Of a stretch of DNA of 64,000 nucleotides, positions 1 through 64,000 are shown in pieces; position 1 is the stretch's first letter; each line of letters opens with the position of its first letter. The notes beneath the pieces are model-generated. The model was not told the DNA's origin. It saw only the letters and a list, made by a program, of their open reading frames with translations, and searched no databases. The DNA lies in the NCBI GenBank assembly GCA_029262835.1, contig JAJCYQ010000060.1:62001-126000 (forward strand), given 5' to 3'. This DNA is from Bacteroidota bacterium. GTDB taxonomy: Bacteria > Bacteroidota > Rhodothermia > Rhodothermales > UBA10348. The position numbers were made by a program, and so were the translations under genes.

Positions 1-1533
1 CCATCCCTGCTCACAGAAAACACGCGGCTGGGGGGCGTGGGCTTGGGGAAGCAGCGCATGGGTCGCATCGACCCGATCCAATACGCGCCGCCACGCGTCA
101 GTTGCACGTGTCCGGTAGGACGTGGCGAGTGCGGAGCGCCACTCCATGCCTCGATAGTCGCCGACCGTCGTTCCAATTCGTTCCAGTTGCTCTTTCCAGC
201 GCATCACGGCGTCCTCCTCGAAAGGAAATGCTTTGAATGAGACCCACTGGGCTCGTTTCGAAGCGAACTGGAAACCCGTCCAGTCCGGGGGGACCACAAC
301 GATCGCTTGGGGCGTCGTCTCGGAGCGCACGCGATGTGCCAGGGTGTACATTTGTACACGTTCAGCAGATCTGAACGGAAGTGCCCGGTCATGCCAGTAG
401 CTGGACAAGGCGATCAGGATGCCTGAAGAAACGACGACAATGAGGGCAGCGGGCGCGACGAGGCGGCGGAGGCCGTGTGCCAGACGAACCGGGAGGCGGC
501 GCGACAGTTCGCTGCCAGCAAGGCAGGAAATGGTGATGACCGAGAGAACGCGTACCGGTACGGCCAGTTTGAACGGCTGCGCAGCCGTCCATGGACCAGT
601 GGGCCACAGAGCGACAAGCACCAGGCCGCCGGTCAACAACATCGTCGTAATTGAAACAAGCTGCACCAGCTGCGGCCGGGCTTTTCCTGTGCGGAAGTAT
701 TCGGGGTACCTGTACAGCGAGAACGCGGCGGCGGTAAGGAGCGCCGCGAAGTACAGCCAGTCCTTGACCGGGACATGCCCCGGCAGGTAATGATGCGGAG
801 CACGGACGTGCGTCAGGATATACGTGGACTCCGCGCCAAGTCCCACGCCTGCCAGCACCAGGTACACTGGAGGCCCAGAGAGGAGCAGCCAGGTGACTCC
901 AAAACCCACGACATGTGCGCGGCGGGATCGATCCATCATGAGCCACAACAGGAAGACGACCCCAAGTTGAAGTCCTACAAGAACATGCATCCACGTGGCC
1001 AGGCCGCAGAGCAGGCCCGATACCACGGCCCGGGAGGATGCCGATGTAAGCTTGACCGCAGCCCACAGGGCGAGCGACCAAGCCACCATTTCAGGGACCA
1101 ACATGGAATAGACGATGTCGTTACCGCCTGGTGCCCAGTGCACGGTGACCAACAGAACGGCCGGGACGCTGAGGAGGGGCGCCAAGGTACCCGTTGAATA
1201 GGATGTCGTAAGTCGCGCAATGGCCAGCGCACTGGTGACCCAGGAGAGGACATAGACGACCAGCACCACAGCACCCAGTGGGACGACACCAAACCTCAGT
1301 CCATGCAGAAGCCACACGAAGGCCGAGCGCACAGACCAGGTATCCTGCTGCATGGAAACGAACGCGTCGGATGCCAGGAGCCCAGGCTGAGCCATGTGCA
1401 GCAGGAGCGGTAGGAATTCGTCCTGGTCGGACGTGCCCCAGTCGTAGCCGAAGCGTAGCACGAACAGGGCGAGCGTCGCAAGGACAACGGCTGGCACAGT
1501 CCACCGGCGTGCAGGATGTGGGAGGCGTGTCAC
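1..1533 (-). CDS. Polytopic membrane protein, GT-C/DUF6798-like (3' end cut by window edge)
   Basis: I translated this frame by hand. It is open for 511 codons from a GTG at 1533 to the window edge without a stop, so the C-terminus is missing. The GTG overlaps the stop of the upstream FemAB-like gene as GTGA, which supports the start. The first 380 or so residues contain many hydrophobic helices. An acidic DWGTSDQDEF segment lies just after the first helix, as in polyprenol-dependent GT-C glycosyltransferases. A soluble segment then carries VPPDWTGFQFASKR and VSFKAFPF, which resemble the DUF6798 domain of bacterial membrane proteins. I infer an envelope glycosyltransferase-like protein; substrate unknown. 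The gene itself is well supported, its function only weakly. Confidence 0.8.
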   Translation of the reverse strand, partial: MTRLPHPARRWTVPAVVLATLALFVLRFGYDWGTSDQDEFLPLLLHMAQPGLLASDAFVSMQQDTWSVRSAFVWLLHGLRFGVVPLGAVVLVVYVLSWVTSALAIARLTTSYSTGTLAPLLSVPAVLLVTVHWAPGGNDIVYSMLVPEMVAWSLALWAAVKLTSASSRAVVSGLLCGLATWMHVLVGLQLGVVFLLWLMMDRSRRAHVVGFGVTWLLLSGPPVYLVLAGVGLGAESTYILTHVRAPHHYLPGHVPVKDWLYFAALLTAAAFSLYRYPEYFRTGKARPQLVQLVSITTMLLTGGLVLVALWPTGPWTAAQPFKLAVPVRVLSVITISCLAGSELSRRLPVRLAHGLRRLVAPAALIVVVSSGILIALSSYWHDRALPFRSAERVQMYTLAHRVRSETTPQAIVVVPPDWTGFQFASKRAQWVSFKAFPFEEDAVMRWKEQLERIGTTVGDYRGMEWRSALATSYRTRATDAWRRVLDRVDATHALLPQAHAPQPRVFCEQGW

Positions 1534-2438
1534 GGTGCGCTGTGCCAGGCGCGCAGTCGCCCTAAGAAGGGACGCAGGGAAGCCAGCACCATGGCTGGTC
1601 CACGTCCTGGCGCTGACTGGTGATGATAGGAGGCGAGCTGACCGCCAAAACGCCGTTTGAATTCGGAAATGGACGGCGTATTGGCTCCCATCAAGTCGAA
1701 CAGTCCCAACTGCTTGTCATTGAGCAGAACGGCCATTCGGGCAACGAGAACAGACATGGCCACACCAGGCACGCTCCCAGCGAGCCAATACCATGCCGTG
1801 TTGTCTCCGTCGTGGAGAGCCACAATCCCTGCTTCAATTCGTCCCTCGGCGCGCGTCTCGAGCGCCAGGAAATACGCGCGGCCCTCATCAACCTGCTTCA
1901 TGGCGAGTCGGGACAGCCCGTCCAGGGGAGCAGGAAAACGTCTCTCGTTTCGGCTGTACGCGGCCGCAATGAGCGGAACGACCTCCTGAATTCGAGCAGG
2001 ATCCCGTGTCTCTACAAAGGTATTGGCGGCGCGGCGGATATTTCTTCTGGTCGATGCAGAGCAGGCCGCCAGGACTTCTTCATATGTGCCTGTCGGTAGC
2101 ACATAGGTATGCCGGGTGCTACTTGCCCAACCGGGAAGGTGCTCGATGTGCCCGGTCAGTCCCGGGGGAAGGGACAGCGTTGCCGGAACGCCCTCCGCCG
2201 TCAGGCGGGCGGAAAGCTCAAGCAGGCCGGCTTCAGCGAGTTCCAGGGGGCCGCGAAGGGCAGAGTAGGGTGAAAGGGGGGGAACAACGACTTCACGCGC
2301 CCACACTGGTCCTCTCGCGACGAGTGTTGCTTCCATTCCGACAGACGTTTCCACGTCCCGCGTTGTCCAACCGAAGAGATGTGCAAGTTCTTCAGTGAAG
2401 ACACGGTCAGAGAATGGGGTGGCACAATCTGAGGACAC
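1530..2438 (-). CDS. FemAB/GNAT-like acyltransferase
   Basis: A 302-residue protein with GTG start 4 nt after the hslU stop. The C-terminal half resembles the GNAT fold of FemAB-type acyltransferases (Acetyltransf_6-like). The visible pattern is a basic stretch STRRNIRRA, a strand GRIEAGIVALHDGDNTAWYW, and the segment LGLFDLMGANTPSISEFKRRFGG, whose FKxxFG ending is typical of the family. Relatives transfer amino acids or acyl groups to peptidoglycan or envelope polymers. Its stop overlaps the start of the following membrane protein, so the two are probably translated together and may act in one envelope pathway. The exact substrate cannot be told from sequence. Confidence 0.75.
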   Translation of the reverse strand: MSSDCATPFSDRVFTEELAHLFGWTTRDVETSVGMEATLVARGPVWAREVVVPPLSPYSALRGPLELAEAGLLELSARLTAEGVPATLSLPPGLTGHIEHLPGWASSTRHTYVLPTGTYEEVLAACSASTRRNIRRAANTFVETRDPARIQEVVPLIAAAYSRNERRFPAPLDGLSRLAMKQVDEGRAYFLALETRAEGRIEAGIVALHDGDNTAWYWLAGSVPGVAMSVLVARMAVLLNDKQLGLFDLMGANTPSISEFKRRFGGQLASYHHQSAPGRGPAMVLASLRPFLGRLRAWHSAP

Positions 2439-2442
2439 GTTT

Positions 2443-3819
2443 CTACAGGATGAATCGGCTCAGGTCCCTGTTTTCAATCACGGCGTTGAGCACGTTTTCC
2501 ACGCGCTGCCTGGAAATGGTGACCTGATCTTCGGTCACAACGTCCGGAATATCGAACAGCAGGTCCTCGAGTAGTGTAGTCAGGATGGTATGCAGACGCC
2601 TTGCACCGATGTTTTCCACATCCAGATTGACTTGAGCGGCCATGCGGGCTATTTCACGAACAGCATCGTCATCGAAGGCAACCTCGACCCCTTCAGAACG
2701 CAACAGCGCCTGGTATTGCTTGAGCAGCGCATTCTGGGGTTTGGTCAGGATTTCTACAAAGTCATTTTCAGTCAGGGAATCGAGCTCAACCCGAATGGGA
2801 AAGCGTCCCTGGAGTTCGGGAATCAGATCGCTGGGCTTGGATACATGGAACGCACCACTGGCAATGAACAGGATGTGATCGGTTTTGACGAGTCCATACT
2901 TCGTCATGACGCCGGATCCTTCCACTATGGGAAGAAGGTCCCGTTGGACACCTTCCCGGGACACATCGGGGCCGGACTTGCCGGCGCCAGAGCGGGCACA
3001 GACCTTGTCTATCTCGTCAATGAACACGATCCCCGTTTGCTGAACACGCTCCAGTGCATCGCGCGTGACCCTGTCCATGTCGATCAGCTTGTCTGCCTCC
3101 TCTTTGGTCAACAGCTCGCGGGCCTCACTGATTGGTACACGCCGTTTTTTAGACTTTTTCCCACCGATATTTCCGAAAAGATCCTGCAGATTGATGCCCA
3201 TCTCTTCCATGCCCATGGGGCCGAACACCTGGAGCATATTGCTGTTCTCAGAGGCGACCTCAATTTCGACCTCGCGGTCATTGAGGCTGCCGTCACGAAG
3301 TTTTCCACGGAATTTTTCACGAGTACGATCGCGAAGTTCCGAATCGGAAGGCCCTTCCTGGGGTGAGGCTGAAGGTGAAGTCGGGGCGGACTGGGTTTTG
3401 GGGGCCGGAGGGATCAGGATATCCAGAATACGATCTTCGGCTCGCTCGCGGGCCTTTTCCTGAACGGCCTGCGTATGTTCTTCCCGTACCATGTTGATGG
3501 CAAATTCAGACAGGTCGCGGATCATGGATTCCACGTCCCGACCTACATAGCCAACTTCAGTGAACTTGGTTGCTTCCACCTTGATGAAGGGAGCACCAGC
3601 AAGACGTGCCAGACGACGGGCTATTTCCGTCTTACCTACTCCCGTTGGGCCGATCATGATGATATTGTTGGGCATGATCTCATCCCGCATATCATCCGGG
3701 GCATTCAGGCGTCGCCACCTATTGCGTAGCGCGATGGCCACACTTTTTTTGGCGTCTGCCTGGCCTATGATGTATTTGTCCAGGGCCTGGACAATCTGGT
3801 GGGGGGTGAGGTCAGACAT
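2443..3819 (-). CDS. hslU: ATP-dependent protease ATPase subunit HslU
   Basis: A 458-residue AAA+ unfoldase that feeds substrates into the HslV peptidase in the cytoplasm. The Walker A motif GPTGVGKT is at residues 57-64, followed by the pore motif GYVG. Walker B is VFIDEIDK. The intermediate (I) domain, with its variable charged segment, lies between them. The C-terminus is DLSRFIL, the tail that docks into HslV. Length matches the family. ATG 3819 overlaps the stop of the NYN-domain gene as TGATG, so hslV, the NYN gene and hslU look like one transcript. The gene inserted between hslV and hslU is unusual. Confidence 0.97.
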
Positions 3820-4814
3820 CAGTTCGGATCTTCAAAATATTCGTCGACGTCATCCTGGTCTTCCTCTTCATCTTCATCGAACAGGAGCTCGTCGTAGTCG
3901 TCGCTGTCGTTATTCGATGTGGCTTCCTCGCGTACATCGATCACGTCCGGGTGGTCTTCGTTGACAAGAAGCACCGTGTAATTGTGTGGAAAACCGCGTC
4001 GTTTTTCAAGCCATACGGCTCCTGTCTCTTCAAGGCCGGTAATCAGGTCTTTTGGCTCTTCCTCGTCTGACATGACCTCGGAGAGTTTGCGCAGCAGGGG
4101 CGTCAGGTAAATCTCTTCATATTGACCGAAGTATTGTTCAATAACCTCCAGCGCTCGCCGTACGGCTTCGTCTTCGATAGGCAGGACGGCTTCAGGACCG
4201 CTCGTGTGCGTGGCCAGGTCTGGCTGTTCAGTATCGCTGCTTCCGGCGCCCGTCGGCTCGAGGGCCGATGGCGCGACCCTGTCCACCAGGAAGCGGGCGT
4301 TCAGAAAGGCATCGTTTACGTCGACAGGCAAGTGATCGGCACGGTACGGCGCCTCGAGCGCCGCCAGAAATACGAAATGTCCCTTGCGCTGAAGACGTTG
4401 CACCAGGGGCACGAACCAGTGGTTTCCCGACAGGATGATGAACGCGTGACGCTGTGAACAGGTAAGCGCTACCTCCGCCGCTTCCATGGCCAGATCAATC
4501 GCCGACGACGCATCGGCGACGCTGGCGTATGAAAAACGCGGCTCGATTCCCGCAGCGAGCCAGGCGCCCGTGACCCGGTGTCCTCTCGTGCTGCCAGGAG
4601 GAAGGTTGGCGAAGGCAACAGTCCGGACAGCGTGCAATTGAAGATGTTCCGAGACGTGTCGTTGCAACTCTTGTATAACTTCCAGTGCAACCTGGTCGGG
4701 ATCCGCCTCTGACAGGCTTTTTTCGGCAATACATCCAAACAGGTTGGTATAGTCAACAAGCACGGTAGCGTGCAGCTGCTCACCGTGATGTCTGCTGTGT
4801 CGTTTTCCAGGCAT
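3819..4814 (-). CDS. NYN (PIN-like) domain protein with degenerate active site
   Basis: A 331-residue protein between hslV and hslU. Residues 15-160 look like a NYN/DUF88 domain of the PIN-like nuclease fold: VLVDYTNLF (Asp21), AIDLAMEAA (Asp107), and [13 protein letters not shown] around residues 127-138. In active family members the last motif reads SGDxDF. Here the two acidic positions are Asn131 and Trp133, so metal-dependent nuclease activity is probably lost. A short helical region around residues 225-275 could be a winged-helix module. The tail after residue 290 is extremely acidic and probably disordered. Stop and start codons abut or overlap both hsl genes, which suggests co-expression with the HslUV protease. 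Function unknown. Confidence 0.85.
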
Positions 4815-4820
4815 GCTTCG

Positions 4821-5375
4821 TTATTGCTTCGAGGTTGCGTTTGGCAAATCAAGAATGGTCAGTTCTGCGTTCGAATAGATGCAGATCTCTGAGGCAATGA
4901 GAAGGGATTTTTCGACGATGTCGTGGGCTGACAGTGTGGGGGCGTGACGCGTGAGTGCGCGCGCAGCGGCTTGGGCGTAAGGTCCTCCGGATCCGATTGC
5001 GACAATATTGTCATCGGGCTCAATGACATCTCCAGTTCCGGATATGAGGAGCAACCTGTCGGAGGCTGCGACGGCAAGGAGTGCTTCCAGTTTTCGAAGG
5101 TAGCGGTCTGTGCGCCAGTCCTTGGCCAGTTCTACGGATGCTCGTGTAACATGACCGCCATACTGCTGCAGTTTTTCTTCGAACCGCTCGAACAGGGTAA
5201 AGGCGTCGGCCGTCGACCCGGCGAAGCCTGCCAGGATGGAATCGTTGTAAAGACGCCTGACTTTCTGAGCTTTGTGTTTGACGACAGTATTGCCGAGCGT
5301 GGCCTGACCGTCGGATCCAAGTACAACGCTCCCATTATGGAAAACGCCGAGAACCGTAGTGCTTCGTAGTTTCAA
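4821..5375 (-). CDS. hslV: ATP-dependent protease proteolytic subunit HslV
   Basis: The threonine peptidase that forms the core of HslUV. The conserved start of the mature enzyme, TTVLGV, followed by [14 protein letters not shown], is plain, as is the late motif [14 protein letters not shown]. The open frame extends upstream to 5573, but that would run 100 nt into dacB. A TTG at 5375 encodes M-K-L-R-S before the catalytic Thr, giving 184 residues, the family's usual size, with a short propeptide. An in-frame ATG at 5429 is the alternative and would add 18 residues. No strong ribosome-binding site favours either, so the start is inferred. Confidence 0.93.
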
Positions 5376-5472
5376 AGTACCGGGGATAATACGTAACAGT
5401 GGAATAGTACTGTCTGCTACGCGATCCATCGCGCATAGGTTCGTGGCACATTGAACAAATCGCGATCCGTGG

Positions 5473-6957
5473 TCAGGGGCTGGACGCGTAACGTGCCAGT
5501 AGTGCGCCAATCCGGTCCTGGACGCGGCGCACATCGGCGGAAGGACCCGTATAGTTGTTTGCCATGATGACAAATGTGTAGGTGACTCCTGCTACCGAGG
5601 TTACGTAGCCTGAGAGCGCACTGGCTCCTCCCAGGGTACCGGTCTTGGCTCGCAGGTTTCCTTCGGCAGCGGTACCCCGCATTCGGGATGACAGCGTGCC
5701 GTCTACGCCCGCGACGGGCAGTGAGGCATAGAACACGCGACGCATCGTTGAATCGGGGTGGTGCGCCATGTGCTGGAGCAGATCAGCCGTCATATCGGCC
5801 GTTACGAGGTTGCGTCTCGACAGTCCGGAGCCGTCGACGAGCTGTAGAAGCGATGTATCGACCCGAGCTTCCGCAAAAAAATGCCGGGACTGCCAAATGC
5901 CGTCCCGCGCGGAGGCGCCAACAGGCCGCCTGAGCGTACCGATTGTTTTGAGAATCTGCTCGGCGTACAGGTTCTGGCTGCGTTTGTTGATGATGTGGAC
6001 GATTTCTGACAGGGCAGCAGACTCGTGCAGGGCAATGCGTTTCATTAGCGCATATTCTGGCAGGACGGCGATATCGTCAACGTCGCGGGCCAAGCCTGAC
6101 ACGGAGATGCCTTCGCGCAGGAGCACCTCCCGAAGCACGTGGACGAAAAAGAGCGTCGGATTGGTAATGGTCAATGACTCGGGGTCCGTTCGTCCTTCGG
6201 GTATGCGGCTGTAGAGCGTGAAGTTGTTTGTTCCTCGGTCACGGCGATAGCCTTCAACGAACTGGGAGTCTGGATGCACCGTAACGGTGGCATTCTGTAC
6301 GCGAATGTAGTCCGTCTGAAGCGGCACCCACGAAATAACACCGGGTTCCGCCGCTGAGCGTGAGTCAATGGAAAAGTCCACGTTGTTGTCGTTGAGCGAG
6401 AGGCCGCTGATTTCCGCCGCGTACCAGAACGGCTCATCGTCCCAACTCCAGGAAAAGCCGAGCGGAACGTCATCGAATACGTCGTCATCTCCGACAATAT
6501 CACCTTCAATACGCGTTATACCAACGTTCTTGAGCGAATCGGCCCACGCCCGGAAGGTCTGTGTTATGTCTCCGTCGGTGAAGCGGCCGCCGATGACAGG
6601 ATCTCCCGACCCTTGAACAACAAGGGGCCCGTGCAACACGCCATCCACGACCGGGCCGTGCGCGTACAGCCCGGTCCTGTAGCGGAAGTCCGGCCCCAGT
6701 TGGGCCAGGGCGGCTGCCGTCGTGTACAATTTGGTGTTCGAGGCGGGAACGAGACTGGTATACCCGTTCCGGTCGTATACCGGCGTGCCGTCGCCAGTTT
6801 TCAGGATACGCACTGCCCAGATGGCGTTCGGTGTCGTGCCTTCCATCAGGATCTGATTGATGGAGTCACGCAGCACGGTATCGACCTGTGCGGTCGCCAG
6901 CGGTGCAGGGTACAGAACCAACAACACGAAAGGCACGAGGAATCGCTTGAGGACCAT
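5473..6957 (-). CDS. dacB: D-alanyl-D-alanine carboxypeptidase/endopeptidase (PBP4, peptidase S13)
   Basis: A 494-residue penicillin-binding protein that trims peptidoglycan stem peptides and cross-links outside the cytoplasmic membrane. An N-terminal signal peptide ends near PLATAQV. The three active-site motifs are visible: SNTK (Ser73, Lys76), SGLSRRN, and AKTGTLGG near residue 440. The insert between the first two motifs, with several SxxD-type strands, matches the class C architecture of PBP4. It starts at ATG 6957, 8 nt after mreC, so the two envelope-shape genes are probably co-transcribed. Length is typical of S13 enzymes. Confidence 0.94.
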
Positions 6958-6965
6958 GGGGATTC

Positions 6966-7784
6966 TTACGGTGTGGGAGATGGTGATAACTCAGGTGTTG
7001 CGGGGGGCCTGATTCGTTCGACGAATACGAACGAGAGGTCGTCTATCCGGGTGAACGGTTCAATAAGGATGTTCATGGTGGGACTGCCTGTCGGAATGGA
7101 TATATCCGTGACAACACCGATCGGCACATCGCGGGCAAACACGTTACTGGGGCCCGTAACGACGAGGTCACCTTCTTCCACCAGCGCCGTACGCTCTACG
7201 AGCTCCATGAGCAGCATGCCATGCATTTCGCCATCCCAACGCACCATACCGTCAGATCCGGAGGGTAGAATACGTGCAGCCACGTAAAAATCAGTGTTCT
7301 GAATGGTCATGACACTGGCGTGGTTTTCCGTAACCAGCACTGTTTTGCCAACGATTCCCCGGTCGTCGATGACGGCCATGTCGATGTCAACTCCATCCCG
7401 GTGGCCGACATCGAGAACAAGTGTATTGCGCTCGCGGGTGATGTCACGTGAAACAACGGTGGCGGCCACCAGGTCGGAGCGCGTCGAATCAGAGACGCCG
7501 AGCAATTCGCGAAGCTGCACGTTGTCGGCCAGGGCGGCCCGCATGCGGGCTACATTGTTGTTGAGTCGGACATTCTGCTCGCGGAGCCGCTCGTTTTCAT
7601 CGAGTGCCTTCGTGTACTTCGCAATTCCTCCCAGCGAGGATTCAATGCGTGCCGTGAACTCCAGTGCGCGGGCCCGGAGTCCGCGCAACATGGGTTCGTT
7701 CACGGACAGCATCGTAATTACGGATACGGACAGCAATACCACGAGCAATATCCAATCTCGAATCCGTTCCCAGAGTCGTGGCAT
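6966..7784 (-). CDS. mreC: Rod shape-determining protein MreC
   Basis: A 272-residue bitopic membrane protein of the elongasome, which links cytoplasmic MreB to periplasmic cell-wall enzymes. One N-terminal membrane helix (residues 10-28) is followed by a coiled coil around residues 45-90. The MreC beta domain comes next, with VVSRD, RNTLVLDVGHRDGV, GIVGKTV and GDLVVTGPSN motifs. A proline-rich tail ends the protein. It sits between purH and dacB with short gaps. mreB, mreD and the PBP2/RodA genes that usually accompany mreC are not in this window. Confidence 0.93.
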   Translation of the reverse strand: MPRLWERIRDWILLVVLLSVSVITMLSVNEPMLRGLRARALEFTARIESSLGGIAKYTKALDENERLREQNVRLNNNVARMRAALADNVQLRELLGVSDSTRSDLVAATVVSRDITRERNTLVLDVGHRDGVDIDMAVIDDRGIVGKTVLVTENHASVMTIQNTDFYVAARILPSGSDGMVRWDGEMHGMLLMELVERTALVEEGDLVVTGPSNVFARDVPIGVVTDISIPTGSPTMNILIEPFTRIDDLSFVFVERIRPPATPELSPSPTP

Positions 7785-7799
7785 GATTCCAACACGTGA

Positions 7800-9380
7800 C
7801 TAGTGACGGAAATGACGCTTTCCGGTGAATACCATGGCAATGTCGTGCGTATCGGCGGCGGCGATCACGTCATCATCCCGGATGGACCCACCCGGTTGGA
7901 TGGCGGCCGTTACGCCATGATGTGCTGCTTCCAGCAGGCCGTCCGCGAATGGGAAGAAAGCGTCTGACGCGACGACACTGCCACGCAGGTCAAGTTCGGA
8001 CTTCCGGCTTTTGGCGACTGCAATTTCCGAGGCATCAATCCGGCTCATCTGACCGGCACCAATTCCGAGCGTTCTTCCGTCACCAGCGTAGACTATGGCA
8101 TTGCTTTTGACGTGTTTGGCTACACGCCATGCGAAATCGAGGTCGCGCCACTCGGCATCTGTGGGTTGACGTCGGGTGACCACGGTGAGCCCATCCCGGA
8201 ACGATTCCGCACCGTCCAGTACCGGGTCCCGGTCCTGCACAAGCAGTCCACCCGCGACGGAACGGATATCCGGTGCTCCGTCTGTGCGGGCTGCAGCCTT
8301 CTGGCGCAGGAGGCGACGGTTCTTTTTCTGCATGAGAAATGGGAGTACGCCATCCTCGAATCCAGGGGCAATAATGATCTCCGTAAAGACGGCGTCAATG
8401 CGTTCGGCCGTGGCCATGTCCAGTGATCGGTTCACGACTACGATGCCACCGAAAGGAGACTGCCGGTCGGTGGCAAAGGCGCCGTCATAAGCCTCCGCAA
8501 GTGCCGGGGCAGAGGCGACCCCGCAGGGATTGGTATGCTTGAGGATCGCGACGGTCGGCAGCGCGTCGGCGAACTCATCGATGAGGAAAAGCGCGGCGCT
8601 GACATCCAGCAGGTTGTTGAAAGAGAGGGCCTTTCCATGCAGAATGTCGAACAGGGCGGCCGGATCTCCATGGAGCTTGGCCGCCTGATGCGGGTTTTCC
8701 CCATAGCGGAGCACCTCGGCCAGCGGAACGTGGAGGCGGAGGGTCTGGGATGCCTCCTGCTGCTCAAGCCACGAGGCGACGGCGCTGTCGTAGGCCGCCG
8801 TATGGGCGAATACCTGCGTGGCGAGGCGGCGCCGCTCGGCAAGTGGAATGCCACCCTGGTGTGCATCCAAAAGACCCAATACGTGATCGTATTCGTCTGG
8901 CTGGCAAACCGTCGTGACGTAGAAAAAGTTTTTGGCGGCAGCGCGGAGCATGGTCGGTCCGCCGATATCGATGTTTTCGACGGCGGTGGCGTCGTCGGTT
9001 GCTGCGCTTTCGGTGGCGCTCGAAAATGGGTACAGATTCACTACCACCAGGTCGATTTCCTTGAGTCCGTGCCGCTCAAGTTCACGGGCATCTTCCGGAT
9101 CGGCGCGCCGGGACAGAAGGCCACCGTGGACGGCGGGGTGCAATGTTTTCACACGGCCACCAAGAATTTCGGGATAGCCGGTCAAATCCTCGACCGCAAC
9201 AACGGGAAGTCCCGCCGCCGTCAGCGCTTTGGCTGTACCGCCCGTCGAAACAAGTTCAACTCCGTGTTCATGCAGTTTCTCTGCGAAGGGCACAATTCCT
9301 GTTTTGTCAAAAACGGACAGGAGGGCTCGGCGGATCGGATAGATGTTGTCCGGAGGGGGGAGGTCTTTGACGCTGATCAT
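7800..9380 (-). CDS. purH: Bifunctional AICAR formyltransferase/IMP cyclohydrolase
   Basis: A 526-residue enzyme for the last two steps of purine biosynthesis: formylation of AICAR and ring closure to IMP. The N-terminal methylglyoxal-synthase-like cyclohydrolase domain shows [19 protein letters not shown] and [15 protein letters not shown]. The transformylase domain shows [32 protein letters not shown] and GIGAGQMSR. The start ATG 9380 overlaps the purN stop as TGATG. Length is typical. It belongs to a purN-purH pair, so formyl-folate-dependent steps of the pathway are co-expressed. Confidence 0.97.
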
Positions 9381-9997
9381 CAGGGAGTGGGGTTTGGAAG
9401 AATATGTACTCTGCGGCCGTCACGCCGCAGTCTGTGCTCGGCAAGCAGCTTTATGGCCTGCGGATAAATCCGGTGCTCTATTTCAAGCACCCGCGCGGAG
9501 ACGTCGGCTGACGTTTCGTGCGAATGGATTCGAATGGCTTCCTGCAACACAATTGGCCCCGTATCATACGCACTGTCTACCAGATGGATCGTCGCGCCCG
9601 TCACCTTCACGCCATGGTTGACTACAGCTTCGTGTACGCGCATGCCGTACATACCCTTGCCGCCGAAGGCAGGCAGCAGCGAGGGGTGTACATTCAGCAT
9701 GCGGTCCGCGAAGGCTGCAACCATATGGGACGGAATAAGTCGCATATATCCAGCGAGCGCTACGATGTCGACGTCATACCCTTGGACGATTTCCAGCGGG
9801 TCATCTGATTTTGCCGCTACGCGCGTCGGTATGCCAGCTCGAGCAGCCCGTTCAAGGATACCCGCCTGCGGACTGGACGCAACGACCAGTACGACGCGGC
9901 CGGGAATGGTGCCATTTTCACACGCGTCGTGAATGGCCTGGAAGTTGGATCCTCCGCCGGATGCAAGAACGACAATATTGGATTGGCGCATGCCCAT
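9380..9997 (-). CDS. purN: Phosphoribosylglycinamide formyltransferase
   Basis: A 205-residue folate-dependent GAR transformylase, third step of purine biosynthesis. Visible motifs are VVLASGGGSNFQ at the N-terminus, LAGYMRLI, the substrate motif NVHPSLLPAF with the catalytic Asn and His, and TIHLVDSAYDTGPI with the catalytic Asp. ATG 9997 directly follows the stop of the S66 peptidase gene and its own stop overlaps purH. A second in-frame ATG two codons later is possible. Length and motifs fit the family closely. Confidence 0.96.
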   Translation of the reverse strand: MGMRQSNIVVLASGGGSNFQAIHDACENGTIPGRVVLVVASSPQAGILERAARAGIPTRVAAKSDDPLEIVQGYDVDIVALAGYMRLIPSHMVAAFADRMLNVHPSLLPAFGGKGMYGMRVHEAVVNHGVKVTGATIHLVDSAYDTGPIVLQEAIRIHSHETSADVSARVLEIEHRIYPQAIKLLAEHRLRRDGRRVHILPNPTP

Positions 9998-10936
9998 TCA
10001 GCTACCTGTGACTGGCTCGAGGACGTCGAGCCGGGCGGTGCTTCCGTCGACCTCCAGGCGACACGACACGCCAATGGGCAGGGTGCTTTTCGGGCTGAAA
10101 TGCCCGTAAACAAGGCCTGTAGCCACTGGGCAGGTCAGTTTGTCTACGTATTGATCCAGAACCTCCTGTAGAGAGAATGAGCGCTTTCCTGGAGGAATGT
10201 GGGCATCTGTAATGCCACCGAGCACAAGACCACCAAGATCCTGCAGCACTCCTGCAAGTTGCAGTTGAGACAGATAGGCATCGATCCGATAGGGCTCCTC
10301 GCCGACATCTTCGACGGCGAGGATGGCGCCACGAAGGTTCGGCAGATAGGGCGTAGCCAGAAGGCGTACGACCATGGAAAGGTTGCCGCCTATGAGAAGT
10401 CCTTCAGCCCTTCCTGATTTGAGGCCGCGCAGCGTTTCCCCGGCGGGTCCGAGAAGAGATCCGTACGCGCCGCCGGCAAGATCCAGGAAATGGCGCGTCG
10501 AGGCGTCGTCCGCCTCCGGCCAGTCAATGGCAACCATGGGACCCGAGAGGCCAGGCCAACCGGCCTGCGCCAGGAAGGCCAGATGGAGCGCTGTGATGTC
10601 GGAGTACCCGACCAGGAGTTTGGGGTGCTCCCGTGCCGCTTCAAAATCAACGAGCGGCAGGATGCGCATACAACCATACCCGCCGCGTATACAGAAAAGT
10701 GCGTCCAGGTCGGTTCGCAACAGGAAATGATTGAGTTCGTCGGCACGTTCGCGATCGGTACCGGCCAAATAACCTGGGCCGTGCTCGAAGTGGCGATATC
10801 GAACGATCTCAAATCCTTTTGCCTCAATGGCGGCGATGCCACGGTCAATCCTGCTGAGATCATCCGGTAGCGATGCTGGGGCTATCAGACCTACTCGGGA
10901 GCCAGGTCGAAGGGGTTCGGGTCTTACTGGGTGCAT
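9998..10936 (-). CDS. LD-carboxypeptidase (peptidase S66)
   Basis: A serine peptidase of the S66 family, which removes the terminal D-alanine from muropeptide tetrapeptides during peptidoglycan recycling. It shows RPGSRVGLIAPASLP at the N-terminus, the nucleophile motif GYSDIT, AVEDVGEEPYRID with the catalytic Glu, and GHFSPKSTLPIG with the catalytic His. The longest frame begins at GTG 10990, but this would overlap the divergent wbqC-like gene. ATG 10936, with a weak GGA upstream, removes the overlap and starts 8 residues before the conserved region. Its stop is directly followed by the purN ATG. Confidence 0.9.
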   Translation of the reverse strand: MHPVRPEPLRPGSRVGLIAPASLPDDLSRIDRGIAAIEAKGFEIVRYRHFEHGPGYLAGTDRERADELNHFLLRTDLDALFCIRGGYGCMRILPLVDFEAAREHPKLLVGYSDITALHLAFLAQAGWPGLSGPMVAIDWPEADDASTRHFLDLAGGAYGSLLGPAGETLRGLKSGRAEGLLIGGNLSMVVRLLATPYLPNLRGAILAVEDVGEEPYRIDAYLSQLQLAGVLQDLGGLVLGGITDAHIPPGKRSFSLQEVLDQYVDKLTCPVATGLVYGHFSPKSTLPIGVSCRLEVDGSTARLDVLEPVTGS

Positions 10937-10976
10937 TATATTCCGTGTTGGGTCCTGCAATATACTTTCCATTGAC

Positions 10977-11570
10977 ATGCGCGTCGCCACGCTTGAGCCG
11001 GAGTATTTCCCACCTGCGCGGTATTTCGTGCCTTTTCTTCGGCCCGGACCGGTCCGAATGGAGACATCTGCCCGCTATCGGCGCCAGACGCTGCACAACA
11101 GGACAAAACTGCGCAATGCCGACGGGTGGCAATGGATCACTGTTCCGGTGGGGCATGGGCAGTTTGGCGGCGCCCTCTCCGAGATCCGTATCCAGGGGGA
11201 TCCGGGATGGAGGACCCGACATGCCAAGGCGCTCCGATTCAACTATGAATCGGCACCCTTCTACATGTATTACGCCCCTCGGCTGCACGCCTTCTGGGCC
11301 GTAGATTGGGAGTATCTGGTCGATGCAACTCTTGCGAGTGTCACCCTGATGGTGGAGTTGATGCGGCTGCCAGGAGAGGTATCGCCCGCTTCCGGGGGCG
11401 AGACTGCCGATTCGCTGAGCGGATCCCGGAATGATCAGCCCACGAGGAAGGACATTGTGTACAGTCAGAACTTCGATGGGTATCTGCCCGGAATGTCAGT
11501 GATTGATCTGCTTATGAATCACGGTCCGGAGGCGATATCGGTGCTGGACGCGTATGCTGGGCTGCCATAA
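10977..11570 (+). CDS. WbqC-like protein
   Basis: A 197-residue protein of the WbqC family, found in polysaccharide clusters and elsewhere; its biochemical role is not established. Family signs are the start VATLEPEYFPPARYFVPF, then YRRQTLHNRTKLRNADGWQWITVPV, PGWRTRHAKALRFNYESAPFY and the C-terminal NFDGYLPGMSVIDLLMNHGP. The frame is open further upstream, but ATG 10977 begins exactly at the conserved region and leaves a 40-nt divergent gap to the S66 peptidase. It stands alone, with no polysaccharide genes beside it. A hairpin follows its stop by 1 nt. Confidence 0.88.
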   Translation: MRVATLEPEYFPPARYFVPFLRPGPVRMETSARYRRQTLHNRTKLRNADGWQWITVPVGHGQFGGALSEIRIQGDPGWRTRHAKALRFNYESAPFYMYYAPRLHAFWAVDWEYLVDATLASVTLMVELMRLPGEVSPASGGETADSLSGSRNDQPTRKDIVYSQNFDGYLPGMSVIDLLMNHGPEAISVLDAYAGLP

Positions 11571-11571
11571 T

Positions 11572-11610
11572 GGAGAAGCCCCCGCATGCCAGGCATGCAG
11601 GGGCTTCTCC
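11572..11610. terminator. Long hairpin between wbqC-like gene and tRNA-Asp
   Basis: A 39-nt near-perfect inverted repeat: arm ggagaagcccc, one mismatch, inner arm gcatgcc, single-base centre, then the complementary arms. It lies 1 nt after the wbqC-like stop and 7 nt beyond the 3' end of the minus-strand tRNA-Asp, so it could end transcription in both directions. Neither side has a clear T-run, so intrinsic termination is not certain; it could instead be a processing or stability element. Confidence 0.55.
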
Positions 11611-11617
11611 ATCAATG

Positions 11618-11691
11618 CGGTCCGGACGAGACTCGAACTCGCGACCTCTGGCGTGACAGGCCAGCGTTCTAACCAACTGAACTACCGGACC
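11618..11691 (-). tRNA. tRNA-Asp (GTC)
   Basis: A 74-nt cloverleaf on the minus strand. The acceptor stem is GGTCCGG paired with CCGGACC, with discriminator G. The anticodon arm CTGGC-CTGTCAC-GCCAG gives anticodon GTC. The T arm contains GTTCGAGTC. The CCA end is not encoded. It lies downstream of tRNA-Phe and nadK on the same strand. Confidence 0.96.
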
Positions 11692-11794
11692 AGCTGCTGT
11701 CGTTGAACAGGACGCCATGATACGGCGAACAGTCAACTCAAGGCAAGGACTCCTGACGATGTTTTGATGAAGCACGCCGCCACATTGCCTTTTG

Positions 11795-11867
11795 TGGTCA
11801 GGGAGGGAATTGAACCCCCGACACATGGATTTTCAGTCCATTGCTCTACCAACTGAGCTACCTGACC
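11795..11867 (-). tRNA. tRNA-Phe (GAA)
   Basis: A 73-nt cloverleaf on the minus strand. The acceptor stem is GGTCAGG paired with CCTGACC, with discriminator A. The D arm is GCTC-AGTTGGTA-GAGC, the anticodon arm TGGA-CTGAAAA-TCCA gives anticodon GAA, and the T arm contains GGTTCAATTCC. CCA is not encoded. It starts 46 nt after nadK and 103 nt before tRNA-Asp; the 11571-11913 gap holds only these two tRNAs and the hairpin. Confidence 0.96.
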
Positions 11868-11913
11868 TGCAGACTCATGAATATACAGTTATTTGAAATT
11901 GAAGGTCAACCTT

Positions 11914-12867
11914 TCACGCTCCTTTCAATTTACGGGCACCCCACATGAGCTTACTGCGCAATGTCGAGAAGTAGTCGCCACCGTGCAGTTGGAGCAGCCT
12001 GATCCCGGTTTCTGCCTTCGACACACAGACCCGGGTCTCCGCATGTCCGTAGAGGGCCCCCTGGCCGTCGGCACTGATGGCGCAATCGGGATTGTCTGCA
12101 GCTACCCGAACCTCAATGCGGACGTGTTCAGGAAGTACCATGGGGCGCACGGTGAGCGTGTGCGGAGCCACCGGCGTAATCAGGATACTCCCGCAACCCG
12201 GCGCCATGATGGGGCCACCGAGGGCGAGGGAGTAGGCCGTCGAACCCGTCGGTGTGGACAGGATGATCCCATCTCCCCAATATGTATTCAAGAGGACGTC
12301 ATCCACAAAAACATCCAGCGAGAGCAGTCCCGGATCGCTGCTGCGCTGGAGGGAACAGTCATTCAGTGCCCTGTGTCGTCGGATATCGTCTCCCGAGTGA
12401 ATGGTCATATCCAGTACCAGGCGGTTTTCTATCGTGTACTGGCCGCCATTCAATTTCTGGACGGCATCGGCAAGGTCCGCGGCTTCTACGTTCGCCAGAA
12501 AACCAAGGCGGCCATAGTTGACCCCGAGGATGGGAATATTGCGCTTGCCTACCATGCGGGCTGTGCCCAGCAGCGTTCCGTCGCCGCCGAGCGAGAGGAC
12601 AACGTCGCTGGCTTTCAGGAAGCCATCCAGGTCGACGGCCTGGGATGGAAGGTCGTGCGATAGATTCCGCTGCCGCAAACCCTCATCTATATCAGGGTGC
12701 AGCACCATGTCCTGTCCAAGGGACCGAAGCAGGGCGAGCGTCTCGGATACAGGCATCCAGAGGGCATCTTTCGACGTATTCGCTGTAATTCCGAGTCGCA
12801 CGGGTGTAACGGGTTGATACTCGGCCAAACTAAGGCCCGCAGCGCGGTGGCGCCAGACGGCACGCAT
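11914..12867 (-). CDS. nadK: NAD kinase
   Basis: Phosphorylates NAD to NADP in the cytoplasm. The family motifs are clear: LSLGGDGTLLG with the GGDGT nucleotide site, ILGVNYGRLGFLANV, ENRLVLDM, and STPTGSTAYSLALGGPI. The frame from ATG 12867 encodes 317 residues. The first 22 look unlike the family, and GTG 12801 (VRLGITANTSKD) is a reasonable alternative start giving 295 residues. The gene diverges from the FAD oxidoreductase and may be transcribed into the two downstream tRNA genes. Confidence 0.95.
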   Translation of the reverse strand: MRAVWRHRAAGLSLAEYQPVTPVRLGITANTSKDALWMPVSETLALLRSLGQDMVLHPDIDEGLRQRNLSHDLPSQAVDLDGFLKASDVVLSLGGDGTLLGTARMVGKRNIPILGVNYGRLGFLANVEAADLADAVQKLNGGQYTIENRLVLDMTIHSGDDIRRHRALNDCSLQRSSDPGLLSLDVFVDDVLLNTYWGDGIILSTPTGSTAYSLALGGPIMAPGCGSILITPVAPHTLTVRPMVLPEHVRIEVRVAADNPDCAISADGQGALYGHAETRVCVSKAETGIRLLQLHGGDYFSTLRSKLMWGARKLKGA

Positions 12868-12980
12868 GGCTATACTGAAGTCTGTTGACCGTTTTCGGTA
12901 TCACAAAAAACAGTGCTCGCATCAAGGCGTACACCGGTACCAAAGCAGGCTTCCTGTCCCTTCACCTATTCCAACGCTAC

Positions 12981-14243
12981 GTGCATATTGTCATAATCGG
13001 AAACGGAATTGCAGGTGTCTCGACCGCCCGCTTCCTGCGTAAAGGTTCAGACGCGCGCATTACCATCATTTCTGCCGAGTCACCGTATCATGTGGCGCGA
13101 ACGGCACTTATGTATGCGTACATGGGGGATCTGAGACCGTCCGATCTGAAGCCGTACGAAGACGATTTCTGGCCGAAAAACCGACTGGATCTGATCCAGG
13201 ATACCGTTACGCACGTGGACATCGAAGCGGGTGCCATCAATTTGCTGGCAGGCGGACGCATGCACTACGATATACTCGTACTGGCTACAGGCAGCCGGCC
13301 GAACCGCTTTGGATGGAAAGGTGAATACGCGCACGGTGTGCAGGGGCTGTACTCCATGCAGGACCTTACATCGATGGAGGTCGCGACAGAAGGAATTCAG
13401 TCTGCGGCCGTCATCGGCGGAGGTTTGATTGGGATTGAGATGGCCGAGATGCTTCGCGTCCGGCGTATTGATGTCCATCTGCTGGTCCGGGAGCAAGCCT
13501 ACATGGATTATCTGTTCTCGGCCGATGAGTCGGAACTCATCCACCAGGAAATTCGCCGTCACGGGGTGCAGTTGCACCTCGGGACCGAACTCGATGCCAT
13601 CGAAACCGATAGTGAAGACCGGGCCGTAGCCGTTCATACGACATCTGGAGAGCGTCTCGCCACGCGATTTGTGGGGCTTGCCGTTGGCGTGCATCCCAAC
13701 GTGGATCTGGCCAGGCAGTCGGGAATTGAAACAGGAAAAGGGATTCTTATAACCAACACGTTCGAGACGAGTGCCCCAGGCGTCTATGCCGTAGGGGATT
13801 GCGCTGAGTTCCGCGAGCCGCTGGCCCATGGACGAAGGATTGAGCAATTATGGTATTCGGGTCGGCGTCAGGGCCGCACGCTGGGACGTCTTCTGGCGGG
13901 TGGTACCGACGCCTATTCGGCACCTCTGTTTTTCAACTCGGCCAAGTTTTTTGATCTGGAATATCATACGTATGGTGATGTACCACCACACGAGACCGAT
14001 GAGGTTGTGTGTCGCCAGTGGAAAGCGGGGCGTCATTTGATACGGACTGCGGCGGAGCGCTCAACCGGACGCATCCTGGGCGTGAACGGGCTCGGAGTGC
14101 GCCTCCGACAGGAAGTCGCTGCCAGTATGATTCGCCGAGGTCAAGATGCCGCGATTACGCCCGCCCGCCTGAAAACACTTCTTTTTGAACCCGAATTCTT
14201 CCAGGCAGATACAACTCAGATAGCTGAGGCCCTTTCATCATGA
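12981..14243 (+). CDS. FAD-dependent NAD(P)H oxidoreductase (pyridine nucleotide-disulfide family)
   Basis: A flavoprotein of the NirB/rubredoxin-reductase-like group. The FAD-binding start is VIIGNGIAGVSTARFL, followed by LVLATGSRPNRFG, the NAD(P)-binding motif AAVIGGGLIGIEMAEML, and the second FAD motif VYAVGDCAEF. No redox CxxxxC pair is seen after the first glycine motif, so it is not a disulfide reductase. The open frame begins at 12885, but GTG 12981 lies immediately before the conserved region and gives 420 residues. Its stop overlaps the next gene as ATGA, so it probably passes electrons to, or takes them from, the adjacent membrane polyferredoxin. Confidence 0.88.
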   Translation: MHIVIIGNGIAGVSTARFLRKGSDARITIISAESPYHVARTALMYAYMGDLRPSDLKPYEDDFWPKNRLDLIQDTVTHVDIEAGAINLLAGGRMHYDILVLATGSRPNRFGWKGEYAHGVQGLYSMQDLTSMEVATEGIQSAAVIGGGLIGIEMAEMLRVRRIDVHLLVREQAYMDYLFSADESELIHQEIRRHGVQLHLGTELDAIETDSEDRAVAVHTTSGERLATRFVGLAVGVHPNVDLARQSGIETGKGILITNTFETSAPGVYAVGDCAEFREPLAHGRRIEQLWYSGRRQGRTLGRLLAGGTDAYSAPLFFNSAKFFDLEYHTYGDVPPHETDEVVCRQWKAGRHLIRTAAERSTGRILGVNGLGVRLRQEVAASMIRRGQDAAITPARLKTLLFEPEFFQADTTQIAEALSS

Positions 14244-15787
14244 CGACCACGCACCGAAGTATTTCCCTTGTAGATGGTCCGCTGATCGACGTCACGATCA
14301 ATCGCATCGTCGCCGCCCTGCTTGTTGTAGCGGCATTGCTCTCTGTGGTTGCAGCCCTGCAGATTTGGCCGTTCAAGCCAACGACGTCCATTGCCCTGGC
14401 GGCGCTGCTCGTATTTTCGGCCGCCACGCTCTGGGTGTCGAAAAACAGCGCGTGGCATCCGACACGGTTCCACCACAAGGGTGCCGCCATCCTGACGGGA
14501 TTGGGATTGGTCGGCATGCTCGTTTCGATTGCTGGTGCAGGTATTGCATGGCCAATGCTCATGTTCTGGCTTGGTATTGGCGCCACGACGGCAGGTACCA
14601 CGTGGATGATTGCGGCCCGATATACCGATGGGGCGCACGGGCTGGACAATCACGGCACCATGACCAACCCGGTCACCAACCGCGGCGCTTCAGGCTGGAT
14701 GCTGGGTATTGTGATGACGGGCTTCTACGTCCTCATTTACTGGTATCCGGCCGCGCTGGAGGGGCTCACGAAAACGACCGATCCGCTGTCCTGGCTCATG
14801 CGAGGCAAGGCCGCCGACCACTGGTTCATGTACAGCCTCGTCTACTCGTTGGCCGTCGTCGTCATGGGCGTGCGCGCCCTCTACAAGTACCGGCACGTCC
14901 GGTACCAGACCATCAGGACATGGTCTGTCATGCTGGTACAATTGCTTCTCGCTTTCATCCTGCCGTCCATACTGGTTCTTTTCCAGCAGCCCGAGTTCTA
15001 CTTCTCGTATTTCTGGCCGCTCAAGTGGACATATCTGTGGCCGGGTGACTATGGGATAGGATGGATTCTGGCTGACGGTGGCCGAACCGGCGTGTTCATG
15101 ATTTTTTGGGGAGCCATGATGAGTTTTGTGGCCACGCCCATCCTGACCTACTTCTATGGGAAGCGTTGGTACTGCTCCTGGGTCTGTGGGTGTGGTGCCA
15201 TGGCGGAGACGCTCGGCGACCCCTATCGACATCTTGCTCCACGGTCCACAGACAGTTGGCGTCTTGAGCGCTGGATGATCCACGGCGTTCTGGTCATCAT
15301 CATCCTCGCCACGGCCCTGCTGTGGATCAATTCCGCGACGGAAGGCGCACTTTTCGGTGGCTTCTCTGGGGCTGTGGCGAAGACCTACGGGTTCATATTT
15401 GGATCCATCTGGGCCGGTGTCATCGGTGTGGGGTTCTATCCGTTTCTCGGGACACGTATCTGGTGCCGATTCGGATGCCCCATGGCGGCCATACTCGGCC
15501 TGCAGCAGCGCTTCTTTTCCCGTTTCCGAATTACAACGAACGGCGCGCAGTGCATTTCATGCGGAAACTGCTCGGCGTACTGTGAAATGGGCATCGACGT
15601 CCGCTGGTACGCGCAGCGGGGTCAAAACATTGTGCGGGCGTCCTGCGTGGGCTGTGGCATTTGTAGCACGGTCTGTCCCAGGGGCGTTCTCAAGCTCGAG
15701 AACGGACCAACCGAGGGGCGCCTGAATGGGCCTGTACTGATTGACCGCGATGAAGTGGATCTGATCGATCTGCCAGAGTACAGATAA
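14240..15787 (+). CDS. Membrane-bound 4Fe-4S polyferredoxin (NapH/NosR/CcoG-like)
   Basis: A 515-residue polytopic membrane protein with about seven hydrophobic helices and four cysteine clusters. WYCSWVCGCGAMAE and IWCRFGCPMA are the CxxxCG/CxxxCP loops typical of NapH/NosR-type membrane ferredoxins. Near the C-terminus, CISCGNCSAYCEMGID and CVGCGICSTVCPRG are two classical 4Fe-4S sites. It overlaps the upstream FAD oxidoreductase by 4 nt, so the pair is likely an NAD(P)H-to-membrane electron-transfer unit. The electron acceptor is not in the window; no nos, nap or cco genes are nearby. Confidence 0.85.
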   Translation: MTTTHRSISLVDGPLIDVTINRIVAALLVVAALLSVVAALQIWPFKPTTSIALAALLVFSAATLWVSKNSAWHPTRFHHKGAAILTGLGLVGMLVSIAGAGIAWPMLMFWLGIGATTAGTTWMIAARYTDGAHGLDNHGTMTNPVTNRGASGWMLGIVMTGFYVLIYWYPAALEGLTKTTDPLSWLMRGKAADHWFMYSLVYSLAVVVMGVRALYKYRHVRYQTIRTWSVMLVQLLLAFILPSILVLFQQPEFYFSYFWPLKWTYLWPGDYGIGWILADGGRTGVFMIFWGAMMSFVATPILTYFYGKRWYCSWVCGCGAMAETLGDPYRHLAPRSTDSWRLERWMIHGVLVIIILATALLWINSATEGALFGGFSGAVAKTYGFIFGSIWAGVIGVGFYPFLGTRIWCRFGCPMAAILGLQQRFFSRFRITTNGAQCISCGNCSAYCEMGIDVRWYAQRGQNIVRASCVGCGICSTVCPRGVLKLENGPTEGRLNGPVLIDRDEVDLIDLPEYR

Positions 15788-15838
15788 AAATCGATCGATC
15801 AGCAGGTTACGCGGTGAGGACGGGTGTGTCTTCATGGC

Positions 15839-17449
15839 ATGACTGCACCTAAATACAGTAGGGTTTTTTCCGGAGCACTGGCTGGCGATGGGGCCATCCT
15901 GGTCACCATTGAATGCATGGTATCGACGGGGTTACCACGACGGACAGTTGTTGGTCTTCCAGGGAGCTCCGTTCGGGAGTGCATGGACCGGATATGGAGC
16001 GCCATGTCGAGCTCCGACATGGTCCCGCCCCGGGGCATTCTCACCGTCAATCTGGCCCCGGCCGATGTATCCAAACACGGCACGCTATTCGACCTTCCCA
16101 TCGCGCTCGGACTGATACTGGCAGGATCAGCTCCCGAGGGCGTGGGATGGCCCGCCGATCACGCGTGTGCGGGCGAATTATCACTCGATGGACGCATACA
16201 GCCTGTGAAGGGTATCCTTCCGTTCGTTTTGGCGGCCCGACGCTCTGGTAAAAAGCGGGTGATTGTACCCGCTGAGAATGCCCTGGAAGCGTCGCACGTG
16301 CCTGGCGTGACCGTTTACCCCGTTGGCACGCTCACTGATGCCGTGGCGCACGCCGTTGGAACGGCCCGAATCAAGCCGTTCGTGTTGCCACAAAAGCCCC
16401 GCTGCGCGGCTGGCCGACGTGAGAAGGATCTGTCCGACGTGGTCGGGCAGTCTCATGCCGTAGATGCCCTCGAAGTAGCGGCTGCCGGCGGGCACAACCT
16501 GCTTATGACGGGTCCTCCTGGATGCGGTAAAACCATGCTGGCGGAGCGCTTTACGGGTATCCTGCCGGAATGGTCGCAGAATTTGGCCCTCCAGTCAAAC
16601 TGCATCCATTCGCTGAAAGGATTGCTGACGGAAAAGGGATGGAAGCCATATCGCCCCTTTCGCGCCCCCCACCATACCATCTCCAGGGCCGGGATGTTGG
16701 GCGGCGGCCGACCCATCGGGCCAGGAGAGGTATCTCTGGCCCACGGCGGCGTGTTGTTTCTCGATGAGTTTACCCGATTCAGTCGCAGCGTGATAGAGGG
16801 GCTTCGTGAGCCTCTGCAGTCGGGAAAAATCGGGATTTCCCGACTGCGGGAGACGGTTACGTTTCCCGCAGGGTTTCAGCTTATCGCAGCCATGAATCCC
16901 TGTCCATGCGGCTGGAAGAATACGAAAAAGCGGAAATGTACCTGCTCCGATATGCAGAAGCTGCACTATGCAGCGCGTCTTTCAGGTCCTATCCTGGACA
17001 GGATTGACATGCACATCGAACTGCAGGCGGTCAATCCCGCATCGTTTCGTGAGGGGGGGACAAGGACCACCCGACAGGCTCGCCAGAACGTTCTTCGCGC
17101 CATCCGGTTTCGGGCGCGCAGGAACCAGAGCGTCCCCAACGCACAGCTCACCGGAGTCGAACTGGAAGCACTGGCATCTGAAGGGGCCCTCGATCACGTG
17201 GAAATTATAATGGGATCCCTCGGCCTGTCGGCGCGCAGCCGCGTCCGCATCCTGAGGGTCGCGAGGACGTGTGCTGACTTGGAGGGTCATCGGCTCATTC
17301 AGGCCATCGATGTCCGGAAGGCATGCAATAACCGGCGTCTGGATGGACTGGAAGAGAAGGAGCAGGACAAACAGAAAGATAGGGAAGAGGCTTCTATCGA
17401 CCCTGATTCGACTGAACCCGGTCCGTTGCCATCAGAAAGCGAAGATTGA
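15839..17449 (+). CDS. comM: YifB/ComM family AAA ATPase (Mg-chelatase-like)
   Basis: A hexameric DNA helicase-like ATPase; in naturally transformable bacteria ComM promotes branch migration during uptake. The N-terminal LonC-like ChlI domain shows VGLPGSSVRECMDRI and GILTVNLAPADVSK. Walker A is TGPPGCGKTM, Walker B FLDEFTRF, followed by AAMNPCPCG and a C-terminal Mg-chelatase domain with LSGPILDRIDMHIE. GTG 15824 is open in frame, but ATG 15839 begins nearer the conserved start. A hydrophilic acidic tail of about 35 residues extends past the usual end, overlapping the convergent exbD-like gene by 56 nt. Confidence 0.93.
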   Translation: MTAPKYSRVFSGALAGDGAILVTIECMVSTGLPRRTVVGLPGSSVRECMDRIWSAMSSSDMVPPRGILTVNLAPADVSKHGTLFDLPIALGLILAGSAPEGVGWPADHACAGELSLDGRIQPVKGILPFVLAARRSGKKRVIVPAENALEASHVPGVTVYPVGTLTDAVAHAVGTARIKPFVLPQKPRCAAGRREKDLSDVVGQSHAVDALEVAAAGGHNLLMTGPPGCGKTMLAERFTGILPEWSQNLALQSNCIHSLKGLLTEKGWKPYRPFRAPHHTISRAGMLGGGRPIGPGEVSLAHGGVLFLDEFTRFSRSVIEGLREPLQSGKIGISRLRETVTFPAGFQLIAAMNPCPCGWKNTKKRKCTCSDMQKLHYAARLSGPILDRIDMHIELQAVNPASFREGGTRTTRQARQNVLRAIRFRARRNQSVPNAQLTGVELEALASEGALDHVEIIMGSLGLSARSRVRILRVARTCADLEGHRLIQAIDVRKACNNRRLDGLEEKEQDKQKDREEASIDPDSTEPGPLPSESED

Positions 17450-17807
17450 GGGCCTGTGCCAGGCTGGCCACCGTAGCAAAATCACCTACCGAGCTGTTTT
17501 CATCGGCACGCAGGACGAGTGTGGAGCGTCCCCCGAGTTCGGAGCGCAATACGGTCAATAGATCTTCGCTGGCAACACGGTTCTGCTCCACATAGTATGT
17601 GCCGTCTGCCGTAATGGAGACCGTGATATACTCGGCCTGGTTCGGTGCGGCTGTATCGGTTCGGGGCAGGTTCACCTGGATGCCGAACTGGGGAATGAAG
17701 CTGGACGTGAGCAGGAAGAAAACGAGCAGGAGAAGCACGATGTCGGCCAGTCCGGCGAGGGAGTAGGCTGTCAACGGCTTTCGATCTGTGGAAAAGTGTA
17801 CTGACAT
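17394..17807 (-). CDS. ExbD/TolR family proton-channel subunit
   Basis: A 137-residue protein with one N-terminal membrane helix and a periplasmic domain. The helix SLAGLADIVLLLLVFFLLTS carries Asp22, the proton-carrying residue of ExbD/TolR. The periplasmic part shows VNLPRTDTA and ITADGTYYV, then RADENSSVGDFATVASLAQ, which are family patterns. It follows the ExbB-like gene by 9 nt and is the last gene of the TPR/outer-membrane/SPOR operon. Together they would use proton-motive force for an outer-membrane or wall-linked task. The final 56 nt overlap comM on the other strand. Confidence 0.9.
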   Translation of the reverse strand: MSVHFSTDRKPLTAYSLAGLADIVLLLLVFFLLTSSFIPQFGIQVNLPRTDTAAPNQAEYITVSITADGTYYVEQNRVASEDLLTVLRSELGGRSTLVLRADENSSVGDFATVASLAQALNLRFLMATDRVQSNQGR

Positions 17808-17816
17808 GGTGCTGGC

Positions 17817-18548
17817 CTAAAACAGGGTGTCCTTTTGCGGCGGTCGGGGAGTGCCGGCTCCTGGCGACGGAGATTGCAGAAGGTCGATGAACTCGGTTGC
17901 TGACATCTCCATGTCGTGCACCAGCCGACTGATTTTGCCGAGGAGGAAGTTGTAGAAAAAGAAGGCCAGAATACCGACGATGAGTCCGGCAGCCGTCGAG
18001 ACCAGGGCTTCCCAGATGCCGCCCGCAAGTACCGACGGGTTCACATTTCCCTGGAGTGACTGAATTTGCTGAAAGGCTTCAATCATGCCGGTAACTGTTC
18101 CAAGAAATCCAATCATGGGGCCTATGCCAGCTATGGAAGCCAACATGTCCATCCGCTTCTCGAGGTGAAAAGCTTCACTCTTTCCGGCTCCGTTCACGGC
18201 ATCCTGGATTTCCGAAATGGGCCGACCGAGGCGTTCCAGCCCGTGCTTGATGATGCGTGTCAGTGGTTTATCCTGGGCATCGCAGTAGGCACGGGCACCA
18301 GCAATGTCACCTGCCGAAATGAAGGATCGGATCCGATCCATGATGCCTTCTTTGTCGGTTTCTGCTTTTCGAAGCGTCATGAGACGCTCAACGAGCAGGT
18401 AGATCGTGAGCAGGGACAGCAGAAGGATCGGAATCATGATCCATCCGGCCTGGAGGACAATGTCCAACTGGGTGGATTCGGCTCCCGTCCCGACGGCTGC
18501 CAGGGAGTCCTGGGCGAGCTGGGAATCCTGAAATGAGCGTAATGTCAT
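17817..18548 (-). CDS. ExbB/TolQ/MotA family proton-channel subunit
   Basis: A 243-residue inner-membrane protein with three hydrophobic helices. The first is at IMIPILLLSLLTIYLLVERL. Two late helices lie around LASIAGIGPMIGFLGTVTGMI and ALVSTAAGLIVGILAFFFYNF, the ExbB/TolQ signature pair that lines the proton channel. The frame is open to 18659, but that would overlap the SPOR gene; ATG 18548 leaves a 23-nt gap and places the first helix at the usual distance. It pairs with the ExbD-like gene downstream. Confidence 0.9.
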   Translation of the reverse strand: MTLRSFQDSQLAQDSLAAVGTGAESTQLDIVLQAGWIMIPILLLSLLTIYLLVERLMTLRKAETDKEGIMDRIRSFISAGDIAGARAYCDAQDKPLTRIIKHGLERLGRPISEIQDAVNGAGKSEAFHLEKRMDMLASIAGIGPMIGFLGTVTGMIEAFQQIQSLQGNVNPSVLAGGIWEALVSTAAGLIVGILAFFFYNFLLGKISRLVHDMEMSATEFIDLLQSPSPGAGTPRPPQKDTLF

Positions 18549-18571
18549 GGAGATGAACAAGGTTGAAAGAT

Positions 18572-19795
18572 TCAATTCAGTCTTTTGACCCACGTGCCTT
18601 GGGGCAATTCGCTGGAAAGTGCCTGTCGTGCACTGTCGGCTGCAGCTGCGCTGGGCCACTGGCCCAGTGCGGCACGGTACAAGGGACCGTCTTCGGTGTC
18701 GAAGTACAGTACACCCGATGGAAGGTTCAGCGGACGGAGCGACTGCAGGAGCGCCGAGGCGGAGGCCTCCCGGGAGGTGGAGGCCGTGATAAGCGTATAG
18801 CCACCCATGCCCCGTGCCAGGGTGGCTACCGCCATTGGAGTTTCAACAACGGACGATGGAGACGCCTCGACGGTCGCCTGTGGGGATGCTTCTTCGGCCT
18901 CGGCGGTCGAGGGGTCTGATTCGTTCGGCTTACTGCCCAGTGTATCGGTGGACTCCTGAAGAGCCTCATCCGGCTTGGCGTCAGCTTCATGGGCCTCTTC
19001 GGCCACAATGGGTAATGTCGGCTGGGGCGTCTGGTCAGATACGCGGATGGCGACAAAGATGCCGATGGCGATAAGTGGTATGGCAACAACGAGGGCGATG
19101 ACCCAGGGGAGCGACCCGTTACGCGCGGCCCGTCGATCCCGGAAAGAAGCTGCAGACCGACGGCCCCGGTCGGCTGCAGGTGTGCTTTTGGCCGTATCGG
19201 ACGGGGGGGCCTCAGGCTTCGGAGGTGACGTACCGGATGAGGGCGATGACGGCTCGTGGACCGGCCCAGGAACATCGGTCGCGGGCTCGACCGGTTCGCT
19301 GGGTACATCAGTCACGGGCTCGATCGGTTCGGAGGGCGTGGACGGCTCGCTAGGCTGCTCCGGGATCTCGGCTGCCGATTTTGTGACGGCGAACGCGTCC
19401 TCCTTCATATGGGGCTGTTCATGGGCCTCCAGATGCGCATAAGCATGGTTGACCACATGCTGCAGATCGCTCGAAGGGGAGAATAGGATGTCACCGTCTT
19501 CGGTCGAGAAGACACCCAGGCCATCGACGCGGGCGTGACCATGTTCCGCAAGGCTCTGCCTGATTTCGCGAGACATGAAATCCACGACGGTGGGGGGCTC
19601 TTCCTCGCCTCTCGTCCGTGTGGCATCGAATGTGACCCGGTCGACGGGGGGATACCATGTTGAGCCCTGCTTTCGGGCACCTTCGTGGACAACATTGAGC
19701 TCGCCCAGCCGCGCAAGAGAAATGCGTCTACCGCTCATAAGGCGATAGGCGATGGTAAGAACCGCTTCCCTGTGTGTAGACGCTGGATCAATCAT
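18572..19795 (-). CDS. HU-CCDC81-like and SPOR domain membrane protein
   Basis: A 407-residue bitopic protein. Residues 1-115 resemble the paired HU-CCDC81 domains found in Bacteroidota SPOR proteins. A long Pro/Glu/Ser-rich linker follows, then one membrane helix near residues 228-250 (LPWVIALVVAIPLIAIGIFV), a second low-complexity linker, and a C-terminal SPOR domain (residues 330-407) with YTLITASTSREASASALLQ and YRAALGQWPSAAAADSAR. SPOR domains bind denuded peptidoglycan glycan strands. Placed just upstream of exbB/exbD, it may be the wall-reaching partner of the proton channel. The HU-like part would be cytoplasmic. Confidence 0.85.
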   Translation of the reverse strand: MIDPASTHREAVLTIAYRLMSGRRISLARLGELNVVHEGARKQGSTWYPPVDRVTFDATRTRGEEEPPTVVDFMSREIRQSLAEHGHARVDGLGVFSTEDGDILFSPSSDLQHVVNHAYAHLEAHEQPHMKEDAFAVTKSAAEIPEQPSEPSTPSEPIEPVTDVPSEPVEPATDVPGPVHEPSSPSSGTSPPKPEAPPSDTAKSTPAADRGRRSAASFRDRRAARNGSLPWVIALVVAIPLIAIGIFVAIRVSDQTPQPTLPIVAEEAHEADAKPDEALQESTDTLGSKPNESDPSTAEAEEASPQATVEASPSSVVETPMAVATLARGMGGYTLITASTSREASASALLQSLRPLNLPSGVLYFDTEDGPLYRAALGQWPSAAAADSARQALSSELPQGTWVKRLN

Positions 19796-19819
19796 GGCCG
19801 CAAGATACCCTCAATACCC

Positions 19820-21556
19820 TCACCAGCGCCACCCGACGCCCACATGGACAGCAGATTCTTCGAGAGGCTGGCCAGAGAAGAAGTCAGGCTCCGAGAACAG
19901 GTGCCTGAGCCCCAGTGTAATTGCGAAATCTGGTCGCACGTTATAACGCGCCTTGAGACTGAAGCGGTAATAATCATCCGTTTCGAGGGTTCGAGCGGTG
20001 TCTCGATCGCGTGCAGACTCGAACAGCAGTTCCGTGAGAACGTCGAGTTGACCGTCAAATCCGCTGCCTTGTATCCAGCCCTTCACAGAGAGTGGGGAAA
20101 CGAAGGGGACGTCCTCACCGGTCGCATCCAGCTCCGTCTGCTGCAAGGTGGCGCCCACGCCACTGTGGAAGGCGGGCGAAAGGATGAGCGCGAAGGACGA
20201 CTCCACGTAGTAGCGATCCATCTCGTCAATGAGACGGTCAAAATAGCCGGTACTGTACCCGGCGAGCGGGGTTGGACTCGCCGCATGATATCCGTACGAG
20301 GGGGAGCGGTCAAAGCCGGCCTGGACTTCCCATTCTGTATACCTGCTGGTGCCCATGAAACCGGCAAAACCACGAATGCTGTACAGGTCTGGTAGAATGA
20401 ACGGCTCATCGCGCACGAACGGGTTGTCCGCCAGCAGCGAGAGAGACGTATGCCTCGCCAGGCCCGGATCGGAGCCGGCGAAGAACGAGGTGGATTCGCT
20501 GAGCCAGTACCGAAGCTTGCCACTGGGGACAAGGAAGGACTCACTCCGGGAGGTCGTTCCTGCTCCCTGCTCGTCACTGTGAATGGCCAGGAGCGTCGCA
20601 CCGATCTCCAGTTCAAGCCGGCGACCGGGCGCCGATGTGACAAAAATGCGTGTATCGCCGTTGCTTGCTGTGCCCAGCGATACCGTGCCGCTCTCATCGA
20701 GCCCCGAAAGCACGCCCGATGCGGCAACGCCTGCCGTCCAGGACGCGACAGGAACGGTCACGCGCCCGCTCCCGAACAACCTGTTTTCGTGCCGGTCCGT
20801 TGACGGATCTACTCTCACGGCCGGGTCGAAAATATCTGTTTCGACTTCCGATGACGTCCATTTCACGTCCAGGTTGTACGGCAGGCGGGCGCCCGGCCGT
20901 GAACCCCATCCTGCGCCAAGATGCAGGGCGGACGCGGTTCGCTCCGGATTCTGCAAGGAAAGCGAGCCCGGTATGGGCGTGGCACCGAAGAGGCTCCATG
21001 AGTTGCGGATCAGCCCGGCCTGCAGGCCGAGAAGTCCGGGTCCGGCCGCCCGCCTCCACCGCACATCGGCATCGAACAGATCCCGTCCTGTGGAGCCCCC
21101 GGTCGGTGTGTTGTCGTGGCCATCCGTCCCGAAATAGGACACAGATGCCGTGACGGTCTGGATCTCATCGCGAAGCAACTCAACGTCTGCATCTACCAGT
21201 CTGTCCAGATAGCGACCAGCCTGGATGGTGACGCGGCCCGAGTTCGCGCGTCGGGAGGCGAAAGCAGAGACCGCCGGTGGAGCAGGTGGTACCAGCGGAC
21301 TCGGTGGCAGGTCAGCCCCAACCTGTTTGTACGTTTCGGAATAGGGTCGACGTTCATCCGGGATGGCGGGAACGGTGGGTGGAGGGTTGAATCCGATCAG
21401 GGGCTGCCGACGCAGCGATGGAAACGAAATGGTCAGGTCCCCGGTGATTTCAACCTGCCTTGGTGCCAGGTCAGGCAAAACAGGTGTTTCCTGGGCCTCG
21501 GCGAGGCCCACCACCATACAGCAGGATGCGAGAAGGGCAGCGTAGTGTAGCTTCAT
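19820..21556 (-). CDS. Outer-membrane beta-barrel protein
   Basis: A 578-residue exported protein. A signal peptide ends around GLAEAQE. The next 90 residues are proline-rich and probably periplasmic. The remainder alternates short amphipathic strands with charged loops, and the last residues are VGVGWRW with a terminal aromatic, a classic outer-membrane barrel ending. No TonB box or plug domain is apparent. Its ATG overlaps the stop of the large TPR gene as TAATG, so the two are translated together. Such TPR/barrel pairs next to SPOR-ExbB-ExbD occur in Bacteroidota; the cargo or role is not known to me. Confidence 0.8.
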   Translation of the reverse strand: MKLHYAALLASCCMVVGLAEAQETPVLPDLAPRQVEITGDLTISFPSLRRQPLIGFNPPPTVPAIPDERRPYSETYKQVGADLPPSPLVPPAPPAVSAFASRRANSGRVTIQAGRYLDRLVDADVELLRDEIQTVTASVSYFGTDGHDNTPTGGSTGRDLFDADVRWRRAAGPGLLGLQAGLIRNSWSLFGATPIPGSLSLQNPERTASALHLGAGWGSRPGARLPYNLDVKWTSSEVETDIFDPAVRVDPSTDRHENRLFGSGRVTVPVASWTAGVAASGVLSGLDESGTVSLGTASNGDTRIFVTSAPGRRLELEIGATLLAIHSDEQGAGTTSRSESFLVPSGKLRYWLSESTSFFAGSDPGLARHTSLSLLADNPFVRDEPFILPDLYSIRGFAGFMGTSRYTEWEVQAGFDRSPSYGYHAASPTPLAGYSTGYFDRLIDEMDRYYVESSFALILSPAFHSGVGATLQQTELDATGEDVPFVSPLSVKGWIQGSGFDGQLDVLTELLFESARDRDTARTLETDDYYRFSLKARYNVRPDFAITLGLRHLFSEPDFFSGQPLEESAVHVGVGWRW

Positions 21557-24500
21557 TATTCAACCTCCAGATCGTCAATGCGCGCCTGCGCGAAGTCTGC
21601 TTCCGGGCTGTCCGGATAGAGGGCCACAAGTTCTTTATAGATGCGAAGTGCTTCGCCAGGATTGCCCATGTCCTCAAACGCGCGGCCCTGCATGGAAAGA
21701 CCTCGGGCCATCCATTCCGGGTAGCCGGGAAACAGGGCAGACATGCGGGACAGCGTCTCGATGGTGCGTGCGGGATTTCCCTCAGAGAAATCCAGTTCTC
21801 CAAGTAACAGCAGGGCCTCGGCGCCCGTAGCATCGCGGGCGTTGCGCGATACTTCCTCGAGCAGGGGAATGGCCTCGGACGGGTTACCGGACTCCAGGTG
21901 GAGCCGCGCCAGACCGAGCAGCGCCGGGTAGGATGCTGGACTGTCCGGCGCCGTCTGTACGACATCCTCGAGCAGCGTACGGGCCTCCGCGGTGCGCCCG
22001 AGGCCCGAGAGTGCACGACTCTTTCCATAAAGCGCCTGGGCCCGTTCGTTCGTGTCAGGCAGGGTCAGCTCCTCGGCGATCTGGAATGAGGACAGGGCCC
22101 CTTGATGGTCCTGCACGTTGAGTTGGAGGGAGCCGAGCAGCTGTGCAATCTCCGCGCGACGGCCGGAGGCTGGCGCTTCCAGCCCCAGCCGGAGTGCCTC
22201 GATGGCGGCTGGCGTATTTCCAGTATCCCGATGGATCAGTCCCAGGTACCAGTAGACGTCGGCCAGTTTGGCGCGTGACACGCCGTCGGTAAGCAAAGAC
22301 TCGAAATCAGCACGTGCCCGCTCTGTGAGACCCGACTGATAGCGCGTTTCGGCCTGGCGGAAGCGAAGTTCTTCGGCAAGCGGAGAGCCACTATGGACCG
22401 CAGCGAGCGAGTCGATGAGCGCATCGGATTGATCTGCATTGCCGCTTGCCAGGAGCGCAAACTGTATTCCCGATGCGGCATCGGCCGTGAAAGGACTGTC
22501 CGGATAGTCACTCAGGACAGCCATGTAAGCCTGGACCGCCTCGTCGGTACGACCGGCGTTGAAGTACGCATCTCCAATACCATACTGTGCCTTCGCGGCC
22601 AGCGGGTCGGTCGGGAAGGACTCCTTGAGCTCACGATAGGACGCTACCGCCAACTCATATTCCTGATTCAGGAAATACAGGTACCCCAGTTGGTAGCGTG
22701 TCTCTTCACGCCATTCACTGGATGGATAATCCTCGATCAACTGTTGAAACGTGGAAATAGCTTCCAGCGGATCTCCAGCGTTTGAATAGGCCTGTCCGAT
22801 CTGGAACAGGGCGTAGTCATCTCCTTCGGCTGCCAACTGGCCGTACACACGAACGGCCTGTGGATACTGCTTGAGCGCGAAGTAACTGTCAGCGAGGCGC
22901 AACCGTGCGTCGCTGCGGTAAGGAACCGTGTCGCCTATGCCCCTGTGGGCTTCGAGAAACGATTCGAAGCGGGGTATGGCGTCGGTGTAGCGTCCCTGAC
23001 GGAAATAGGTCCAGCCAAGAGCATAATGCGCGGCATCGACCTGGTCAGCGCCCGGGAAGTCCCGTAGATAGCGCTCGAACAGATTGCGAGCCTGATCGAA
23101 GTTTTCAAGCTGGAAGTAACTTTCAGCGGCCCAGAAGAGTGTCTGGTCGGCGTTTTCCGACGTGCGATTCGATTCGTAGAGGTCCAGGAATTCATTCGAC
23201 GCTCGCGCGTAGTCGCGACTCCTGTATAACAACCAGGCTTTCTGGAAGATGATGCGCTCCCGGAGTTCGGCGGGGGCGGCATTGATCGCGATTGCTTCGT
23301 CGAATGCACGGAGCGCGGCATCGAAATCTCCCAGGGCAATGTTGGTGTTTCCGAGGTGCATGAGTGCATCTCCCCGAATGACGGAGCTTTCAAAACCGTC
23401 CATGAACACGCGGAAGGCATCTCTGGCGGCTTCCCAGTCACGCCGCTGATATCGGAGGACCCCGAGTTCAAACCACCCTCGGTCGACGAGGGCGTGGTCC
23501 GGCCAATTGTCTACATATCGCCTGAAGACATCGAGTGCCTGTCGGTCCTGGCGTGCCAGGCGAAGGTTGACCGCTTCGTGGTACATGGCCGATGCCGCGA
23601 GGTCATCGGACCCACTTTCGTGGACGAGGCGGAAATTATCAGCAGCCCATTGCCATGTTTCCTGGTGATGATAATTCCATGCCAGGCCATACAGTGCTCG
23701 CCTGTAATATGGACTTTCGGGACGATTCTCCGTAAAATAGCGATAGGAAATGATGGCATCCTCGTGCCGTCTCAACTGGTTGTATGATTCGGCCAGGAGG
23801 AACGTCGCGCGGTCGTAGGCCTCACCGTCCAGGTAGGGTCTCTGGTGTACTATTTCGTCCGCCGCACGACGGTATTCGCCGGTCTCGTAATACGTTTCGG
23901 CGAGGGCGAGTCCCATGTTTCGAGCGAACTCCGACTCGGGAAAGGTGCGCGTGAGGGCCTCCAGGCGCTGCGCGGCTGACGAAAAGAGCTGTTCTTCTAC
24001 ATCGAGTAGTGCGGCGGCATAGGCGGCCCTCGGAGCGGTGTCGGTATCGGAAAACTCACCCACAATACGATCATAAAGATCTCGGGCCTCATTGGTGCGT
24101 CCTGTCTGCGCACGGGATTCGGCCATCCAGTATAGAGCAACTGCAGACGACTCACGGGCTGGACTGCGCTTAAGGACGCCCTCCAGGAGGTCATACGACC
24201 TGTCGTAATCGCCCCGGTCAAAGAAGTACTTCCCCAGTGCCAATCGCGTACCGAATGCGAATGGATGTCTCGGATGTCTGGTATCGAAAACCTCGAGCAG
24301 GCGGATCGCTTCATCCTCATTACCCAGCGCCAGGTGCGCCTCGGCCATGTAATAGAGGCCGTCGATGCTGCGTACATGATCGGGGTGATCGAAGGAGAGC
24401 ACTTCAAATGCGTCGATGGCGCGCGCAAAGAGTCCGCCGTGGAAGAGATCCAGTCCTTCAGCAAACTGGTGTTCGGCCGTGCGGTCGACGGGCTGGGCAT

Positions 24501-24570
24501 GAAGCGCGTTCGCTCTGCCGCCCAGAACAAACACGAGCAGGACAATGCGGGATAAATGCTTCGTTGTCAT
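21556..24570 (-). CDS. Large exported tetratricopeptide-repeat protein
   Basis: A 1004-residue protein with a signal peptide (LVFVLGGRANALHAQP) and then TPR units almost to the end. The repeats show the W/Y-G-A-Y-A-F-P pattern, for example AYYALGWTYFRQGRYTDAIPRFESFL-like and GDAYFNAGRTDEAVQAYMAVL segments. Many resemble the outer-membrane lipoprotein/YbgF-type repeats that hold envelope complexes together. No lipobox is seen, so it is likely periplasmic. It opens the five-gene operon leading to ExbB/ExbD and probably acts as a scaffold for the barrel and the SPOR protein. Specific partners are inferred from operon order only. Confidence 0.87.
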   Translation of the reverse strand: MTTKHLSRIVLLVFVLGGRANALHAQPVDRTAEHQFAEGLDLFHGGLFARAIDAFEVLSFDHPDHVRSIDGLYYMAEAHLALGNEDEAIRLLEVFDTRHPRHPFAFGTRLALGKYFFDRGDYDRSYDLLEGVLKRSPARESSAVALYWMAESRAQTGRTNEARDLYDRIVGEFSDTDTAPRAAYAAALLDVEEQLFSSAAQRLEALTRTFPESEFARNMGLALAETYYETGEYRRAADEIVHQRPYLDGEAYDRATFLLAESYNQLRRHEDAIISYRYFTENRPESPYYRRALYGLAWNYHHQETWQWAADNFRLVHESGSDDLAASAMYHEAVNLRLARQDRQALDVFRRYVDNWPDHALVDRGWFELGVLRYQRRDWEAARDAFRVFMDGFESSVIRGDALMHLGNTNIALGDFDAALRAFDEAIAINAAPAELRERIIFQKAWLLYRSRDYARASNEFLDLYESNRTSENADQTLFWAAESYFQLENFDQARNLFERYLRDFPGADQVDAAHYALGWTYFRQGRYTDAIPRFESFLEAHRGIGDTVPYRSDARLRLADSYFALKQYPQAVRVYGQLAAEGDDYALFQIGQAYSNAGDPLEAISTFQQLIEDYPSSEWREETRYQLGYLYFLNQEYELAVASYRELKESFPTDPLAAKAQYGIGDAYFNAGRTDEAVQAYMAVLSDYPDSPFTADAASGIQFALLASGNADQSDALIDSLAAVHSGSPLAEELRFRQAETRYQSGLTERARADFESLLTDGVSRAKLADVYWYLGLIHRDTGNTPAAIEALRLGLEAPASGRRAEIAQLLGSLQLNVQDHQGALSSFQIAEELTLPDTNERAQALYGKSRALSGLGRTAEARTLLEDVVQTAPDSPASYPALLGLARLHLESGNPSEAIPLLEEVSRNARDATGAEALLLLGELDFSEGNPARTIETLSRMSALFPGYPEWMARGLSMQGRAFEDMGNPGEALRIYKELVALYPDSPEADFAQARIDDLEVE

Positions 24571-24679
24571 GCAGTTCGGTCTCGATAGTGGGCCACGAAA
24601 GGAGGATTGGCAACGTACTATCTGTCAACGTGGACGTTTCCGGCTGTACGAGATTCCTGTATGTCGACTGACATCGACG

Positions 24680-24687
24680 TATATTTG
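24680..24687 (+). promoter_or_regulatory. Possible Bacteroidota-type -7 promoter element
   Basis: The octamer TATATTTG matches the TAnnTTTG -7 box of Bacteroidota primary sigma factor. It lies 60 nt before the PfkB kinase ATG in the 177-nt divergent gap with the TPR gene. I do not see a convincing TTG/TTTG -33 box at the right distance, so this is tentative. Confidence 0.3.
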
Positions 24688-24747
24688 CACGGATCTTTCC
24701 GAGCGCTGATCACATCCATACGTCATACCACAACCGCCCCCAAGTAC

Positions 24748-25683
24748 ATGAGCATTCTGGCCGTAGGCACCGTTGCCTTTGATCGCATAGAAACACCATT
24801 CGGTAGACGCGACCGGGCACTGGGGGGAAGTGCGATGTATATCACGATGGCTGCCCGGTATTTTACGCCGCATCCGAGGATTGTCGCGGTTGTCGGCGGC
24901 GACTTTCCCGTTGCCTACAGGGACGTCCTTGAGGGTTCAGGAATTGACCTGTCTGGACTGGAGATCAACCGTGAAGGCAGGACGTTTGCCTGGGGGGGAC
25001 GCTACCACTATGATCTCAACAACAGGGATACATTGTACACAGATCTGAATGTGTTGGCCTCGTTTTCTCCCGTCTTACCGGAGTCATACACAAGGTCCCG
25101 GGTCGTGTGTCTCGGGAACCTTGATCCTTCCGTACAGCTTCGAGTTCTGGACCAGGTAGAGTCGCCAGGTTTTGTGCTCTGTGACACAATGAATTACTGG
25201 ATTGAGAGCACGCCCGATAGACTCCGGGACGTATTGCGGCGAATAGACTGCCTGACCATCAATGATTCCGAAGCCCGTGAATTGTCCGGTGAGCCCAATC
25301 TGGTGAGGGCCGCTCGGCTGATCAGGGACATGGGGCCGGATATTGTTGTCGTGAAGAAAGGAGAGCACGGAGCACTCATGTTCACGGAAGATGAGGTCTT
25401 CGCCGTGCCAGCGTACCCACTCGAGGATATACAGGACCCGACAGGTGCCGGAGATGCGTTCATGGGTGGCTTCGCCGGTTATCTGGATGCGGCAAACAGC
25501 TTCGGTAGCAGCGACCTGAAAAACGCGCTGGTCTACGGCAGTGCCATCGCTTCCTACTGCGTGGAGAGTTTTGGTCCCGAACGCCTGCAGGAGCTGTCCA
25601 TGACCGACATCGAGACGAGAATTGGGGCGTTCAGAGACCTTACCACGATTCCGGTCTCCCAGTTCGAAGCCAAGGCCTGGTAA
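24748..25683 (+). CDS. PfkB family carbohydrate kinase
   Basis: A 311-residue ribokinase-fold sugar kinase. It starts with SILAVGTVAFDRIETP and has the early Gly motif LGGSAMYITMAARYF. The C-terminal signature DPTGAGDAFMGGFAGYL contains the catalytic Asp of the GAGD anion hole. The frame is open back to 24607, but ATG 24748 precisely precedes the conserved first strand. Substrate cannot be assigned; it stands alone between the TPR operon (divergent) and a convergent coiled-coil gene. The 58-nt gap after it contains two accggtaa repeats but no convincing terminator. Confidence 0.88.
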   Translation: MSILAVGTVAFDRIETPFGRRDRALGGSAMYITMAARYFTPHPRIVAVVGGDFPVAYRDVLEGSGIDLSGLEINREGRTFAWGGRYHYDLNNRDTLYTDLNVLASFSPVLPESYTRSRVVCLGNLDPSVQLRVLDQVESPGFVLCDTMNYWIESTPDRLRDVLRRIDCLTINDSEARELSGEPNLVRAARLIRDMGPDIVVVKKGEHGALMFTEDEVFAVPAYPLEDIQDPTGAGDAFMGGFAGYLDAANSFGSSDLKNALVYGSAIASYCVESFGPERLQELSMTDIETRIGAFRDLTTIPVSQFEAKAW

Positions 25684-25741
25684 TCTCCACGGCTTGGCAA
25701 TCTCCAAAGACCGGTAATTGCCATGGACCGGTAACGCGCTT

Positions 25742-26677
25742 CTATGAGCTGTGGTCTGGGCTGAACTCTGGACTGAACTGCGCCATCTGGGCATCGGGTA
25801 TCCAGCGCATTTCCATGCGGGCGGCCGGGATACCGAGAAGCTCAGAGAGTGTGTCGACCTCCGCAGGCGTCAGTTGTGCAATTCGTTCCACATCGGCATA
25901 TCCCGCCTTCCTCAGAACAGCGAATGAGGGTTCGTCGAGTGCAAGCAGGCTTCGAAGCGCCTGGCCGGTTGTTTGTTCTGACACCGTCGCGCCTGTCATC
26001 ACGTTGATGACAGGCTCAAAGACTGGCATGTCAAAGCGAGGAGCGTGTTCCTTTTTCACAGGAGGGCGGGGTGCGGGAGGGCGGACCCAGTGCACATCGA
26101 AATGGAACGTCGCTGGGGGCGCCACGACTTCGTTCGCCACGACCTCGTTCGCCACACGGTCTTCTTCCGCCACTGCGTCCTGTTCTTGTGTGTCGTCCAC
26201 TTCGTACGAGCGGCTCTCTTCTGCCAGAGCGTCTTCCACGTCGGCGAAGTTGCCTTCTTCCACGACGTCCTCGAATACAGCTTCCTGTCTTGCCGATTGC
26301 TGTGCCAGTTCGCCTTCAAGCAGAGCAATTCGCTCTCGAAGCGCCGACCGCTCGTCCTCATACTCGCTTCGGAGTAACTCATTTTCGAGCTGGAGTTCCT
26401 GGAATTCGTCACGGAGGCCTGTATCCAGGTTGGCAGGGTCCGCGTGCAGACTGGATACATCCTCGTCCGCCACATGGTCCTGTAGCCGAGTGCGGGAGAG
26501 ACTGAATCGCTCCCGCTCCAGTTCCATACTCTGCATCTTGAGGCGACGGTTCGTCATTTCAAGATCGTCGCGCAATCGGGAGAGGGCCAAACGTGCGACC
26601 ATCCAACCGGCGAGTACGCCTGCCACCATGGATACCATGGCGACAATTACAACGATATGTAGAGGATAGTATGTCAA
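25742..26677 (-). CDS. Membrane-anchored coiled-coil protein with C-terminal helix-hairpin-helix-like segment
   Basis: A 311-residue protein of unknown function. One N-terminal membrane helix (IVVIVAMVSMVAGVLAGWMV) is followed by a long charged coiled coil (residues 30-130). A very acidic, repetitive linker follows, including a tandem VANEV repeat. The C-terminal region (about 240-295) has LLALDEPSFAVLRKAGYADVERIAQL and LSELLGIPAARM, resembling the helix-hairpin-helix folds of DUF4332-type proteins. Start is a TTG at 26677, the longest option; later TTG or GTG codons are possible. It diverges from the P460-like lipoprotein gene. Confidence 0.7.
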   Translation of the reverse strand: MTYYPLHIVVIVAMVSMVAGVLAGWMVARLALSRLRDDLEMTNRRLKMQSMELERERFSLSRTRLQDHVADEDVSSLHADPANLDTGLRDEFQELQLENELLRSEYEDERSALRERIALLEGELAQQSARQEAVFEDVVEEGNFADVEDALAEESRSYEVDDTQEQDAVAEEDRVANEVVANEVVAPPATFHFDVHWVRPPAPRPPVKKEHAPRFDMPVFEPVINVMTGATVSEQTTGQALRSLLALDEPSFAVLRKAGYADVERIAQLTPAEVDTLSELLGIPAARMEMRWIPDAQMAQFSPEFSPDHSS

Positions 26678-26781
26678 AAATGTCGATGAAGCGGACCTTG
26701 TACTCTACGGAATCGGACAAAACAACGATTCCTGAAATTATCAGGGAACGGCCCACTTGGACAGCTCGTTGGGCTGGCATT

Positions 26782-27786
26782 ATGACAGATCGCCGTTTTC
26801 AGCTTTCAATTGGTCAATGCATGGCACCTTGCCTGGTGCTTCTGATACTACTGTCCGCATGTGCGCAGCCCACTACCGATATCCCTCCTGGTTATCGTAA
26901 CATTGACCTGGATAAATCCGGAGAAGCCCACCTGATCGGGTACTGGTTGTCGGCATACCTGGATCCCCCAGGCGATCCGTTTGAAGCAGGCGTTGTCTTC
27001 GAGTCCGATGGCTCTTTCTTTCTTGCTGCCAGGGACTCCATGCAGTACAAGGCTCCAGACCTGATGCCGCTACTGGAGCATGAAACTATTGACTGGGCCG
27101 TATTTTCTGCTTTCATCACGGAGACGTGGCATGACGCGGTTGGACATCCCCGGTCCATCGGTGAGTGGGTCGAAATCGAGGGTGACTGGCGGGATGCGGA
27201 GGGTTGGATGCGTATACCGGTCAAGGGCACAATGTCGCCCCATGAGCGTGTCGTCCACGTCCGGGAATCGTCTGTACGCGCTGCGATTGCCAAGCGTGCA
27301 CAGAGTGGAGAGCTCATTTACCCGCTGGGTACACTCTTTGTGGCTGAGCATGTTGAAGGCGATGTGGTCATGGAGACTACCATCATGTGGAAGCGTCAGC
27401 AGGATGCATGGGACTACGTATCATATGACGTCGACGGACAGCGTACGGACCGCATATTCAAGGAACCAGAGCCTCTGCATTCACCCATCCAGTGTCTGGG
27501 GTGCCATGTGGGAAACCGGGGGTTTGAGCCCGAGCGCAGCTTCCCGCGCCAGGTTGCCGCCGGGCCCAACGGAGAGCGTTATATTGGGGTCGACGAGGCC
27601 AGCCGGGACCCGGTGGTGACCTCCGCCCTGAATGAACATATGCGTCGTTCCGATACGATACTCGGACTCTATGCTACCGTTTACCTGTCGCGTGTCCGCA
27701 CGCGTGTGCTGTCCGGCAGCGGTTCATCATCCGATTCGCTGCTTCTGCGCGAGCAGGATATTCCGGTCGACAGTCAGGCTTCCTGA
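26782..27786 (+). CDS. Cytochrome P460-like lipoprotein
   Basis: A 334-residue exported protein. A lipoprotein signal with lipobox LSAC puts the acylated Cys at residue 27. The middle part shows YPLGTLFVAEHVEGD and TTIMWKRQQDAWDYVSYD, then QCLGCHVG with one CxxCH haem c site at residues 238-242. This order (PxG, KR, WD/WxY, CxxCH) is that of cytochrome P460 domains, where the Lys cross-links to haem. P460 enzymes oxidise hydroxylamine or handle nitric oxide; activity here is unproven. The frame extends to 26593 upstream, but ATG 26782 gives the proper signal peptide. folB follows after 21 nt. Confidence 0.78.
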   Translation: MTDRRFQLSIGQCMAPCLVLLILLSACAQPTTDIPPGYRNIDLDKSGEAHLIGYWLSAYLDPPGDPFEAGVVFESDGSFFLAARDSMQYKAPDLMPLLEHETIDWAVFSAFITETWHDAVGHPRSIGEWVEIEGDWRDAEGWMRIPVKGTMSPHERVVHVRESSVRAAIAKRAQSGELIYPLGTLFVAEHVEGDVVMETTIMWKRQQDAWDYVSYDVDGQRTDRIFKEPEPLHSPIQCLGCHVGNRGFEPERSFPRQVAAGPNGERYIGVDEASRDPVVTSALNEHMRRSDTILGLYATVYLSRVRTRVLSGSGSSSDSLLLREQDIPVDSQAS

Positions 27787-27807
27787 CCCCCACCAACCAC
27801 CTCCATC

Positions 27808-28197
27808 ATGTCAAAGGGAATTGTTCGCCTCGTCAACGCCGTTTTTTACGCGCACCATGGCGTCATGCAGGAAGAGCATCGGATCGGCGGCCGCTACGAA
27901 GTGGACGTCGAGATGCAGCTCGATTTCAGCGATGCCGCGACGTCAGATGATCTCACGAAAACGGTCGATTATGAGCATGTGTATGCATTGGCCAAGGAGA
28001 TCATCCTGAACAACAAATTCTTCCTGATAGAGCGCCTGGCCTACTTGATGGCCCATCGCATGCTGCGGGAGTCGCCGCGTGTGGAGAGTGTCCAGGTAAC
28101 GGTTCGCAAAGTGAATCCACCAGTAGGTGGTCCATGTGACCGGGCGGAGACGACCTACAAATGCAACAGAAATGATGGACGCTTATCGGAATCGTGA
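27808..28197 (+). CDS. folB: Dihydroneopterin aldolase
   Basis: A 129-residue enzyme of folate synthesis that cleaves dihydroneopterin to 6-hydroxymethyl-dihydropterin and glycolaldehyde. Motifs include RLVNAVFYAHHGVMQEEHRIGGRYEVDVEM at the N-terminus (the His and Glu of the pterin site), TVDYEHVY, FFLIERLAYLMA with the pterin-binding Glu, and VRKVNPPVGG with the catalytic Lys. The C-terminal 20 residues overlap ppk and look unlike the family. The rest of the folate pathway is not nearby. Confidence 0.93.
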   Translation: MSKGIVRLVNAVFYAHHGVMQEEHRIGGRYEVDVEMQLDFSDAATSDDLTKTVDYEHVYALAKEIILNNKFFLIERLAYLMAHRMLRESPRVESVQVTVRKVNPPVGGPCDRAETTYKCNRNDGRLSES

Positions 28198-30214
28198 ACT
28201 ATCCTGGCTGGATTTCAATGAACGCGTCCTGCAGGAAGCGGAGGATGTGCGAAATGCACTTATGGAGCGGCTCAAGTTTCTGGCCATCTTCTCTTCCAAC
28301 CTGGACGAGTTCTATCGGGTTCGCGTAGCAGGTCTACGCAATCTGGGACGCGTATCGGAACGCAAACAGCAACGTATCGGGTACGCCCCGGATGCCCTGG
28401 TCCGGGAAATCCAGCACAACGTGGATCTCCTCCAGGCCCGCTTTGGCAAGGTGTTCAGGGAGACGGTCATTCCGGGACTGGCACGCGCCGGAATGCCACT
28501 GCTGTCGCCTCAGCAGATCGGACAGGATAGCCGACTGAGGCACATTGAGCGCACGATTCTGCCTCATATACAGCTCTGGACGGAGAGCGATGGTACGCCC
28601 CCACCACTTCTGAAAGATGGTGAGACGGTTCTTGTGAGTCTTCGGGCCTCGTCCGTTTGGGAGGATGTTGCAGCCAGAAGCGGAGAACTGTGCATATCAC
28701 GCCTCCACTTTCCGGCCACCGGTCGGTTCATTCAATTCGACGACGGTGCCTTCTGTTTCGTTGACGATGCCGTGCGCGTTCTGCTGTCCCAGCAGGATCC
28801 GAGTATGGAGATGTCCGCCATGTGGGCCGTGAAGATTTCCCGTGACGCTGATCTTCACCTGGAAGATGAGTTCACGGCTGACCTGGCCAAACTAATCCGG
28901 AAGAGCCTCAGGAAACGTGAGACCGGGCGTCCGACGAGGCTACTCTATGATGGCCATATGCCCCTCCTTGTGCTTCGTCGTGTACTCGAATTGTTACACG
29001 TGGACATGCTGGATGCGCAGCTTGGCGGTCGCTATCACAATTTCTCCGATTTTTTCTCCATACTGGATCGCGGGCCCGCGGAACTACGCGATGAGCCCAT
29101 GCCACCGCTGCCGCATCCAGTGTTGTCTGGAAATAATGACATCGTAGCTCGTATTCGTGATGGTGATCGGCTGCTGCACGTCCCGCATCAGACGTATGCG
29201 CCTGTCATCGATCTGCTCACGGAGGCCGCCATGCGCGACGATGTTGAAGAAATCAGGATGACCGTATACCGCGTATCGTCGGATTCAGAAATCATAAACG
29301 CGCTTTGCGACGCAGCCCGCCATGGTATTCGCGTATTCGTGTTCGTGGAACTGAAAGCACGATTCGATGAGGCGAGCAATCTTTCTGTGATGGAGCGGTT
29401 ACGTGAAGCGGGGGCGATTGTGGAAACCAGCCGTCCAGGTATCAAGGTACACGCCAAGCTGGTCCATATCCGGTTTGCCCGAGGCAGTGGACGCGACGTG
29501 GCGCTCATTTCAACGGGCAATTTCAATGAGAAGACGGCACGGCTCTACGATGATGTCACGCTTTTCACGGCAGAGCCCGGCGTGACGTCCGACGTAGGCC
29601 GCGTATTCGACTACCTGGAGCGGGACGATATCCCGCCTGTGACATCGCACCTGCTCGTCGCGCCAAACGAACTGCGTAAAGGTTTCGAGGGCGAAGTTGA
29701 AGCATTGCGATCTGAAGCCAGGAAGGGTCGCCACGCACGTATGATACTCAAGATGAACAGTCTGGAGGACCCCGAACTGATCAGGACGCTTTACGCGGCG
29801 TCGGGGGACGGGGTGCAGATCGACCTGATTGTGCGCGGCATCTGCTGCCTCCGGGCTGGCGTGCCCGGCCTGTCCGAGAACATCCGGGCCATCTCCATAC
29901 TTGATCGCTTCCTTGAACACGCGCGTGTATATGTGTTCGAACGAACGGAGCGGGAGGTCGTCTATCTGGCGAGCGCCGATTGGATGACACGCAATATGAA
30001 CCGGCGCATTGAAATTGCGGCGCCCGTGCTGGACGGGAGGCTGGCCGCGTCTTTGAAAGACTGGCTCGAGTTGCAGCTCTCTGACACAGAAAAAGCGCGG
30101 ACGCTTAACGAAATGAGGTATAACCTGTACGCCAACAAGGACGAATCGGCGCTGCGGGTCCGGGCACAGATTGAGCGCTACCACCAGTTGGCGGCGTCAG
30201 ACGGACTCGACTGA
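28172..30214 (+). CDS. ppk: Polyphosphate kinase 1
   Basis: Makes inorganic polyphosphate reversibly from ATP. The conserved N-terminus YRNRELSWLDFNERVLQEA, SSNLDEFYRVRVAGL, VYRVSSDSEIINAL, and PGIKVHAKLVHIRF with the phosphorylated His are clear. The late motifs STGNFNEKTARLYDD and RGICCLRAGVPG also match. The frame starts at 28127, but ATG 28172 or the adjacent ATG 28175 is the natural start, giving about 680 residues and a 26-nt overlap with folB. It converges on the phosphoesterase fusion gene 5 nt away. Confidence 0.95.
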   Translation: MMDAYRNRELSWLDFNERVLQEAEDVRNALMERLKFLAIFSSNLDEFYRVRVAGLRNLGRVSERKQQRIGYAPDALVREIQHNVDLLQARFGKVFRETVIPGLARAGMPLLSPQQIGQDSRLRHIERTILPHIQLWTESDGTPPPLLKDGETVLVSLRASSVWEDVAARSGELCISRLHFPATGRFIQFDDGAFCFVDDAVRVLLSQQDPSMEMSAMWAVKISRDADLHLEDEFTADLAKLIRKSLRKRETGRPTRLLYDGHMPLLVLRRVLELLHVDMLDAQLGGRYHNFSDFFSILDRGPAELRDEPMPPLPHPVLSGNNDIVARIRDGDRLLHVPHQTYAPVIDLLTEAAMRDDVEEIRMTVYRVSSDSEIINALCDAARHGIRVFVFVELKARFDEASNLSVMERLREAGAIVETSRPGIKVHAKLVHIRFARGSGRDVALISTGNFNEKTARLYDDVTLFTAEPGVTSDVGRVFDYLERDDIPPVTSHLLVAPNELRKGFEGEVEALRSEARKGRHARMILKMNSLEDPELIRTLYAASGDGVQIDLIVRGICCLRAGVPGLSENIRAISILDRFLEHARVYVFERTEREVVYLASADWMTRNMNRRIEIAAPVLDGRLAASLKDWLELQLSDTEKARTLNEMRYNLYANKDESALRVRAQIERYHQLAASDGLD

Positions 30215-30219
30215 TACGG

Positions 30220-33200
30220 TCAGAAAGCAAAACCGAGTCCGCCAGACAGCGCCGTCTCTTCTTCTGACAGGGAGAGATGCATGTTGATCACGGTCAGGTC
30301 AAATACGTTCGTCCAGAGGCCGAAACCGATGCTCTGGTGCCAACGGTCCGATGCATCGTCATCTGCCCATACGCGCCCGTTGTCCAGGTAGGCGAACAGC
30401 CCACCCGTTCCAACGGCTACCGGCGTTGCATAGCGAAACAGTTGGGACCGTACTTCAACGTTCTGATAGAATGACGTCCGCCCGGAAAACCGGTTCATGC
30501 GCCAGCCCCTGAGCGAACCAGACCCTCCAATGGACTGGGACAGAAAGAACGGCACGTCGCCAATCGTGTGCCCCGCACCCAGTTGCAGCCCCAGAATGTG
30601 GTCAGGGTCACCCAGCAGCGGATTGAACCATGAGATCCGGGTGGACAGGTCTGCGGACGATTTGGATGCATCATTGTAGCCGAAACGGGCGTGTGTCCGG
30701 GCTGCCCAGAAAAATCCGTAGCTGGGGGCGACGGGGTTGTCCCTGAAATCCGCCTCCATTTCACCAATCAGACCACCGAAGATCTGTCGATCAAAATCGT
30801 TTGGATCCACGCCGGCCGCAGCCGATCCCGTAAAGCGATCCTCGTCCCGCTGGACATCAAAGAGCTCGAAGCCATGCCCTAGTCGGGCGTTGACGTGCGG
30901 CGAGACCGGCTTATCCAACATGACATCAACTTCAGCAGCCGTCATGCGCGTCCTGTAGAATGCAGACCCCGGGACAAAACGGTCCGTTTCGTTGCCAAAA
31001 CCGAAGAAGTTGACAGTCGAGTTGGGCGACTGGACATCGGCGCGAAAGAGAATGCCCCAATCCTGCAGCCGATGGGTGAAGTGGCCCAGGTAGTTGATGT
31101 GTATGCCACCCGTCTCGGGCGCAAAATTGGCCGCAGCCGTATGAAACGTACTGTAGGGTTCACGCCGGAACCTGTAGGACGTGTGCGTGAAACCGCCACC
31201 GAACGCGAATCCGACATCCTGGTTGGACTCCAGAAAAAGACGCGGAAGCAGTACTTCGAACCAGTACGCCTCCGGGTCATACGTCGTTGAGACGGGGTCG
31301 TTGTCCCTTTTGTCGCGCGTAGTGGGTCCTTCTCTGACGTCCGATCCGTACTCCGTGTCGTAGACAATGAAATGTCGGTTGGTAGCTGCTCCCCTGGTAT
31401 TGTCCACGTAGGTGTCGAGGTCCGTTCCACCAACGGCGTAGACCCGGATGGGCATATGGGCATCGCCCGTTATCTGGAAAGAGTCCCTGCCGCCAAGACC
31501 ATACAGCCGGATTTCTTCTGTTTCATCGGCATGGAATGTTCGGCGGAAGAGCTCCTTGCGGACCTCACCTTCCTTGAGCGTCTTGAACATGACCACTTCG
31601 ACCTGGTCTCCGCTTGAGCGGATGGAGAACTGCTCATGTTTGTCCGTGCCGACTACATCAACGAGCTTACTGAGAATATCGTAGTAGTCGGATGCCACGC
31701 GGGGCAGATTCGCCAGGCGCTCGTGCAACGTGCGCTCGAACCAGGCTCTGTAGTTCCCCTGCAATTCCTGGGGGATCTCTTCGAGCGTAGCAGAGATCAC
31801 TTCAGGCGTGATGGTTCGCTGTAACGTTTCTGCTTCGGTAACCCACTCGTCCCGTGTCAATTCCGCCGTCAGTCTCCGGTCCTGCGTCATTCCGTTTGAG
31901 TTGAGACCTCGCAGCATCCCGAAATCAGGCCGGAAGTCCTGGAACTTGGGTAGCACCCATGGCGATTTTATGACGGATGGAAAGACACCGTTCATGTAGT
32001 TGAAGGCCCAGTCCCGGTCACGAGGAATGGGCTGGAAAAAGCGTCCTTTACCATCCGGATTGTCGAACGATGCCCATCGCCACTGATCCTGGTGACGGTC
32101 CCAGTCGCTCATATACATGTCGAGCAGACGGACCCGGGCAAACATGTTGGCATCGACCCTGTTGTCATTGTCTTCCCGCAGTTCGCGGTGGAATTTTGCG
32201 GCAGACTCCACGTCGAGCGACTCACCGAACTGGGGTAGGCCTGTCATGTCGTCGTCCGGACGCCGCTCGAACAGCATGAGCCGGTCGGCCACCAGGTCTT
32301 CGAACGGACCGAATCGAGGATCGCGCGGCACATAATAGAGCGATGCTGCGGGATGATATATACCGGCCGCCTCGGAGAGTGGTGGGACCAGAAGGGCGCC
32401 ATACGGAAAAATGGCACTCGTCTGATCGGCAAAGACCTGCCTGGCAATGGTCTTTTTGAACGGATCGGGTATCGTTGCCGTGGCGTCCTTGTTCATGGTC
32501 CGTAGCACATACTCGTGCCCCAGACTGTCTACCAGACGTACCGATGTGGTCTGCAGTCCGCCGCCCTTCTTGATTGGCTGGAGGCCACCCTGTACGGTGC
32601 CAATGTCGAAAACCGGGGCCCGTACTTCCTGCGCCCAGGCCTGCCGGTGATGATCACCCCAGAAAAAAGAACGGAGCCGGCCTGCGGCGAGACCGGCATC
32701 GAGGATGGCCGAGGCACTGTCCGGAAGCGCGGGTGGCTCAGCCGGAGGCGCCTCGTCCAGGATAATACGTTTCTCGGGAAACAGTTCGGTTTCATAAAGG
32801 ACCTGGTATCCGTGTTCGCTGTCGTCAGGTTCCAGGGCGTAGAGAAGCGTTCTGCCAGACTGTAATACATCGACGACCAGCAGCCCGTATCCGCCGTGCG
32901 TGAAAGCGGAGGGTGCTCCCGATGATACCCATGACGGCCGCGAGCCACCACCGCTGATCAGGATATGGTCCAGGGGCCCCAAGGGAATATGTTGAAGACC
33001 GTGTTCATGGCCAGCCACGTAGAGGGAACGACCTTCTTCAGCTTGCATCATCGCGAGCATGGTCTGTGCGAAAGCCTGGAACTTCCTGTTCGATACATCC
33101 TGCTCGGCGCCGATGGCATTGCGCAGAAGTGGATACAGCGAACCTATGACGGGCAAGGGAATCCAGGCATACTCCCAGAGCTCAGTGAGCGGAAAAATGT

Positions 33201-33930
33201 GGTCCCTGAGGGGGTAGTGACCTCCATGCTGCCCCATGGAAATCAATGGGTGGTGACCGACGACAATCACAACCTCATCGTCCCTCTTGTTCATGATGTC
33301 TGCGAGCGCTACCAGGAGTTCCCCATCCTCAGCCACCTCATAATCGTCCGATTCACCGGTTGGTTTGGGTTTGTCCATGAGCCACCATTGGGTATCGATG
33401 GCGACAAGCCGAACGTAGTCCGACAGTTTTACCTCGTGAGGACCAGCCAGTCCTTCATTCGGAAGCAGCCGATAGTCCCCATCACCCCAGGATTCAATGT
33501 ATGCTTCCTGCCTTCCCAGGATGTCGGCGCTGTAGTTCGGGGCTTTGCCCCAATCGTGATTGCCGGGTACGAAAATGACATCTCCGTGGGCATCCTGGAC
33601 CGCTCGGAGTTGAGCAGTGAGTCGATGTTCTGCCTCGGATCGATCTGGGGATGTGGAGTCGGGCAGCCCGCAGCAGTAAATGTTGTCGCCTGTGAATACG
33701 ACGTGGGCTGCGGTGGAGGTGTCGGCCAGTACACGGCGCAGCAGATCCAGGGCCGGCGTGGTACCGGATGCATCGGCTCCTCCCGCATCTCCAATAATGA
33801 TGAGTCGCGAGTCTATCGCATGCTCACCCTCGGATAGTGGAAGAGTCCGCTCCTGGGCCGATGCCAGCTCGACGGCTGACATCAGGTAAGCGCCGAGAAG
33901 AATCCATAGAAAGGATTTCATGGGGATCAT
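30220..33930 (-). CDS. Calcineurin-like phosphoesterase fused to outer-membrane beta-barrel
   Basis: A 1236-residue exported protein. A signal peptide ends near ASAQE. Residues 40-350 are a metallophosphoesterase domain: GDAGG (47-51), GDNIY (81-85), GNHDW (123-127), VVGHHPL (223-229) and AGHEHG (306-311). Residues 440-660 form a second domain with VLRTMNKD (476-482), SDWDRHQDQW (608-617) and RDRDWAF (637-643), reminiscent of HipA/Fam20-type kinase cores. From about residue 880 to the end lies a beta-barrel of the surface-antigen (BamA/TamA) type, ending GGLGFAF with terminal Phe. It overlaps the upstream SdiA-regulated-type gene as ATGA. The phosphoesterase and barrel are clear; the kinase-like reading is my inference. 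Confidence 0.85.
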   Translation of the reverse strand: MIPMKSFLWILLGAYLMSAVELASAQERTLPLSEGEHAIDSRLIIIGDAGGADASGTTPALDLLRRVLADTSTAAHVVFTGDNIYCCGLPDSTSPDRSEAEHRLTAQLRAVQDAHGDVIFVPGNHDWGKAPNYSADILGRQEAYIESWGDGDYRLLPNEGLAGPHEVKLSDYVRLVAIDTQWWLMDKPKPTGESDDYEVAEDGELLVALADIMNKRDDEVVIVVGHHPLISMGQHGGHYPLRDHIFPLTELWEYAWIPLPVIGSLYPLLRNAIGAEQDVSNRKFQAFAQTMLAMMQAEEGRSLYVAGHEHGLQHIPLGPLDHILISGGGSRPSWVSSGAPSAFTHGGYGLLVVDVLQSGRTLLYALEPDDSEHGYQVLYETELFPEKRIILDEAPPAEPPALPDSASAILDAGLAAGRLRSFFWGDHHRQAWAQEVRAPVFDIGTVQGGLQPIKKGGGLQTTSVRLVDSLGHEYVLRTMNKDATATIPDPFKKTIARQVFADQTSAIFPYGALLVPPLSEAAGIYHPAASLYYVPRDPRFGPFEDLVADRLMLFERRPDDDMTGLPQFGESLDVESAAKFHRELREDNDNRVDANMFARVRLLDMYMSDWDRHQDQWRWASFDNPDGKGRFFQPIPRDRDWAFNYMNGVFPSVIKSPWVLPKFQDFRPDFGMLRGLNSNGMTQDRRLTAELTRDEWVTEAETLQRTITPEVISATLEEIPQELQGNYRAWFERTLHERLANLPRVASDYYDILSKLVDVVGTDKHEQFSIRSSGDQVEVVMFKTLKEGEVRKELFRRTFHADETEEIRLYGLGGRDSFQITGDAHMPIRVYAVGGTDLDTYVDNTRGAATNRHFIVYDTEYGSDVREGPTTRDKRDNDPVSTTYDPEAYWFEVLLPRLFLESNQDVGFAFGGGFTHTSYRFRREPYSTFHTAAANFAPETGGIHINYLGHFTHRLQDWGILFRADVQSPNSTVNFFGFGNETDRFVPGSAFYRTRMTAAEVDVMLDKPVSPHVNARLGHGFELFDVQRDEDRFTGSAAAGVDPNDFDRQIFGGLIGEMEADFRDNPVAPSYGFFWAARTHARFGYNDASKSSADLSTRISWFNPLLGDPDHILGLQLGAGHTIGDVPFFLSQSIGGSGSLRGWRMNRFSGRTSFYQNVEVRSQLFRYATPVAVGTGGLFAYLDNGRVWADDDASDRWHQSIGFGLWTNVFDLTVINMHLSLSEEETALSGGLGFAF

Positions 33931-34757
33931 CGCTGGTGGAACACGAAGATACGGGCTGGCAGGTCATGGCCCTCCGAAGATATATAGAGTGTACCACGGG
34001 GAGAGAACACAATTCCCTCGGGCTGTACCATGCCTTCAAGGTTGAATGCTACGCGCTCCACAAGTGTCATCTCCCGCGTGAGGACGTAGAGTTCAATTCC
34101 GGTCGAGGAGAGCACATACAGGTGACCCGTTGAAGGATGAACGGCAATCCCCGAAGGGTTGACGTCCTCGATTCTTTTTTTCTCATTGCCGTCAGGATCA
34201 ACGGCCTGTTCATCGATCACGAAGCGTGCCCGTTCGGACCTGTAACCGGATGCCGGATTGAACGACCAAATGGTCCGCTCTTCGTCCGGATCGTAATCAT
34301 GCCCCGGAAAATGTTTTGCCGCAATCAGGAGGTGTCCATCCAGATCGATGCCCAGGCCTTCAGTGTTGTGCCGTCTGGAGAGTCCGGTCGGTGTCCGTGA
34401 CAGGTTTCCAGGATCAGCCAGCGAGAAGTAAAACAGATCCCCATCAGATTCCAGGACCCATGCGGTCGAATCGACGATCTCAACTCCCTCGTAATCCCGG
34501 TCCGAGCCAAACCGGATTTCTTCCAGTATATTCCCCGTTCGATGGTCAATTCTGAAAAGAAAGCCATTTTCGTCCTGGACTGCCGCAAGTGTTCCGTCGG
34601 GAAACCGTCCCAGACCCGAAATTTCTTTCAGGATATCCGGGAGGGAAAAGGAATCATCCGGGGCGTCAAACAGGTAAGGAGCGTGTTGTACGGGCTGGGC
34701 GTGGCAGGCACCCAGCAGGACGAATGAGAGCAGGACGGGAAGTGAACGCAATATCAC
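33927..34757 (-). CDS. SdiA-regulated-type (YjiK-like) beta-propeller lipoprotein
   Basis: A 276-residue lipoprotein with lipobox LLGAC at residues 14-18 and a beta-propeller-like remainder. Motifs include LKEISGLGRFPDGTLAAVQDENGFLF, RDYEGVEIVDSTAWVLESDGDLF, NTEGLGIDLDGHLLIAAKH and NPSGIAVHPSTGHLYVLSS, which match the SdiA-regulated family, related to phytase-like propellers. A GTG at 34757 is the start; a TTG two codons later is possible. Its stop overlaps the phosphoesterase-barrel fusion, so both are likely made together, and a joint role in surface phosphate-ester turnover is conceivable but unproven. Confidence 0.85.
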   Translation of the reverse strand: MILRSLPVLLSFVLLGACHAQPVQHAPYLFDAPDDSFSLPDILKEISGLGRFPDGTLAAVQDENGFLFRIDHRTGNILEEIRFGSDRDYEGVEIVDSTAWVLESDGDLFYFSLADPGNLSRTPTGLSRRHNTEGLGIDLDGHLLIAAKHFPGHDYDPDEERTIWSFNPASGYRSERARFVIDEQAVDPDGNEKKRIEDVNPSGIAVHPSTGHLYVLSSTGIELYVLTREMTLVERVAFNLEGMVQPEGIVFSPRGTLYISSEGHDLPARIFVFHQR

Positions 34758-34774
34758 GGTAAAAAAGGTATTCG

Positions 34775-35356
34775 ATGGAAGCTGAACAGGAGGAGATCAA
34801 CCTCGGGTCAAAAAAACGGGGTGTAGAAACCATGCTGCGGACGACGTACCGGGTTCATATGGACCTTACGTCCCTTGCGGATGCCAAGTCCAATATCATG
34901 ATATCCATCAACGGTATCATCATCTCCATCATCATTGCGTCGATTTCTCCAAAGATCGATACGAATCCGTGGCTTCTCATACCCACAAGCTTTCTGTTGG
35001 TTGGCTGCCTCATATCTATCGTCTATGCCGTGATTTCAGCGCGCCCAAGGGTTCCACGCGACCCGATATCGCTCGGAGAAATCCAGAAGAGACAGGGTAA
35101 TATCCTGTTTTTCGGTCACTATTCGCATCTCAGTGAGGAGGAGTTTGAAGAAGGCATGACGGAGGTCATGGTCGACAAGAACCTGATGTACCGCAACATG
35201 ATTCGGGATATCTACGGTCTCGGTTCTGTGCTTTCCAGGAAATTCGCGCTCCTCAGAGTCTCCTACAATATGTTCATGGTTGCGCTAATACTGGGCATTC
35301 TGAGTTTCATCGGTGTCTATGTCTGGGTCGTTTTCAACAGTGGTATGGTGTTATGA
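34775..35356 (+). CDS. Pycsar-effector-like (PycTM/DUF5706) membrane protein
   Basis: A 193-residue protein with three hydrophobic helices: IMISINGIIISIIIASIS (residues 42-58), WLLIPTSFLLVGCLISIVYAV (66-87) and a last one near the C-terminus (VALILGILSFIGVYVWVV). The segment TYRVHMDLTSLADAKSNIMIS before the first helix is the hallmark of DUF5706/PycTM, the membrane effector domain of Pycsar antiphage systems. No nucleotide cyclase or HD domain is attached or encoded nearby, so it is either an orphan effector or a housekeeping relative. It overlaps sixA as ATGA. A weak AAGG precedes the ATG. Confidence 0.82.
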   Translation: MEAEQEEINLGSKKRGVETMLRTTYRVHMDLTSLADAKSNIMISINGIIISIIIASISPKIDTNPWLLIPTSFLLVGCLISIVYAVISARPRVPRDPISLGEIQKRQGNILFFGHYSHLSEEEFEEGMTEVMVDKNLMYRNMIRDIYGLGSVLSRKFALLRVSYNMFMVALILGILSFIGVYVWVVFNSGMVL

Positions 35357-35859
35357 AGCGTCTCCTGCTGCTCAGGCATGGGAAGTCGGACTGGAACGCC
35401 GACTTTGAAACGGATCATGACAGGCCCATCAATGAGCGGGGCGTGAAGGCAGCCCGCGCCGTCGGACTGTTTCTCAAGGAACAGCGTGCATACAGGCCGG
35501 ATCGGTTGCTCTGCTCATCGGCCCGCCGGACCAGGGAGACGCTGGAACATGTTTTGTCTGAAACTGGATGGCAGGGCCAGCCAGTAGACTACCTGGATGC
35601 GTTGTACCTGGCGGCACCCACTGCGGCGCTTGCCGTATTGTCGGAGTATGTTTCGGACGTAGACGTGCTCATGATGGTGGGTCACCAACCCACGCTTTCG
35701 GGGTTGCTGTCTCTCCTTGTTGGGGGCGGTCAGGTCAATTACCCTACGGCAGCGCTTGCTATCGTGGATTTTGATCAACAGGTCGGGGCGCGTGGCAGGC
35801 TGCGCGGCCAGGGGCATCTTCAGGCGTTCATTCCTCCACGAATACTGCCTTCTTACTAG
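35353..35859 (+). CDS. sixA: Phosphohistidine phosphatase SixA
   Basis: A 168-residue histidine phosphatase-superfamily enzyme; SixA dephosphorylates His residues in phosphorelay or PTS proteins. The catalytic RHGKSDW is at residues 8-14, with NERG, SSARRTRETL and VGHQPTLSGLLSLL, where the second active-site His is GH. ATG 35353 overlaps the stop of the PycTM-like gene, so the two are translationally coupled. Its final 32 nt overlap the convergent GAF-domain gene. Confidence 0.92.
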   Translation: MKRLLLLRHGKSDWNADFETDHDRPINERGVKAARAVGLFLKEQRAYRPDRLLCSSARRTRETLEHVLSETGWQGQPVDYLDALYLAAPTAALAVLSEYVSDVDVLMMVGHQPTLSGLLSLLVGGGQVNYPTAALAIVDFDQQVGARGRLRGQGHLQAFIPPRILPSY

Positions 35860-38218
35860 CGTCCGGAAGCGAGAGGAACGGTCGCCCCGGGGCATCCTCG
35901 GCCACCCTGACACGGATGGCCCGCAGCCCGTTGGCGCCAGGCAGGTCTTCGATGTTCAGCAGTTCAGGCTCCTGTATGAAGTATCCGGATGCCGTCAGAT
36001 AGTCGATGTGGCGAAGGTATTCGTCCCGCTCCGTGTCGAGCGAGTATACGATGGCGACGTGTCCAGGCTGCGTCAGGCGTTCGTTGGAACCCGAAATATG
36101 CGCCTTGTCAATGCGCTTTTTGACAATCTCGTATCGGATATTATAGGCTCCGTCCACATCGAATTTTTTCTCGTCCTCCCGGAATCGGATGTCAAGCGGC
36201 TCGGACTGGACGAGAATGAGATGCGCAACGTCGAGCGGAACGGGCAGTGTTGATTTGAGCTGCGCGGCGACGGTTGCCATGCCAGCCGTTGTGGTAAGCT
36301 GCCACAGCCTCAGGTTCCGAAGGTCCATCTCGGTGAATCGACCGGACTCTACCAGATCCTTGCCCGCATAGATATTGTAATCCACACCATCGGTCTGGAA
36401 TCGCTCGAAAAAATGGGGCACCATATCCTGGGCCTCTTCATCCCGTTCCTCCAGATACGCGGCCATGGCCTCATTCAGCATGGAAACACTGTCTTCATAC
36501 TTTCGCCGCTCGTCGTAGACTATGCCGAGGGACGAGTCGAGCGCGCTCCGGTACTGATCGACGTGCCTGGCCACGTCCTCGGAGTACTCACTGAACTCAT
36601 CGAGCAGGGGCTCTACTTCCCGCTGGAGCAGACCAAGCAGAGAGGACTCATCGCCACTGGCCAGACCCTTCAGCACATACTCAATGTGTTTCGACAGCCG
36701 GTACCCGAGTTCGTCGAGCGACGGTCTTGGGCGAACGGTTGCTGCCGCGATTACGGTGGCGAGTGCCAGACCGAGTTGCTCTGCGAGGTCCGCCTGGATG
36801 GCACTCGCGCGCTGCGTCGACGAACCCCGGATGTCGCTCATGCCGTAAATGGGGAAAACGTTCTTGAATCTGATTTTGGGCCACTCGACCTCTCCATGGT
36901 TCTCAAGCGCTGTAATATGCTTGATGGCGGCCTTCCGGAATTTCCATTCAACGACCGGATGAATAGCCGTGTACTGTCTCTTGATGAGTGCCTGGATGCG
37001 GTCTTCCTGTTCGTCAAGGCTACGCTGCAGCGCTGTAGCGAAGATACGTGACAGTTCTACGAGCCAGATGGAATTCAGACTGTTCAAGTCCCCGACATGC
37101 GGAGAACCGATCTCCAGAAGGCCCACAATCTGGTCCTCAGTCTTAAGGGGCGAGACAAAAATATTACGGATGCCCTCGTCGTGCAGCCGCGATTCGAAAC
37201 CGGTGTTCCTGCCAGATTCTTCCAGGTCTTCGATGACGATACTTTCCCCATGCTGCATGACATCCCAGTAAAGCGACTCCTTCTCCCGCGAACAGGATGG
37301 CATGCCATGATTCAGCAGAATGCTTTTTCCCATGGCACGGGCTCCACCTACTTCACCGGATTCACACCGGTCGAGCGCGATAATTCCGAGTCGGATATCG
37401 GGAAGGCCGAGGAAGGAGCGGACGCGGCGTTGCAGGTGGTTGATACTGTCCTTCGTGAGCAGGGCGTTTTTCGCGAGCAGGTCCTGTTTCAGTCGCGAAA
37501 GGGCTTCTTCCCGGGTAACATCTGTCGCAGATATGCATGCCAGACCGCAGAAGACGAAACGTTCAGGCGGAAGGACGCGCACCCATCGATCGAGATCATT
37601 CGGATGAGCCAGAAGGTCCCGCAGGTCATTGGACGTGAGGACGGGCTTTTCACCGGTCAGTTCAACCTCGACGAAACGACTGTCGAGTTCCAGACGGTAG
37701 AAACGGGACGTATGCCCGTCCTTATCCCGGCGTTCGGTCACGAAGGTAACCGGCTTGTCGATATCCACGCCGTAATGAATCCGGAGAATTTCATAGTAGG
37801 CGGCGAGCGCCTTACCCCGGTGCATGTCCTGGTGGGAAACGCGTCCGCCAAGCAGACTGAAATTCGCCTCATGGTCCGCCAGCAGGTTGAGGTGCGTGAA
37901 CCTGTCCGTTGCTACGACCGGGTGCGGATCAAACGGCGCGGTAGCCGCTACCAACATATCCGACCACAGGGCCGGGGGGAAGACGGATGTCAGCAGGCTT
38001 CGGATTACATCCGTATGGGCCACGACAACTTCCGCGGACGGTGAATCCTGAATCAGCTCTGGCAGCGACTCGGCTTCGGCAAGGACCTGTCGTGCGACAC
38101 CCGCGCGCAGCGCGTCGCCCGATGCCGCCTCGGTACGCCAGAATTTTACAAGTGGCCGAAGCGACAAGCGGGACTCAAATGGGAAGTACGTTGTATCGTA
38201 GCCGTTTTCGATTTTCAT
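35828..38218 (-). CDS. Large GAF-domain protein
   Basis: A 796-residue cytosolic protein without signal peptide or obvious membrane helix. A GAF-like region lies at about residues 270-410: LGIIALDRCE, then GESIVIEDLEESGRN, IRNIFVSPLKTEDQIVGLLEIGSP and LSRIFATALQRSLDEQED. The N- and C-terminal parts, including a helical stretch around 440-580, match no domain I can name. I recall similar unannotated GAF proteins in Bacteroidota. No kinase, cyclase or DNA-binding output domain is visible, so the sensed ligand and output are unknown. It diverges from the PAS histidine kinase gene by 69 nt and could share its regulation. Confidence 0.82.
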   Translation of the reverse strand: MKIENGYDTTYFPFESRLSLRPLVKFWRTEAASGDALRAGVARQVLAEAESLPELIQDSPSAEVVVAHTDVIRSLLTSVFPPALWSDMLVAATAPFDPHPVVATDRFTHLNLLADHEANFSLLGGRVSHQDMHRGKALAAYYEILRIHYGVDIDKPVTFVTERRDKDGHTSRFYRLELDSRFVEVELTGEKPVLTSNDLRDLLAHPNDLDRWVRVLPPERFVFCGLACISATDVTREEALSRLKQDLLAKNALLTKDSINHLQRRVRSFLGLPDIRLGIIALDRCESGEVGGARAMGKSILLNHGMPSCSREKESLYWDVMQHGESIVIEDLEESGRNTGFESRLHDEGIRNIFVSPLKTEDQIVGLLEIGSPHVGDLNSLNSIWLVELSRIFATALQRSLDEQEDRIQALIKRQYTAIHPVVEWKFRKAAIKHITALENHGEVEWPKIRFKNVFPIYGMSDIRGSSTQRASAIQADLAEQLGLALATVIAAATVRPRPSLDELGYRLSKHIEYVLKGLASGDESSLLGLLQREVEPLLDEFSEYSEDVARHVDQYRSALDSSLGIVYDERRKYEDSVSMLNEAMAAYLEERDEEAQDMVPHFFERFQTDGVDYNIYAGKDLVESGRFTEMDLRNLRLWQLTTTAGMATVAAQLKSTLPVPLDVAHLILVQSEPLDIRFREDEKKFDVDGAYNIRYEIVKKRIDKAHISGSNERLTQPGHVAIVYSLDTERDEYLRHIDYLTASGYFIQEPELLNIEDLPGANGLRAIRVRVAEDAPGRPFLSLPDASKKAVFVEE

Positions 38219-38287
38219 GGAGTCCTGTTTGGTCCGTCTGTCAGTTGGGTTTCCTTTATATTCTCATTGTTACATCAGAACACCCAG

Positions 38288-39631
38288 ATGAGTGCGTGCA
38301 TGCATGTCCTGATTGTTGGTTTACATGAGTCCGCGGCGGATATATCCAGCCTGATCCGGTCACGGGGGCACACGGTAGTGACGCCCAACGGCACCCAGGC
38401 GACGTCGAACAGCGAAAACACGCTCGAGGCAGATTTGATTCTGATCGTTGGTACGGAGGGCCTGCAGGAAGTTGCTGCCGAAAATCACGAATACGCGAAG
38501 CAACGGGTATGCCTTGCGCATGCGTCGCTCTCCCATATGATTCATGACGCGATCCATATTGACGACCTTTTCAACGACCTGGATGATCTCAGTACGCGCC
38601 TTCCTTTCATCGAGCGCCGGGTAGGCATCCGCGACGTGAAGGAGAGGGAGTTCGCCGCTGTATTCCATTCCACGGTCGATGGCATCATCCTGATTGACGA
38701 AAGAGGCACGATTGAATCGGTGAACCGTTCAGCAGAAGAGATCTTTGGATACAGTGCGAAGGAGCTCAAAGGGACGAATGTATCGATCCTGATGCCCATG
38801 CCCCACAGCGAGCGTCATGACGACTATATCCGCAACTACCTTGAAACGGGAACGGCCAAAATCATCGGTATAGGGCGCGAGGTCACTGGGCGCCGAAAAA
38901 ACGGAGATCTGTTTCCGATGGATCTCGGAGTGTCGGAAATCAGAAAGCACGGAAAAATCTTCTTTACCGGCATCGTACGAGACATTTCAGAGCGTCGCCG
39001 CCTGGAACACGAGGTCCTGCGGATCTCTGAGCAGGAACGGCGGCGCATTGGGCAGGATCTGCATGATGGGCTCGGCCAGATGCTGACGGGTATCGGCCTG
39101 ATTTCACAGAACATGGGCCGTGAAATGCAGAAGGAAAACTCCCACTTCGAAGATCGGGCCAGGGAAATCACCGATCTCATACGGGAGGCCGACCAGATGG
39201 CGAGAAATCTGGCACATGGACTCGTCCAGGTCGAACTGGAGGGAGACGGCTTGACGGCAGCACTTCGGAATCTGTGCAAGAATGCCGAGCGTTTTTTCGA
39301 TGTCACGTGTACGCTCGAAATTGAGGGTGATATCCGCGTCGATGATAGCAGCGCCGCATCGAATATCTACAGGATCACCCAGGAAGCGATCAGTAACGCC
39401 GTTAAGCACGGGCAGGCAGGTGTGATCACCGTGTCGGCCACCGATCAGGACGGCGCTCTGGAAATCACGATCAATGACGACGGGATCGGTTTTCCGACTA
39501 CCTTGTCGGAAGATCGTGGGATGGGGGTCGATATCATGGGATACCGGGCTCGTGTCATCGGCGGCACGCTCACCATTGATCGCCGGCCCGAAGGAGGAAC
39601 CCGCGTTCGATGCGTACTTTCATCTGAATAA
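38288..39631 (+). CDS. PAS sensor histidine kinase with FixL-like haem pocket
   Basis: A 447-residue cytoplasmic kinase. The N-terminal 100 residues look like a degenerate receiver domain. The PAS domain (about 115-235) runs VDGIILIDERGTIESVNRSAEEIFGYS, then SERHDDYI and KIIGIGREVTGRRKNGDLFPM, then FFTGIVRDISERR. The spacing of His177 and Arg197 equals that of the haem-ligand His200 and oxygen-contact Arg220 of Bradyrhizobium FixL. A HisKA_3 domain follows with phospho-acceptor His259 in RRRIGQDLHDGLGQ, then an ATPase with TQEAISNAVKHG, NDDGIGF and GGTLTIDRRPEGGT. No membrane helices. TTG 38267 is open, but ATG 38288 is the better start; ATG 38300 is possible. The LuxR regulator follows after 14 nt. 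Confidence 0.9.
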   Translation: MSACMHVLIVGLHESAADISSLIRSRGHTVVTPNGTQATSNSENTLEADLILIVGTEGLQEVAAENHEYAKQRVCLAHASLSHMIHDAIHIDDLFNDLDDLSTRLPFIERRVGIRDVKEREFAAVFHSTVDGIILIDERGTIESVNRSAEEIFGYSAKELKGTNVSILMPMPHSERHDDYIRNYLETGTAKIIGIGREVTGRRKNGDLFPMDLGVSEIRKHGKIFFTGIVRDISERRRLEHEVLRISEQERRRIGQDLHDGLGQMLTGIGLISQNMGREMQKENSHFEDRAREITDLIREADQMARNLAHGLVQVELEGDGLTAALRNLCKNAERFFDVTCTLEIEGDIRVDDSSAASNIYRITQEAISNAVKHGQAGVITVSATDQDGALEITINDDGIGFPTTLSEDRGMGVDIMGYRARVIGGTLTIDRRPEGGTRVRCVLSSE

Positions 39632-39645
39632 CCCATACAGAAACC

Positions 39646-40296
39646 ATGATTCGAATCGTAGTAGTAGACGACCACCCGCTCATGAGGAAAGGCCTGGTCA
39701 TGTCGCTGGAGTCGGAATCGGACATCAACGTCGTGGGACAGGCTTCCAGTGCCGAAGAGGGAATGAGCCTTATTGAGCAACTGGGGCCGGATGTGGCAGC
39801 CATCGATATATCGTTGCCGGGCATGAGCGGTCTGGAACTGGTCAAGCAACTGCATGCCATTCGTCCGGAAGTACGCACGCTCGTGGTATCCAGGCATGAC
39901 GAATCGCTCTATGCCGAGCGCGCCATCCGGGCGGGAGCCCGGGGCTACGTGATGAAACTCGAGGCCGGTGAGGTGATTGTGAAGGCGGTCCGGCGCATCA
40001 TGAACGGCGGAATCTACGTCTCCGAAGAGATCAATGAGCGTCTGCTCCTGGGTATGGTTTCCGGGCATGAGGCGCTGGCACAATCACCACTTGACATCCT
40101 TTCTGACAGAGAACTGGAGGTTTTCGAGTTGACGGGTCGTGGACACGGCACACGGGATATCGCCGAAAGACTGCATCTCTCCGTAAAAACCGTGGAATCC
40201 TACCGGGCCCGGATTAAAGTGAAGCTCAATCTTGGCAGCGCTGCCGAGCTCATGCAGCATGCGGTACAGTGGGTTGAAGGAGAACGCTCTGACTGA
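39646..40296 (+). CDS. NarL/LuxR-type response regulator
   Basis: A 216-residue regulator and evident partner of the adjacent HisKA_3 kinase. The receiver domain has Asp8/Asp9 in VVVDDHP, phospho-acceptor Asp54 in AIDISLPGMSG, and Lys in GYVMKLEAGE. The C-terminal helix-turn-helix shows LSDRELEVFELTGRGHGTRDIAERLHLSVKTVESYRARIKVKL, the LuxR signature. It begins at ATG 39646, 14 nt after the kinase. Candidate targets are the TonB and nitroreductase genes downstream, but no binding site is recognisable to me. Confidence 0.95.
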   Translation: MIRIVVVDDHPLMRKGLVMSLESESDINVVGQASSAEEGMSLIEQLGPDVAAIDISLPGMSGLELVKQLHAIRPEVRTLVVSRHDESLYAERAIRAGARGYVMKLEAGEVIVKAVRRIMNGGIYVSEEINERLLLGMVSGHEALAQSPLDILSDRELEVFELTGRGHGTRDIAERLHLSVKTVESYRARIKVKLNLGSAAELMQHAVQWVEGERSD

Positions 40297-40432
40297 CGCA
40301 TTCCAGACGTAGGGTATTGCACTACACGGTGTTGTAGCCTTGCTCCCGCATACGTGTAAGACGTCTCCCGATGACCGCCGCTCGGGCGCCTCCGTACACT
40401 TCCGTTGAATCCAGCAAGATTCCAACGCATCC

Positions 40433-40440
40433 AAGGAGGT
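40433..40440 (+). promoter_or_regulatory. Strong Shine-Dalgarno site of tonB
   Basis: AAGGAGGT lies 4 nt before the TonB-like ATG at 40445. It is the clearest ribosome-binding site in the window, where most genes have none, suggesting efficient translation of this one gene. Confidence 0.75.
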
Positions 40441-40444
40441 CGCC

Positions 40445-41182
40445 ATGAAGGCTACACATCAAACCCGATCCGACAAGGGACTACTCTACGAAAATCCACG
40501 CAGACCGAAGAAAAAGGAAGGTCTCGAACACAAGGGCCACTACAAGACGAAAATCATGGTAGGGTTTGTCGTCTCGCTGTCGCTCATGACGACGATGTTC
40601 CGGATGGATATTCGGCCGTCAGACGAGGGGTTGGACATCACCATGACATCACAGGAGACGGTGCAGATGGAGGAGATTGTCCAGACGGAGCAGGAAGTCA
40701 AGCCGCCGCCCCCGCCTCGGCCACCCGTCCCGGTCGCGGTACCCGATGACTACGTATTCGACGATGTGGAACTCGACCTCGATGCCATGCTCGACCTGGA
40801 CGAGGCCATCACGGACCTTCCTCCACCGCCTCCAACTCCGGCCATGGATGAGGAACCGGAGGAAGACGAAATGGAAATCTTCGTGGTGGTTGAGGAAATG
40901 CCGACCATCGTCGGCGGCAGCCAGGAGGTCTACAAATATCTGGAATATCCCGAAATCGCACGAAAGGCTGGTCTGGAGGGACTGGTGGTCATCCAGGTAG
41001 TTGTTACACCGGAGGGCACGCCTTCGCTACCAGAAGTAGCGCGAAGTGCAGGTCAGGTATTGGATGAAGCGGCTGTGCGCGCCGTCATGCAGCTCCGCTT
41101 CGAGCCCGGAATGCAACGTGGTCGTGCCGTACGTGTACGGATGGCCATCCCTATCCGATTCCGTCTGCGCGATGCCCAGTAG
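40445..41182 (+). CDS. TonB family energy transducer
   Basis: A 245-residue protein that carries energy from ExbB/ExbD to outer-membrane transporters. Residues 36-52 are a membrane helix (KIMVGFVVSLSLMTTMF). A periplasmic linker has a proline run after KPPPPPRPPVPV, then an acidic stretch and another proline cluster. The C-terminal TonB domain shows YPEIARKAGLEGLVVIQVVVTPEG and VRAVMQLRFEPGMQRGRAVRVRMAIPIRF. This start is set by a strong ribosome-binding site. No ExbB/D lies beside it; the pair at 17.4-18.5 kb might serve. A strong terminator follows. Confidence 0.92.
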   Translation: MKATHQTRSDKGLLYENPRRPKKKEGLEHKGHYKTKIMVGFVVSLSLMTTMFRMDIRPSDEGLDITMTSQETVQMEEIVQTEQEVKPPPPPRPPVPVAVPDDYVFDDVELDLDAMLDLDEAITDLPPPPPTPAMDEEPEEDEMEIFVVVEEMPTIVGGSQEVYKYLEYPEIARKAGLEGLVVIQVVVTPEGTPSLPEVARSAGQVLDEAAVRAVMQLRFEPGMQRGRAVRVRMAIPIRFRLRDAQ

Positions 41183-41262
41183 TGCGGTCGCCAGACACAT
41201 GAATCTCCGCCCGAATGGATGCGAAATGGTAGTTGCTGGGCTATCACCTCGGACGGAACGAC

Positions 41263-41297
41263 GATCGGGGGGCCTCACGGCCCCCCGATCCTGTTTT
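41263..41297 (+). terminator. Rho-independent terminator after tonB
   Basis: A perfect 12-bp stem, gatcggggggcc paired with ggccccccgatc, around a TCAC loop at 41263-41290, followed by CTGTTTTA. It is 80 nt after the TonB stop and separates it from the nitroreductase gene, which must therefore have its own promoter in 41299-41393. Confidence 0.9.
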
Positions 41298-41393
41298 ATA
41301 CAGGGTCAGGGATTCCCCTACACGCGCTTGGTGCCGGTTCCGGTCAGTCCGGTTGCGTGGTATTTCCGTACTTCACTCCACTGAGCCAAGAAC

Positions 41394-42404
41394 ATGTTTG
41401 CATACACCACAGAACACCTCCGCATGCCGCTATCCTCGCCGCGAATCAGAGAGAGTCCGAGGGATGTGAAACCTGAAGGATTTCCCATGGGCGCGCCGAG
41501 GCATGGGCAACTCAAGTACGCCCTCCAGTACGCCGTTCTCGCGCCATCGACGCACAATTCACAGCCGTGGCTGTTCCGGGTGACAGACGAGTCGGTGTTC
41601 CTCTTCGCGGATCGCAGTCGCGGACTTCCGGCGATTGATCCGGAGGATCGCTGCATGTTGATGAGTTGTGGGGCGGCACTGCAGAATCTGACATACGCGC
41701 TCGATGCGCTCGGATTCAGATACCGGGTGTCCCGTTTTCCCGATCTGTCAGACCCTGATTTACTGGCCCGGGTTGATGTCAAGGCACGTAGCAGGCGAGA
41801 TATCGATACTTCTGCGCTGGAAAACATCATAGCGAGGAGAACGGTGGCTCCACAAAATGCCGTGTTGTCGCCCTCGGTAGAGGCCGTCGAAAATGTGCAG
41901 CGGGCTATTGAGAAAGGCGGAGCATCGATGACCCTCATTCGCCCCGATGATATTGATATCGTACTGCAAATCGTGGATGAGCACCTGGCAGATGCGCCAA
42001 TTCTGGCGAAGGAGGAGGCCGTCTGGCGCCACCCGAATCGGGCGCGCAGCCGGGACGGAATTCCAGGTGGAGCACAGCAACAGTCGTCGTCGATCTTCAT
42101 GGATCCAGCGGGTGCTGTCTTTGGCCTTCTGGCGACACATGGGGACAGGATGTCATCGTGGATGAGAGGGGGGGCGGCGCTCGAATGCGGCCTCATTGCT
42201 GCGACGCGAGAAGGGCTGGCCGTGTCATTGTCCTCCACGCCGCTCCATCTTTCTCATGTCAGAAAGCAGATTGGAGTGGCATTGTCTGTGGATGGTGCGC
42301 CGCAGATCTTTCTTCGTCTGGCAGGCAGCAACAGTTCACCGGGTCCTGCCACGCCTCGACGTCCGCTTGTCGACGTCATGATCCATCCCGGGTTTTCGGC
42401 GTAG
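41394..42404 (+). CDS. Acg-family FMN nitroreductase-like protein
   Basis: A 336-residue flavin-binding protein of the nitroreductase superfamily. LAPSTHNSQPWLFRV, FLFADRSRGLPAIDPEDRCMLMSCGAALQNLTYAL, and a late MRGGAALECGLIAATREGLAVS are the patterns of Acg/Rv3131-type proteins. Mycobacterial Acg proteins belong to the hypoxia/DosR response; some family members may sequester FMN rather than reduce nitro compounds. It lies after a terminator downstream of the PAS kinase, LuxR regulator and TonB. ATG 41394 is the longest start; ATG 41424 is possible. Confidence 0.88.
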   Translation: MFAYTTEHLRMPLSSPRIRESPRDVKPEGFPMGAPRHGQLKYALQYAVLAPSTHNSQPWLFRVTDESVFLFADRSRGLPAIDPEDRCMLMSCGAALQNLTYALDALGFRYRVSRFPDLSDPDLLARVDVKARSRRDIDTSALENIIARRTVAPQNAVLSPSVEAVENVQRAIEKGGASMTLIRPDDIDIVLQIVDEHLADAPILAKEEAVWRHPNRARSRDGIPGGAQQQSSSIFMDPAGAVFGLLATHGDRMSSWMRGGAALECGLIAATREGLAVSLSSTPLHLSHVRKQIGVALSVDGAPQIFLRLAGSNSSPGPATPRRPLVDVMIHPGFSA

Positions 42405-42423
42405 GATGCTGCCCGGCGGGCAC

Positions 42424-43155
42424 TCACGCGAACATACGCACGAAATCGTACAGGAGGTGATCCACCTCTGTCGTTTCAGCCAGCGCATCAATGACGCCCT
42501 GAAGTGCCGATGCATCGGGCATTTCGTCCATATAGAACCGCTGATACCTGATAAGGCGCTCCTTTTCCCGCGCCGCATCCAGTTCAGAGTGGAACTGCGT
42601 GCCATAGACGGGCAGCCCTGCCATTCTGAATGCCTGGAACGGCTGAGTGGCACTTCGGGCGAGCTCAATGGCCCCAGGTGGAAGAATAGTGACGCGGTCA
42701 TGGTGTCCCATGTTGGCCAGGAACGAGGCCGGAAACCCGGAAAATAGAACATCTTTTCGACCCGCCTCGCTCAATGAGACGGGCAGGCATCCCATTTCGG
42801 CTCGAAATGGGTCATGCTCGACACGACCGCCCAGCGCACGAGCTATGACCTGGTGGCCCCAGCAGGAGCCGAAGAGGGGTGTCCGTGAATGAACCGTATG
42901 CCGAACACATGCCACAAGATCGTGCATCCAGTCATGGTCATCAGCCGCTGAGAATTCACCCGCTCCACCGATGAAAACCATGTCGAAACGGTCGGACATG
43001 CCTTTTTCCAGGGGTGTCGTAATCACGTTATGGGTCGTGATCTGGCCATGGGTGAGACGAGTCCGTTCCAGGAAGCAATCGAGTTCCTGACGGAGCATGT
43101 CAGCTTCGGTTCGGGCCTGGATCAGCAGCGCGGATATGTTCGGAAATTCCGTCAC
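42424..43155 (-). CDS. Class I glutamine amidotransferase-like protein
   Basis: A 243-residue cytoplasmic protein with the GATase-1 fold. The nucleophile Cys is in LFGSCWGHQVIA and the catalytic His and Glu in GTQFHSELD. It has no attached synthetase domain, so it resembles stand-alone GMP-synthase-like amidotransferases such as gamma-glutamyl hydrolases of polyamine catabolism. Substrate is unknown. The GTG at 43155 overlaps the maf stop as GTGA, placing it last in the lnt-maf operon. Confidence 0.87.
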   Translation of the reverse strand: MTEFPNISALLIQARTEADMLRQELDCFLERTRLTHGQITTHNVITTPLEKGMSDRFDMVFIGGAGEFSAADDHDWMHDLVACVRHTVHSRTPLFGSCWGHQVIARALGGRVEHDPFRAEMGCLPVSLSEAGRKDVLFSGFPASFLANMGHHDRVTILPPGAIELARSATQPFQAFRMAGLPVYGTQFHSELDAAREKERLIRYQRFYMDEMPDASALQGVIDALAETTEVDHLLYDFVRMFA

Positions 43156-43748
43156 GCTGCAATAAGATCATTGAAGTGGGTTAGCAGTAGTCTGTAGAGC
43201 TTGTTAAGTGGCAGGCCGACAACGTTGAAGTAGTCTCCTTCGACACCTTGTACGAACAGTGATCCCATGTCGTCCTGGATGCCGTATGCCCCTGCCTTGT
43301 CGAGAGGTGCACCAGAGCGAACATAGGCAGCAATCTCCGCGACTGACAGTGTATCAAAATGGACCTTCGTGCAGACGGCTACAGTAACCGACCGCGACGT
43401 CGATGGGTGTATGAGCGCCAGGCCCGTAAAAACCACGTGCGTGCGACCAGAAAGCGCGCGCAGCATGACGGCGGCATCGTTGGCATCGACGGGTTTTCCG
43501 AGGATCGAGCCATCGAGGACAACAACGGTGTCCGCGCCGAGAATCAGAGCGGCCTCGTGTCTTCTGGACACGTCAACCGCTTTATCGAGCGCAAGGCGGC
43601 ACACCGCGTCGGATGCGGCCTCTTCCGGGTAGATATGTTCTTCTGCCTCGGACGCATCGAAGGTCACATTGCGGACAATCTGGGATACGAGTCGTCGTCG
43701 CCGAGGGCTGCCCGATGCAAGAACCAAAGGTGCGCGAAGGTCAATCAT
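43152..43748 (-). CDS. maf: Maf-like nucleotide pyrophosphatase
   Basis: A 198-residue house-cleaning enzyme that hydrolyses noncanonical or excess nucleoside triphosphates. It shows LVLASGSPRRRRL at the N-terminus, ALILGADTVVVLDG with the catalytic Asp, GKPVDANDAAVML and DKAGAYGIQDDMGSLFV. The frame extends to 43823, but ATG 43748 starts just before the conserved region and overlaps the lnt stop by 8 nt. The C-terminus is followed by the amidotransferase start. Confidence 0.93.
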   Translation of the reverse strand: MIDLRAPLVLASGSPRRRRLVSQIVRNVTFDASEAEEHIYPEEAASDAVCRLALDKAVDVSRRHEAALILGADTVVVLDGSILGKPVDANDAAVMLRALSGRTHVVFTGLALIHPSTSRSVTVAVCTKVHFDTLSVAEIAAYVRSGAPLDKAGAYGIQDDMGSLFVQGVEGDYFNVVGLPLNKLYRLLLTHFNDLIAA

Positions 43749-45192
43749 GCCGCTTCCACTCAAAAAAACCAATGGATACCACTGCCAGAAAAAACAATAC
43801 AGAAAACAGTTCGCCGACCGCAAGATACACCGTTTGGATGGGACGGGGTGTTATGTTCGTCTGCTCCGATACCGGGACATCTTCCGGAAGCTCCTTGATC
43901 ACGCGGCCTGATTCAGACAGCACCCCTGACCATCCAGACACTCCGACCATGACGACAGAGCGTCCCGTAGCACGCGCAACAAGGGCCGTCATATCTCTGT
44001 GCTGCAGGGGCATACGGTCGCTGTCCCACCATCCATCCTGGGACAGGACAACGAGAACATCCGCGCCCTGGCGAGCGGCTGACCGCGCTTCTGCGGCAAA
44101 GAGGCTTTCGAAACAGATGAGTGCTGACACGTTGTGATTGCCAACGGCCCAGATGGCGCGCTCTCTGCCGGGCGTGTAACCGCGGGCTCCGCCGCTGTCT
44201 ACGCGCAGATGATGAAGCCAGGGCAGCAATTCCAGCCCGGGAATGTACTCGACGAGCGGAATCAGGCGTCGCTTGCCGCTCCATACGAGCCGTTCTTCGG
44301 CGGCTTGACCGGACGGATTCCAGTAGGCGGCCGCATTGTACATTACGCCCTCCTCGTTTTCCACAATACCACCCGTGATGATTGGGCGTGTGACAAGGCG
44401 CTGGAGCAGGGAATCCTGTCTCACAGCCGTTCCAACAGGCAGGGCCGTTTCCGGCCAGATGAGGAGTCCAGCGGCCGGGGTTGACAGAGCCGCCAGCGCG
44501 TCTACACGTGAATCATCCCGGACATCGGCCCACGATTCGGCGTCCATACCCGGCTGGACAAGACCCAAGGAAAGCGGCTGGCTGGATTCGGGTAGCGGGC
44601 TCCGGCTTCCCGGATCGGGGCGCAGGAGCGCGATCACAATCCACAAGGCCGCAATTGGCACCTGGACGCGATGTGGCCAGCGGGTGGATACTGCGGCCAC
44701 TATCCACATCAAGAACGACGCGCCTGTTATGCCGAGAAGCGGCACAAGGCCCGCCCAGGCCGTGCCGGACACCGTATATCCGGCAGACATGAGTGGCATG
44801 GGTACCGGTCCGAACGTCATTACGCCTTCAAGTAGCATGATCGCCGCGGTCAACCCCGGTACCCCTGCCAGCCGGTATCCCGTGCGGGCGAGTAGAGCGC
44901 TGAGAAGAGCGAGAAGAATGAGCAGCAGCAGGGACACGATCGCCGTACCGGGCCAGACATGGTCGAGGATCCATCCATAGGAGAAGCCCCATCCTACAAG
45001 AAAGTAGGCCAGGACCGGCCACACGGCGTCGCGGTGTGGCGCCAGTCCGCGTACTGCGTGAAAAAGCAACAACAGCGACGGAAATGCGGTTATGGGCAGC
45101 GCGGCGGGTGGGGAAGATGCAGCGAGCAGCAGTCCGGCTGCCGCAGCCAGCGACACGGCAGCCCGATACGATCTTGGATGTTGTAGGTCCAT
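43741..45192 (-). CDS. lnt: Apolipoprotein N-acyltransferase
   Basis: Adds the third acyl chain to lipoproteins in the inner membrane. The N-terminal 170 or so residues are hydrophobic helices. The nitrilase-like periplasmic domain carries the triad: Glu in LIWPETALP, Lys in WSGKRRLIPLVEYIP, and Cys in SALICFESLF. A last helix precedes the C-terminus. The longest frame starts at GTG 45228; ATG 45192 avoids overlap with the divergent ParA-like gene and gives 483 residues. Several lipoproteins in this window (P460-like, YjiK-like, TlpA-like) are expected substrates. Confidence 0.93.
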   Translation of the reverse strand: MDLQHPRSYRAAVSLAAAAGLLLAASSPPAALPITAFPSLLLLFHAVRGLAPHRDAVWPVLAYFLVGWGFSYGWILDHVWPGTAIVSLLLLILLALLSALLARTGYRLAGVPGLTAAIMLLEGVMTFGPVPMPLMSAGYTVSGTAWAGLVPLLGITGASFLMWIVAAVSTRWPHRVQVPIAALWIVIALLRPDPGSRSPLPESSQPLSLGLVQPGMDAESWADVRDDSRVDALAALSTPAAGLLIWPETALPVGTAVRQDSLLQRLVTRPIITGGIVENEEGVMYNAAAYWNPSGQAAEERLVWSGKRRLIPLVEYIPGLELLPWLHHLRVDSGGARGYTPGRERAIWAVGNHNVSALICFESLFAAEARSAARQGADVLVVLSQDGWWDSDRMPLQHRDMTALVARATGRSVVMVGVSGWSGVLSESGRVIKELPEDVPVSEQTNITPRPIQTVYLAVGELFSVLFFLAVVSIGFFEWKRHD

Positions 45193-45236
45193 TTGACTAA
45201 CTTGCGCTTCCACAACATGTGTGCTCACGCTCGTTC

Positions 45237-46043
45237 ATGATTACGATCTCGGTTTGCAATCACAAGGGAGGGACGGGCAAGACCACGTCTTCCATCAACC
45301 TCGCGGCTGCCTTGTCGCTGTCCGGGCTGAACGTCCTGGTGGTCGACCTGGATCCGCAGGGCTTTCTGACGCGGATGGTAGGTATTGGCGAGCCCGAAGC
45401 GTCCGAGTCGTCGGCCATCCTGTTCGATCCGGATGCCAAAGAAGGCCGCGCGTTGCCCATCGTTGAGACGGGCAGCTTTGCGCTCATACCGTCATCGCCG
45501 GCGCTTTCAGCCGGTATGCGAAAACTGACGCGTCCGGTCGATGTACTCTGGCTCAAGGAATTCGTAGAAGGCGACGTTCCGACACTCGGGTACGACGTCC
45601 TTCTTTTCGACACGGCCGCGGCCGTAACGGTTTACAGCCTTAATGCGCTGGCGGCAAGTGACCACGTTGTGATTCCTGTTCTGCCGGAGTATCAGCCAGT
45701 CGTTGGCGCCGAGCAGACCTGGCAGACGGCCCAGATGGTGCGTAAAAAGTTGAATCCGGGACTCGACGAACCCAGCTTCCTGTTGACCATGGTCGATGGA
45801 CGCAAGCAGAATCACCGATCCTACCGTTCCTATATGCGGGAGAAGTACGGTTCGCACGTCATGAGGCAGATTATCCGTACCTGCACGACGTTGTCTATCT
45901 CGCATGGGCCAGGGGGGACGGTCTACAGTCGCAACGCGCATGCCCGTGGAGCTGTGGACTACGCGAGCGCTGCCGAGGAGCTGATGACACGGATTTCCCG
46001 CCGAGAACAAGCCCCCCATCAAGAACCTGCAATCCAGGCATGA
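45237..46043 (+). CDS. ParA/MinD-family ATPase (orphan)
   Basis: A 268-residue deviant-Walker ATPase. It starts MITISVCNHKGGTGKTTSSINLAAAL with the KGGTGKTT motif; VVDLDPQG and LLFDTAAAVTVYSLNALAASDHVVIPVLPEY give the other nucleotide motifs. ParA proteins position DNA or protein complexes in the cell. No ParB partner or parS-like repeat lies nearby, so its cargo is unknown and it may not act on chromosome partition. The frame runs from 45219; ATG 45237 precedes the conserved start. Its stop overlaps the next gene as ATGA. Confidence 0.9.
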   Translation: MITISVCNHKGGTGKTTSSINLAAALSLSGLNVLVVDLDPQGFLTRMVGIGEPEASESSAILFDPDAKEGRALPIVETGSFALIPSSPALSAGMRKLTRPVDVLWLKEFVEGDVPTLGYDVLLFDTAAAVTVYSLNALAASDHVVIPVLPEYQPVVGAEQTWQTAQMVRKKLNPGLDEPSFLLTMVDGRKQNHRSYRSYMREKYGSHVMRQIIRTCTTLSISHGPGGTVYSRNAHARGAVDYASAAEELMTRISRREQAPHQEPAIQA

Positions 46044-48397
46044 TACAACGTCTGAGGCATCTGCTTCCGCCGACGCTGCTCATTGTGGGTATGCTGTGGT
46101 TTCTCGGCAGGCCGTTGGGCGGCACATTCAAGCCAGGACCCCTGCTTGAGCCCCTCCGCGGTCTGCACGCCACCGCGCGCCACGCAGTGCCCCATGAAAA
46201 TGAGGTCCTTGCACTCGAGGGCATGACGTCGCCGGTTGTTGTCGACATGGATGCGCGCGGCGTTCCCCACATTACGGCCGCGTCCGATCGTGATGCGGTC
46301 ATGGCTATGGGTTACATCGTCGCACGTGATCGTCTATTCGAAATGGAGTTCCTGTGGCGTGTGGCTACAGGTCGATTATCAGAAGTGCTTGGTCCGGATG
46401 CCGTCTCCCAGGATCAGTACTTCCGCCAGATCGGTATGGCCAATGCCGTTCGTGACCAGGCGAAATACGCGGCAGATCTCACGTCTGAAGCTTCCCGGGC
46501 TATGACGTGGTATGCCGAAGGCGCCAATGCATGGATAAACAGCCTTACAACAGACGCTTATCCGTTTGAATACAGACTTCTCGATTTTGCGCCTTCGTCC
46601 TTCACAGCCGAGCACACAGCGGCACTGCAGCTCTTCATGACGTTCGACCTCTCCTTCCGGAGCGATGACGTGGCGTATGAGACAGCGCGTCGCGTGCTCT
46701 CACCGGATGACTACGCTGCCCTTTTTCCGGCTGCATCAGGCCATGAGAAGCCGATAGTTCAGGCACCGACGGGTCCGGGCGTCGACCTACCGACTGGCAT
46801 CACGGGCGCCGCACCAACGCATCGCGACGAGCGTCCACGCGTGCTTCCGTCCGTGGCACGCGGCTACATCGAAGGCACGGGGTCCAACAACTGGGCGGTC
46901 AACGGAGCGCGATCGGCGAGCGGCCTGCCCATATTGGCGGGCGACATGCACCTGAATCTTTCATTACCCGCCATCTGGTATGAACTTGGTGTCTATACAC
47001 CAACGGCCCGCTCGTACGGGGTCACGTTCCCGTCGGTACCCATCATCGTGGAAGGCATAACAGAGCGGCATGCGTGGACATTCACCAACACCGGTGCGGA
47101 CCAGATAGACCGCTACCTGCTGACGCTCGACGCATCGGGCGAGAACTACGCATACGACGGTACCTTCCGGCCGCTTCTCCTCGTACCTGACACGATCCGC
47201 GTCCGGGGCAGCGATCCGGTCGTATCTACACTCCGATTCTCCCACCATGGCCCCGTCGAGGACTCGCCACTCGGGCCGGTCGCTATCCGGTGGGTCGGGC
47301 ACGAGCCGAATCGTACGCTCGAGGCGCTCTGGGGCATGCACCGCGCCCGCAGTCATGCCGAGTTCGAGGAAGCAACGCGCCGGTGGGATGCCCCCATGCA
47401 GAATATCCTGTATGCCGACGCTGAAGGCACGATTGCCATCCGGTCGACCGGTTACCTCCCGGTACGCGCATCGGGCACAGGCCTGCTGGATGGCTCGACG
47501 CCCGACACCGAATGGCAGGGCCGTGTGCCATTCAATGCGCTTCCGTCCTGGGTCAATCCGGGCCGCGGATATCTGACGTCGACCAACCAGCGCCCCACTA
47601 CCGCTTCAGATCCATACATGGGTGAAGACTGGCGCTCCATTTTCAGGAGCCGCCGCATAGACACATTGTTATCTGCGCAAGAGCAACACACTGCTCGTGA
47701 TCTCAAGGCCTACCAGGCGGACGTCCACGCCGTGCAGGCCGATTATCTGATTCCCCTGGTAGATACGCTTACAGGGATCGACCCAGCCGGCGAGGAGCTC
47801 GTAGCCCTGCTCGCAGCCTGGGACCGGCGCATGACCACCGCGTCCCATGAGGCGACGCTGTTCGCCGCGCTGGCCGATACGCTCTACAACCTGGTATGGG
47901 ACGAACCGGTCTTCGAGGACATACCGAGGCCCCACTTCGTGCGGATGTTCGCCGAGCCGGGACGGGATGCGCCCGAGATCGACGCTGTGTGGTTCGACAG
48001 GGTCTCGACTCCGGGCGTAGAAACGTTCGCCGATCTGCTGCGCGAAGCCATACGGCGTCAGGAACTGCCCAGTGAGACCGCCGCATGGGGAGACGTGCAT
48101 ACATTGCAGATACGCCATATCACGCGCAGCCCAGCTTTGCGCGCGCTGTGGCGTGAAAACATGCCGTATCCGGGATGGAAAGAGACGTTGTCCCCGGCCC
48201 GGGGCATGCGGGCCACACACTCGGCGTCGTGGCGTGTTGTAGTGGATTTCAGTGGCGGTCAGCCCCGCGCGTGGGGTGTATATCCCGGTGGCCAGTCGGG
48301 CAATCCGTTCTCACGACTCTACGACGCTCACGTGGACACTTTTGTGGCGTTTGATTACTATGCGCTCGACCTGACCCGAATTACGGACACGAATTGA
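46040..48397 (+). CDS. Penicillin-acylase-family N-terminal nucleophile hydrolase
   Basis: A 785-residue exported amidase-like enzyme. An N-terminal hydrophobic segment (PPTLLIVGMLWFLG) is a signal anchor. The alpha-chain shows VVVDMDARGVPHITAASDRDAVMAMGYIVARDRLFEMEF. The self-cleavage and catalytic Ser lies in IEGTGSNNWAVNGA, followed by AGDMHLNLSLPAIWY and WTFTNTGADQIDRY. Such enzymes cleave acyl-amide bonds, from penicillins to acyl-homoserine lactones; which applies here cannot be told. It overlaps the ParA-like gene by 4 nt, an odd pairing. Confidence 0.9.
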   Translation: MIQRLRHLLPPTLLIVGMLWFLGRPLGGTFKPGPLLEPLRGLHATARHAVPHENEVLALEGMTSPVVVDMDARGVPHITAASDRDAVMAMGYIVARDRLFEMEFLWRVATGRLSEVLGPDAVSQDQYFRQIGMANAVRDQAKYAADLTSEASRAMTWYAEGANAWINSLTTDAYPFEYRLLDFAPSSFTAEHTAALQLFMTFDLSFRSDDVAYETARRVLSPDDYAALFPAASGHEKPIVQAPTGPGVDLPTGITGAAPTHRDERPRVLPSVARGYIEGTGSNNWAVNGARSASGLPILAGDMHLNLSLPAIWYELGVYTPTARSYGVTFPSVPIIVEGITERHAWTFTNTGADQIDRYLLTLDASGENYAYDGTFRPLLLVPDTIRVRGSDPVVSTLRFSHHGPVEDSPLGPVAIRWVGHEPNRTLEALWGMHRARSHAEFEEATRRWDAPMQNILYADAEGTIAIRSTGYLPVRASGTGLLDGSTPDTEWQGRVPFNALPSWVNPGRGYLTSTNQRPTTASDPYMGEDWRSIFRSRRIDTLLSAQEQHTARDLKAYQADVHAVQADYLIPLVDTLTGIDPAGEELVALLAAWDRRMTTASHEATLFAALADTLYNLVWDEPVFEDIPRPHFVRMFAEPGRDAPEIDAVWFDRVSTPGVETFADLLREAIRRQELPSETAAWGDVHTLQIRHITRSPALRALWRENMPYPGWKETLSPARGMRATHSASWRVVVDFSGGQPRAWGVYPGGQSGNPFSRLYDAHVDTFVAFDYYALDLTRITDTN

Positions 48398-48409
48398 GAG
48401 GAATGACCG

Positions 48410-49918
48410 ATGAAGAGTGAACAGGATGCCCGTTTTTCGTCCCGACTGGGACTCATACTGAGTGTACTCGGGATAGCCGTGGGTACGGGCAATATCTGGC
48501 GTTTTCCGCGAATTGCTGCGAGCAATGCGGGTGATGATGGCGCTGGCGCCTTTCTGTTTGCCTGGTTCATCTTCCTGCTTGTGTGGTCTGTGCCGCTGAT
48601 CATTGCCGAATATGCCCTCGGCCGGAAGGGACGTATGGGTGTCATTGGCTCACTCGCCAAGGTGGCCGGTCGACGCTTCGGATGGATGGGCGCTTTCATC
48701 GGTTTTGTGGCCACAGCCATCATGTTCTACTATTCAGTCGTGGCAGGTTGGTGCGTCTACTATGTCACGCAGATGGTGGCATCGCCATTGCCTGTGTCGG
48801 TGGAGCAGTCCACAGCCATCTGGGAGTCGTTTCAGCAGGGGGGACTGCCCATCGCATTCCATGCCCTGGCCATGTTCATAGGCGGCGTCGTGGTCATTCG
48901 CGGGATTTCGTCCATTGAGAGGGCGAACAAAGTGCTCATACCCGTTCTGCTCGGTATTGTGGTGATATCACTTGTCAGAACACTGACGCTTGAGGGGTCA
49001 TGGGAAGGAATCGCATTTCTTTTTCGGCCGGACTGGGCCACGCTCAGCCAGCCACGTATCTGGCTGGAGGCGCTCACCCAGAATGCCTGGGATACCGGCG
49101 CGGGATGGGGCCTGATTCTGACTTACGGCGCCTATATGCATGCCCGACACGGTGTTGTAAAGAACAGCCTCATCACTGGATTCGGCAATAATACGGTCAG
49201 CATCATGGCGGCCGTAGTGATCTTCGGCACGGTGTTCGCGACTCTGGGTGCTGAGATGTCCCGCCCCGAAGTACTCACGATCATGCAGACCAGTGGTCCG
49301 GCAGCAACGGGATTGACCTTCATCTGGATGCCCCAGCTATTCGCTCGAATGCCGCTTGGCGAAGTGCTGGCTGTCCTGTTTTTCCTGGGTCTGTCATTTG
49401 CCGCCATCAGTTCGTTGATCTCCATGATCCAGCTTACGACGCGGCTTCTGGTTGACCTTGGACTGACGCGGCGATCGGCCGTCATATCCGTCGTGACCGT
49501 TGGCTTCGTCCTCGGCGTTCCATCGGCCGTAAACCTGAACATTTTCGGCAACCAGGACTTTGTCTGGGGTGTCGCGCTCATGATTTCCGGGGCGTTTATT
49601 GCCTTCTCCGTCATTCGATATGGTGTGGCTGCGTTCCGTCGGGATGTGGTCGATGTGGCCGATGGAGATTGGCGCGCTGGCCGCGTGTGGGAAATACTCA
49701 TTACGTGGGCCATACCCGCGCAGGCCATTGTGCTGCTCGTCTGGTGGTTCTCCCTTTCTGCGACAGTCTATGCGCCCGATACGTGGTTTGACCCGTTCGA
49801 TCCGTACTCCGTGATGACGATTCTCGTACAGTGGGCGCTCGTGATGGGCGTGTTCATCTACTACAACAAACGAATCGTGGATCGTACGCTCGGGCGTGCG
49901 ACCTCAGATCCGGCATGA
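48410..49918 (+). CDS. Sodium-dependent transporter of the NSS/SNF family
   Basis: A 502-residue membrane protein with about twelve helices. The first helix motif GIAVGTGNIWRFPRIAASNAGDDGAGAFL is the NSS signature with its unwound centre. WSVPLIIAEYALGRKG follows, and later FGNNTVSIMAAVVIFGTVFATLG. NSS members import amino acids or related amines with Na+. The substrate is not predictable. It begins 12 nt after the acylase gene, with GAGAGG near the ATG, and its stop overlaps the phosphatase ATG. Confidence 0.92.
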   Translation: MKSEQDARFSSRLGLILSVLGIAVGTGNIWRFPRIAASNAGDDGAGAFLFAWFIFLLVWSVPLIIAEYALGRKGRMGVIGSLAKVAGRRFGWMGAFIGFVATAIMFYYSVVAGWCVYYVTQMVASPLPVSVEQSTAIWESFQQGGLPIAFHALAMFIGGVVVIRGISSIERANKVLIPVLLGIVVISLVRTLTLEGSWEGIAFLFRPDWATLSQPRIWLEALTQNAWDTGAGWGLILTYGAYMHARHGVVKNSLITGFGNNTVSIMAAVVIFGTVFATLGAEMSRPEVLTIMQTSGPAATGLTFIWMPQLFARMPLGEVLAVLFFLGLSFAAISSLISMIQLTTRLLVDLGLTRRSAVISVVTVGFVLGVPSAVNLNIFGNQDFVWGVALMISGAFIAFSVIRYGVAAFRRDVVDVADGDWRAGRVWEILITWAIPAQAIVLLVWWFSLSATVYAPDTWFDPFDPYSVMTILVQWALVMGVFIYYNKRIVDRTLGRATSDPA

Positions 49919-50409
49919 AAACGCACGTCCGGATTCTCTTTGTCTGTCTCGGCAACATTTGCCGCAGTCCGCTGGCTGAGGGCGTCTTCCGGCGCCAGGT
50001 AGAGCGTGCTGGTCTTTCGTCGCAAATCGATATCGATTCTGCTGGCACAGGATCGTGGCATGTTGGAGAAGCGCCCGATACCCGAATGCAGGCCACATCC
50101 AGTGAGCGGGGCGTCGACATCAGCCAGCAACAGGCCCGCCAGGTCACGCTGGCCGATCTGGCGCGCTTTGACCACATCTTTGTGATGGACAAGGACAACC
50201 TGTCAGATGTGCTCTCGCTTGACCCCGACGGGCGTCACCACCACAAAGTCCGTCTCTTCCGTGAGTTTGATCCGGAGCCAGGGGACTATCAGGTGCCCGA
50301 TCCGTACTACGGAGGAGCGGATGGTTTTGGGCTCGTTTTCGATATTGCCGAGCGAACAGCCTCCATGATTCTTCACCGACTGGTTGAGGAATATGGTCTC
50401 AGGACATGA
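49915..50409 (+). CDS. Low-molecular-weight protein-tyrosine-phosphatase family protein
   Basis: A 164-residue enzyme with the P-loop ILFVCLGNICRSPLAEG (Cys and Arg of CxxxxxRS) and the general-acid motif DPYYGG. It starts at ATG 49915, overlapping the transporter stop; the frame is open back to 49831 but without family similarity. The fructosamine-kinase-like gene overlaps its 3' end. Some bacterial LMW-PTPs encoded next to FN3K-like kinases act as ribulosamine/erythrulosamine 5-phosphatases, making substrates for the kinase in protein deglycation. That role is likelier here than tyrosine signalling, but is inferred. Confidence 0.92.
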   Translation: MKTHVRILFVCLGNICRSPLAEGVFRRQVERAGLSSQIDIDSAGTGSWHVGEAPDTRMQATSSERGVDISQQQARQVTLADLARFDHIFVMDKDNLSDVLSLDPDGRHHHKVRLFREFDPEPGDYQVPDPYYGGADGFGLVFDIAERTASMILHRLVEEYGLRT

Positions 50410-51166
50410 GCGCGTCGTTGCTCCGGGAGGAAACCTGTTGTTGAAGTGGGGGCCACGGGCCCGTATTGAAGCAGAATATCACGGTTTACAACTGCTGGAA
50501 GCGCAGATTCCGGACTGCATTCCGACCGGGCGCTCCCTGGTGGCTCTGGACAGTGCCGTTTCAATCCTGACCCTGCCCTGGGTCGAGACTGTACCGTGGA
50601 CCTCGGCCCACTGGCAGCACCTTGCCGATATTCTCGGCCGTCTGCGTCTTCCATCTGACACGCCGTACGGATTGGAGCGTGACAATTTCATCGGTCCCAC
50701 ACCTCAGAAAAACTACGAATCGGATCATTGGGAGCAGTTCGTGCGCGAGCAGAGACTGTATCCAATGCTCGATCGGCTGGAGCTGCGTTTTATGGCGCAG
50801 TCGATGTTGCATGCGCTTGCCACGTGGCTACCCGAGCGTCCGCCGCCCTTTCTTTGTCACGGAGACCTGTGGTCAGGAAACGTTATCCCAACCCATGGCG
50901 GCCGTTGCATGCTGATTGATCCGGCCCTGCACGTGGGGGATATCTGGATGGATGTGGCCATGCTGTCACTCTTCGGTTCGCCCCCACGAGCGTTCCTGGA
51001 GCAGGTTGCCGAGGTTACGGGGACGGACATTCCATCCGACGAGTGCACGTTGATCTATCAGCTGTACCATGTGCTCAATCACGCGATTCTGTTTGGAGGT
51101 GGCTATCATGACCAGGCGATCCGCATGATCAGGCACCTCAATCAGGAGGCGGAAGCGCGTCGATGA
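50393..51166 (+). CDS. Fructosamine/ribulosamine 3-kinase family protein, short N-terminus
   Basis: A 257-residue kinase of the FN3K/YniA group, which phosphorylates sugar adducts on protein lysines so they fall off. The catalytic loop FLCHGDLWSGNVIP, then LIDPALHVGDIWMDVAMLSLF and YQLYHVLNHAILFGGGY are family signatures. The Lys strand appears as NLLLKWGP. Compared with E. coli YniA, about 25 N-terminal residues, including the glycine-rich PGG loop, are missing. The frame opens only at TTG 50384; ATG 50393 is preferred. It overlaps the phosphatase gene by 17 nt and the convergent HAD gene by 29 nt. Confidence 0.88.
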   Translation: MVSGHERVVAPGGNLLLKWGPRARIEAEYHGLQLLEAQIPDCIPTGRSLVALDSAVSILTLPWVETVPWTSAHWQHLADILGRLRLPSDTPYGLERDNFIGPTPQKNYESDHWEQFVREQRLYPMLDRLELRFMAQSMLHALATWLPERPPPFLCHGDLWSGNVIPTHGGRCMLIDPALHVGDIWMDVAMLSLFGSPPRAFLEQVAEVTGTDIPSDECTLIYQLYHVLNHAILFGGGYHDQAIRMIRHLNQEAEARR

Positions 51167-51833
51167 ACGTCAGTACGGCGTGTGGCGGGTCCAGGCTTTC
51201 CAATAGCAGGTCAGGACGACTTGCTTCCAGTTGGGCGCGAGGTACGAATCCTGTACACACGGCGAGCGCCCACGCACCGTGGGCACGCGAACACGCGACG
51301 TCGTGCTCCGTGTCGCCAATGATGACCGTGCGGTCCGGCGGCATGTCAATGCCTGTCGCAAGAAGAAGCCGCTCTTGGGCAATGGCCGGCAACAGGTTCC
51401 GGTCTTCGTTGTCACTGCCATAGGCGCCGGTGCCAAACAGACTGTCAAGTCCGGCCGCCCGGAGCTTGGCTCGGGCGGTTCCTTCCAGGTTGCCGGTCAG
51501 GATGCCGAGGTGGGTTGCAGGGCGATTGCTCAGCGACTCTACGAGTGACTCGACGCCAGGAAGCAGGTCCACGTGCTCCGGCCCAAGACGCAGGCACAGT
51601 TCGCGTTCATAGGCGAGGAGCGCCTGCGGCAACAGTTCCGGGATTTCGTCTCCCGGCACGCCCGATGCAAGCAGCACATCCGTCAGGATGGCCGGGTCTG
51701 TCCGGCCGGAAAAGGATACCGTCTCAGACTGAATATGCCGCCCAAGATGGCGCCCAAGTGCGGCCTCAATGGCCTGGCGGCCCACACCGCGCGTCAGCAT
51801 GAGCGTACCGTCGATGTCGAAAACCACAAACAT
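51138..51833 (-). CDS. HAD-superfamily phosphatase (phosphoglycolate phosphatase-like)
   Basis: A 231-residue HAD hydrolase. Motif I is VVFDIDGTLM with the nucleophile Asp, motif II LGILTGN, and motif IV VIIGDTEHDVACSRAHG. The cap between motifs I and II is all-helical, as in phosphoglycolate and beta-phosphoglucomutase phosphatases. Substrate not assignable. Its ATG overlaps the stop of the RmlC-like gene by 1 nt, so it is the last gene of the rmlB-rmlA operon and may act on a sugar phosphate. Confidence 0.88.
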   Translation of the reverse strand: MFVVFDIDGTLMLTRGVGRQAIEAALGRHLGRHIQSETVSFSGRTDPAILTDVLLASGVPGDEIPELLPQALLAYERELCLRLGPEHVDLLPGVESLVESLSNRPATHLGILTGNLEGTARAKLRAAGLDSLFGTGAYGSDNEDRNLLPAIAQERLLLATGIDMPPDRTVIIGDTEHDVACSRAHGAWALAVCTGFVPRAQLEASRPDLLLESLDPPHAVLTFIDALPPPD

Positions 51834-52324
51834 CAGTGCGTTCCCATCTGGAAGGGAGTGTTGTCACGTTCTTCGTGACGGATTTCGTCGACCTCTTCAC
51901 GTTTGCCTTCGCCGGCGTAGAGCGTATCGGGAAAATTGGTGACGAGTGCATCGGTATCCCCATCATTTCTGTAGGCATGCACGACACCTGGAGGAATAAT
52001 GACGAGCTTGGGCGCCTCGCGTCCTGCCTTGAAGACCATCCGCTTGCCGAACGTCAGTGAGGAGGAGCGGGCATCCCACAGAAAAACTGTGTAGTGGCCA
52101 TCAAAAAAAGCGAATCTGTCCGTCTGGTCGCGGTGCTCGTGGGGACCGCGTGCAATGCCAGCGTGCGTCAGAGACACATAGCCCATGGCAGGCTCCGACG
52201 CGCCGTCCGGTTCGTCCCGCCGGAAAATCTCCATGAGCCACCCCCGCTCATCGCTGAAAGCCCGGAGGCTCCGCACTGTTACACCATCGATCGTCGCATC
52301 GATCCACTCGGGAAAAGCAGTCAT
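51833..52324 (-). CDS. RmlC-like cupin (dTDP-sugar epimerase family)
   Basis: A 163-residue cupin related to dTDP-4-dehydrorhamnose 3,5-epimerase. GVTVRSLRAFSDERGWLMEIFR, IARGPHEHRDQTDRFAFFDG, and PKLVIIPPGVVHAYRNDGD are family motifs. The active-site His lies in RGPHEHR rather than the RGLHYQ of classic RmlC. The C-terminal part is short. It may be a 3,5-epimerase, 3-epimerase or isomerase on the keto-sugar made by RmlB. TGATG overlaps join it to rmlA upstream and the HAD gene downstream. Confidence 0.82.
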   Translation of the reverse strand: MTAFPEWIDATIDGVTVRSLRAFSDERGWLMEIFRRDEPDGASEPAMGYVSLTHAGIARGPHEHRDQTDRFAFFDGHYTVFLWDARSSSLTFGKRMVFKAGREAPKLVIIPPGVVHAYRNDGDTDALVTNFPDTLYAGEGKREEVDEIRHEERDNTPFQMGTH

Positions 52325-53064
52325 CAGCGTGCCCTCTCGTCCAGTTCGTCATAATGCACGTCGCGGGCCAGGACGTTGGCTTCGTCCCACCCGTCGAATG
52401 TACCCGCATCGCCCCAGAACCCTTCCAGAACGCCGTGGGACAGTTGCCCGAGCCGGGCGTACCGATTGTTGACGTCGCTGATTTCATACTCGCCGCGAGG
52501 AGAGGGCGAAAGCTCCCTGATGAAATCAAACGCCTGGTTGTCATAGAAATAGATTCCGGTAACGCTGTATGAACTTGGTGGATGCGACGGTTTTTCAATG
52601 ACTTCTGCGATCTGCCCATCTTCGAAGCGGGGGACGCCATAGCGCTCGGGGTCGTGTACCTTCTTGAGTAGCACGCGGGCGCCACGTTCCTGCTGCCGGA
52701 AGGCCTCTGCTTCCGTGGCGATATCGCTTCCCAGAATATTGTCGCCGAGGACGACGGCAAACGGATTTCCACCCGTGAAGGACTCGCATAGGGCCATGGC
52801 CTGTGCAATGCCGCCAGGTTCATCCTGGACCCGGTAGGTCAGGTCGATGCCGAGGCGGCGTCCACTGCCGAGAAGGTTGACCACGTCGCCCATGTGCTCC
52901 GGACTCGTTACAAGCACTACTTCCGTGATGCCCGCACGGCGCAACCGGACAAGAGGATGATATATCATCGGATAGCGCCCGACGGGCAGCAGGTGCTTGT
53001 TGGTCACGCGGGTGAGAGGGTAGAGGCGGCTGCCAGTGCCTCCGGCCAGGACTATTCCTTTCAT
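52324..53064 (-). CDS. rmlA: Glucose-1-phosphate thymidylyltransferase (short RmlA)
   Basis: A 246-residue nucleotidyltransferase that activates glucose-1-phosphate as dTDP-glucose. It has KGIVLAGGTGSRLYPLT, NKHLLPVGRYPMIYHPL, FAVVLGDNILG with the metal-binding Asp, VIEKP and WGDAGTFDGW, matching RmlA. It is shorter than E. coli RmlA (about 290), as in the single-domain group without the C-terminal allosteric helices. The start overlaps the rmlB stop by 4 nt, and its stop overlaps the cupin ATG. Confidence 0.9.
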   Translation of the reverse strand: MKGIVLAGGTGSRLYPLTRVTNKHLLPVGRYPMIYHPLVRLRRAGITEVVLVTSPEHMGDVVNLLGSGRRLGIDLTYRVQDEPGGIAQAMALCESFTGGNPFAVVLGDNILGSDIATEAEAFRQQERGARVLLKKVHDPERYGVPRFEDGQIAEVIEKPSHPPSSYSVTGIYFYDNQAFDFIRELSPSPRGEYEISDVNNRYARLGQLSHGVLEGFWGDAGTFDGWDEANVLARDVHYDELDERAR

Positions 53065-54101
53065 TGCGTCAGTTTCTGGTTGGCGTGATCAATCCAGTCG
53101 GTGTGTGCCAGGTACCACGATACGGTTTTGGCCATGCCCTCGTCCACGCTGTGTCGCGGAGTCCAGTCGAGTTCAGATTGCATGCGAGTGGCATCGAGCG
53201 CGTAGCGGAAATCGTGTCCGGGCCGGTCAGCGACGAACGTAATGAGTTTCCTCGAGGAGCCGGGAGGGCGACCGAGCTGCGTATCGACCGTGTCCAGCAA
53301 CTGCTCGACCAGGTCAATGTTGCGCAGCTCCTGATTGCCACCGATCAGATACGTGCGTCCCGTGCGTCCGTGGAGCAGCACGCGCTCGAGCGCCTCGACG
53401 TGATCTTCCACGTAGAGCCAGTCGCGAATCTGTGCTCCATTGCCGTAAACGGGGACGGCTTCGCCGGCGAGCGCGCGTGAAATCACGAGTGGGATGAGTT
53501 TTTCGGGATACTGGTACGGGCCGTAGTTGTTGGACGTGTTTGTTACCACTACCGGGAGCCCGTGCGTTTCCGCCCATGCGCGCACCAGATGGTCTGCGGC
53601 GGCTTTGGATGCCGCATACGGTGAGCGGGGAGCATACGGCGTGTCTTCCGTGAAGGCACCCGTAGGTCCGAGCGCCCCGAACACTTCATCGGTGGAAATA
53701 TGATGGAAGCGTCGCGCTTCCGGCGGCGCTGCCTGCCAGGCACGGCGCGCGGCATCGAGCAGTATGCGCGTGCCTTCCACATTGGTCTGAATAAAGCGGT
53801 GAGCGCTCTCTATAGAGCGGTCTACGTGGCTTTCAGCCGCAAAATGGACAACGGAATCGACTGGTTCCTCCGTGAAAAGCTGTGTAACGGCTGCTTCGTC
53901 CGTGATGTCGGCATGGACGAACCGGAAGTTGCTGTGGCCGTCCAGGCTTGACAGGTTGGCCCGGTTGCCGGCATAGGTCAGGGCATCGATCGTTATGAAG
54001 CGCGTACGCGGATACCGCGCGACCATGTGGTGCAGGTAGTTGGTTCCGATGAAACCGGCACCGCCGGTGACCAGCACGCAATGTGGGCTGAAGACTGACA
54101 T
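53061..54101 (-). CDS. rmlB: dTDP-glucose 4,6-dehydratase
   Basis: A 346-residue SDR enzyme converting dTDP-glucose to the 4-keto-6-deoxy sugar. It has VLVTGGAGFIGTNYLHHM, HFAAESHVDRSIESAHRFIQTN, the STDEVFG motif with catalytic Asp and Glu, and the catalytic YAASKAAADHL. The frame extends to 54218, but ATG 54101 gives the usual length and start. It leads the rmlB-rmlA-cupin-HAD operon; rmlD, needed to finish dTDP-L-rhamnose, is not in the window. It diverges from polA by 101 nt. Confidence 0.95.
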   Translation of the reverse strand: MSVFSPHCVLVTGGAGFIGTNYLHHMVARYPRTRFITIDALTYAGNRANLSSLDGHSNFRFVHADITDEAAVTQLFTEEPVDSVVHFAAESHVDRSIESAHRFIQTNVEGTRILLDAARRAWQAAPPEARRFHHISTDEVFGALGPTGAFTEDTPYAPRSPYAASKAAADHLVRAWAETHGLPVVVTNTSNNYGPYQYPEKLIPLVISRALAGEAVPVYGNGAQIRDWLYVEDHVEALERVLLHGRTGRTYLIGGNQELRNIDLVEQLLDTVDTQLGRPPGSSRKLITFVADRPGHDFRYALDATRMQSELDWTPRHSVDEGMAKTVSWYLAHTDWIDHANQKLTQ

Positions 54102-54202
54102 GGATGAAAAAAGTAAGGGACCCCGAAACGGTTCTGTCCGTGTAAGGCCGTCCGTGCAATGGGTTCCACGCCACCAATCTCCCGGTCTTTCCGGTCTCTC
54201 CG

Positions 54203-57007
54203 ATGCCCACCGGTACACCTACCCTGTATCTGCTCGATGCCATGGCCCTGGCATACCGGGCGCACTTCATTTTCATCAGCCGGCCGCTTATGAACCGGAA
54301 AGGGTTCAACACAAGTGCCACATATGGTTTTGTGTCGGCACTTGCCAAGCTGGTTGAAGATCACGGCATGGATCACATGGCGGTCGTGTTCGATGTCATG
54401 GAGGAGGGGGGTACGTTCCGGGACGAACTCTATGATGAGTACAAAGCGCATCGTGACCCGCCTCCAGAGGAGCTCCTGGCCAACCTGCCGTTCATCAAGG
54501 ATGTTGTCCAGGCACTTGATATACCTGTCATAGAAATGGGCGGAGTGGAGGCGGATGATGTAATTGGAACGCTGGCTGTCCGGGCAGAAAAGGACGGGGC
54601 CGATGCGGTGATTGTCTCGCCGGACAAGGATTTCCGTCAATTGCTGTCTGGTCACATCTCACAGTTTCGTCCAGCCTATCGGGGCGAAAGTTTCGATATC
54701 ATGACCGGCGATACGTTCCGCGAAAAGTATGGACTCGAGCCCGTACAGTTCATTGACCTGTTGGCACTCATGGGAGATTCGGCCGACAATATCCCGGGCG
54801 TACACGGAATTGGGGAGAAGACGGCACTCAAGCTGATCCACGAGTATGGAAGTGTGGAAAACCTGCTCGAACATGCCGATGAGGTTACGGGAAAACGGGC
54901 GCGCGAAGGGCTGCAGCAGCACGCCCGGGAGGCGCTGTTGTCGAAGCAACTCGTGACGATTAAGACCGACGTTGATGTGCCTGAAACGTGGGATGACTTC
55001 GTAGTGCGTCATCCCGACATGGATCGTGTGCGCGAACTCTTCGAGGAACTTGAATTCCAGCGACTTCAGGATCGGGTGGCGCGCGTTTTTGCGCGGCTCG
55101 ATCACTCGCGTGCGCCGAACGGCGCGGTACAGGACGCGTCGACGGATGCCGATCCGGCAGCCGCGTTGGCCGGGACGCAGCAGGACAACGGCTCCATGGG
55201 ACCGGCGCAGCTTGACCTCGACGAGGTAGATTACCGGACGATAGCCAACCTGGAGGAGCTCTCGGCGCTTGTAGACGTCCTTGAGGAGGCCGACGAATTC
55301 GCACTCGACACCGAGACCACGTCGACCGACCCGGTCATGGCCTCACTCGTGGGACTGTCTTTTTCGACAGCCGAGGGAAAAGCCTTCTACGTTCCGACGC
55401 CCATGCCCGATGGTACGCCGACCGAGACGGTCCTGGACGTGCTGCAGCCCGTAGTTTCTTCGCGCGCCCGAAAGGTGGGGCAGAACATCAAGTACGACCT
55501 GGTTGTGCTGGCAAGGCATCGGGTGCGCGTCGAGGGTCCTTTCTTCGACACCATGGTCGCGCACTACCTGTGTGCGCCGGAAGAGCCACACGGCATGGAT
55601 CATCTGGCGCAGACACTCCTCGGATATGCGCCCGTTCCCATCAGCGATCTCATCGGAACGGGAAAGAATCAGCTGTCCATGCGGGACATTCCCATCAGTA
55701 CAGTCAGTCCCTACGCCTGTGAGGATGCGGATATTACGTTGCGGCTCAAGACTGTTCTTGACGATATGCTGGCGAGGGACGCTCTGACTGACATGGCTGT
55801 CGGCGTGGAGTTCCCCCTTCTGCCGGTGCTGGTCAGTATGGAGGTGCGTGGCGTGAGGGTGGATCTGGAGGTGCTCTCCCGGCTCTCCGACGAACTTGGC
55901 GCCGACATCGAGCGCCTGGAGGGCGAGATCCACGATGTGGCGGGCGAAGCATTCAATATTGGCTCGCCTGCCCAGATTGGCACCATCCTGTTTGAAAAAC
56001 TGGGGCTGCCGGTGCTCGAAAAAACGGGTACAGGAAAGCCCTCCACGCGTGAGAGTGTGCTCCAACAACTTGCCACGGAGCACGAATTGCCGGCGCGCAT
56101 CCTGGACTGGCGCGAGCTCTCCAAGCTGAAGTCGACCTATGTGGATGCCCTGCCATCGATGGTGCATCCCGAGACGGGTCGCATCCATACAACCTACAGT
56201 CAGACGACAGCGGCCACAGGACGCCTGGCCAGTTCCCGGCCCAATCTTCAGAACATTCCCATTCGGACCGAGCGCGGAAGGGCCATCAGGCAGGCATTCG
56301 TGGCCGAAGACGGGTACGTGCTCCTGTCTGCCGATTACTCCCAGATTGAACTCCGCATCCTGGCATCGCTGAGTGGCGATGAAGAGCTGTGCCGCGCATT
56401 CACGTCCGGGGAGGACGTGCATACGGCCACCGCTGCCCGCGTATTCAAGGTGCTCTCCAGTGAGGTGACCCCGGACATGCGCCGCCGGGCAAAAGAGGTG
56501 AACTACGGCATTCCGTATGGTATTTCAGCGTTTGGACTGGCCCAGCGCCTCCGGTGTCCGGTACCGGAAGCATCTGAACTTATTGACACCTACAAACGCA
56601 CGTATCCCGGTGTCGCACGGTACCTGCATGACCAGGTCGAGGTGGCGCGTGATCGCGGATATGCCGAGACGGCGCTCGGCAGGCGGCGCTACATTCCGGA
56701 CATAAAGGCGCGCAATCACAACGTGCGGTCCTTCGCAGAACGGGTCGCGGTGAATATGCCCATCCAGGGCACGCAGGCCGATATGATCAAGCTCGCCATG
56801 ATTGCTCTCCACGAGCGCCTCTCCTCCTATGGGGGCGATGCCCACCTCATCATGCAGGTGCACGACGAACTCGTGCTGGAAGTGCCCCGGGAGGACATCG
56901 ACCAGGTGAAGGCCATGGTGCACGACGCCATGACGTCCGCCATGACACTGTCCATTCCGGTCGAGGTGGAAATGGACACGGGGTCAAACTGGTTGGAGGC
57001 GCATTGA
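54203..57007 (+). CDS. polA: DNA polymerase I
   Basis: A 934-residue repair and lagging-strand polymerase with all three domains. The 5' nuclease (1-290) shows YLLDAMALAYRAHF, VEADDVIGTLA, PDKDFRQLL and GDSADNIPGVHGIGEKTA. The 3'-5' exonuclease has DTETT, GQNIKYDL and YACEDADI, so its proofreading residues are intact. The polymerase domain has SADYSQIELRILA, RRRAKEVNYGIPYG and MQVHDELVLEVP. In the O helix the residue matching E. coli Phe762 is Tyr768. ATG 54203 is the only sensible start. Its stop overlaps the M16 peptidase start. Confidence 0.97.
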   Translation: MPTGTPTLYLLDAMALAYRAHFIFISRPLMNRKGFNTSATYGFVSALAKLVEDHGMDHMAVVFDVMEEGGTFRDELYDEYKAHRDPPPEELLANLPFIKDVVQALDIPVIEMGGVEADDVIGTLAVRAEKDGADAVIVSPDKDFRQLLSGHISQFRPAYRGESFDIMTGDTFREKYGLEPVQFIDLLALMGDSADNIPGVHGIGEKTALKLIHEYGSVENLLEHADEVTGKRAREGLQQHAREALLSKQLVTIKTDVDVPETWDDFVVRHPDMDRVRELFEELEFQRLQDRVARVFARLDHSRAPNGAVQDASTDADPAAALAGTQQDNGSMGPAQLDLDEVDYRTIANLEELSALVDVLEEADEFALDTETTSTDPVMASLVGLSFSTAEGKAFYVPTPMPDGTPTETVLDVLQPVVSSRARKVGQNIKYDLVVLARHRVRVEGPFFDTMVAHYLCAPEEPHGMDHLAQTLLGYAPVPISDLIGTGKNQLSMRDIPISTVSPYACEDADITLRLKTVLDDMLARDALTDMAVGVEFPLLPVLVSMEVRGVRVDLEVLSRLSDELGADIERLEGEIHDVAGEAFNIGSPAQIGTILFEKLGLPVLEKTGTGKPSTRESVLQQLATEHELPARILDWRELSKLKSTYVDALPSMVHPETGRIHTTYSQTTAATGRLASSRPNLQNIPIRTERGRAIRQAFVAEDGYVLLSADYSQIELRILASLSGDEELCRAFTSGEDVHTATAARVFKVLSSEVTPDMRRRAKEVNYGIPYGISAFGLAQRLRCPVPEASELIDTYKRTYPGVARYLHDQVEVARDRGYAETALGRRRYIPDIKARNHNVRSFAERVAVNMPIQGTQADMIKLAMIALHERLSSYGGDAHLIMQVHDELVLEVPREDIDQVKAMVHDAMTSAMTLSIPVEVEMDTGSNWLEAH

Positions 57008-58299
57008 TGCAGACGCTACACTCGGAAGCATTTGAATTCGTGGAGTCCTGCGGGGGCATTGACTGTTATCGCCTCACGTCAAACGGGCTGCAGGTTCTCT
57101 TACAGCCCCGGCGTCTGGCACCGGTCGTTACCTGCATGATGACGTACAAGGTGGGAAGCCGCCATGAACGAACAGGCGAAACCGGTGCGACGCATTTCCT
57201 TGAGCACATGATGTTCAAAGGGACGTCGAAGTACAACAAGGACCGGGGAACGTCCGTGTTCAGCCTGCTGCAATCGGTGGGTGCCCAGGTCAACGCCACG
57301 ACGTGGATGGATCGAACCAATTATTATGCGATGCTTCCGTCCGAGCACCTGGACACAGCACTGGAGGTGGAAGCTGATCGCATGCGTGGTCTGCTGCTTC
57401 GGGAAGAAGATGTGGCCTCGGAAAAGACAGTGATCCTGAATGAGTTTGATCGCGGTGAGAACGAACCGTTTCGCAAACTCTACCAGGCAGTATGGGCGGC
57501 GGCCTTTGAAGCCCATACGTATCACCATCCGACCATCGGATGGCGACACGACATTGAAAGGGTCACGGCCGCCGGACTACGTTCATTCTACGACCGGTAT
57601 TACTGGCCGGAAAATGCCACGCTCTCGGTGATCGGTGACTTCGACGAAGCAGCGGTGCTTCGCTCCATCCATGGTGCTTTCGGGTCTATTGGACGGGGAG
57701 AAGATCGCCTGCCGACCGCTTCTCCGGTGGAGCCCGTTCAGCGCGGCGAACGGCGTGTCACGGTGCGCATGCAAGGCGATGTCCCGCTGCTGCTCGTCGC
57801 TTGGAAAGCCTTTCCGGCCAGCGACACGCGAAGTGTGGCTCTGGAACTTGCGGGTCAGGTGCTCGCAGGCGGGCGCACGACGCGCCTCTACAGACGCCTG
57901 GTCACCTCGGGGCTCGCCACAGCGCAGCAGGTGCTGTATACGCCGCTTCACGATACCGGCCTGTTCATGGTGTATGCGTCTCCGGCGGAGGGCGTCTCCA
58001 TCGCGGACATCGAAACGGCCGTTGAAGAAGAAGTCGCTCGTCTTGCGGCCGAGGGACCAACGCGTGAAGAAATGAAGCGCGCGCTGACGGGCCTTGAAGC
58101 CGCTTTCGCTTACAGCACAGACGGGTCGTTCACAACAGCGGCGGCCCTGAATGAAGCCATTGCTTCGGGAGATTGGAAGCGATTCGCTTCATATCTGGAC
58201 ACGGCAGAGGCGTGTATGCCGCAGGATATACAGCAAGCGGTCTCCGCCATTCACGTACTCGATGGGAGGACCACGGGCATTTTCGAACCCGCCGGTTGA
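57007..58299 (+). CDS. M16 family zinc metallopeptidase
   Basis: A 430-residue peptidase of the pitrilysin/processing-peptidase type. The inverted zinc motif is in ATHFLEHMMFKG (HxxEH), with the third ligand Glu in DTALEVEADRMRGLLL about 75 residues later. The C-terminal half is the typical non-catalytic domain. There is no signal peptide, so it is cytoplasmic or released otherwise. ATG 57007 overlaps the polA stop as TGATG; a TTG at 57004 is also open. It converges on the TlpA-like gene. Confidence 0.92.
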   Translation: MQTLHSEAFEFVESCGGIDCYRLTSNGLQVLLQPRRLAPVVTCMMTYKVGSRHERTGETGATHFLEHMMFKGTSKYNKDRGTSVFSLLQSVGAQVNATTWMDRTNYYAMLPSEHLDTALEVEADRMRGLLLREEDVASEKTVILNEFDRGENEPFRKLYQAVWAAAFEAHTYHHPTIGWRHDIERVTAAGLRSFYDRYYWPENATLSVIGDFDEAAVLRSIHGAFGSIGRGEDRLPTASPVEPVQRGERRVTVRMQGDVPLLLVAWKAFPASDTRSVALELAGQVLAGGRTTRLYRRLVTSGLATAQQVLYTPLHDTGLFMVYASPAEGVSIADIETAVEEEVARLAAEGPTREEMKRALTGLEAAFAYSTDGSFTTAAALNEAIASGDWKRFASYLDTAEACMPQDIQQAVSAIHVLDGRTTGIFEPAG

Positions 58300-58339
58300 C
58301 GGTCCTGAGTCAGGAGACTCCTGGGTAGCGAAACACGCC

Positions 58340-58942
58340 TTACTGGGCCTGTTCCAGTGCCGTCACCAGACTGTCCAGTTCAGACCGGACCTGTTTCATG
58401 GGGAACAGTCCGATGTAGCGTCTCACGATTGTCCCCGTGCCGTCGACCAGATACGTCGTAGGAAGGGCAAACGCGCCGCCAAATGAGTCGGCGACGCCCA
58501 TGGTGTCGATGAATACCGGATAGGTGACTTCGAAATTGTCCACAAAGTCAACGACTTCCTGGTCGGCGTATGTATCCATCGAAATACCGATCACCTGGAA
58601 CGGCCGGCCAGACCACTCTTCATGCAGCCCAACGAGTTCGGGTGTTTCTATGATGCAAGGCCCACACCATGTTGCCCAGAAATTGACGAGTGAAATCCGG
58701 CCGTGGAGCAGGCTCTCAGTAACCGTTTCACCACGAATGCCGGTTGCGGAGAACGATGGGGCGTCCTGACTGAGGTACGCCACCGATGTGCCGTCCAGGT
58801 TTTCCGTCCGCGGTGCATCTGCCTTGTTTTCTGTCGATTCTTCCCGCGACGCCGGCCCCTCGCCGCTCGTGCAGGCCGAAAGCATAATGGCAAGCACCAG
58901 AACAAGTATGCCCGGGTGCGGAGTTCTCAAAGATTGCGTCAT
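58340..58942 (-). CDS. TlpA-like thioredoxin-fold lipoprotein
   Basis: A 200-residue periplasm-facing lipoprotein. A signal peptide ends in lipobox LSAC (Cys about residue 23), followed by a Ser/Glu linker and a thioredoxin fold. The active site VNFWATWCGPCIIETPEL holds the CxxC pair, and ALPTTYLVDGTGTIV holds the cis-Pro. Such proteins reduce disulfides for cytochrome c maturation or other exported proteins. ATG 58942 is chosen because the 50 residues upstream in the frame lack family character. It diverges from the M3 peptidase. Confidence 0.92.
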   Translation of the reverse strand: MTQSLRTPHPGILVLVLAIMLSACTSGEGPASREESTENKADAPRTENLDGTSVAYLSQDAPSFSATGIRGETVTESLLHGRISLVNFWATWCGPCIIETPELVGLHEEWSGRPFQVIGISMDTYADQEVVDFVDNFEVTYPVFIDTMGVADSFGGAFALPTTYLVDGTGTIVRRYIGLFPMKQVRSELDSLVTALEQAQ

Positions 58943-59032
58943 TCTGGATACCAAGGGGAACGTGCAGGTGCTTCCATGCGTGGACCGCCATTCCGTTCCG
59001 TTACCTCGATTCATCATCATTTCCTGATTTTC

Positions 59033-60826
59033 ATGTCCACTGACTGCCCTACAGGAGCCGAGCACGTCCACTGGGACCTGTCCACACTTCACAATGGAGG
59101 CGATGAGGCCCTCGCGGCGCTCCGGGAGGCCTCCGATGCCGCCAGCGAATTTGCCACCGCCTACCGCGGAAAGGTCGCCACGCTCGGTCCCACCGGCTTC
59201 GCTGCTGCCCTGAAGACGTACGCTGACATGCAGGACAAGGCCGGTCGCGCCTATACGTACGCGTACCTGGCCTGGTCAACAGACTCCGCGTCGGCCGCCA
59301 CGGGCAGGTTGCTTCAAAGCATCAAAGAAGCTTATACGGCGATGAGCACGAATCTGCTTTTTTTCGAGTTGGAGTGGACCAACCTTGATGCGGATCTCGC
59401 CAACGAGTACCTGAACGAACCCGTTACAAGGACTCTTGCGGGCCACTATCTCGACGTCCTGCGCCTTTCGAAGCCCCACGTACTGAGTGAGCCTGAAGAA
59501 CGGATCCTGGCCGAAAAAAGCCTTTCTGGACGTTCGGCCTGGAACCGGTTCTTCGATGAAACAATGGGGGCCATGCGCTTCAGCCTCGACGGTGAAGCGC
59601 TCACGCAGCAGCAGATCCTCGCCAAACTTCACGACAGCGACCGCACTTGTCGACGAAACGCGGCAGCGGCATTCAGTGAGGGGCTTCGGGAAAACCAGCG
59701 CACGCTCACGTATATCTTCAACACGCTGCTGGCGGACAAAGCCACGGACGATCGCCTGCGCGGCTACGGTTCGTGGATAGAGTCGCGCAACAGGTCCAAT
59801 GAGGTCGATGGAAAGGATGTCGAGGCGCTGATTGATACGGTGACCGGCAGTTATGAGCTCGTCAGCCGCTATTACAGGCTGAAAAAGCAGCTGCTCGGAC
59901 TGGACGAAATGACCGAATACGATCGGTATGCCCCTATCGGCGAGGCGGACAGTCATTGGTCGTGGGACCGCGCCCGCGAACTGGTAACGGCGTCCTACGC
60001 CGACTTCTCCCCGGAAATGGGCCGAATCGTGGAGCGCTTCTTCACCGAGAACTGGATCGATGCGGCCCTCGGCGACGCCAAACGCGGCGGAGCATTCAGT
60101 CACGGCGCCGTTCCGTCCGCTCATCCCTTCATCCTACTCAACTACACAGGAAAGGTCCGGGATGTACAGACGCTCGCCCACGAACTCGGGCACGGCGTGC
60201 ATCAGTTCCTGTCGCGCAAGCAGGGGGTTTTTCACGCCGACACCCCGCTTACAACAGCGGAAACCGCATCTGTCTTCGGGGAGATGCTGACCTTCCAGAA
60301 CATGCTGGCGGCCGAGAGCAATCCCCAGAACCGGCTGGCCATGCTGATCGGAAAAATTGACGATACCATGGCTACCGTATTCCGCCAGGTATCGATGAAT
60401 CGCTTTGAAGATCGGATGCACACGCTCCGGCGCTCGGAGGGAGAGCTGGATACTGACCAGTTCTCGGAAGCCTGGATGGAAACGCAGCAGGCCATGTTCG
60501 GGGACTCCGTGACCCTTGGAGAAGATTATCGTCACTGGTGGAGTTACATTCCGCATTTCCTTCATACACCCGGCTACGTGTATGCCTACGCCTTCGGCGA
60601 ACTGCTCGTCCTGGCACTGTACAGACGCTATCTTGAAGCTCCAGAAGCGTTCGTCTCCGGCTACACCGACCTGCTGTCGGCCGGTGGTTCCGACTGGCCC
60701 CACGTTCTGGTCAGTCGGCTCGGCATCGACCTCCGGGATCCCGCTTTCTGGCAGTCCGGCGTAGACGCCATTGCAGACCTCATCGGAGAAGCCGAATTGT
60801 TGGCAGCGTCACACCAGGAATCCTGA
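59033..60826 (+). CDS. M3 family oligoendopeptidase
   Basis: A 597-residue zinc peptidase of the PepF group that cleaves oligopeptides in the cytoplasm. The zinc motif is AHELGHGVHQFL (HExxH), with the third ligand Glu in TTAETASVFGEMLTFQ. The N-terminal helical lid spans residues 1-330. The frame is open from 58703, but ATG 59033 gives normal family length and leaves a 90-nt divergent gap to the TlpA-like gene. Its last 18 nt overlap the convergent DUF819 gene. Confidence 0.93.
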   Translation: MSTDCPTGAEHVHWDLSTLHNGGDEALAALREASDAASEFATAYRGKVATLGPTGFAAALKTYADMQDKAGRAYTYAYLAWSTDSASAATGRLLQSIKEAYTAMSTNLLFFELEWTNLDADLANEYLNEPVTRTLAGHYLDVLRLSKPHVLSEPEERILAEKSLSGRSAWNRFFDETMGAMRFSLDGEALTQQQILAKLHDSDRTCRRNAAAAFSEGLRENQRTLTYIFNTLLADKATDDRLRGYGSWIESRNRSNEVDGKDVEALIDTVTGSYELVSRYYRLKKQLLGLDEMTEYDRYAPIGEADSHWSWDRARELVTASYADFSPEMGRIVERFFTENWIDAALGDAKRGGAFSHGAVPSAHPFILLNYTGKVRDVQTLAHELGHGVHQFLSRKQGVFHADTPLTTAETASVFGEMLTFQNMLAAESNPQNRLAMLIGKIDDTMATVFRQVSMNRFEDRMHTLRRSEGELDTDQFSEAWMETQQAMFGDSVTLGEDYRHWWSYIPHFLHTPGYVYAYAFGELLVLALYRRYLEAPEAFVSGYTDLLSAGGSDWPHVLVSRLGIDLRDPAFWQSGVDAIADLIGEAELLAASHQES

Positions 60827-61990
60827 CATCCAGGCAAGCAGCTGGGCCGTCATGAGGGCCCCGTAAATACCAAGGATATATCCGGAGACGCCCATCAGGA
60901 GCCCGATGGGCGCCATGGCTGGAAAGTACACGCTTGCGACGATCGGTGCGCTCGCCGCACCACCTATATTGGCCATGCTTCCGGTTGCTACAAAAAAGAG
61001 GGGAGCCCGCAGCCAGCGCGCGACCAGGAACAGGATGGAAATATGCACCAGGATCCAAACGACGCCTGCCAGCATGTACATGGGGACCTGGAGGACGGCC
61101 GCCACATCGGCTTGCGCTCCAATGGACGTAAGGAGGAGGTACAGCGCGAGGTAGCCCACCTTCGAGCCCCCCCGGTGCTCGAGTCGACGTAATCGCGTGA
61201 AGGACAGGGCTATGCCCACGGTTACCACGATCAGTATACCCCAGGTACTCGTAGTGATCACGGTCGGATTGCCAATATCAGGCAGAAAGGCGGCCGCCGA
61301 AAGCGAGAGCACGGTCACGATAAGGGTCAGGCCCAGGATATATGCAAGGTCAGGAGTGTCTGATGGCTCGCGCGTGGTGTCAATCTCTGCCAGGCGGCGG
61401 TTCGTCTCTTCAATCACGCTTTTGTCCGCGCCGATCCAGGAGTCAAATCGGTCCTGGAACGTGCTGAGAAAGACCAGTACGCCCAGCCAGCCGTATCCCA
61501 CGACCGTATCGACCACAATGATGGGACCAACCAGCGAGTCGGGTGTACCGACGCTGTCCTTGATGAACAGCATGTTCGCCGTGCCGCCGATCCAGCTTCC
61601 TGAGAGCGTAGCGAGACCCTGCCATGCATCGGCTGGCAGCACAGATGCGAAAATGAGATATGCCACTGGTGCGCCGAGCATGATACCGAGCGTCCCGGCG
61701 AGCATCATCAGGAGCGCCGTTTTCCCAAGTTTCAGGATGGCCGGGAGGTCCACAGTCAGCATGAGCAGAAACAGGGCGAACGGCAGCAGGTAGCGCGACA
61801 TCCAGGCATAGACCTCACTCTGGGCGGGCGTGATGCCAGCGGTCGTCAGGATCATGGGTACGAAATACGCCCATATCACCGGAGGCATGTACTGGAAAAA
61901 TCGCTTCAGCGGTGCCAGTGTGGAGAGCCAGAAAATACCGGCGAGTACTCCGGCGAGGACGGCAAACAGTGTCGTTGGTTCGGTAATCAC
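60809..61990 (-). CDS. DUF819 family membrane protein
   Basis: A 393-residue polytopic protein with about eleven hydrophobic helices. It has the DUF819 patterns YLLPFALFLLMLTVDLPAIL, LSGSWIGGTANM, VVDTVVGYGWLG and MANIGGAASAPIVASVY. DUF819 (YjcL-like) is suspected to be a transporter family, substrate unknown. The GTG at 61990 overlaps the stop of the histidine kinase as GTGA, so expression is coupled to it. It converges on the M3 peptidase. Confidence 0.88.
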   Translation of the reverse strand: MITEPTTLFAVLAGVLAGIFWLSTLAPLKRFFQYMPPVIWAYFVPMILTTAGITPAQSEVYAWMSRYLLPFALFLLMLTVDLPAILKLGKTALLMMLAGTLGIMLGAPVAYLIFASVLPADAWQGLATLSGSWIGGTANMLFIKDSVGTPDSLVGPIIVVDTVVGYGWLGVLVFLSTFQDRFDSWIGADKSVIEETNRRLAEIDTTREPSDTPDLAYILGLTLIVTVLSLSAAAFLPDIGNPTVITTSTWGILIVVTVGIALSFTRLRRLEHRGGSKVGYLALYLLLTSIGAQADVAAVLQVPMYMLAGVVWILVHISILFLVARWLRAPLFFVATGSMANIGGAASAPIVASVYFPAMAPIGLLMGVSGYILGIYGALMTAQLLAWMSGFLV

Positions 61991-63405
61991 GTGTTCGGAG
62001 TCGGGCTGGATGGAGGGATCTGGACGGAAAATGTAGTGCCCGCTCCCTTCTCCGAGCTCACGCTGATCTGGCCACCGAGCTCTGCTACGAGGCGCTGCGT
62101 AATAGCCAGCCCCAATCCGGTACCTGTGTACTGCCGGGCGCGGCCGGTGCTCTCCTGGCTGAACTCCTCGAACACCAGGGGAATGAAATCCGGAGATATG
62201 CCAATACCGGTATCGGAGACACGGATATCGAGCACGTCGTCACGAAGCATCCACTCGGCGCGTACGAATCCTGTATCGGTGAACTTGATGGCGTTTCCGA
62301 CCAGGTTGTTCATGACCCGCTCCAGGAAGACAGGATCGGTGTGGAAGAGGAGGGGTGCAGGTCCGTTGGTCACTATCTCGATGTCTTTCTCCCGCGACAG
62401 GGGCTTCATGAGGCGGACAGCGCCGTCTATGATGTCTGCCACGTCCACATCCTCGGGCATGGACTCGAAGCGGCCGGCCTCGAGTCGCGACATGTCGAGC
62501 ACCGAATTGATGGCGTGCAGGAGGCGCCCGCCCGATTCCTGTATCAGGCTGGCAAATTCCTTCATTTCGGCGTCTTGTGCCGTTTCCTCAATGATCTCGG
62601 CAAATCCGACGATACTGGCCAGGGGCATCCGCAGCTCATGACTCATATTGGCCAGGAAGGAGGCCTTCAGTTCTTTCGTTTTCTCGGATGTAATCTGGGC
62701 ATCGAGCAGATGCTGCCTGAGTTCGGTTTCGGCTGTCAGGTCGCGCATGGCCAACATATGGGCGGAGCGGCCTTCCCAAAGAATCTGTGACGTGTGGAGG
62801 CTGGCATGGACCGTATGTCCATCGGCACGCAGAAACTCAAGAAGACGGAATTCCTGGTTGTCTTCCGATACGTCAATGGGGGAAACCGCCCCGAACAGCT
62901 CCTCGATTGACTTGCCGAACAGCTCTTCGCTGGCCGAATTGGCAAAGACCACCGTATTCTGATCGTCAATGACCAGGATGGCATCGGAAACGAGTTCGAT
63001 GACCGATCGGATATGGAGCGTCGCATCCTGCGAAATCGTGAGGATACGCGCACGCTCGGCAGCCATGGTAAGGCGCGCAATGAGTTCCGTGTTGTCGGCC
63101 CGCGAAACATCCACAATGTCCTGGGCTCCCATGCGGGTCAAGCGGACGCTGCCAGCCGGATCCGGGTGGTGAGAAGTCAGGACGACGCAGGCGCCGCGAC
63201 AGTCATGGCACGTCTGCGCCATGACTGTCTCCCACTCATGATCCGCATCATCCAAATCGAGTATGACAAGCGATTCATCCAGATCGCCCTCTTCCAGGCG
63301 CATTGGGTGGCGATGACGGCACAAAAACACGCCGGAGAGCCTGCCAGTGAGCTCCTCTGCAAACGCCTGTCTACCAGTCAGGATGAGTGCCGTCGTGGTT
63401 TCCAT
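61987..63405 (-). CDS. PAS-domain hybrid-like sensor histidine kinase
   Basis: A 472-residue cytoplasmic kinase. Residues 1-120 resemble a receiver domain with a possible Asp at LVILDLDDAD (Asp50), but lack the acidic pair after strand one. A PAS domain (about 130-225) follows: DAILVIDDQNTVVFANSASEELFGKS. HisKA carries His256 in NMSHELRMPLASIVGFAEI. The ATPase shows NLVGNAIKFTDTG, VSDTGIGISPDFI and GTGLGLAITQRLV. No partner regulator is nearby. It is flanked by the M24 peptidase (overlap TGATG) and DUF819 (overlap GTGA) in one operon. Confidence 0.92.
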   Translation of the reverse strand: METTTALILTGRQAFAEELTGRLSGVFLCRHRHPMRLEEGDLDESLVILDLDDADHEWETVMAQTCHDCRGACVVLTSHHPDPAGSVRLTRMGAQDIVDVSRADNTELIARLTMAAERARILTISQDATLHIRSVIELVSDAILVIDDQNTVVFANSASEELFGKSIEELFGAVSPIDVSEDNQEFRLLEFLRADGHTVHASLHTSQILWEGRSAHMLAMRDLTAETELRQHLLDAQITSEKTKELKASFLANMSHELRMPLASIVGFAEIIEETAQDAEMKEFASLIQESGGRLLHAINSVLDMSRLEAGRFESMPEDVDVADIIDGAVRLMKPLSREKDIEIVTNGPAPLLFHTDPVFLERVMNNLVGNAIKFTDTGFVRAEWMLRDDVLDIRVSDTGIGISPDFIPLVFEEFSQESTGRARQYTGTGLGLAITQRLVAELGGQISVSSEKGAGTTFSVQIPPSSPTPNT

Positions 63406-64000
63406 CAGAGGGGCAGCATGGTGAGCTCCCGAGTCAGTGTCGTCAAACTCTCGCTTCCACTGTCGGTAATGATCATGTCGTCCTCAATACGTACACCTCC
63501 CAGTTCGGGGAGGTATATGCCGGGTTCAATGGTGTAGGTCATTCCGATCTCGAGCACCGCGTCGTTGCCGTCCCTGATGTAGGGAGGCTCGTGCACATCA
63601 AGGCCAAGTCCGTGCCCCGTTCGGTGCACAAACCGCGGTCCGAAACCGGCCTCTTCAATAACGTGCCGCGTGGCGGTGTCGAGCGAGCCTGCCGTCGCGC
63701 CAGGCCGGCCAGCCGCGCGTCCCGCTTCGTTGGCCTTTTCTACGACACTGTACATATGGCGCACGTCATCTGTAGCCTCGCCGAGCACGAACGTCCGTGT
63801 CATGTCGGAGAAGTACCCCTCGTTGTTGGCTCCCCAGTCGAACAGGATCAGGTCGCCTTCCCTGGCTGCGTAGTCTGTGGGCACGGCGTGGGGGTTGGCG
63901 CTGTTGGCGCCGAACGCGATGATGGGCTGGAAGGGAAGCTCTCCTCCGGAGCCTTCGCTGAGCATGTTGGCAATGAGGCGCGAACTGATTTCACGCTCCG
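63405..64000 (-). CDS. M24 family Xaa-Pro aminopeptidase (5' end beyond the window)
   Basis: The last 198 codons of a metallopeptidase; the frame is open to the window's right edge. The five metal ligands of the pita-bread fold are visible: Asp and Asp in LILFDWGANNEGYFSDMTRTF-like order, His in FVHRTGHGLGLDVHEPPY, Glu in YTIEPGIYLPELGGV and Glu in RIEDDMII. These cleave N-terminal residues before proline. Its stop overlaps the histidine kinase ATG. The N-terminal creatinase-like domain lies outside. Confidence 0.95.
   Translation of the reverse strand, partial: EREISSRLIANMLSEGSGGELPFQPIIAFGANSANPHAVPTDYAAREGDLILFDWGANNEGYFSDMTRTFVLGEATDDVRHMYSVVEKANEAGRAAGRPGATAGSLDTATRHVIEEAGFGPRFVHRTGHGLGLDVHEPPYIRDGNDAVLEIGMTYTIEPGIYLPELGGVRIEDDMIITDSGSESLTTLTRELTMLPL

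Follow-up and report, generated by a model that had tools for sequence, protein, structure and literature searches.

A FixL-type PAS domain on a HisKA_3 kinase and a candidate palindromic operator suggest a low-oxygen response system in Rhodothermales

One histidine kinase of a Rhodothermales bacterium carries a PAS domain that resembles the oxygen sensor FixL, fused to a kinase core of a different family; which signal does it perceive, and which genes might it control? Translation of the window (the whole stretch of DNA that was analysed, 64,000 nucleotides in length) confirmed the open reading frame and the residue numbering of the first-pass annotation: His177 lies in SERHDDYI and Arg197 in IIGIGREV, 20 residues apart. 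From its N- to its C-terminus, the kinase contains one degenerate receiver, one FixL-type PAS domain, HisKA_3 and HATPase_c (Table 1). The last three all gave Pfam matches above cut-off (PAS, residues 121–233; HisKA_3, 250–314; HATPase_c, 359–444), and the evidence from sequence, predicted fold and conservation supports the proposed fusion of the PAS to a HisKA_3 kinase. The Pfam search gave no match for the N-terminal domain of the window kinase; the N-termini of relatives match Response_reg weakly. The AlphaFold model of this domain (pLDDT 83) matches mostly receiver domains, weakly in Foldseek (best E value 1e-4) and with a best Z-score of 11.1 in VIA-align. By eye, neither the phospho-acceptor Asp nor the acidic pair is present (ADLILIVG and LIVGL), in agreement with the degenerate receiver-like N-terminus described earlier. 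The region before the PAS differs among the relatives, where it can be GAF, extra PAS domains or others; Pfam found no GAF domain in the window kinase. Within its own genome the kinase has no second close match, the other matches being weak (∼30% identity over the PAS).

In a comparison with PDB sequences, the PAS is closest to BjFixL (E value 2e-29), followed by SmFixL (4e-26) and DosP (2e-15); among the matches listed, LOV chains are far weaker. The alignment to the FixL and DosP families that had been suggested as a check ranks FixL best, then DosP. It is gap-free through the motif for BjFixL, with 44% identity over 115 aligned residues. The AlphaFold model that includes the PAS, built with a 31-sequence alignment as input, has a mean pLDDT of 82.8, which drops to 63 in the block containing residues 191–200, around Arg197. 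VIA-align superposed residues 131–246 of the model onto residues 154–269 of 1dp6, with a Z-score of 19.8 and an rmsd of 1.4 Å over 115 residues; the offset of 23 places His177 on BjFixL His200 and Arg197 on Arg220. The residue equivalence proposed in the first-pass annotation therefore holds in the gapless alignment, in the superposition and in the invariance of both residues among the Rhodothermales orthologues.

In the sequence alignment, pocket residues Tyr180, Ile192, Met211 and Leu213 correspond to Tyr203, Ile215, Met234 and Leu236 of BjFixL and are kept; BjFixL Ile238 is replaced by Val215. The residues on the haem-propionate side are changed, BjFixL Arg206 to Asn183 and His214 to Lys191. 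In SmFixL, variants of Arg200, the residue equivalent to Arg206, retain haem and autoxidise in air (PMC10765370). The translation has no Cys in PAS residues 118–240, and both the NreB-type Fe–S reading and the LOV reading were rejected on this ground. His177 and Arg197 are invariant columns of the 31-sequence alignment. Across the PAS domains of the examined loci, 99 have both residues, 57 have neither and 10 have a single one; this tendency of the His and the Arg to be kept or lost together was counted in favour of the haem-PAS reading. The domain is a FixL-like PAS whose Fα histidine aligns with BjFixL His200, as in the FixL/DosP haem-PAS cluster, of which it is a candidate member. We infer that it binds haem and O2.

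An orthologue of the kinase is found in most genomes of 100 relatives, with 45–80% identity from the PAS to the HATPase. Both His and Arg are present in every Rhodothermales orthologue found in which the site is covered and, judged by sequence, the match to FixL is for this reason more than chance. A close orthologue was not found in several genomes of the same order, mainly of two families (f14 and f15). The same PAS–HisKA_3 fusion also occurs beyond the order, in Balneolia, Verrucomicrobia, Planctomycetota and one Burkholderiales MAG. The rarity that had been ascribed to haem-PAS kinases in this lineage was only partly right, as the PAS type is abundant (PMC10468136) and the fusion is order-wide and present in other phyla. 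In the same survey, FixL and DosP share one cluster (cluster 3) with more than 9,700 His-bearing members (PMC10468136). One orthologue (L017, genome G015) has an in-frame TAG within the kinase gene, which may be decaying there. Two Acidobacteriota-type loci (L107 and L111) encode related HisKA_3 kinases with the His kept and the Arg missing; at the position of the Arg, F or A follows PMGVG or PMGAG. These kinases are possibly variant haem-PAS proteins with another ligand preference.

Table 1. Features of the kinase locus in the window
Feature	Position	Strand	Basis or remark
SixA-like phosphohistidine phosphatase	35353..35859	+	TIGR00249 55.6 bits, below cut-off 74.5
796-aa protein with GAF, without family name	35828..38218	-	divergent from kinase; position conserved in about 7 loci
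Sensor histidine kinase, 447 aa	38288..39631	+	translation; alternative TTG start upstream at 38267
N-terminal degenerate receiver-like domain	38288..38632	+	AlphaFold and receiver matches
FixL-type PAS domain, residues 118–240	38639..39007	+	Pfam, sequence and fold comparison
His177 codon, equivalent of BjFixL His200 (proximal haem ligand)	38816..38818	+	
Arg197 codon, equivalent of BjFixL Arg220 (O2 contact)	38876..38878	+	
HisKA_3 dimerisation and phosphotransfer domain	39035..39229	+	Pfam, conservation
Phospho-acceptor His259 codon, in LHDGLGQ	39062..39064	+	
HATPase_c catalytic domain	39362..39619	+	Pfam
NarL-family response regulator (receiver and GerE HTH), presumed partner	39646..40296	+	profile matches, adjacency
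Candidate operator GTAGGGTATTGCACTAC, 11/12 specified positions	40309..40325		right after regulator, before TonB gene
TonB-like energy transducer	40445..41182	+	conserved next gene among genomes of the window's family
Candidate operator GTCAGGGATTCCCCTAC, 10/12 specified positions	41305..41321		about 70 bp before Acg-family gene
Acg-family FMN-binding oxidoreductase (Rv3131-type nitroreductase), candidate target	41394..42404	+	Pfam Nitroreductase

In nearly all orthologues, one NarL-family regulator adjoins the kinase on its 3′ side; with its HisKA_3 domain and this neighbour, the kinase belongs to the HPK7/HisKA_3 (NarL-type) group. The recognition helix of the regulator is almost invariant across Rhodothermales. 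The regulator scores 72 bits against the FixJ model (cut-off 255); the UvrY/GacA and MctR models score higher, these also being below cut-off. The FixL model NF041777 matches the kinase with 132.9 bits, in the PAS region only, the cut-off being 850. FixL orthology was rejected owing to the HisKA_3 kinase core, this low NF041777 score and a partner that is not FixJ.

The Acg gene of the window scores 196.9 bits against NF047509 (cut-off 199), and the homologues of relatives pass. Of 39 genomes, 23, largely of the window's own family, have an Acg gene at most 12 kb from the kinase; ccoN, for cbb3 oxidase, is found at such a distance in 13 of 36. The ccoN cases are spread over seven families and stand on either side of the kinase, so they do not reflect one inherited arrangement. 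Neighbour clustering identified universal stress proteins (USPs) at 25 loci; hemN is found near the kinase in relatives, accompanied by a site of the palindrome described below. The cbb3 oxidase and hemN are classic low-oxygen genes, and the gene context as a whole (cbb3 oxidase, Acg, USPs, hemN and a shared candidate operator) independently points to oxygen.

Several relatives (L008–L015) have an apparent operon of a folB-like gene, sixA, kinase, regulator and tonB, with sixA directly before the kinase; in the window, a divergent gene separates the two. The SixA-like phosphatase could act as a brake on the phosphorelay. In five Verrucomicrobia loci (L080, L081, L084, L085 and L113), one ADP-forming acetyl-CoA synthetase–GNAT fusion is encoded downstream of the kinase–regulator pair, a neighbour that would fit fermentation at low oxygen. 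At six loci (L086 and similar Verrucomicrobia), the gene directly upstream of the FixL-type kinase encodes an AraC-type regulator that has a PocR sensory domain.

Many of the oxygen-related neighbour genes in the relatives are preceded by a 19-bp palindrome, TGTAGGG-N5-CCCTACA. When 61 upstream regions of Acg or ccoN genes were searched for dyads without bias, GTAGGG-N5-CCCTAC was by far the top dyad, with exact copies in 10 regions, compared to at most two in the shuffles. Allowing up to two mismatches (at least 10 of the 12 positions), it is present in 41 of the 61 upstream regions, compared to 3% of shuffles, and its distance to the gene is mostly similar among the 41. The enrichment is clear for N5 only and slight for N4; the flanks extend the dyad to the full palindrome. 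The examined loci contain 26 strong sites, 25 of them in Rhodothermia, and 0–5 for each of five control dyads; the strong sites stand before the kinase, ccoN, TonB, a USP and hemN. Upstream of the kinase, the palindrome occurs in 11 of 51 regions (1.6% of shuffles). In Balneolia, it was found upstream of ccoN in none of 20 genomes, with the kinase present or not; thus, ccoN genes do not generally carry the palindrome, and the regulon does not extend to the whole class.

The location of the sites was also analysed at genome scale. In 22 kinase-bearing genomes, which partly overlap those of motif discovery, we counted 44 sites when up to one mismatch was allowed, and 19 of the control pattern; 22 of the 44 are located no more than 25 kb from the kinase, a distance at which fewer than one was expected. 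In one genome (G037), all four sites lie within 20 kb of the kinase. One genus (g12), in which Acg is far from the kinase, was held out, its Acg upstream regions being excluded from motif discovery; in four of its six genomes, a perfect site precedes the Acg match by 212–268 bp. Twenty genomes of the same order without the kinase have four sites (control 18), none of them perfect. This corresponds to 0.06 sites per Mb, sixfold rarer than the 0.39 per Mb of 44 kinase-bearing genomes. Several kinase-bearing genomes have zero sites at the strict threshold. Because the genomes are related, P values assuming independence are too small and only indicative.

The sites of the window's genome are weaker than those of its relatives. 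Besides the two listed in Table 1, a pair of imperfect sites at a distance of 42 bp from each other accompanies ccoN, which is located at another place in this genome; no palindrome is present upstream of the window's kinase. The scan of this genome is near background (10 sites, compared to 5 to 6 for the control), and with one or two mismatches the sites are mostly chance matches in coding regions, those of ccoN and the one in the window alone being convincing. The motif and its genomic association come directly from the genomes; as the predicted operator of the regulator, TGTAGGG-N5-CCCTACA would be the sequence that it binds.

Taken together, the FixL-style domain and the palindrome before low-oxygen genes of the relatives make it probable that this system serves the response of Rhodothermales to low oxygen. 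We consider it likely that the kinase and the regulator form a soluble haem-based O2-sensing two-component system, which controls hypoxia genes via the palindrome and combines a FixL sensor with a DosS/NreB-type chassis. The PAS would hold haem through His177, and Arg197 would touch the bound O2. By analogy to FixL, NreB and DosT, O2 on the haem would keep the HisKA_3 kinase off; FixL is inhibited by O2 (PMC8534201) and NreB is active without it (PMC4601167). When O2 falls, the kinase would autophosphorylate at His259 and pass the phosphate to the adjacent NarL-family regulator; both the direction of control and the phosphotransfer are presumed from these analogies. The phosphorylated regulator would then bind the palindrome and control low-oxygen genes. 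The proposed targets are the Acg-family oxidoreductase, cbb3 oxidase, USPs and hemN; in a part of the order, the kinase gene would be a further target. For the window, the TonB and Acg genes are the proposed targets. More tentatively, and with some doubt, the pair may be a main oxygen regulator of Rhodothermales, with the palindrome as operator, a regulon converged on the FixLJ and mycobacterial dormancy sets, and a SixA brake in the window's family.

Like FixL–FixJ of Bradyrhizobium and Sinorhizobium, the window system has the haem-PAS His/Arg pair, and cbb3 oxidase is among its associated genes. Different from FixL–FixJ, its kinase is HisKA_3 rather than HisKA, its partner is NarL/UvrY-like rather than FixJ, it lacks a tandem PAS-A and it is associated with Acg and USP genes. 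The window sensor is a PAS, whereas that of DosS/DosT is a haem-binding GAF; the DosR box also differs in sequence from TGTAGGG-N5-CCCTACA. With DosS/DosT–DosR of Mycobacterium, the proposed system shares a HisKA_3-type haem kinase, a NarL-family regulator and Acg nitroreductase and USP genes, the latter two making up the core of the DosR regulon in mycobacteria (PMC11876180). NreB–NreC of Staphylococcus is likewise a soluble PAS–HisKA_3 oxygen sensor with a NarL-family regulator; different from the Cys-free PAS of the window, NreB carries [4Fe–4S] on four Cys. The NreC site, TAGGG-N4-CCCTA, is almost the same as the Rhodothermales palindrome. NreC is described as binding a GC-rich palindrome (PMC5694512, PMC8139620). 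NmpRSTU of Myxococcus xanthus resembles the proposed system in haem-based sensing and in that cbb3 oxidase, USPs and HemN belong to its oxygen regulon (PMC11841059), but it uses a globin sensor and an NtrC-like regulator.

The link between the palindrome and the regulator rests on location and co-occurrence. The palindrome could be the site of a different low-oxygen regulator, of which the kinase and the regulator are merely co-regulated members, and the missing site upstream of the window's kinase would agree with that. However, the sites are concentrated at the kinase locus and fewer in genomes without it; moreover, the inverted repeat is NarL-family-like, and the recognition helix of the regulator hardly varies wherever the palindrome is present. 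We regard a different regulator as fairly unlikely.

The signal itself raises another alternative, namely that the PAS binds haem and responds to NO, CO or redox rather than O2, with the rest of the system unchanged. Several gases are ligands of haem-PAS and haem-GAF sensors, NO stress is a further link of the DosR-type genes Acg and USP (PMC2682197), and the change of Arg206 to Asn183 could make autoxidation more likely, as in the SmFixL Arg200 variants (PMC10765370). The invariance of the O2-contacting Arg197 and the presence of cbb3 oxidase and hemN among the targets argue against such a signal, which we judge unlikely. Still less probable is that the PAS keeps the FixL pattern haem-free, as a dimerisation domain or with another ligand. 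The fold diverges easily, given that ∼40% of the FixL-cluster PAS domains in the survey lack the His (PMC10468136), and some propionate contacts differ in the window PAS; yet the family shows no variation at the His, at the Arg or at the hydrophobic distal positions, the lack of Cys leaves neither an NreB-type cluster nor a LOV Cys, and the neighbourhood is oxygen-related.

The preferred reading, an O2-sensing haem-PAS kinase acting through the palindrome, is built of parts of known kinds, and its main addition is the prediction of the regulon, which is well supported. In the open-access literature we found no description of this combination or of an operator in Rhodothermales. The analysis offers a testable oxygen-sensing pathway that would lead from the sensor through the operator to the target genes; for Rhodothermales, we found none described. 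A FixL sensor module would sit on a kinase of the DosS/NreB type, with target genes that recall both systems, and the predicted operator makes the regulon experimentally checkable.
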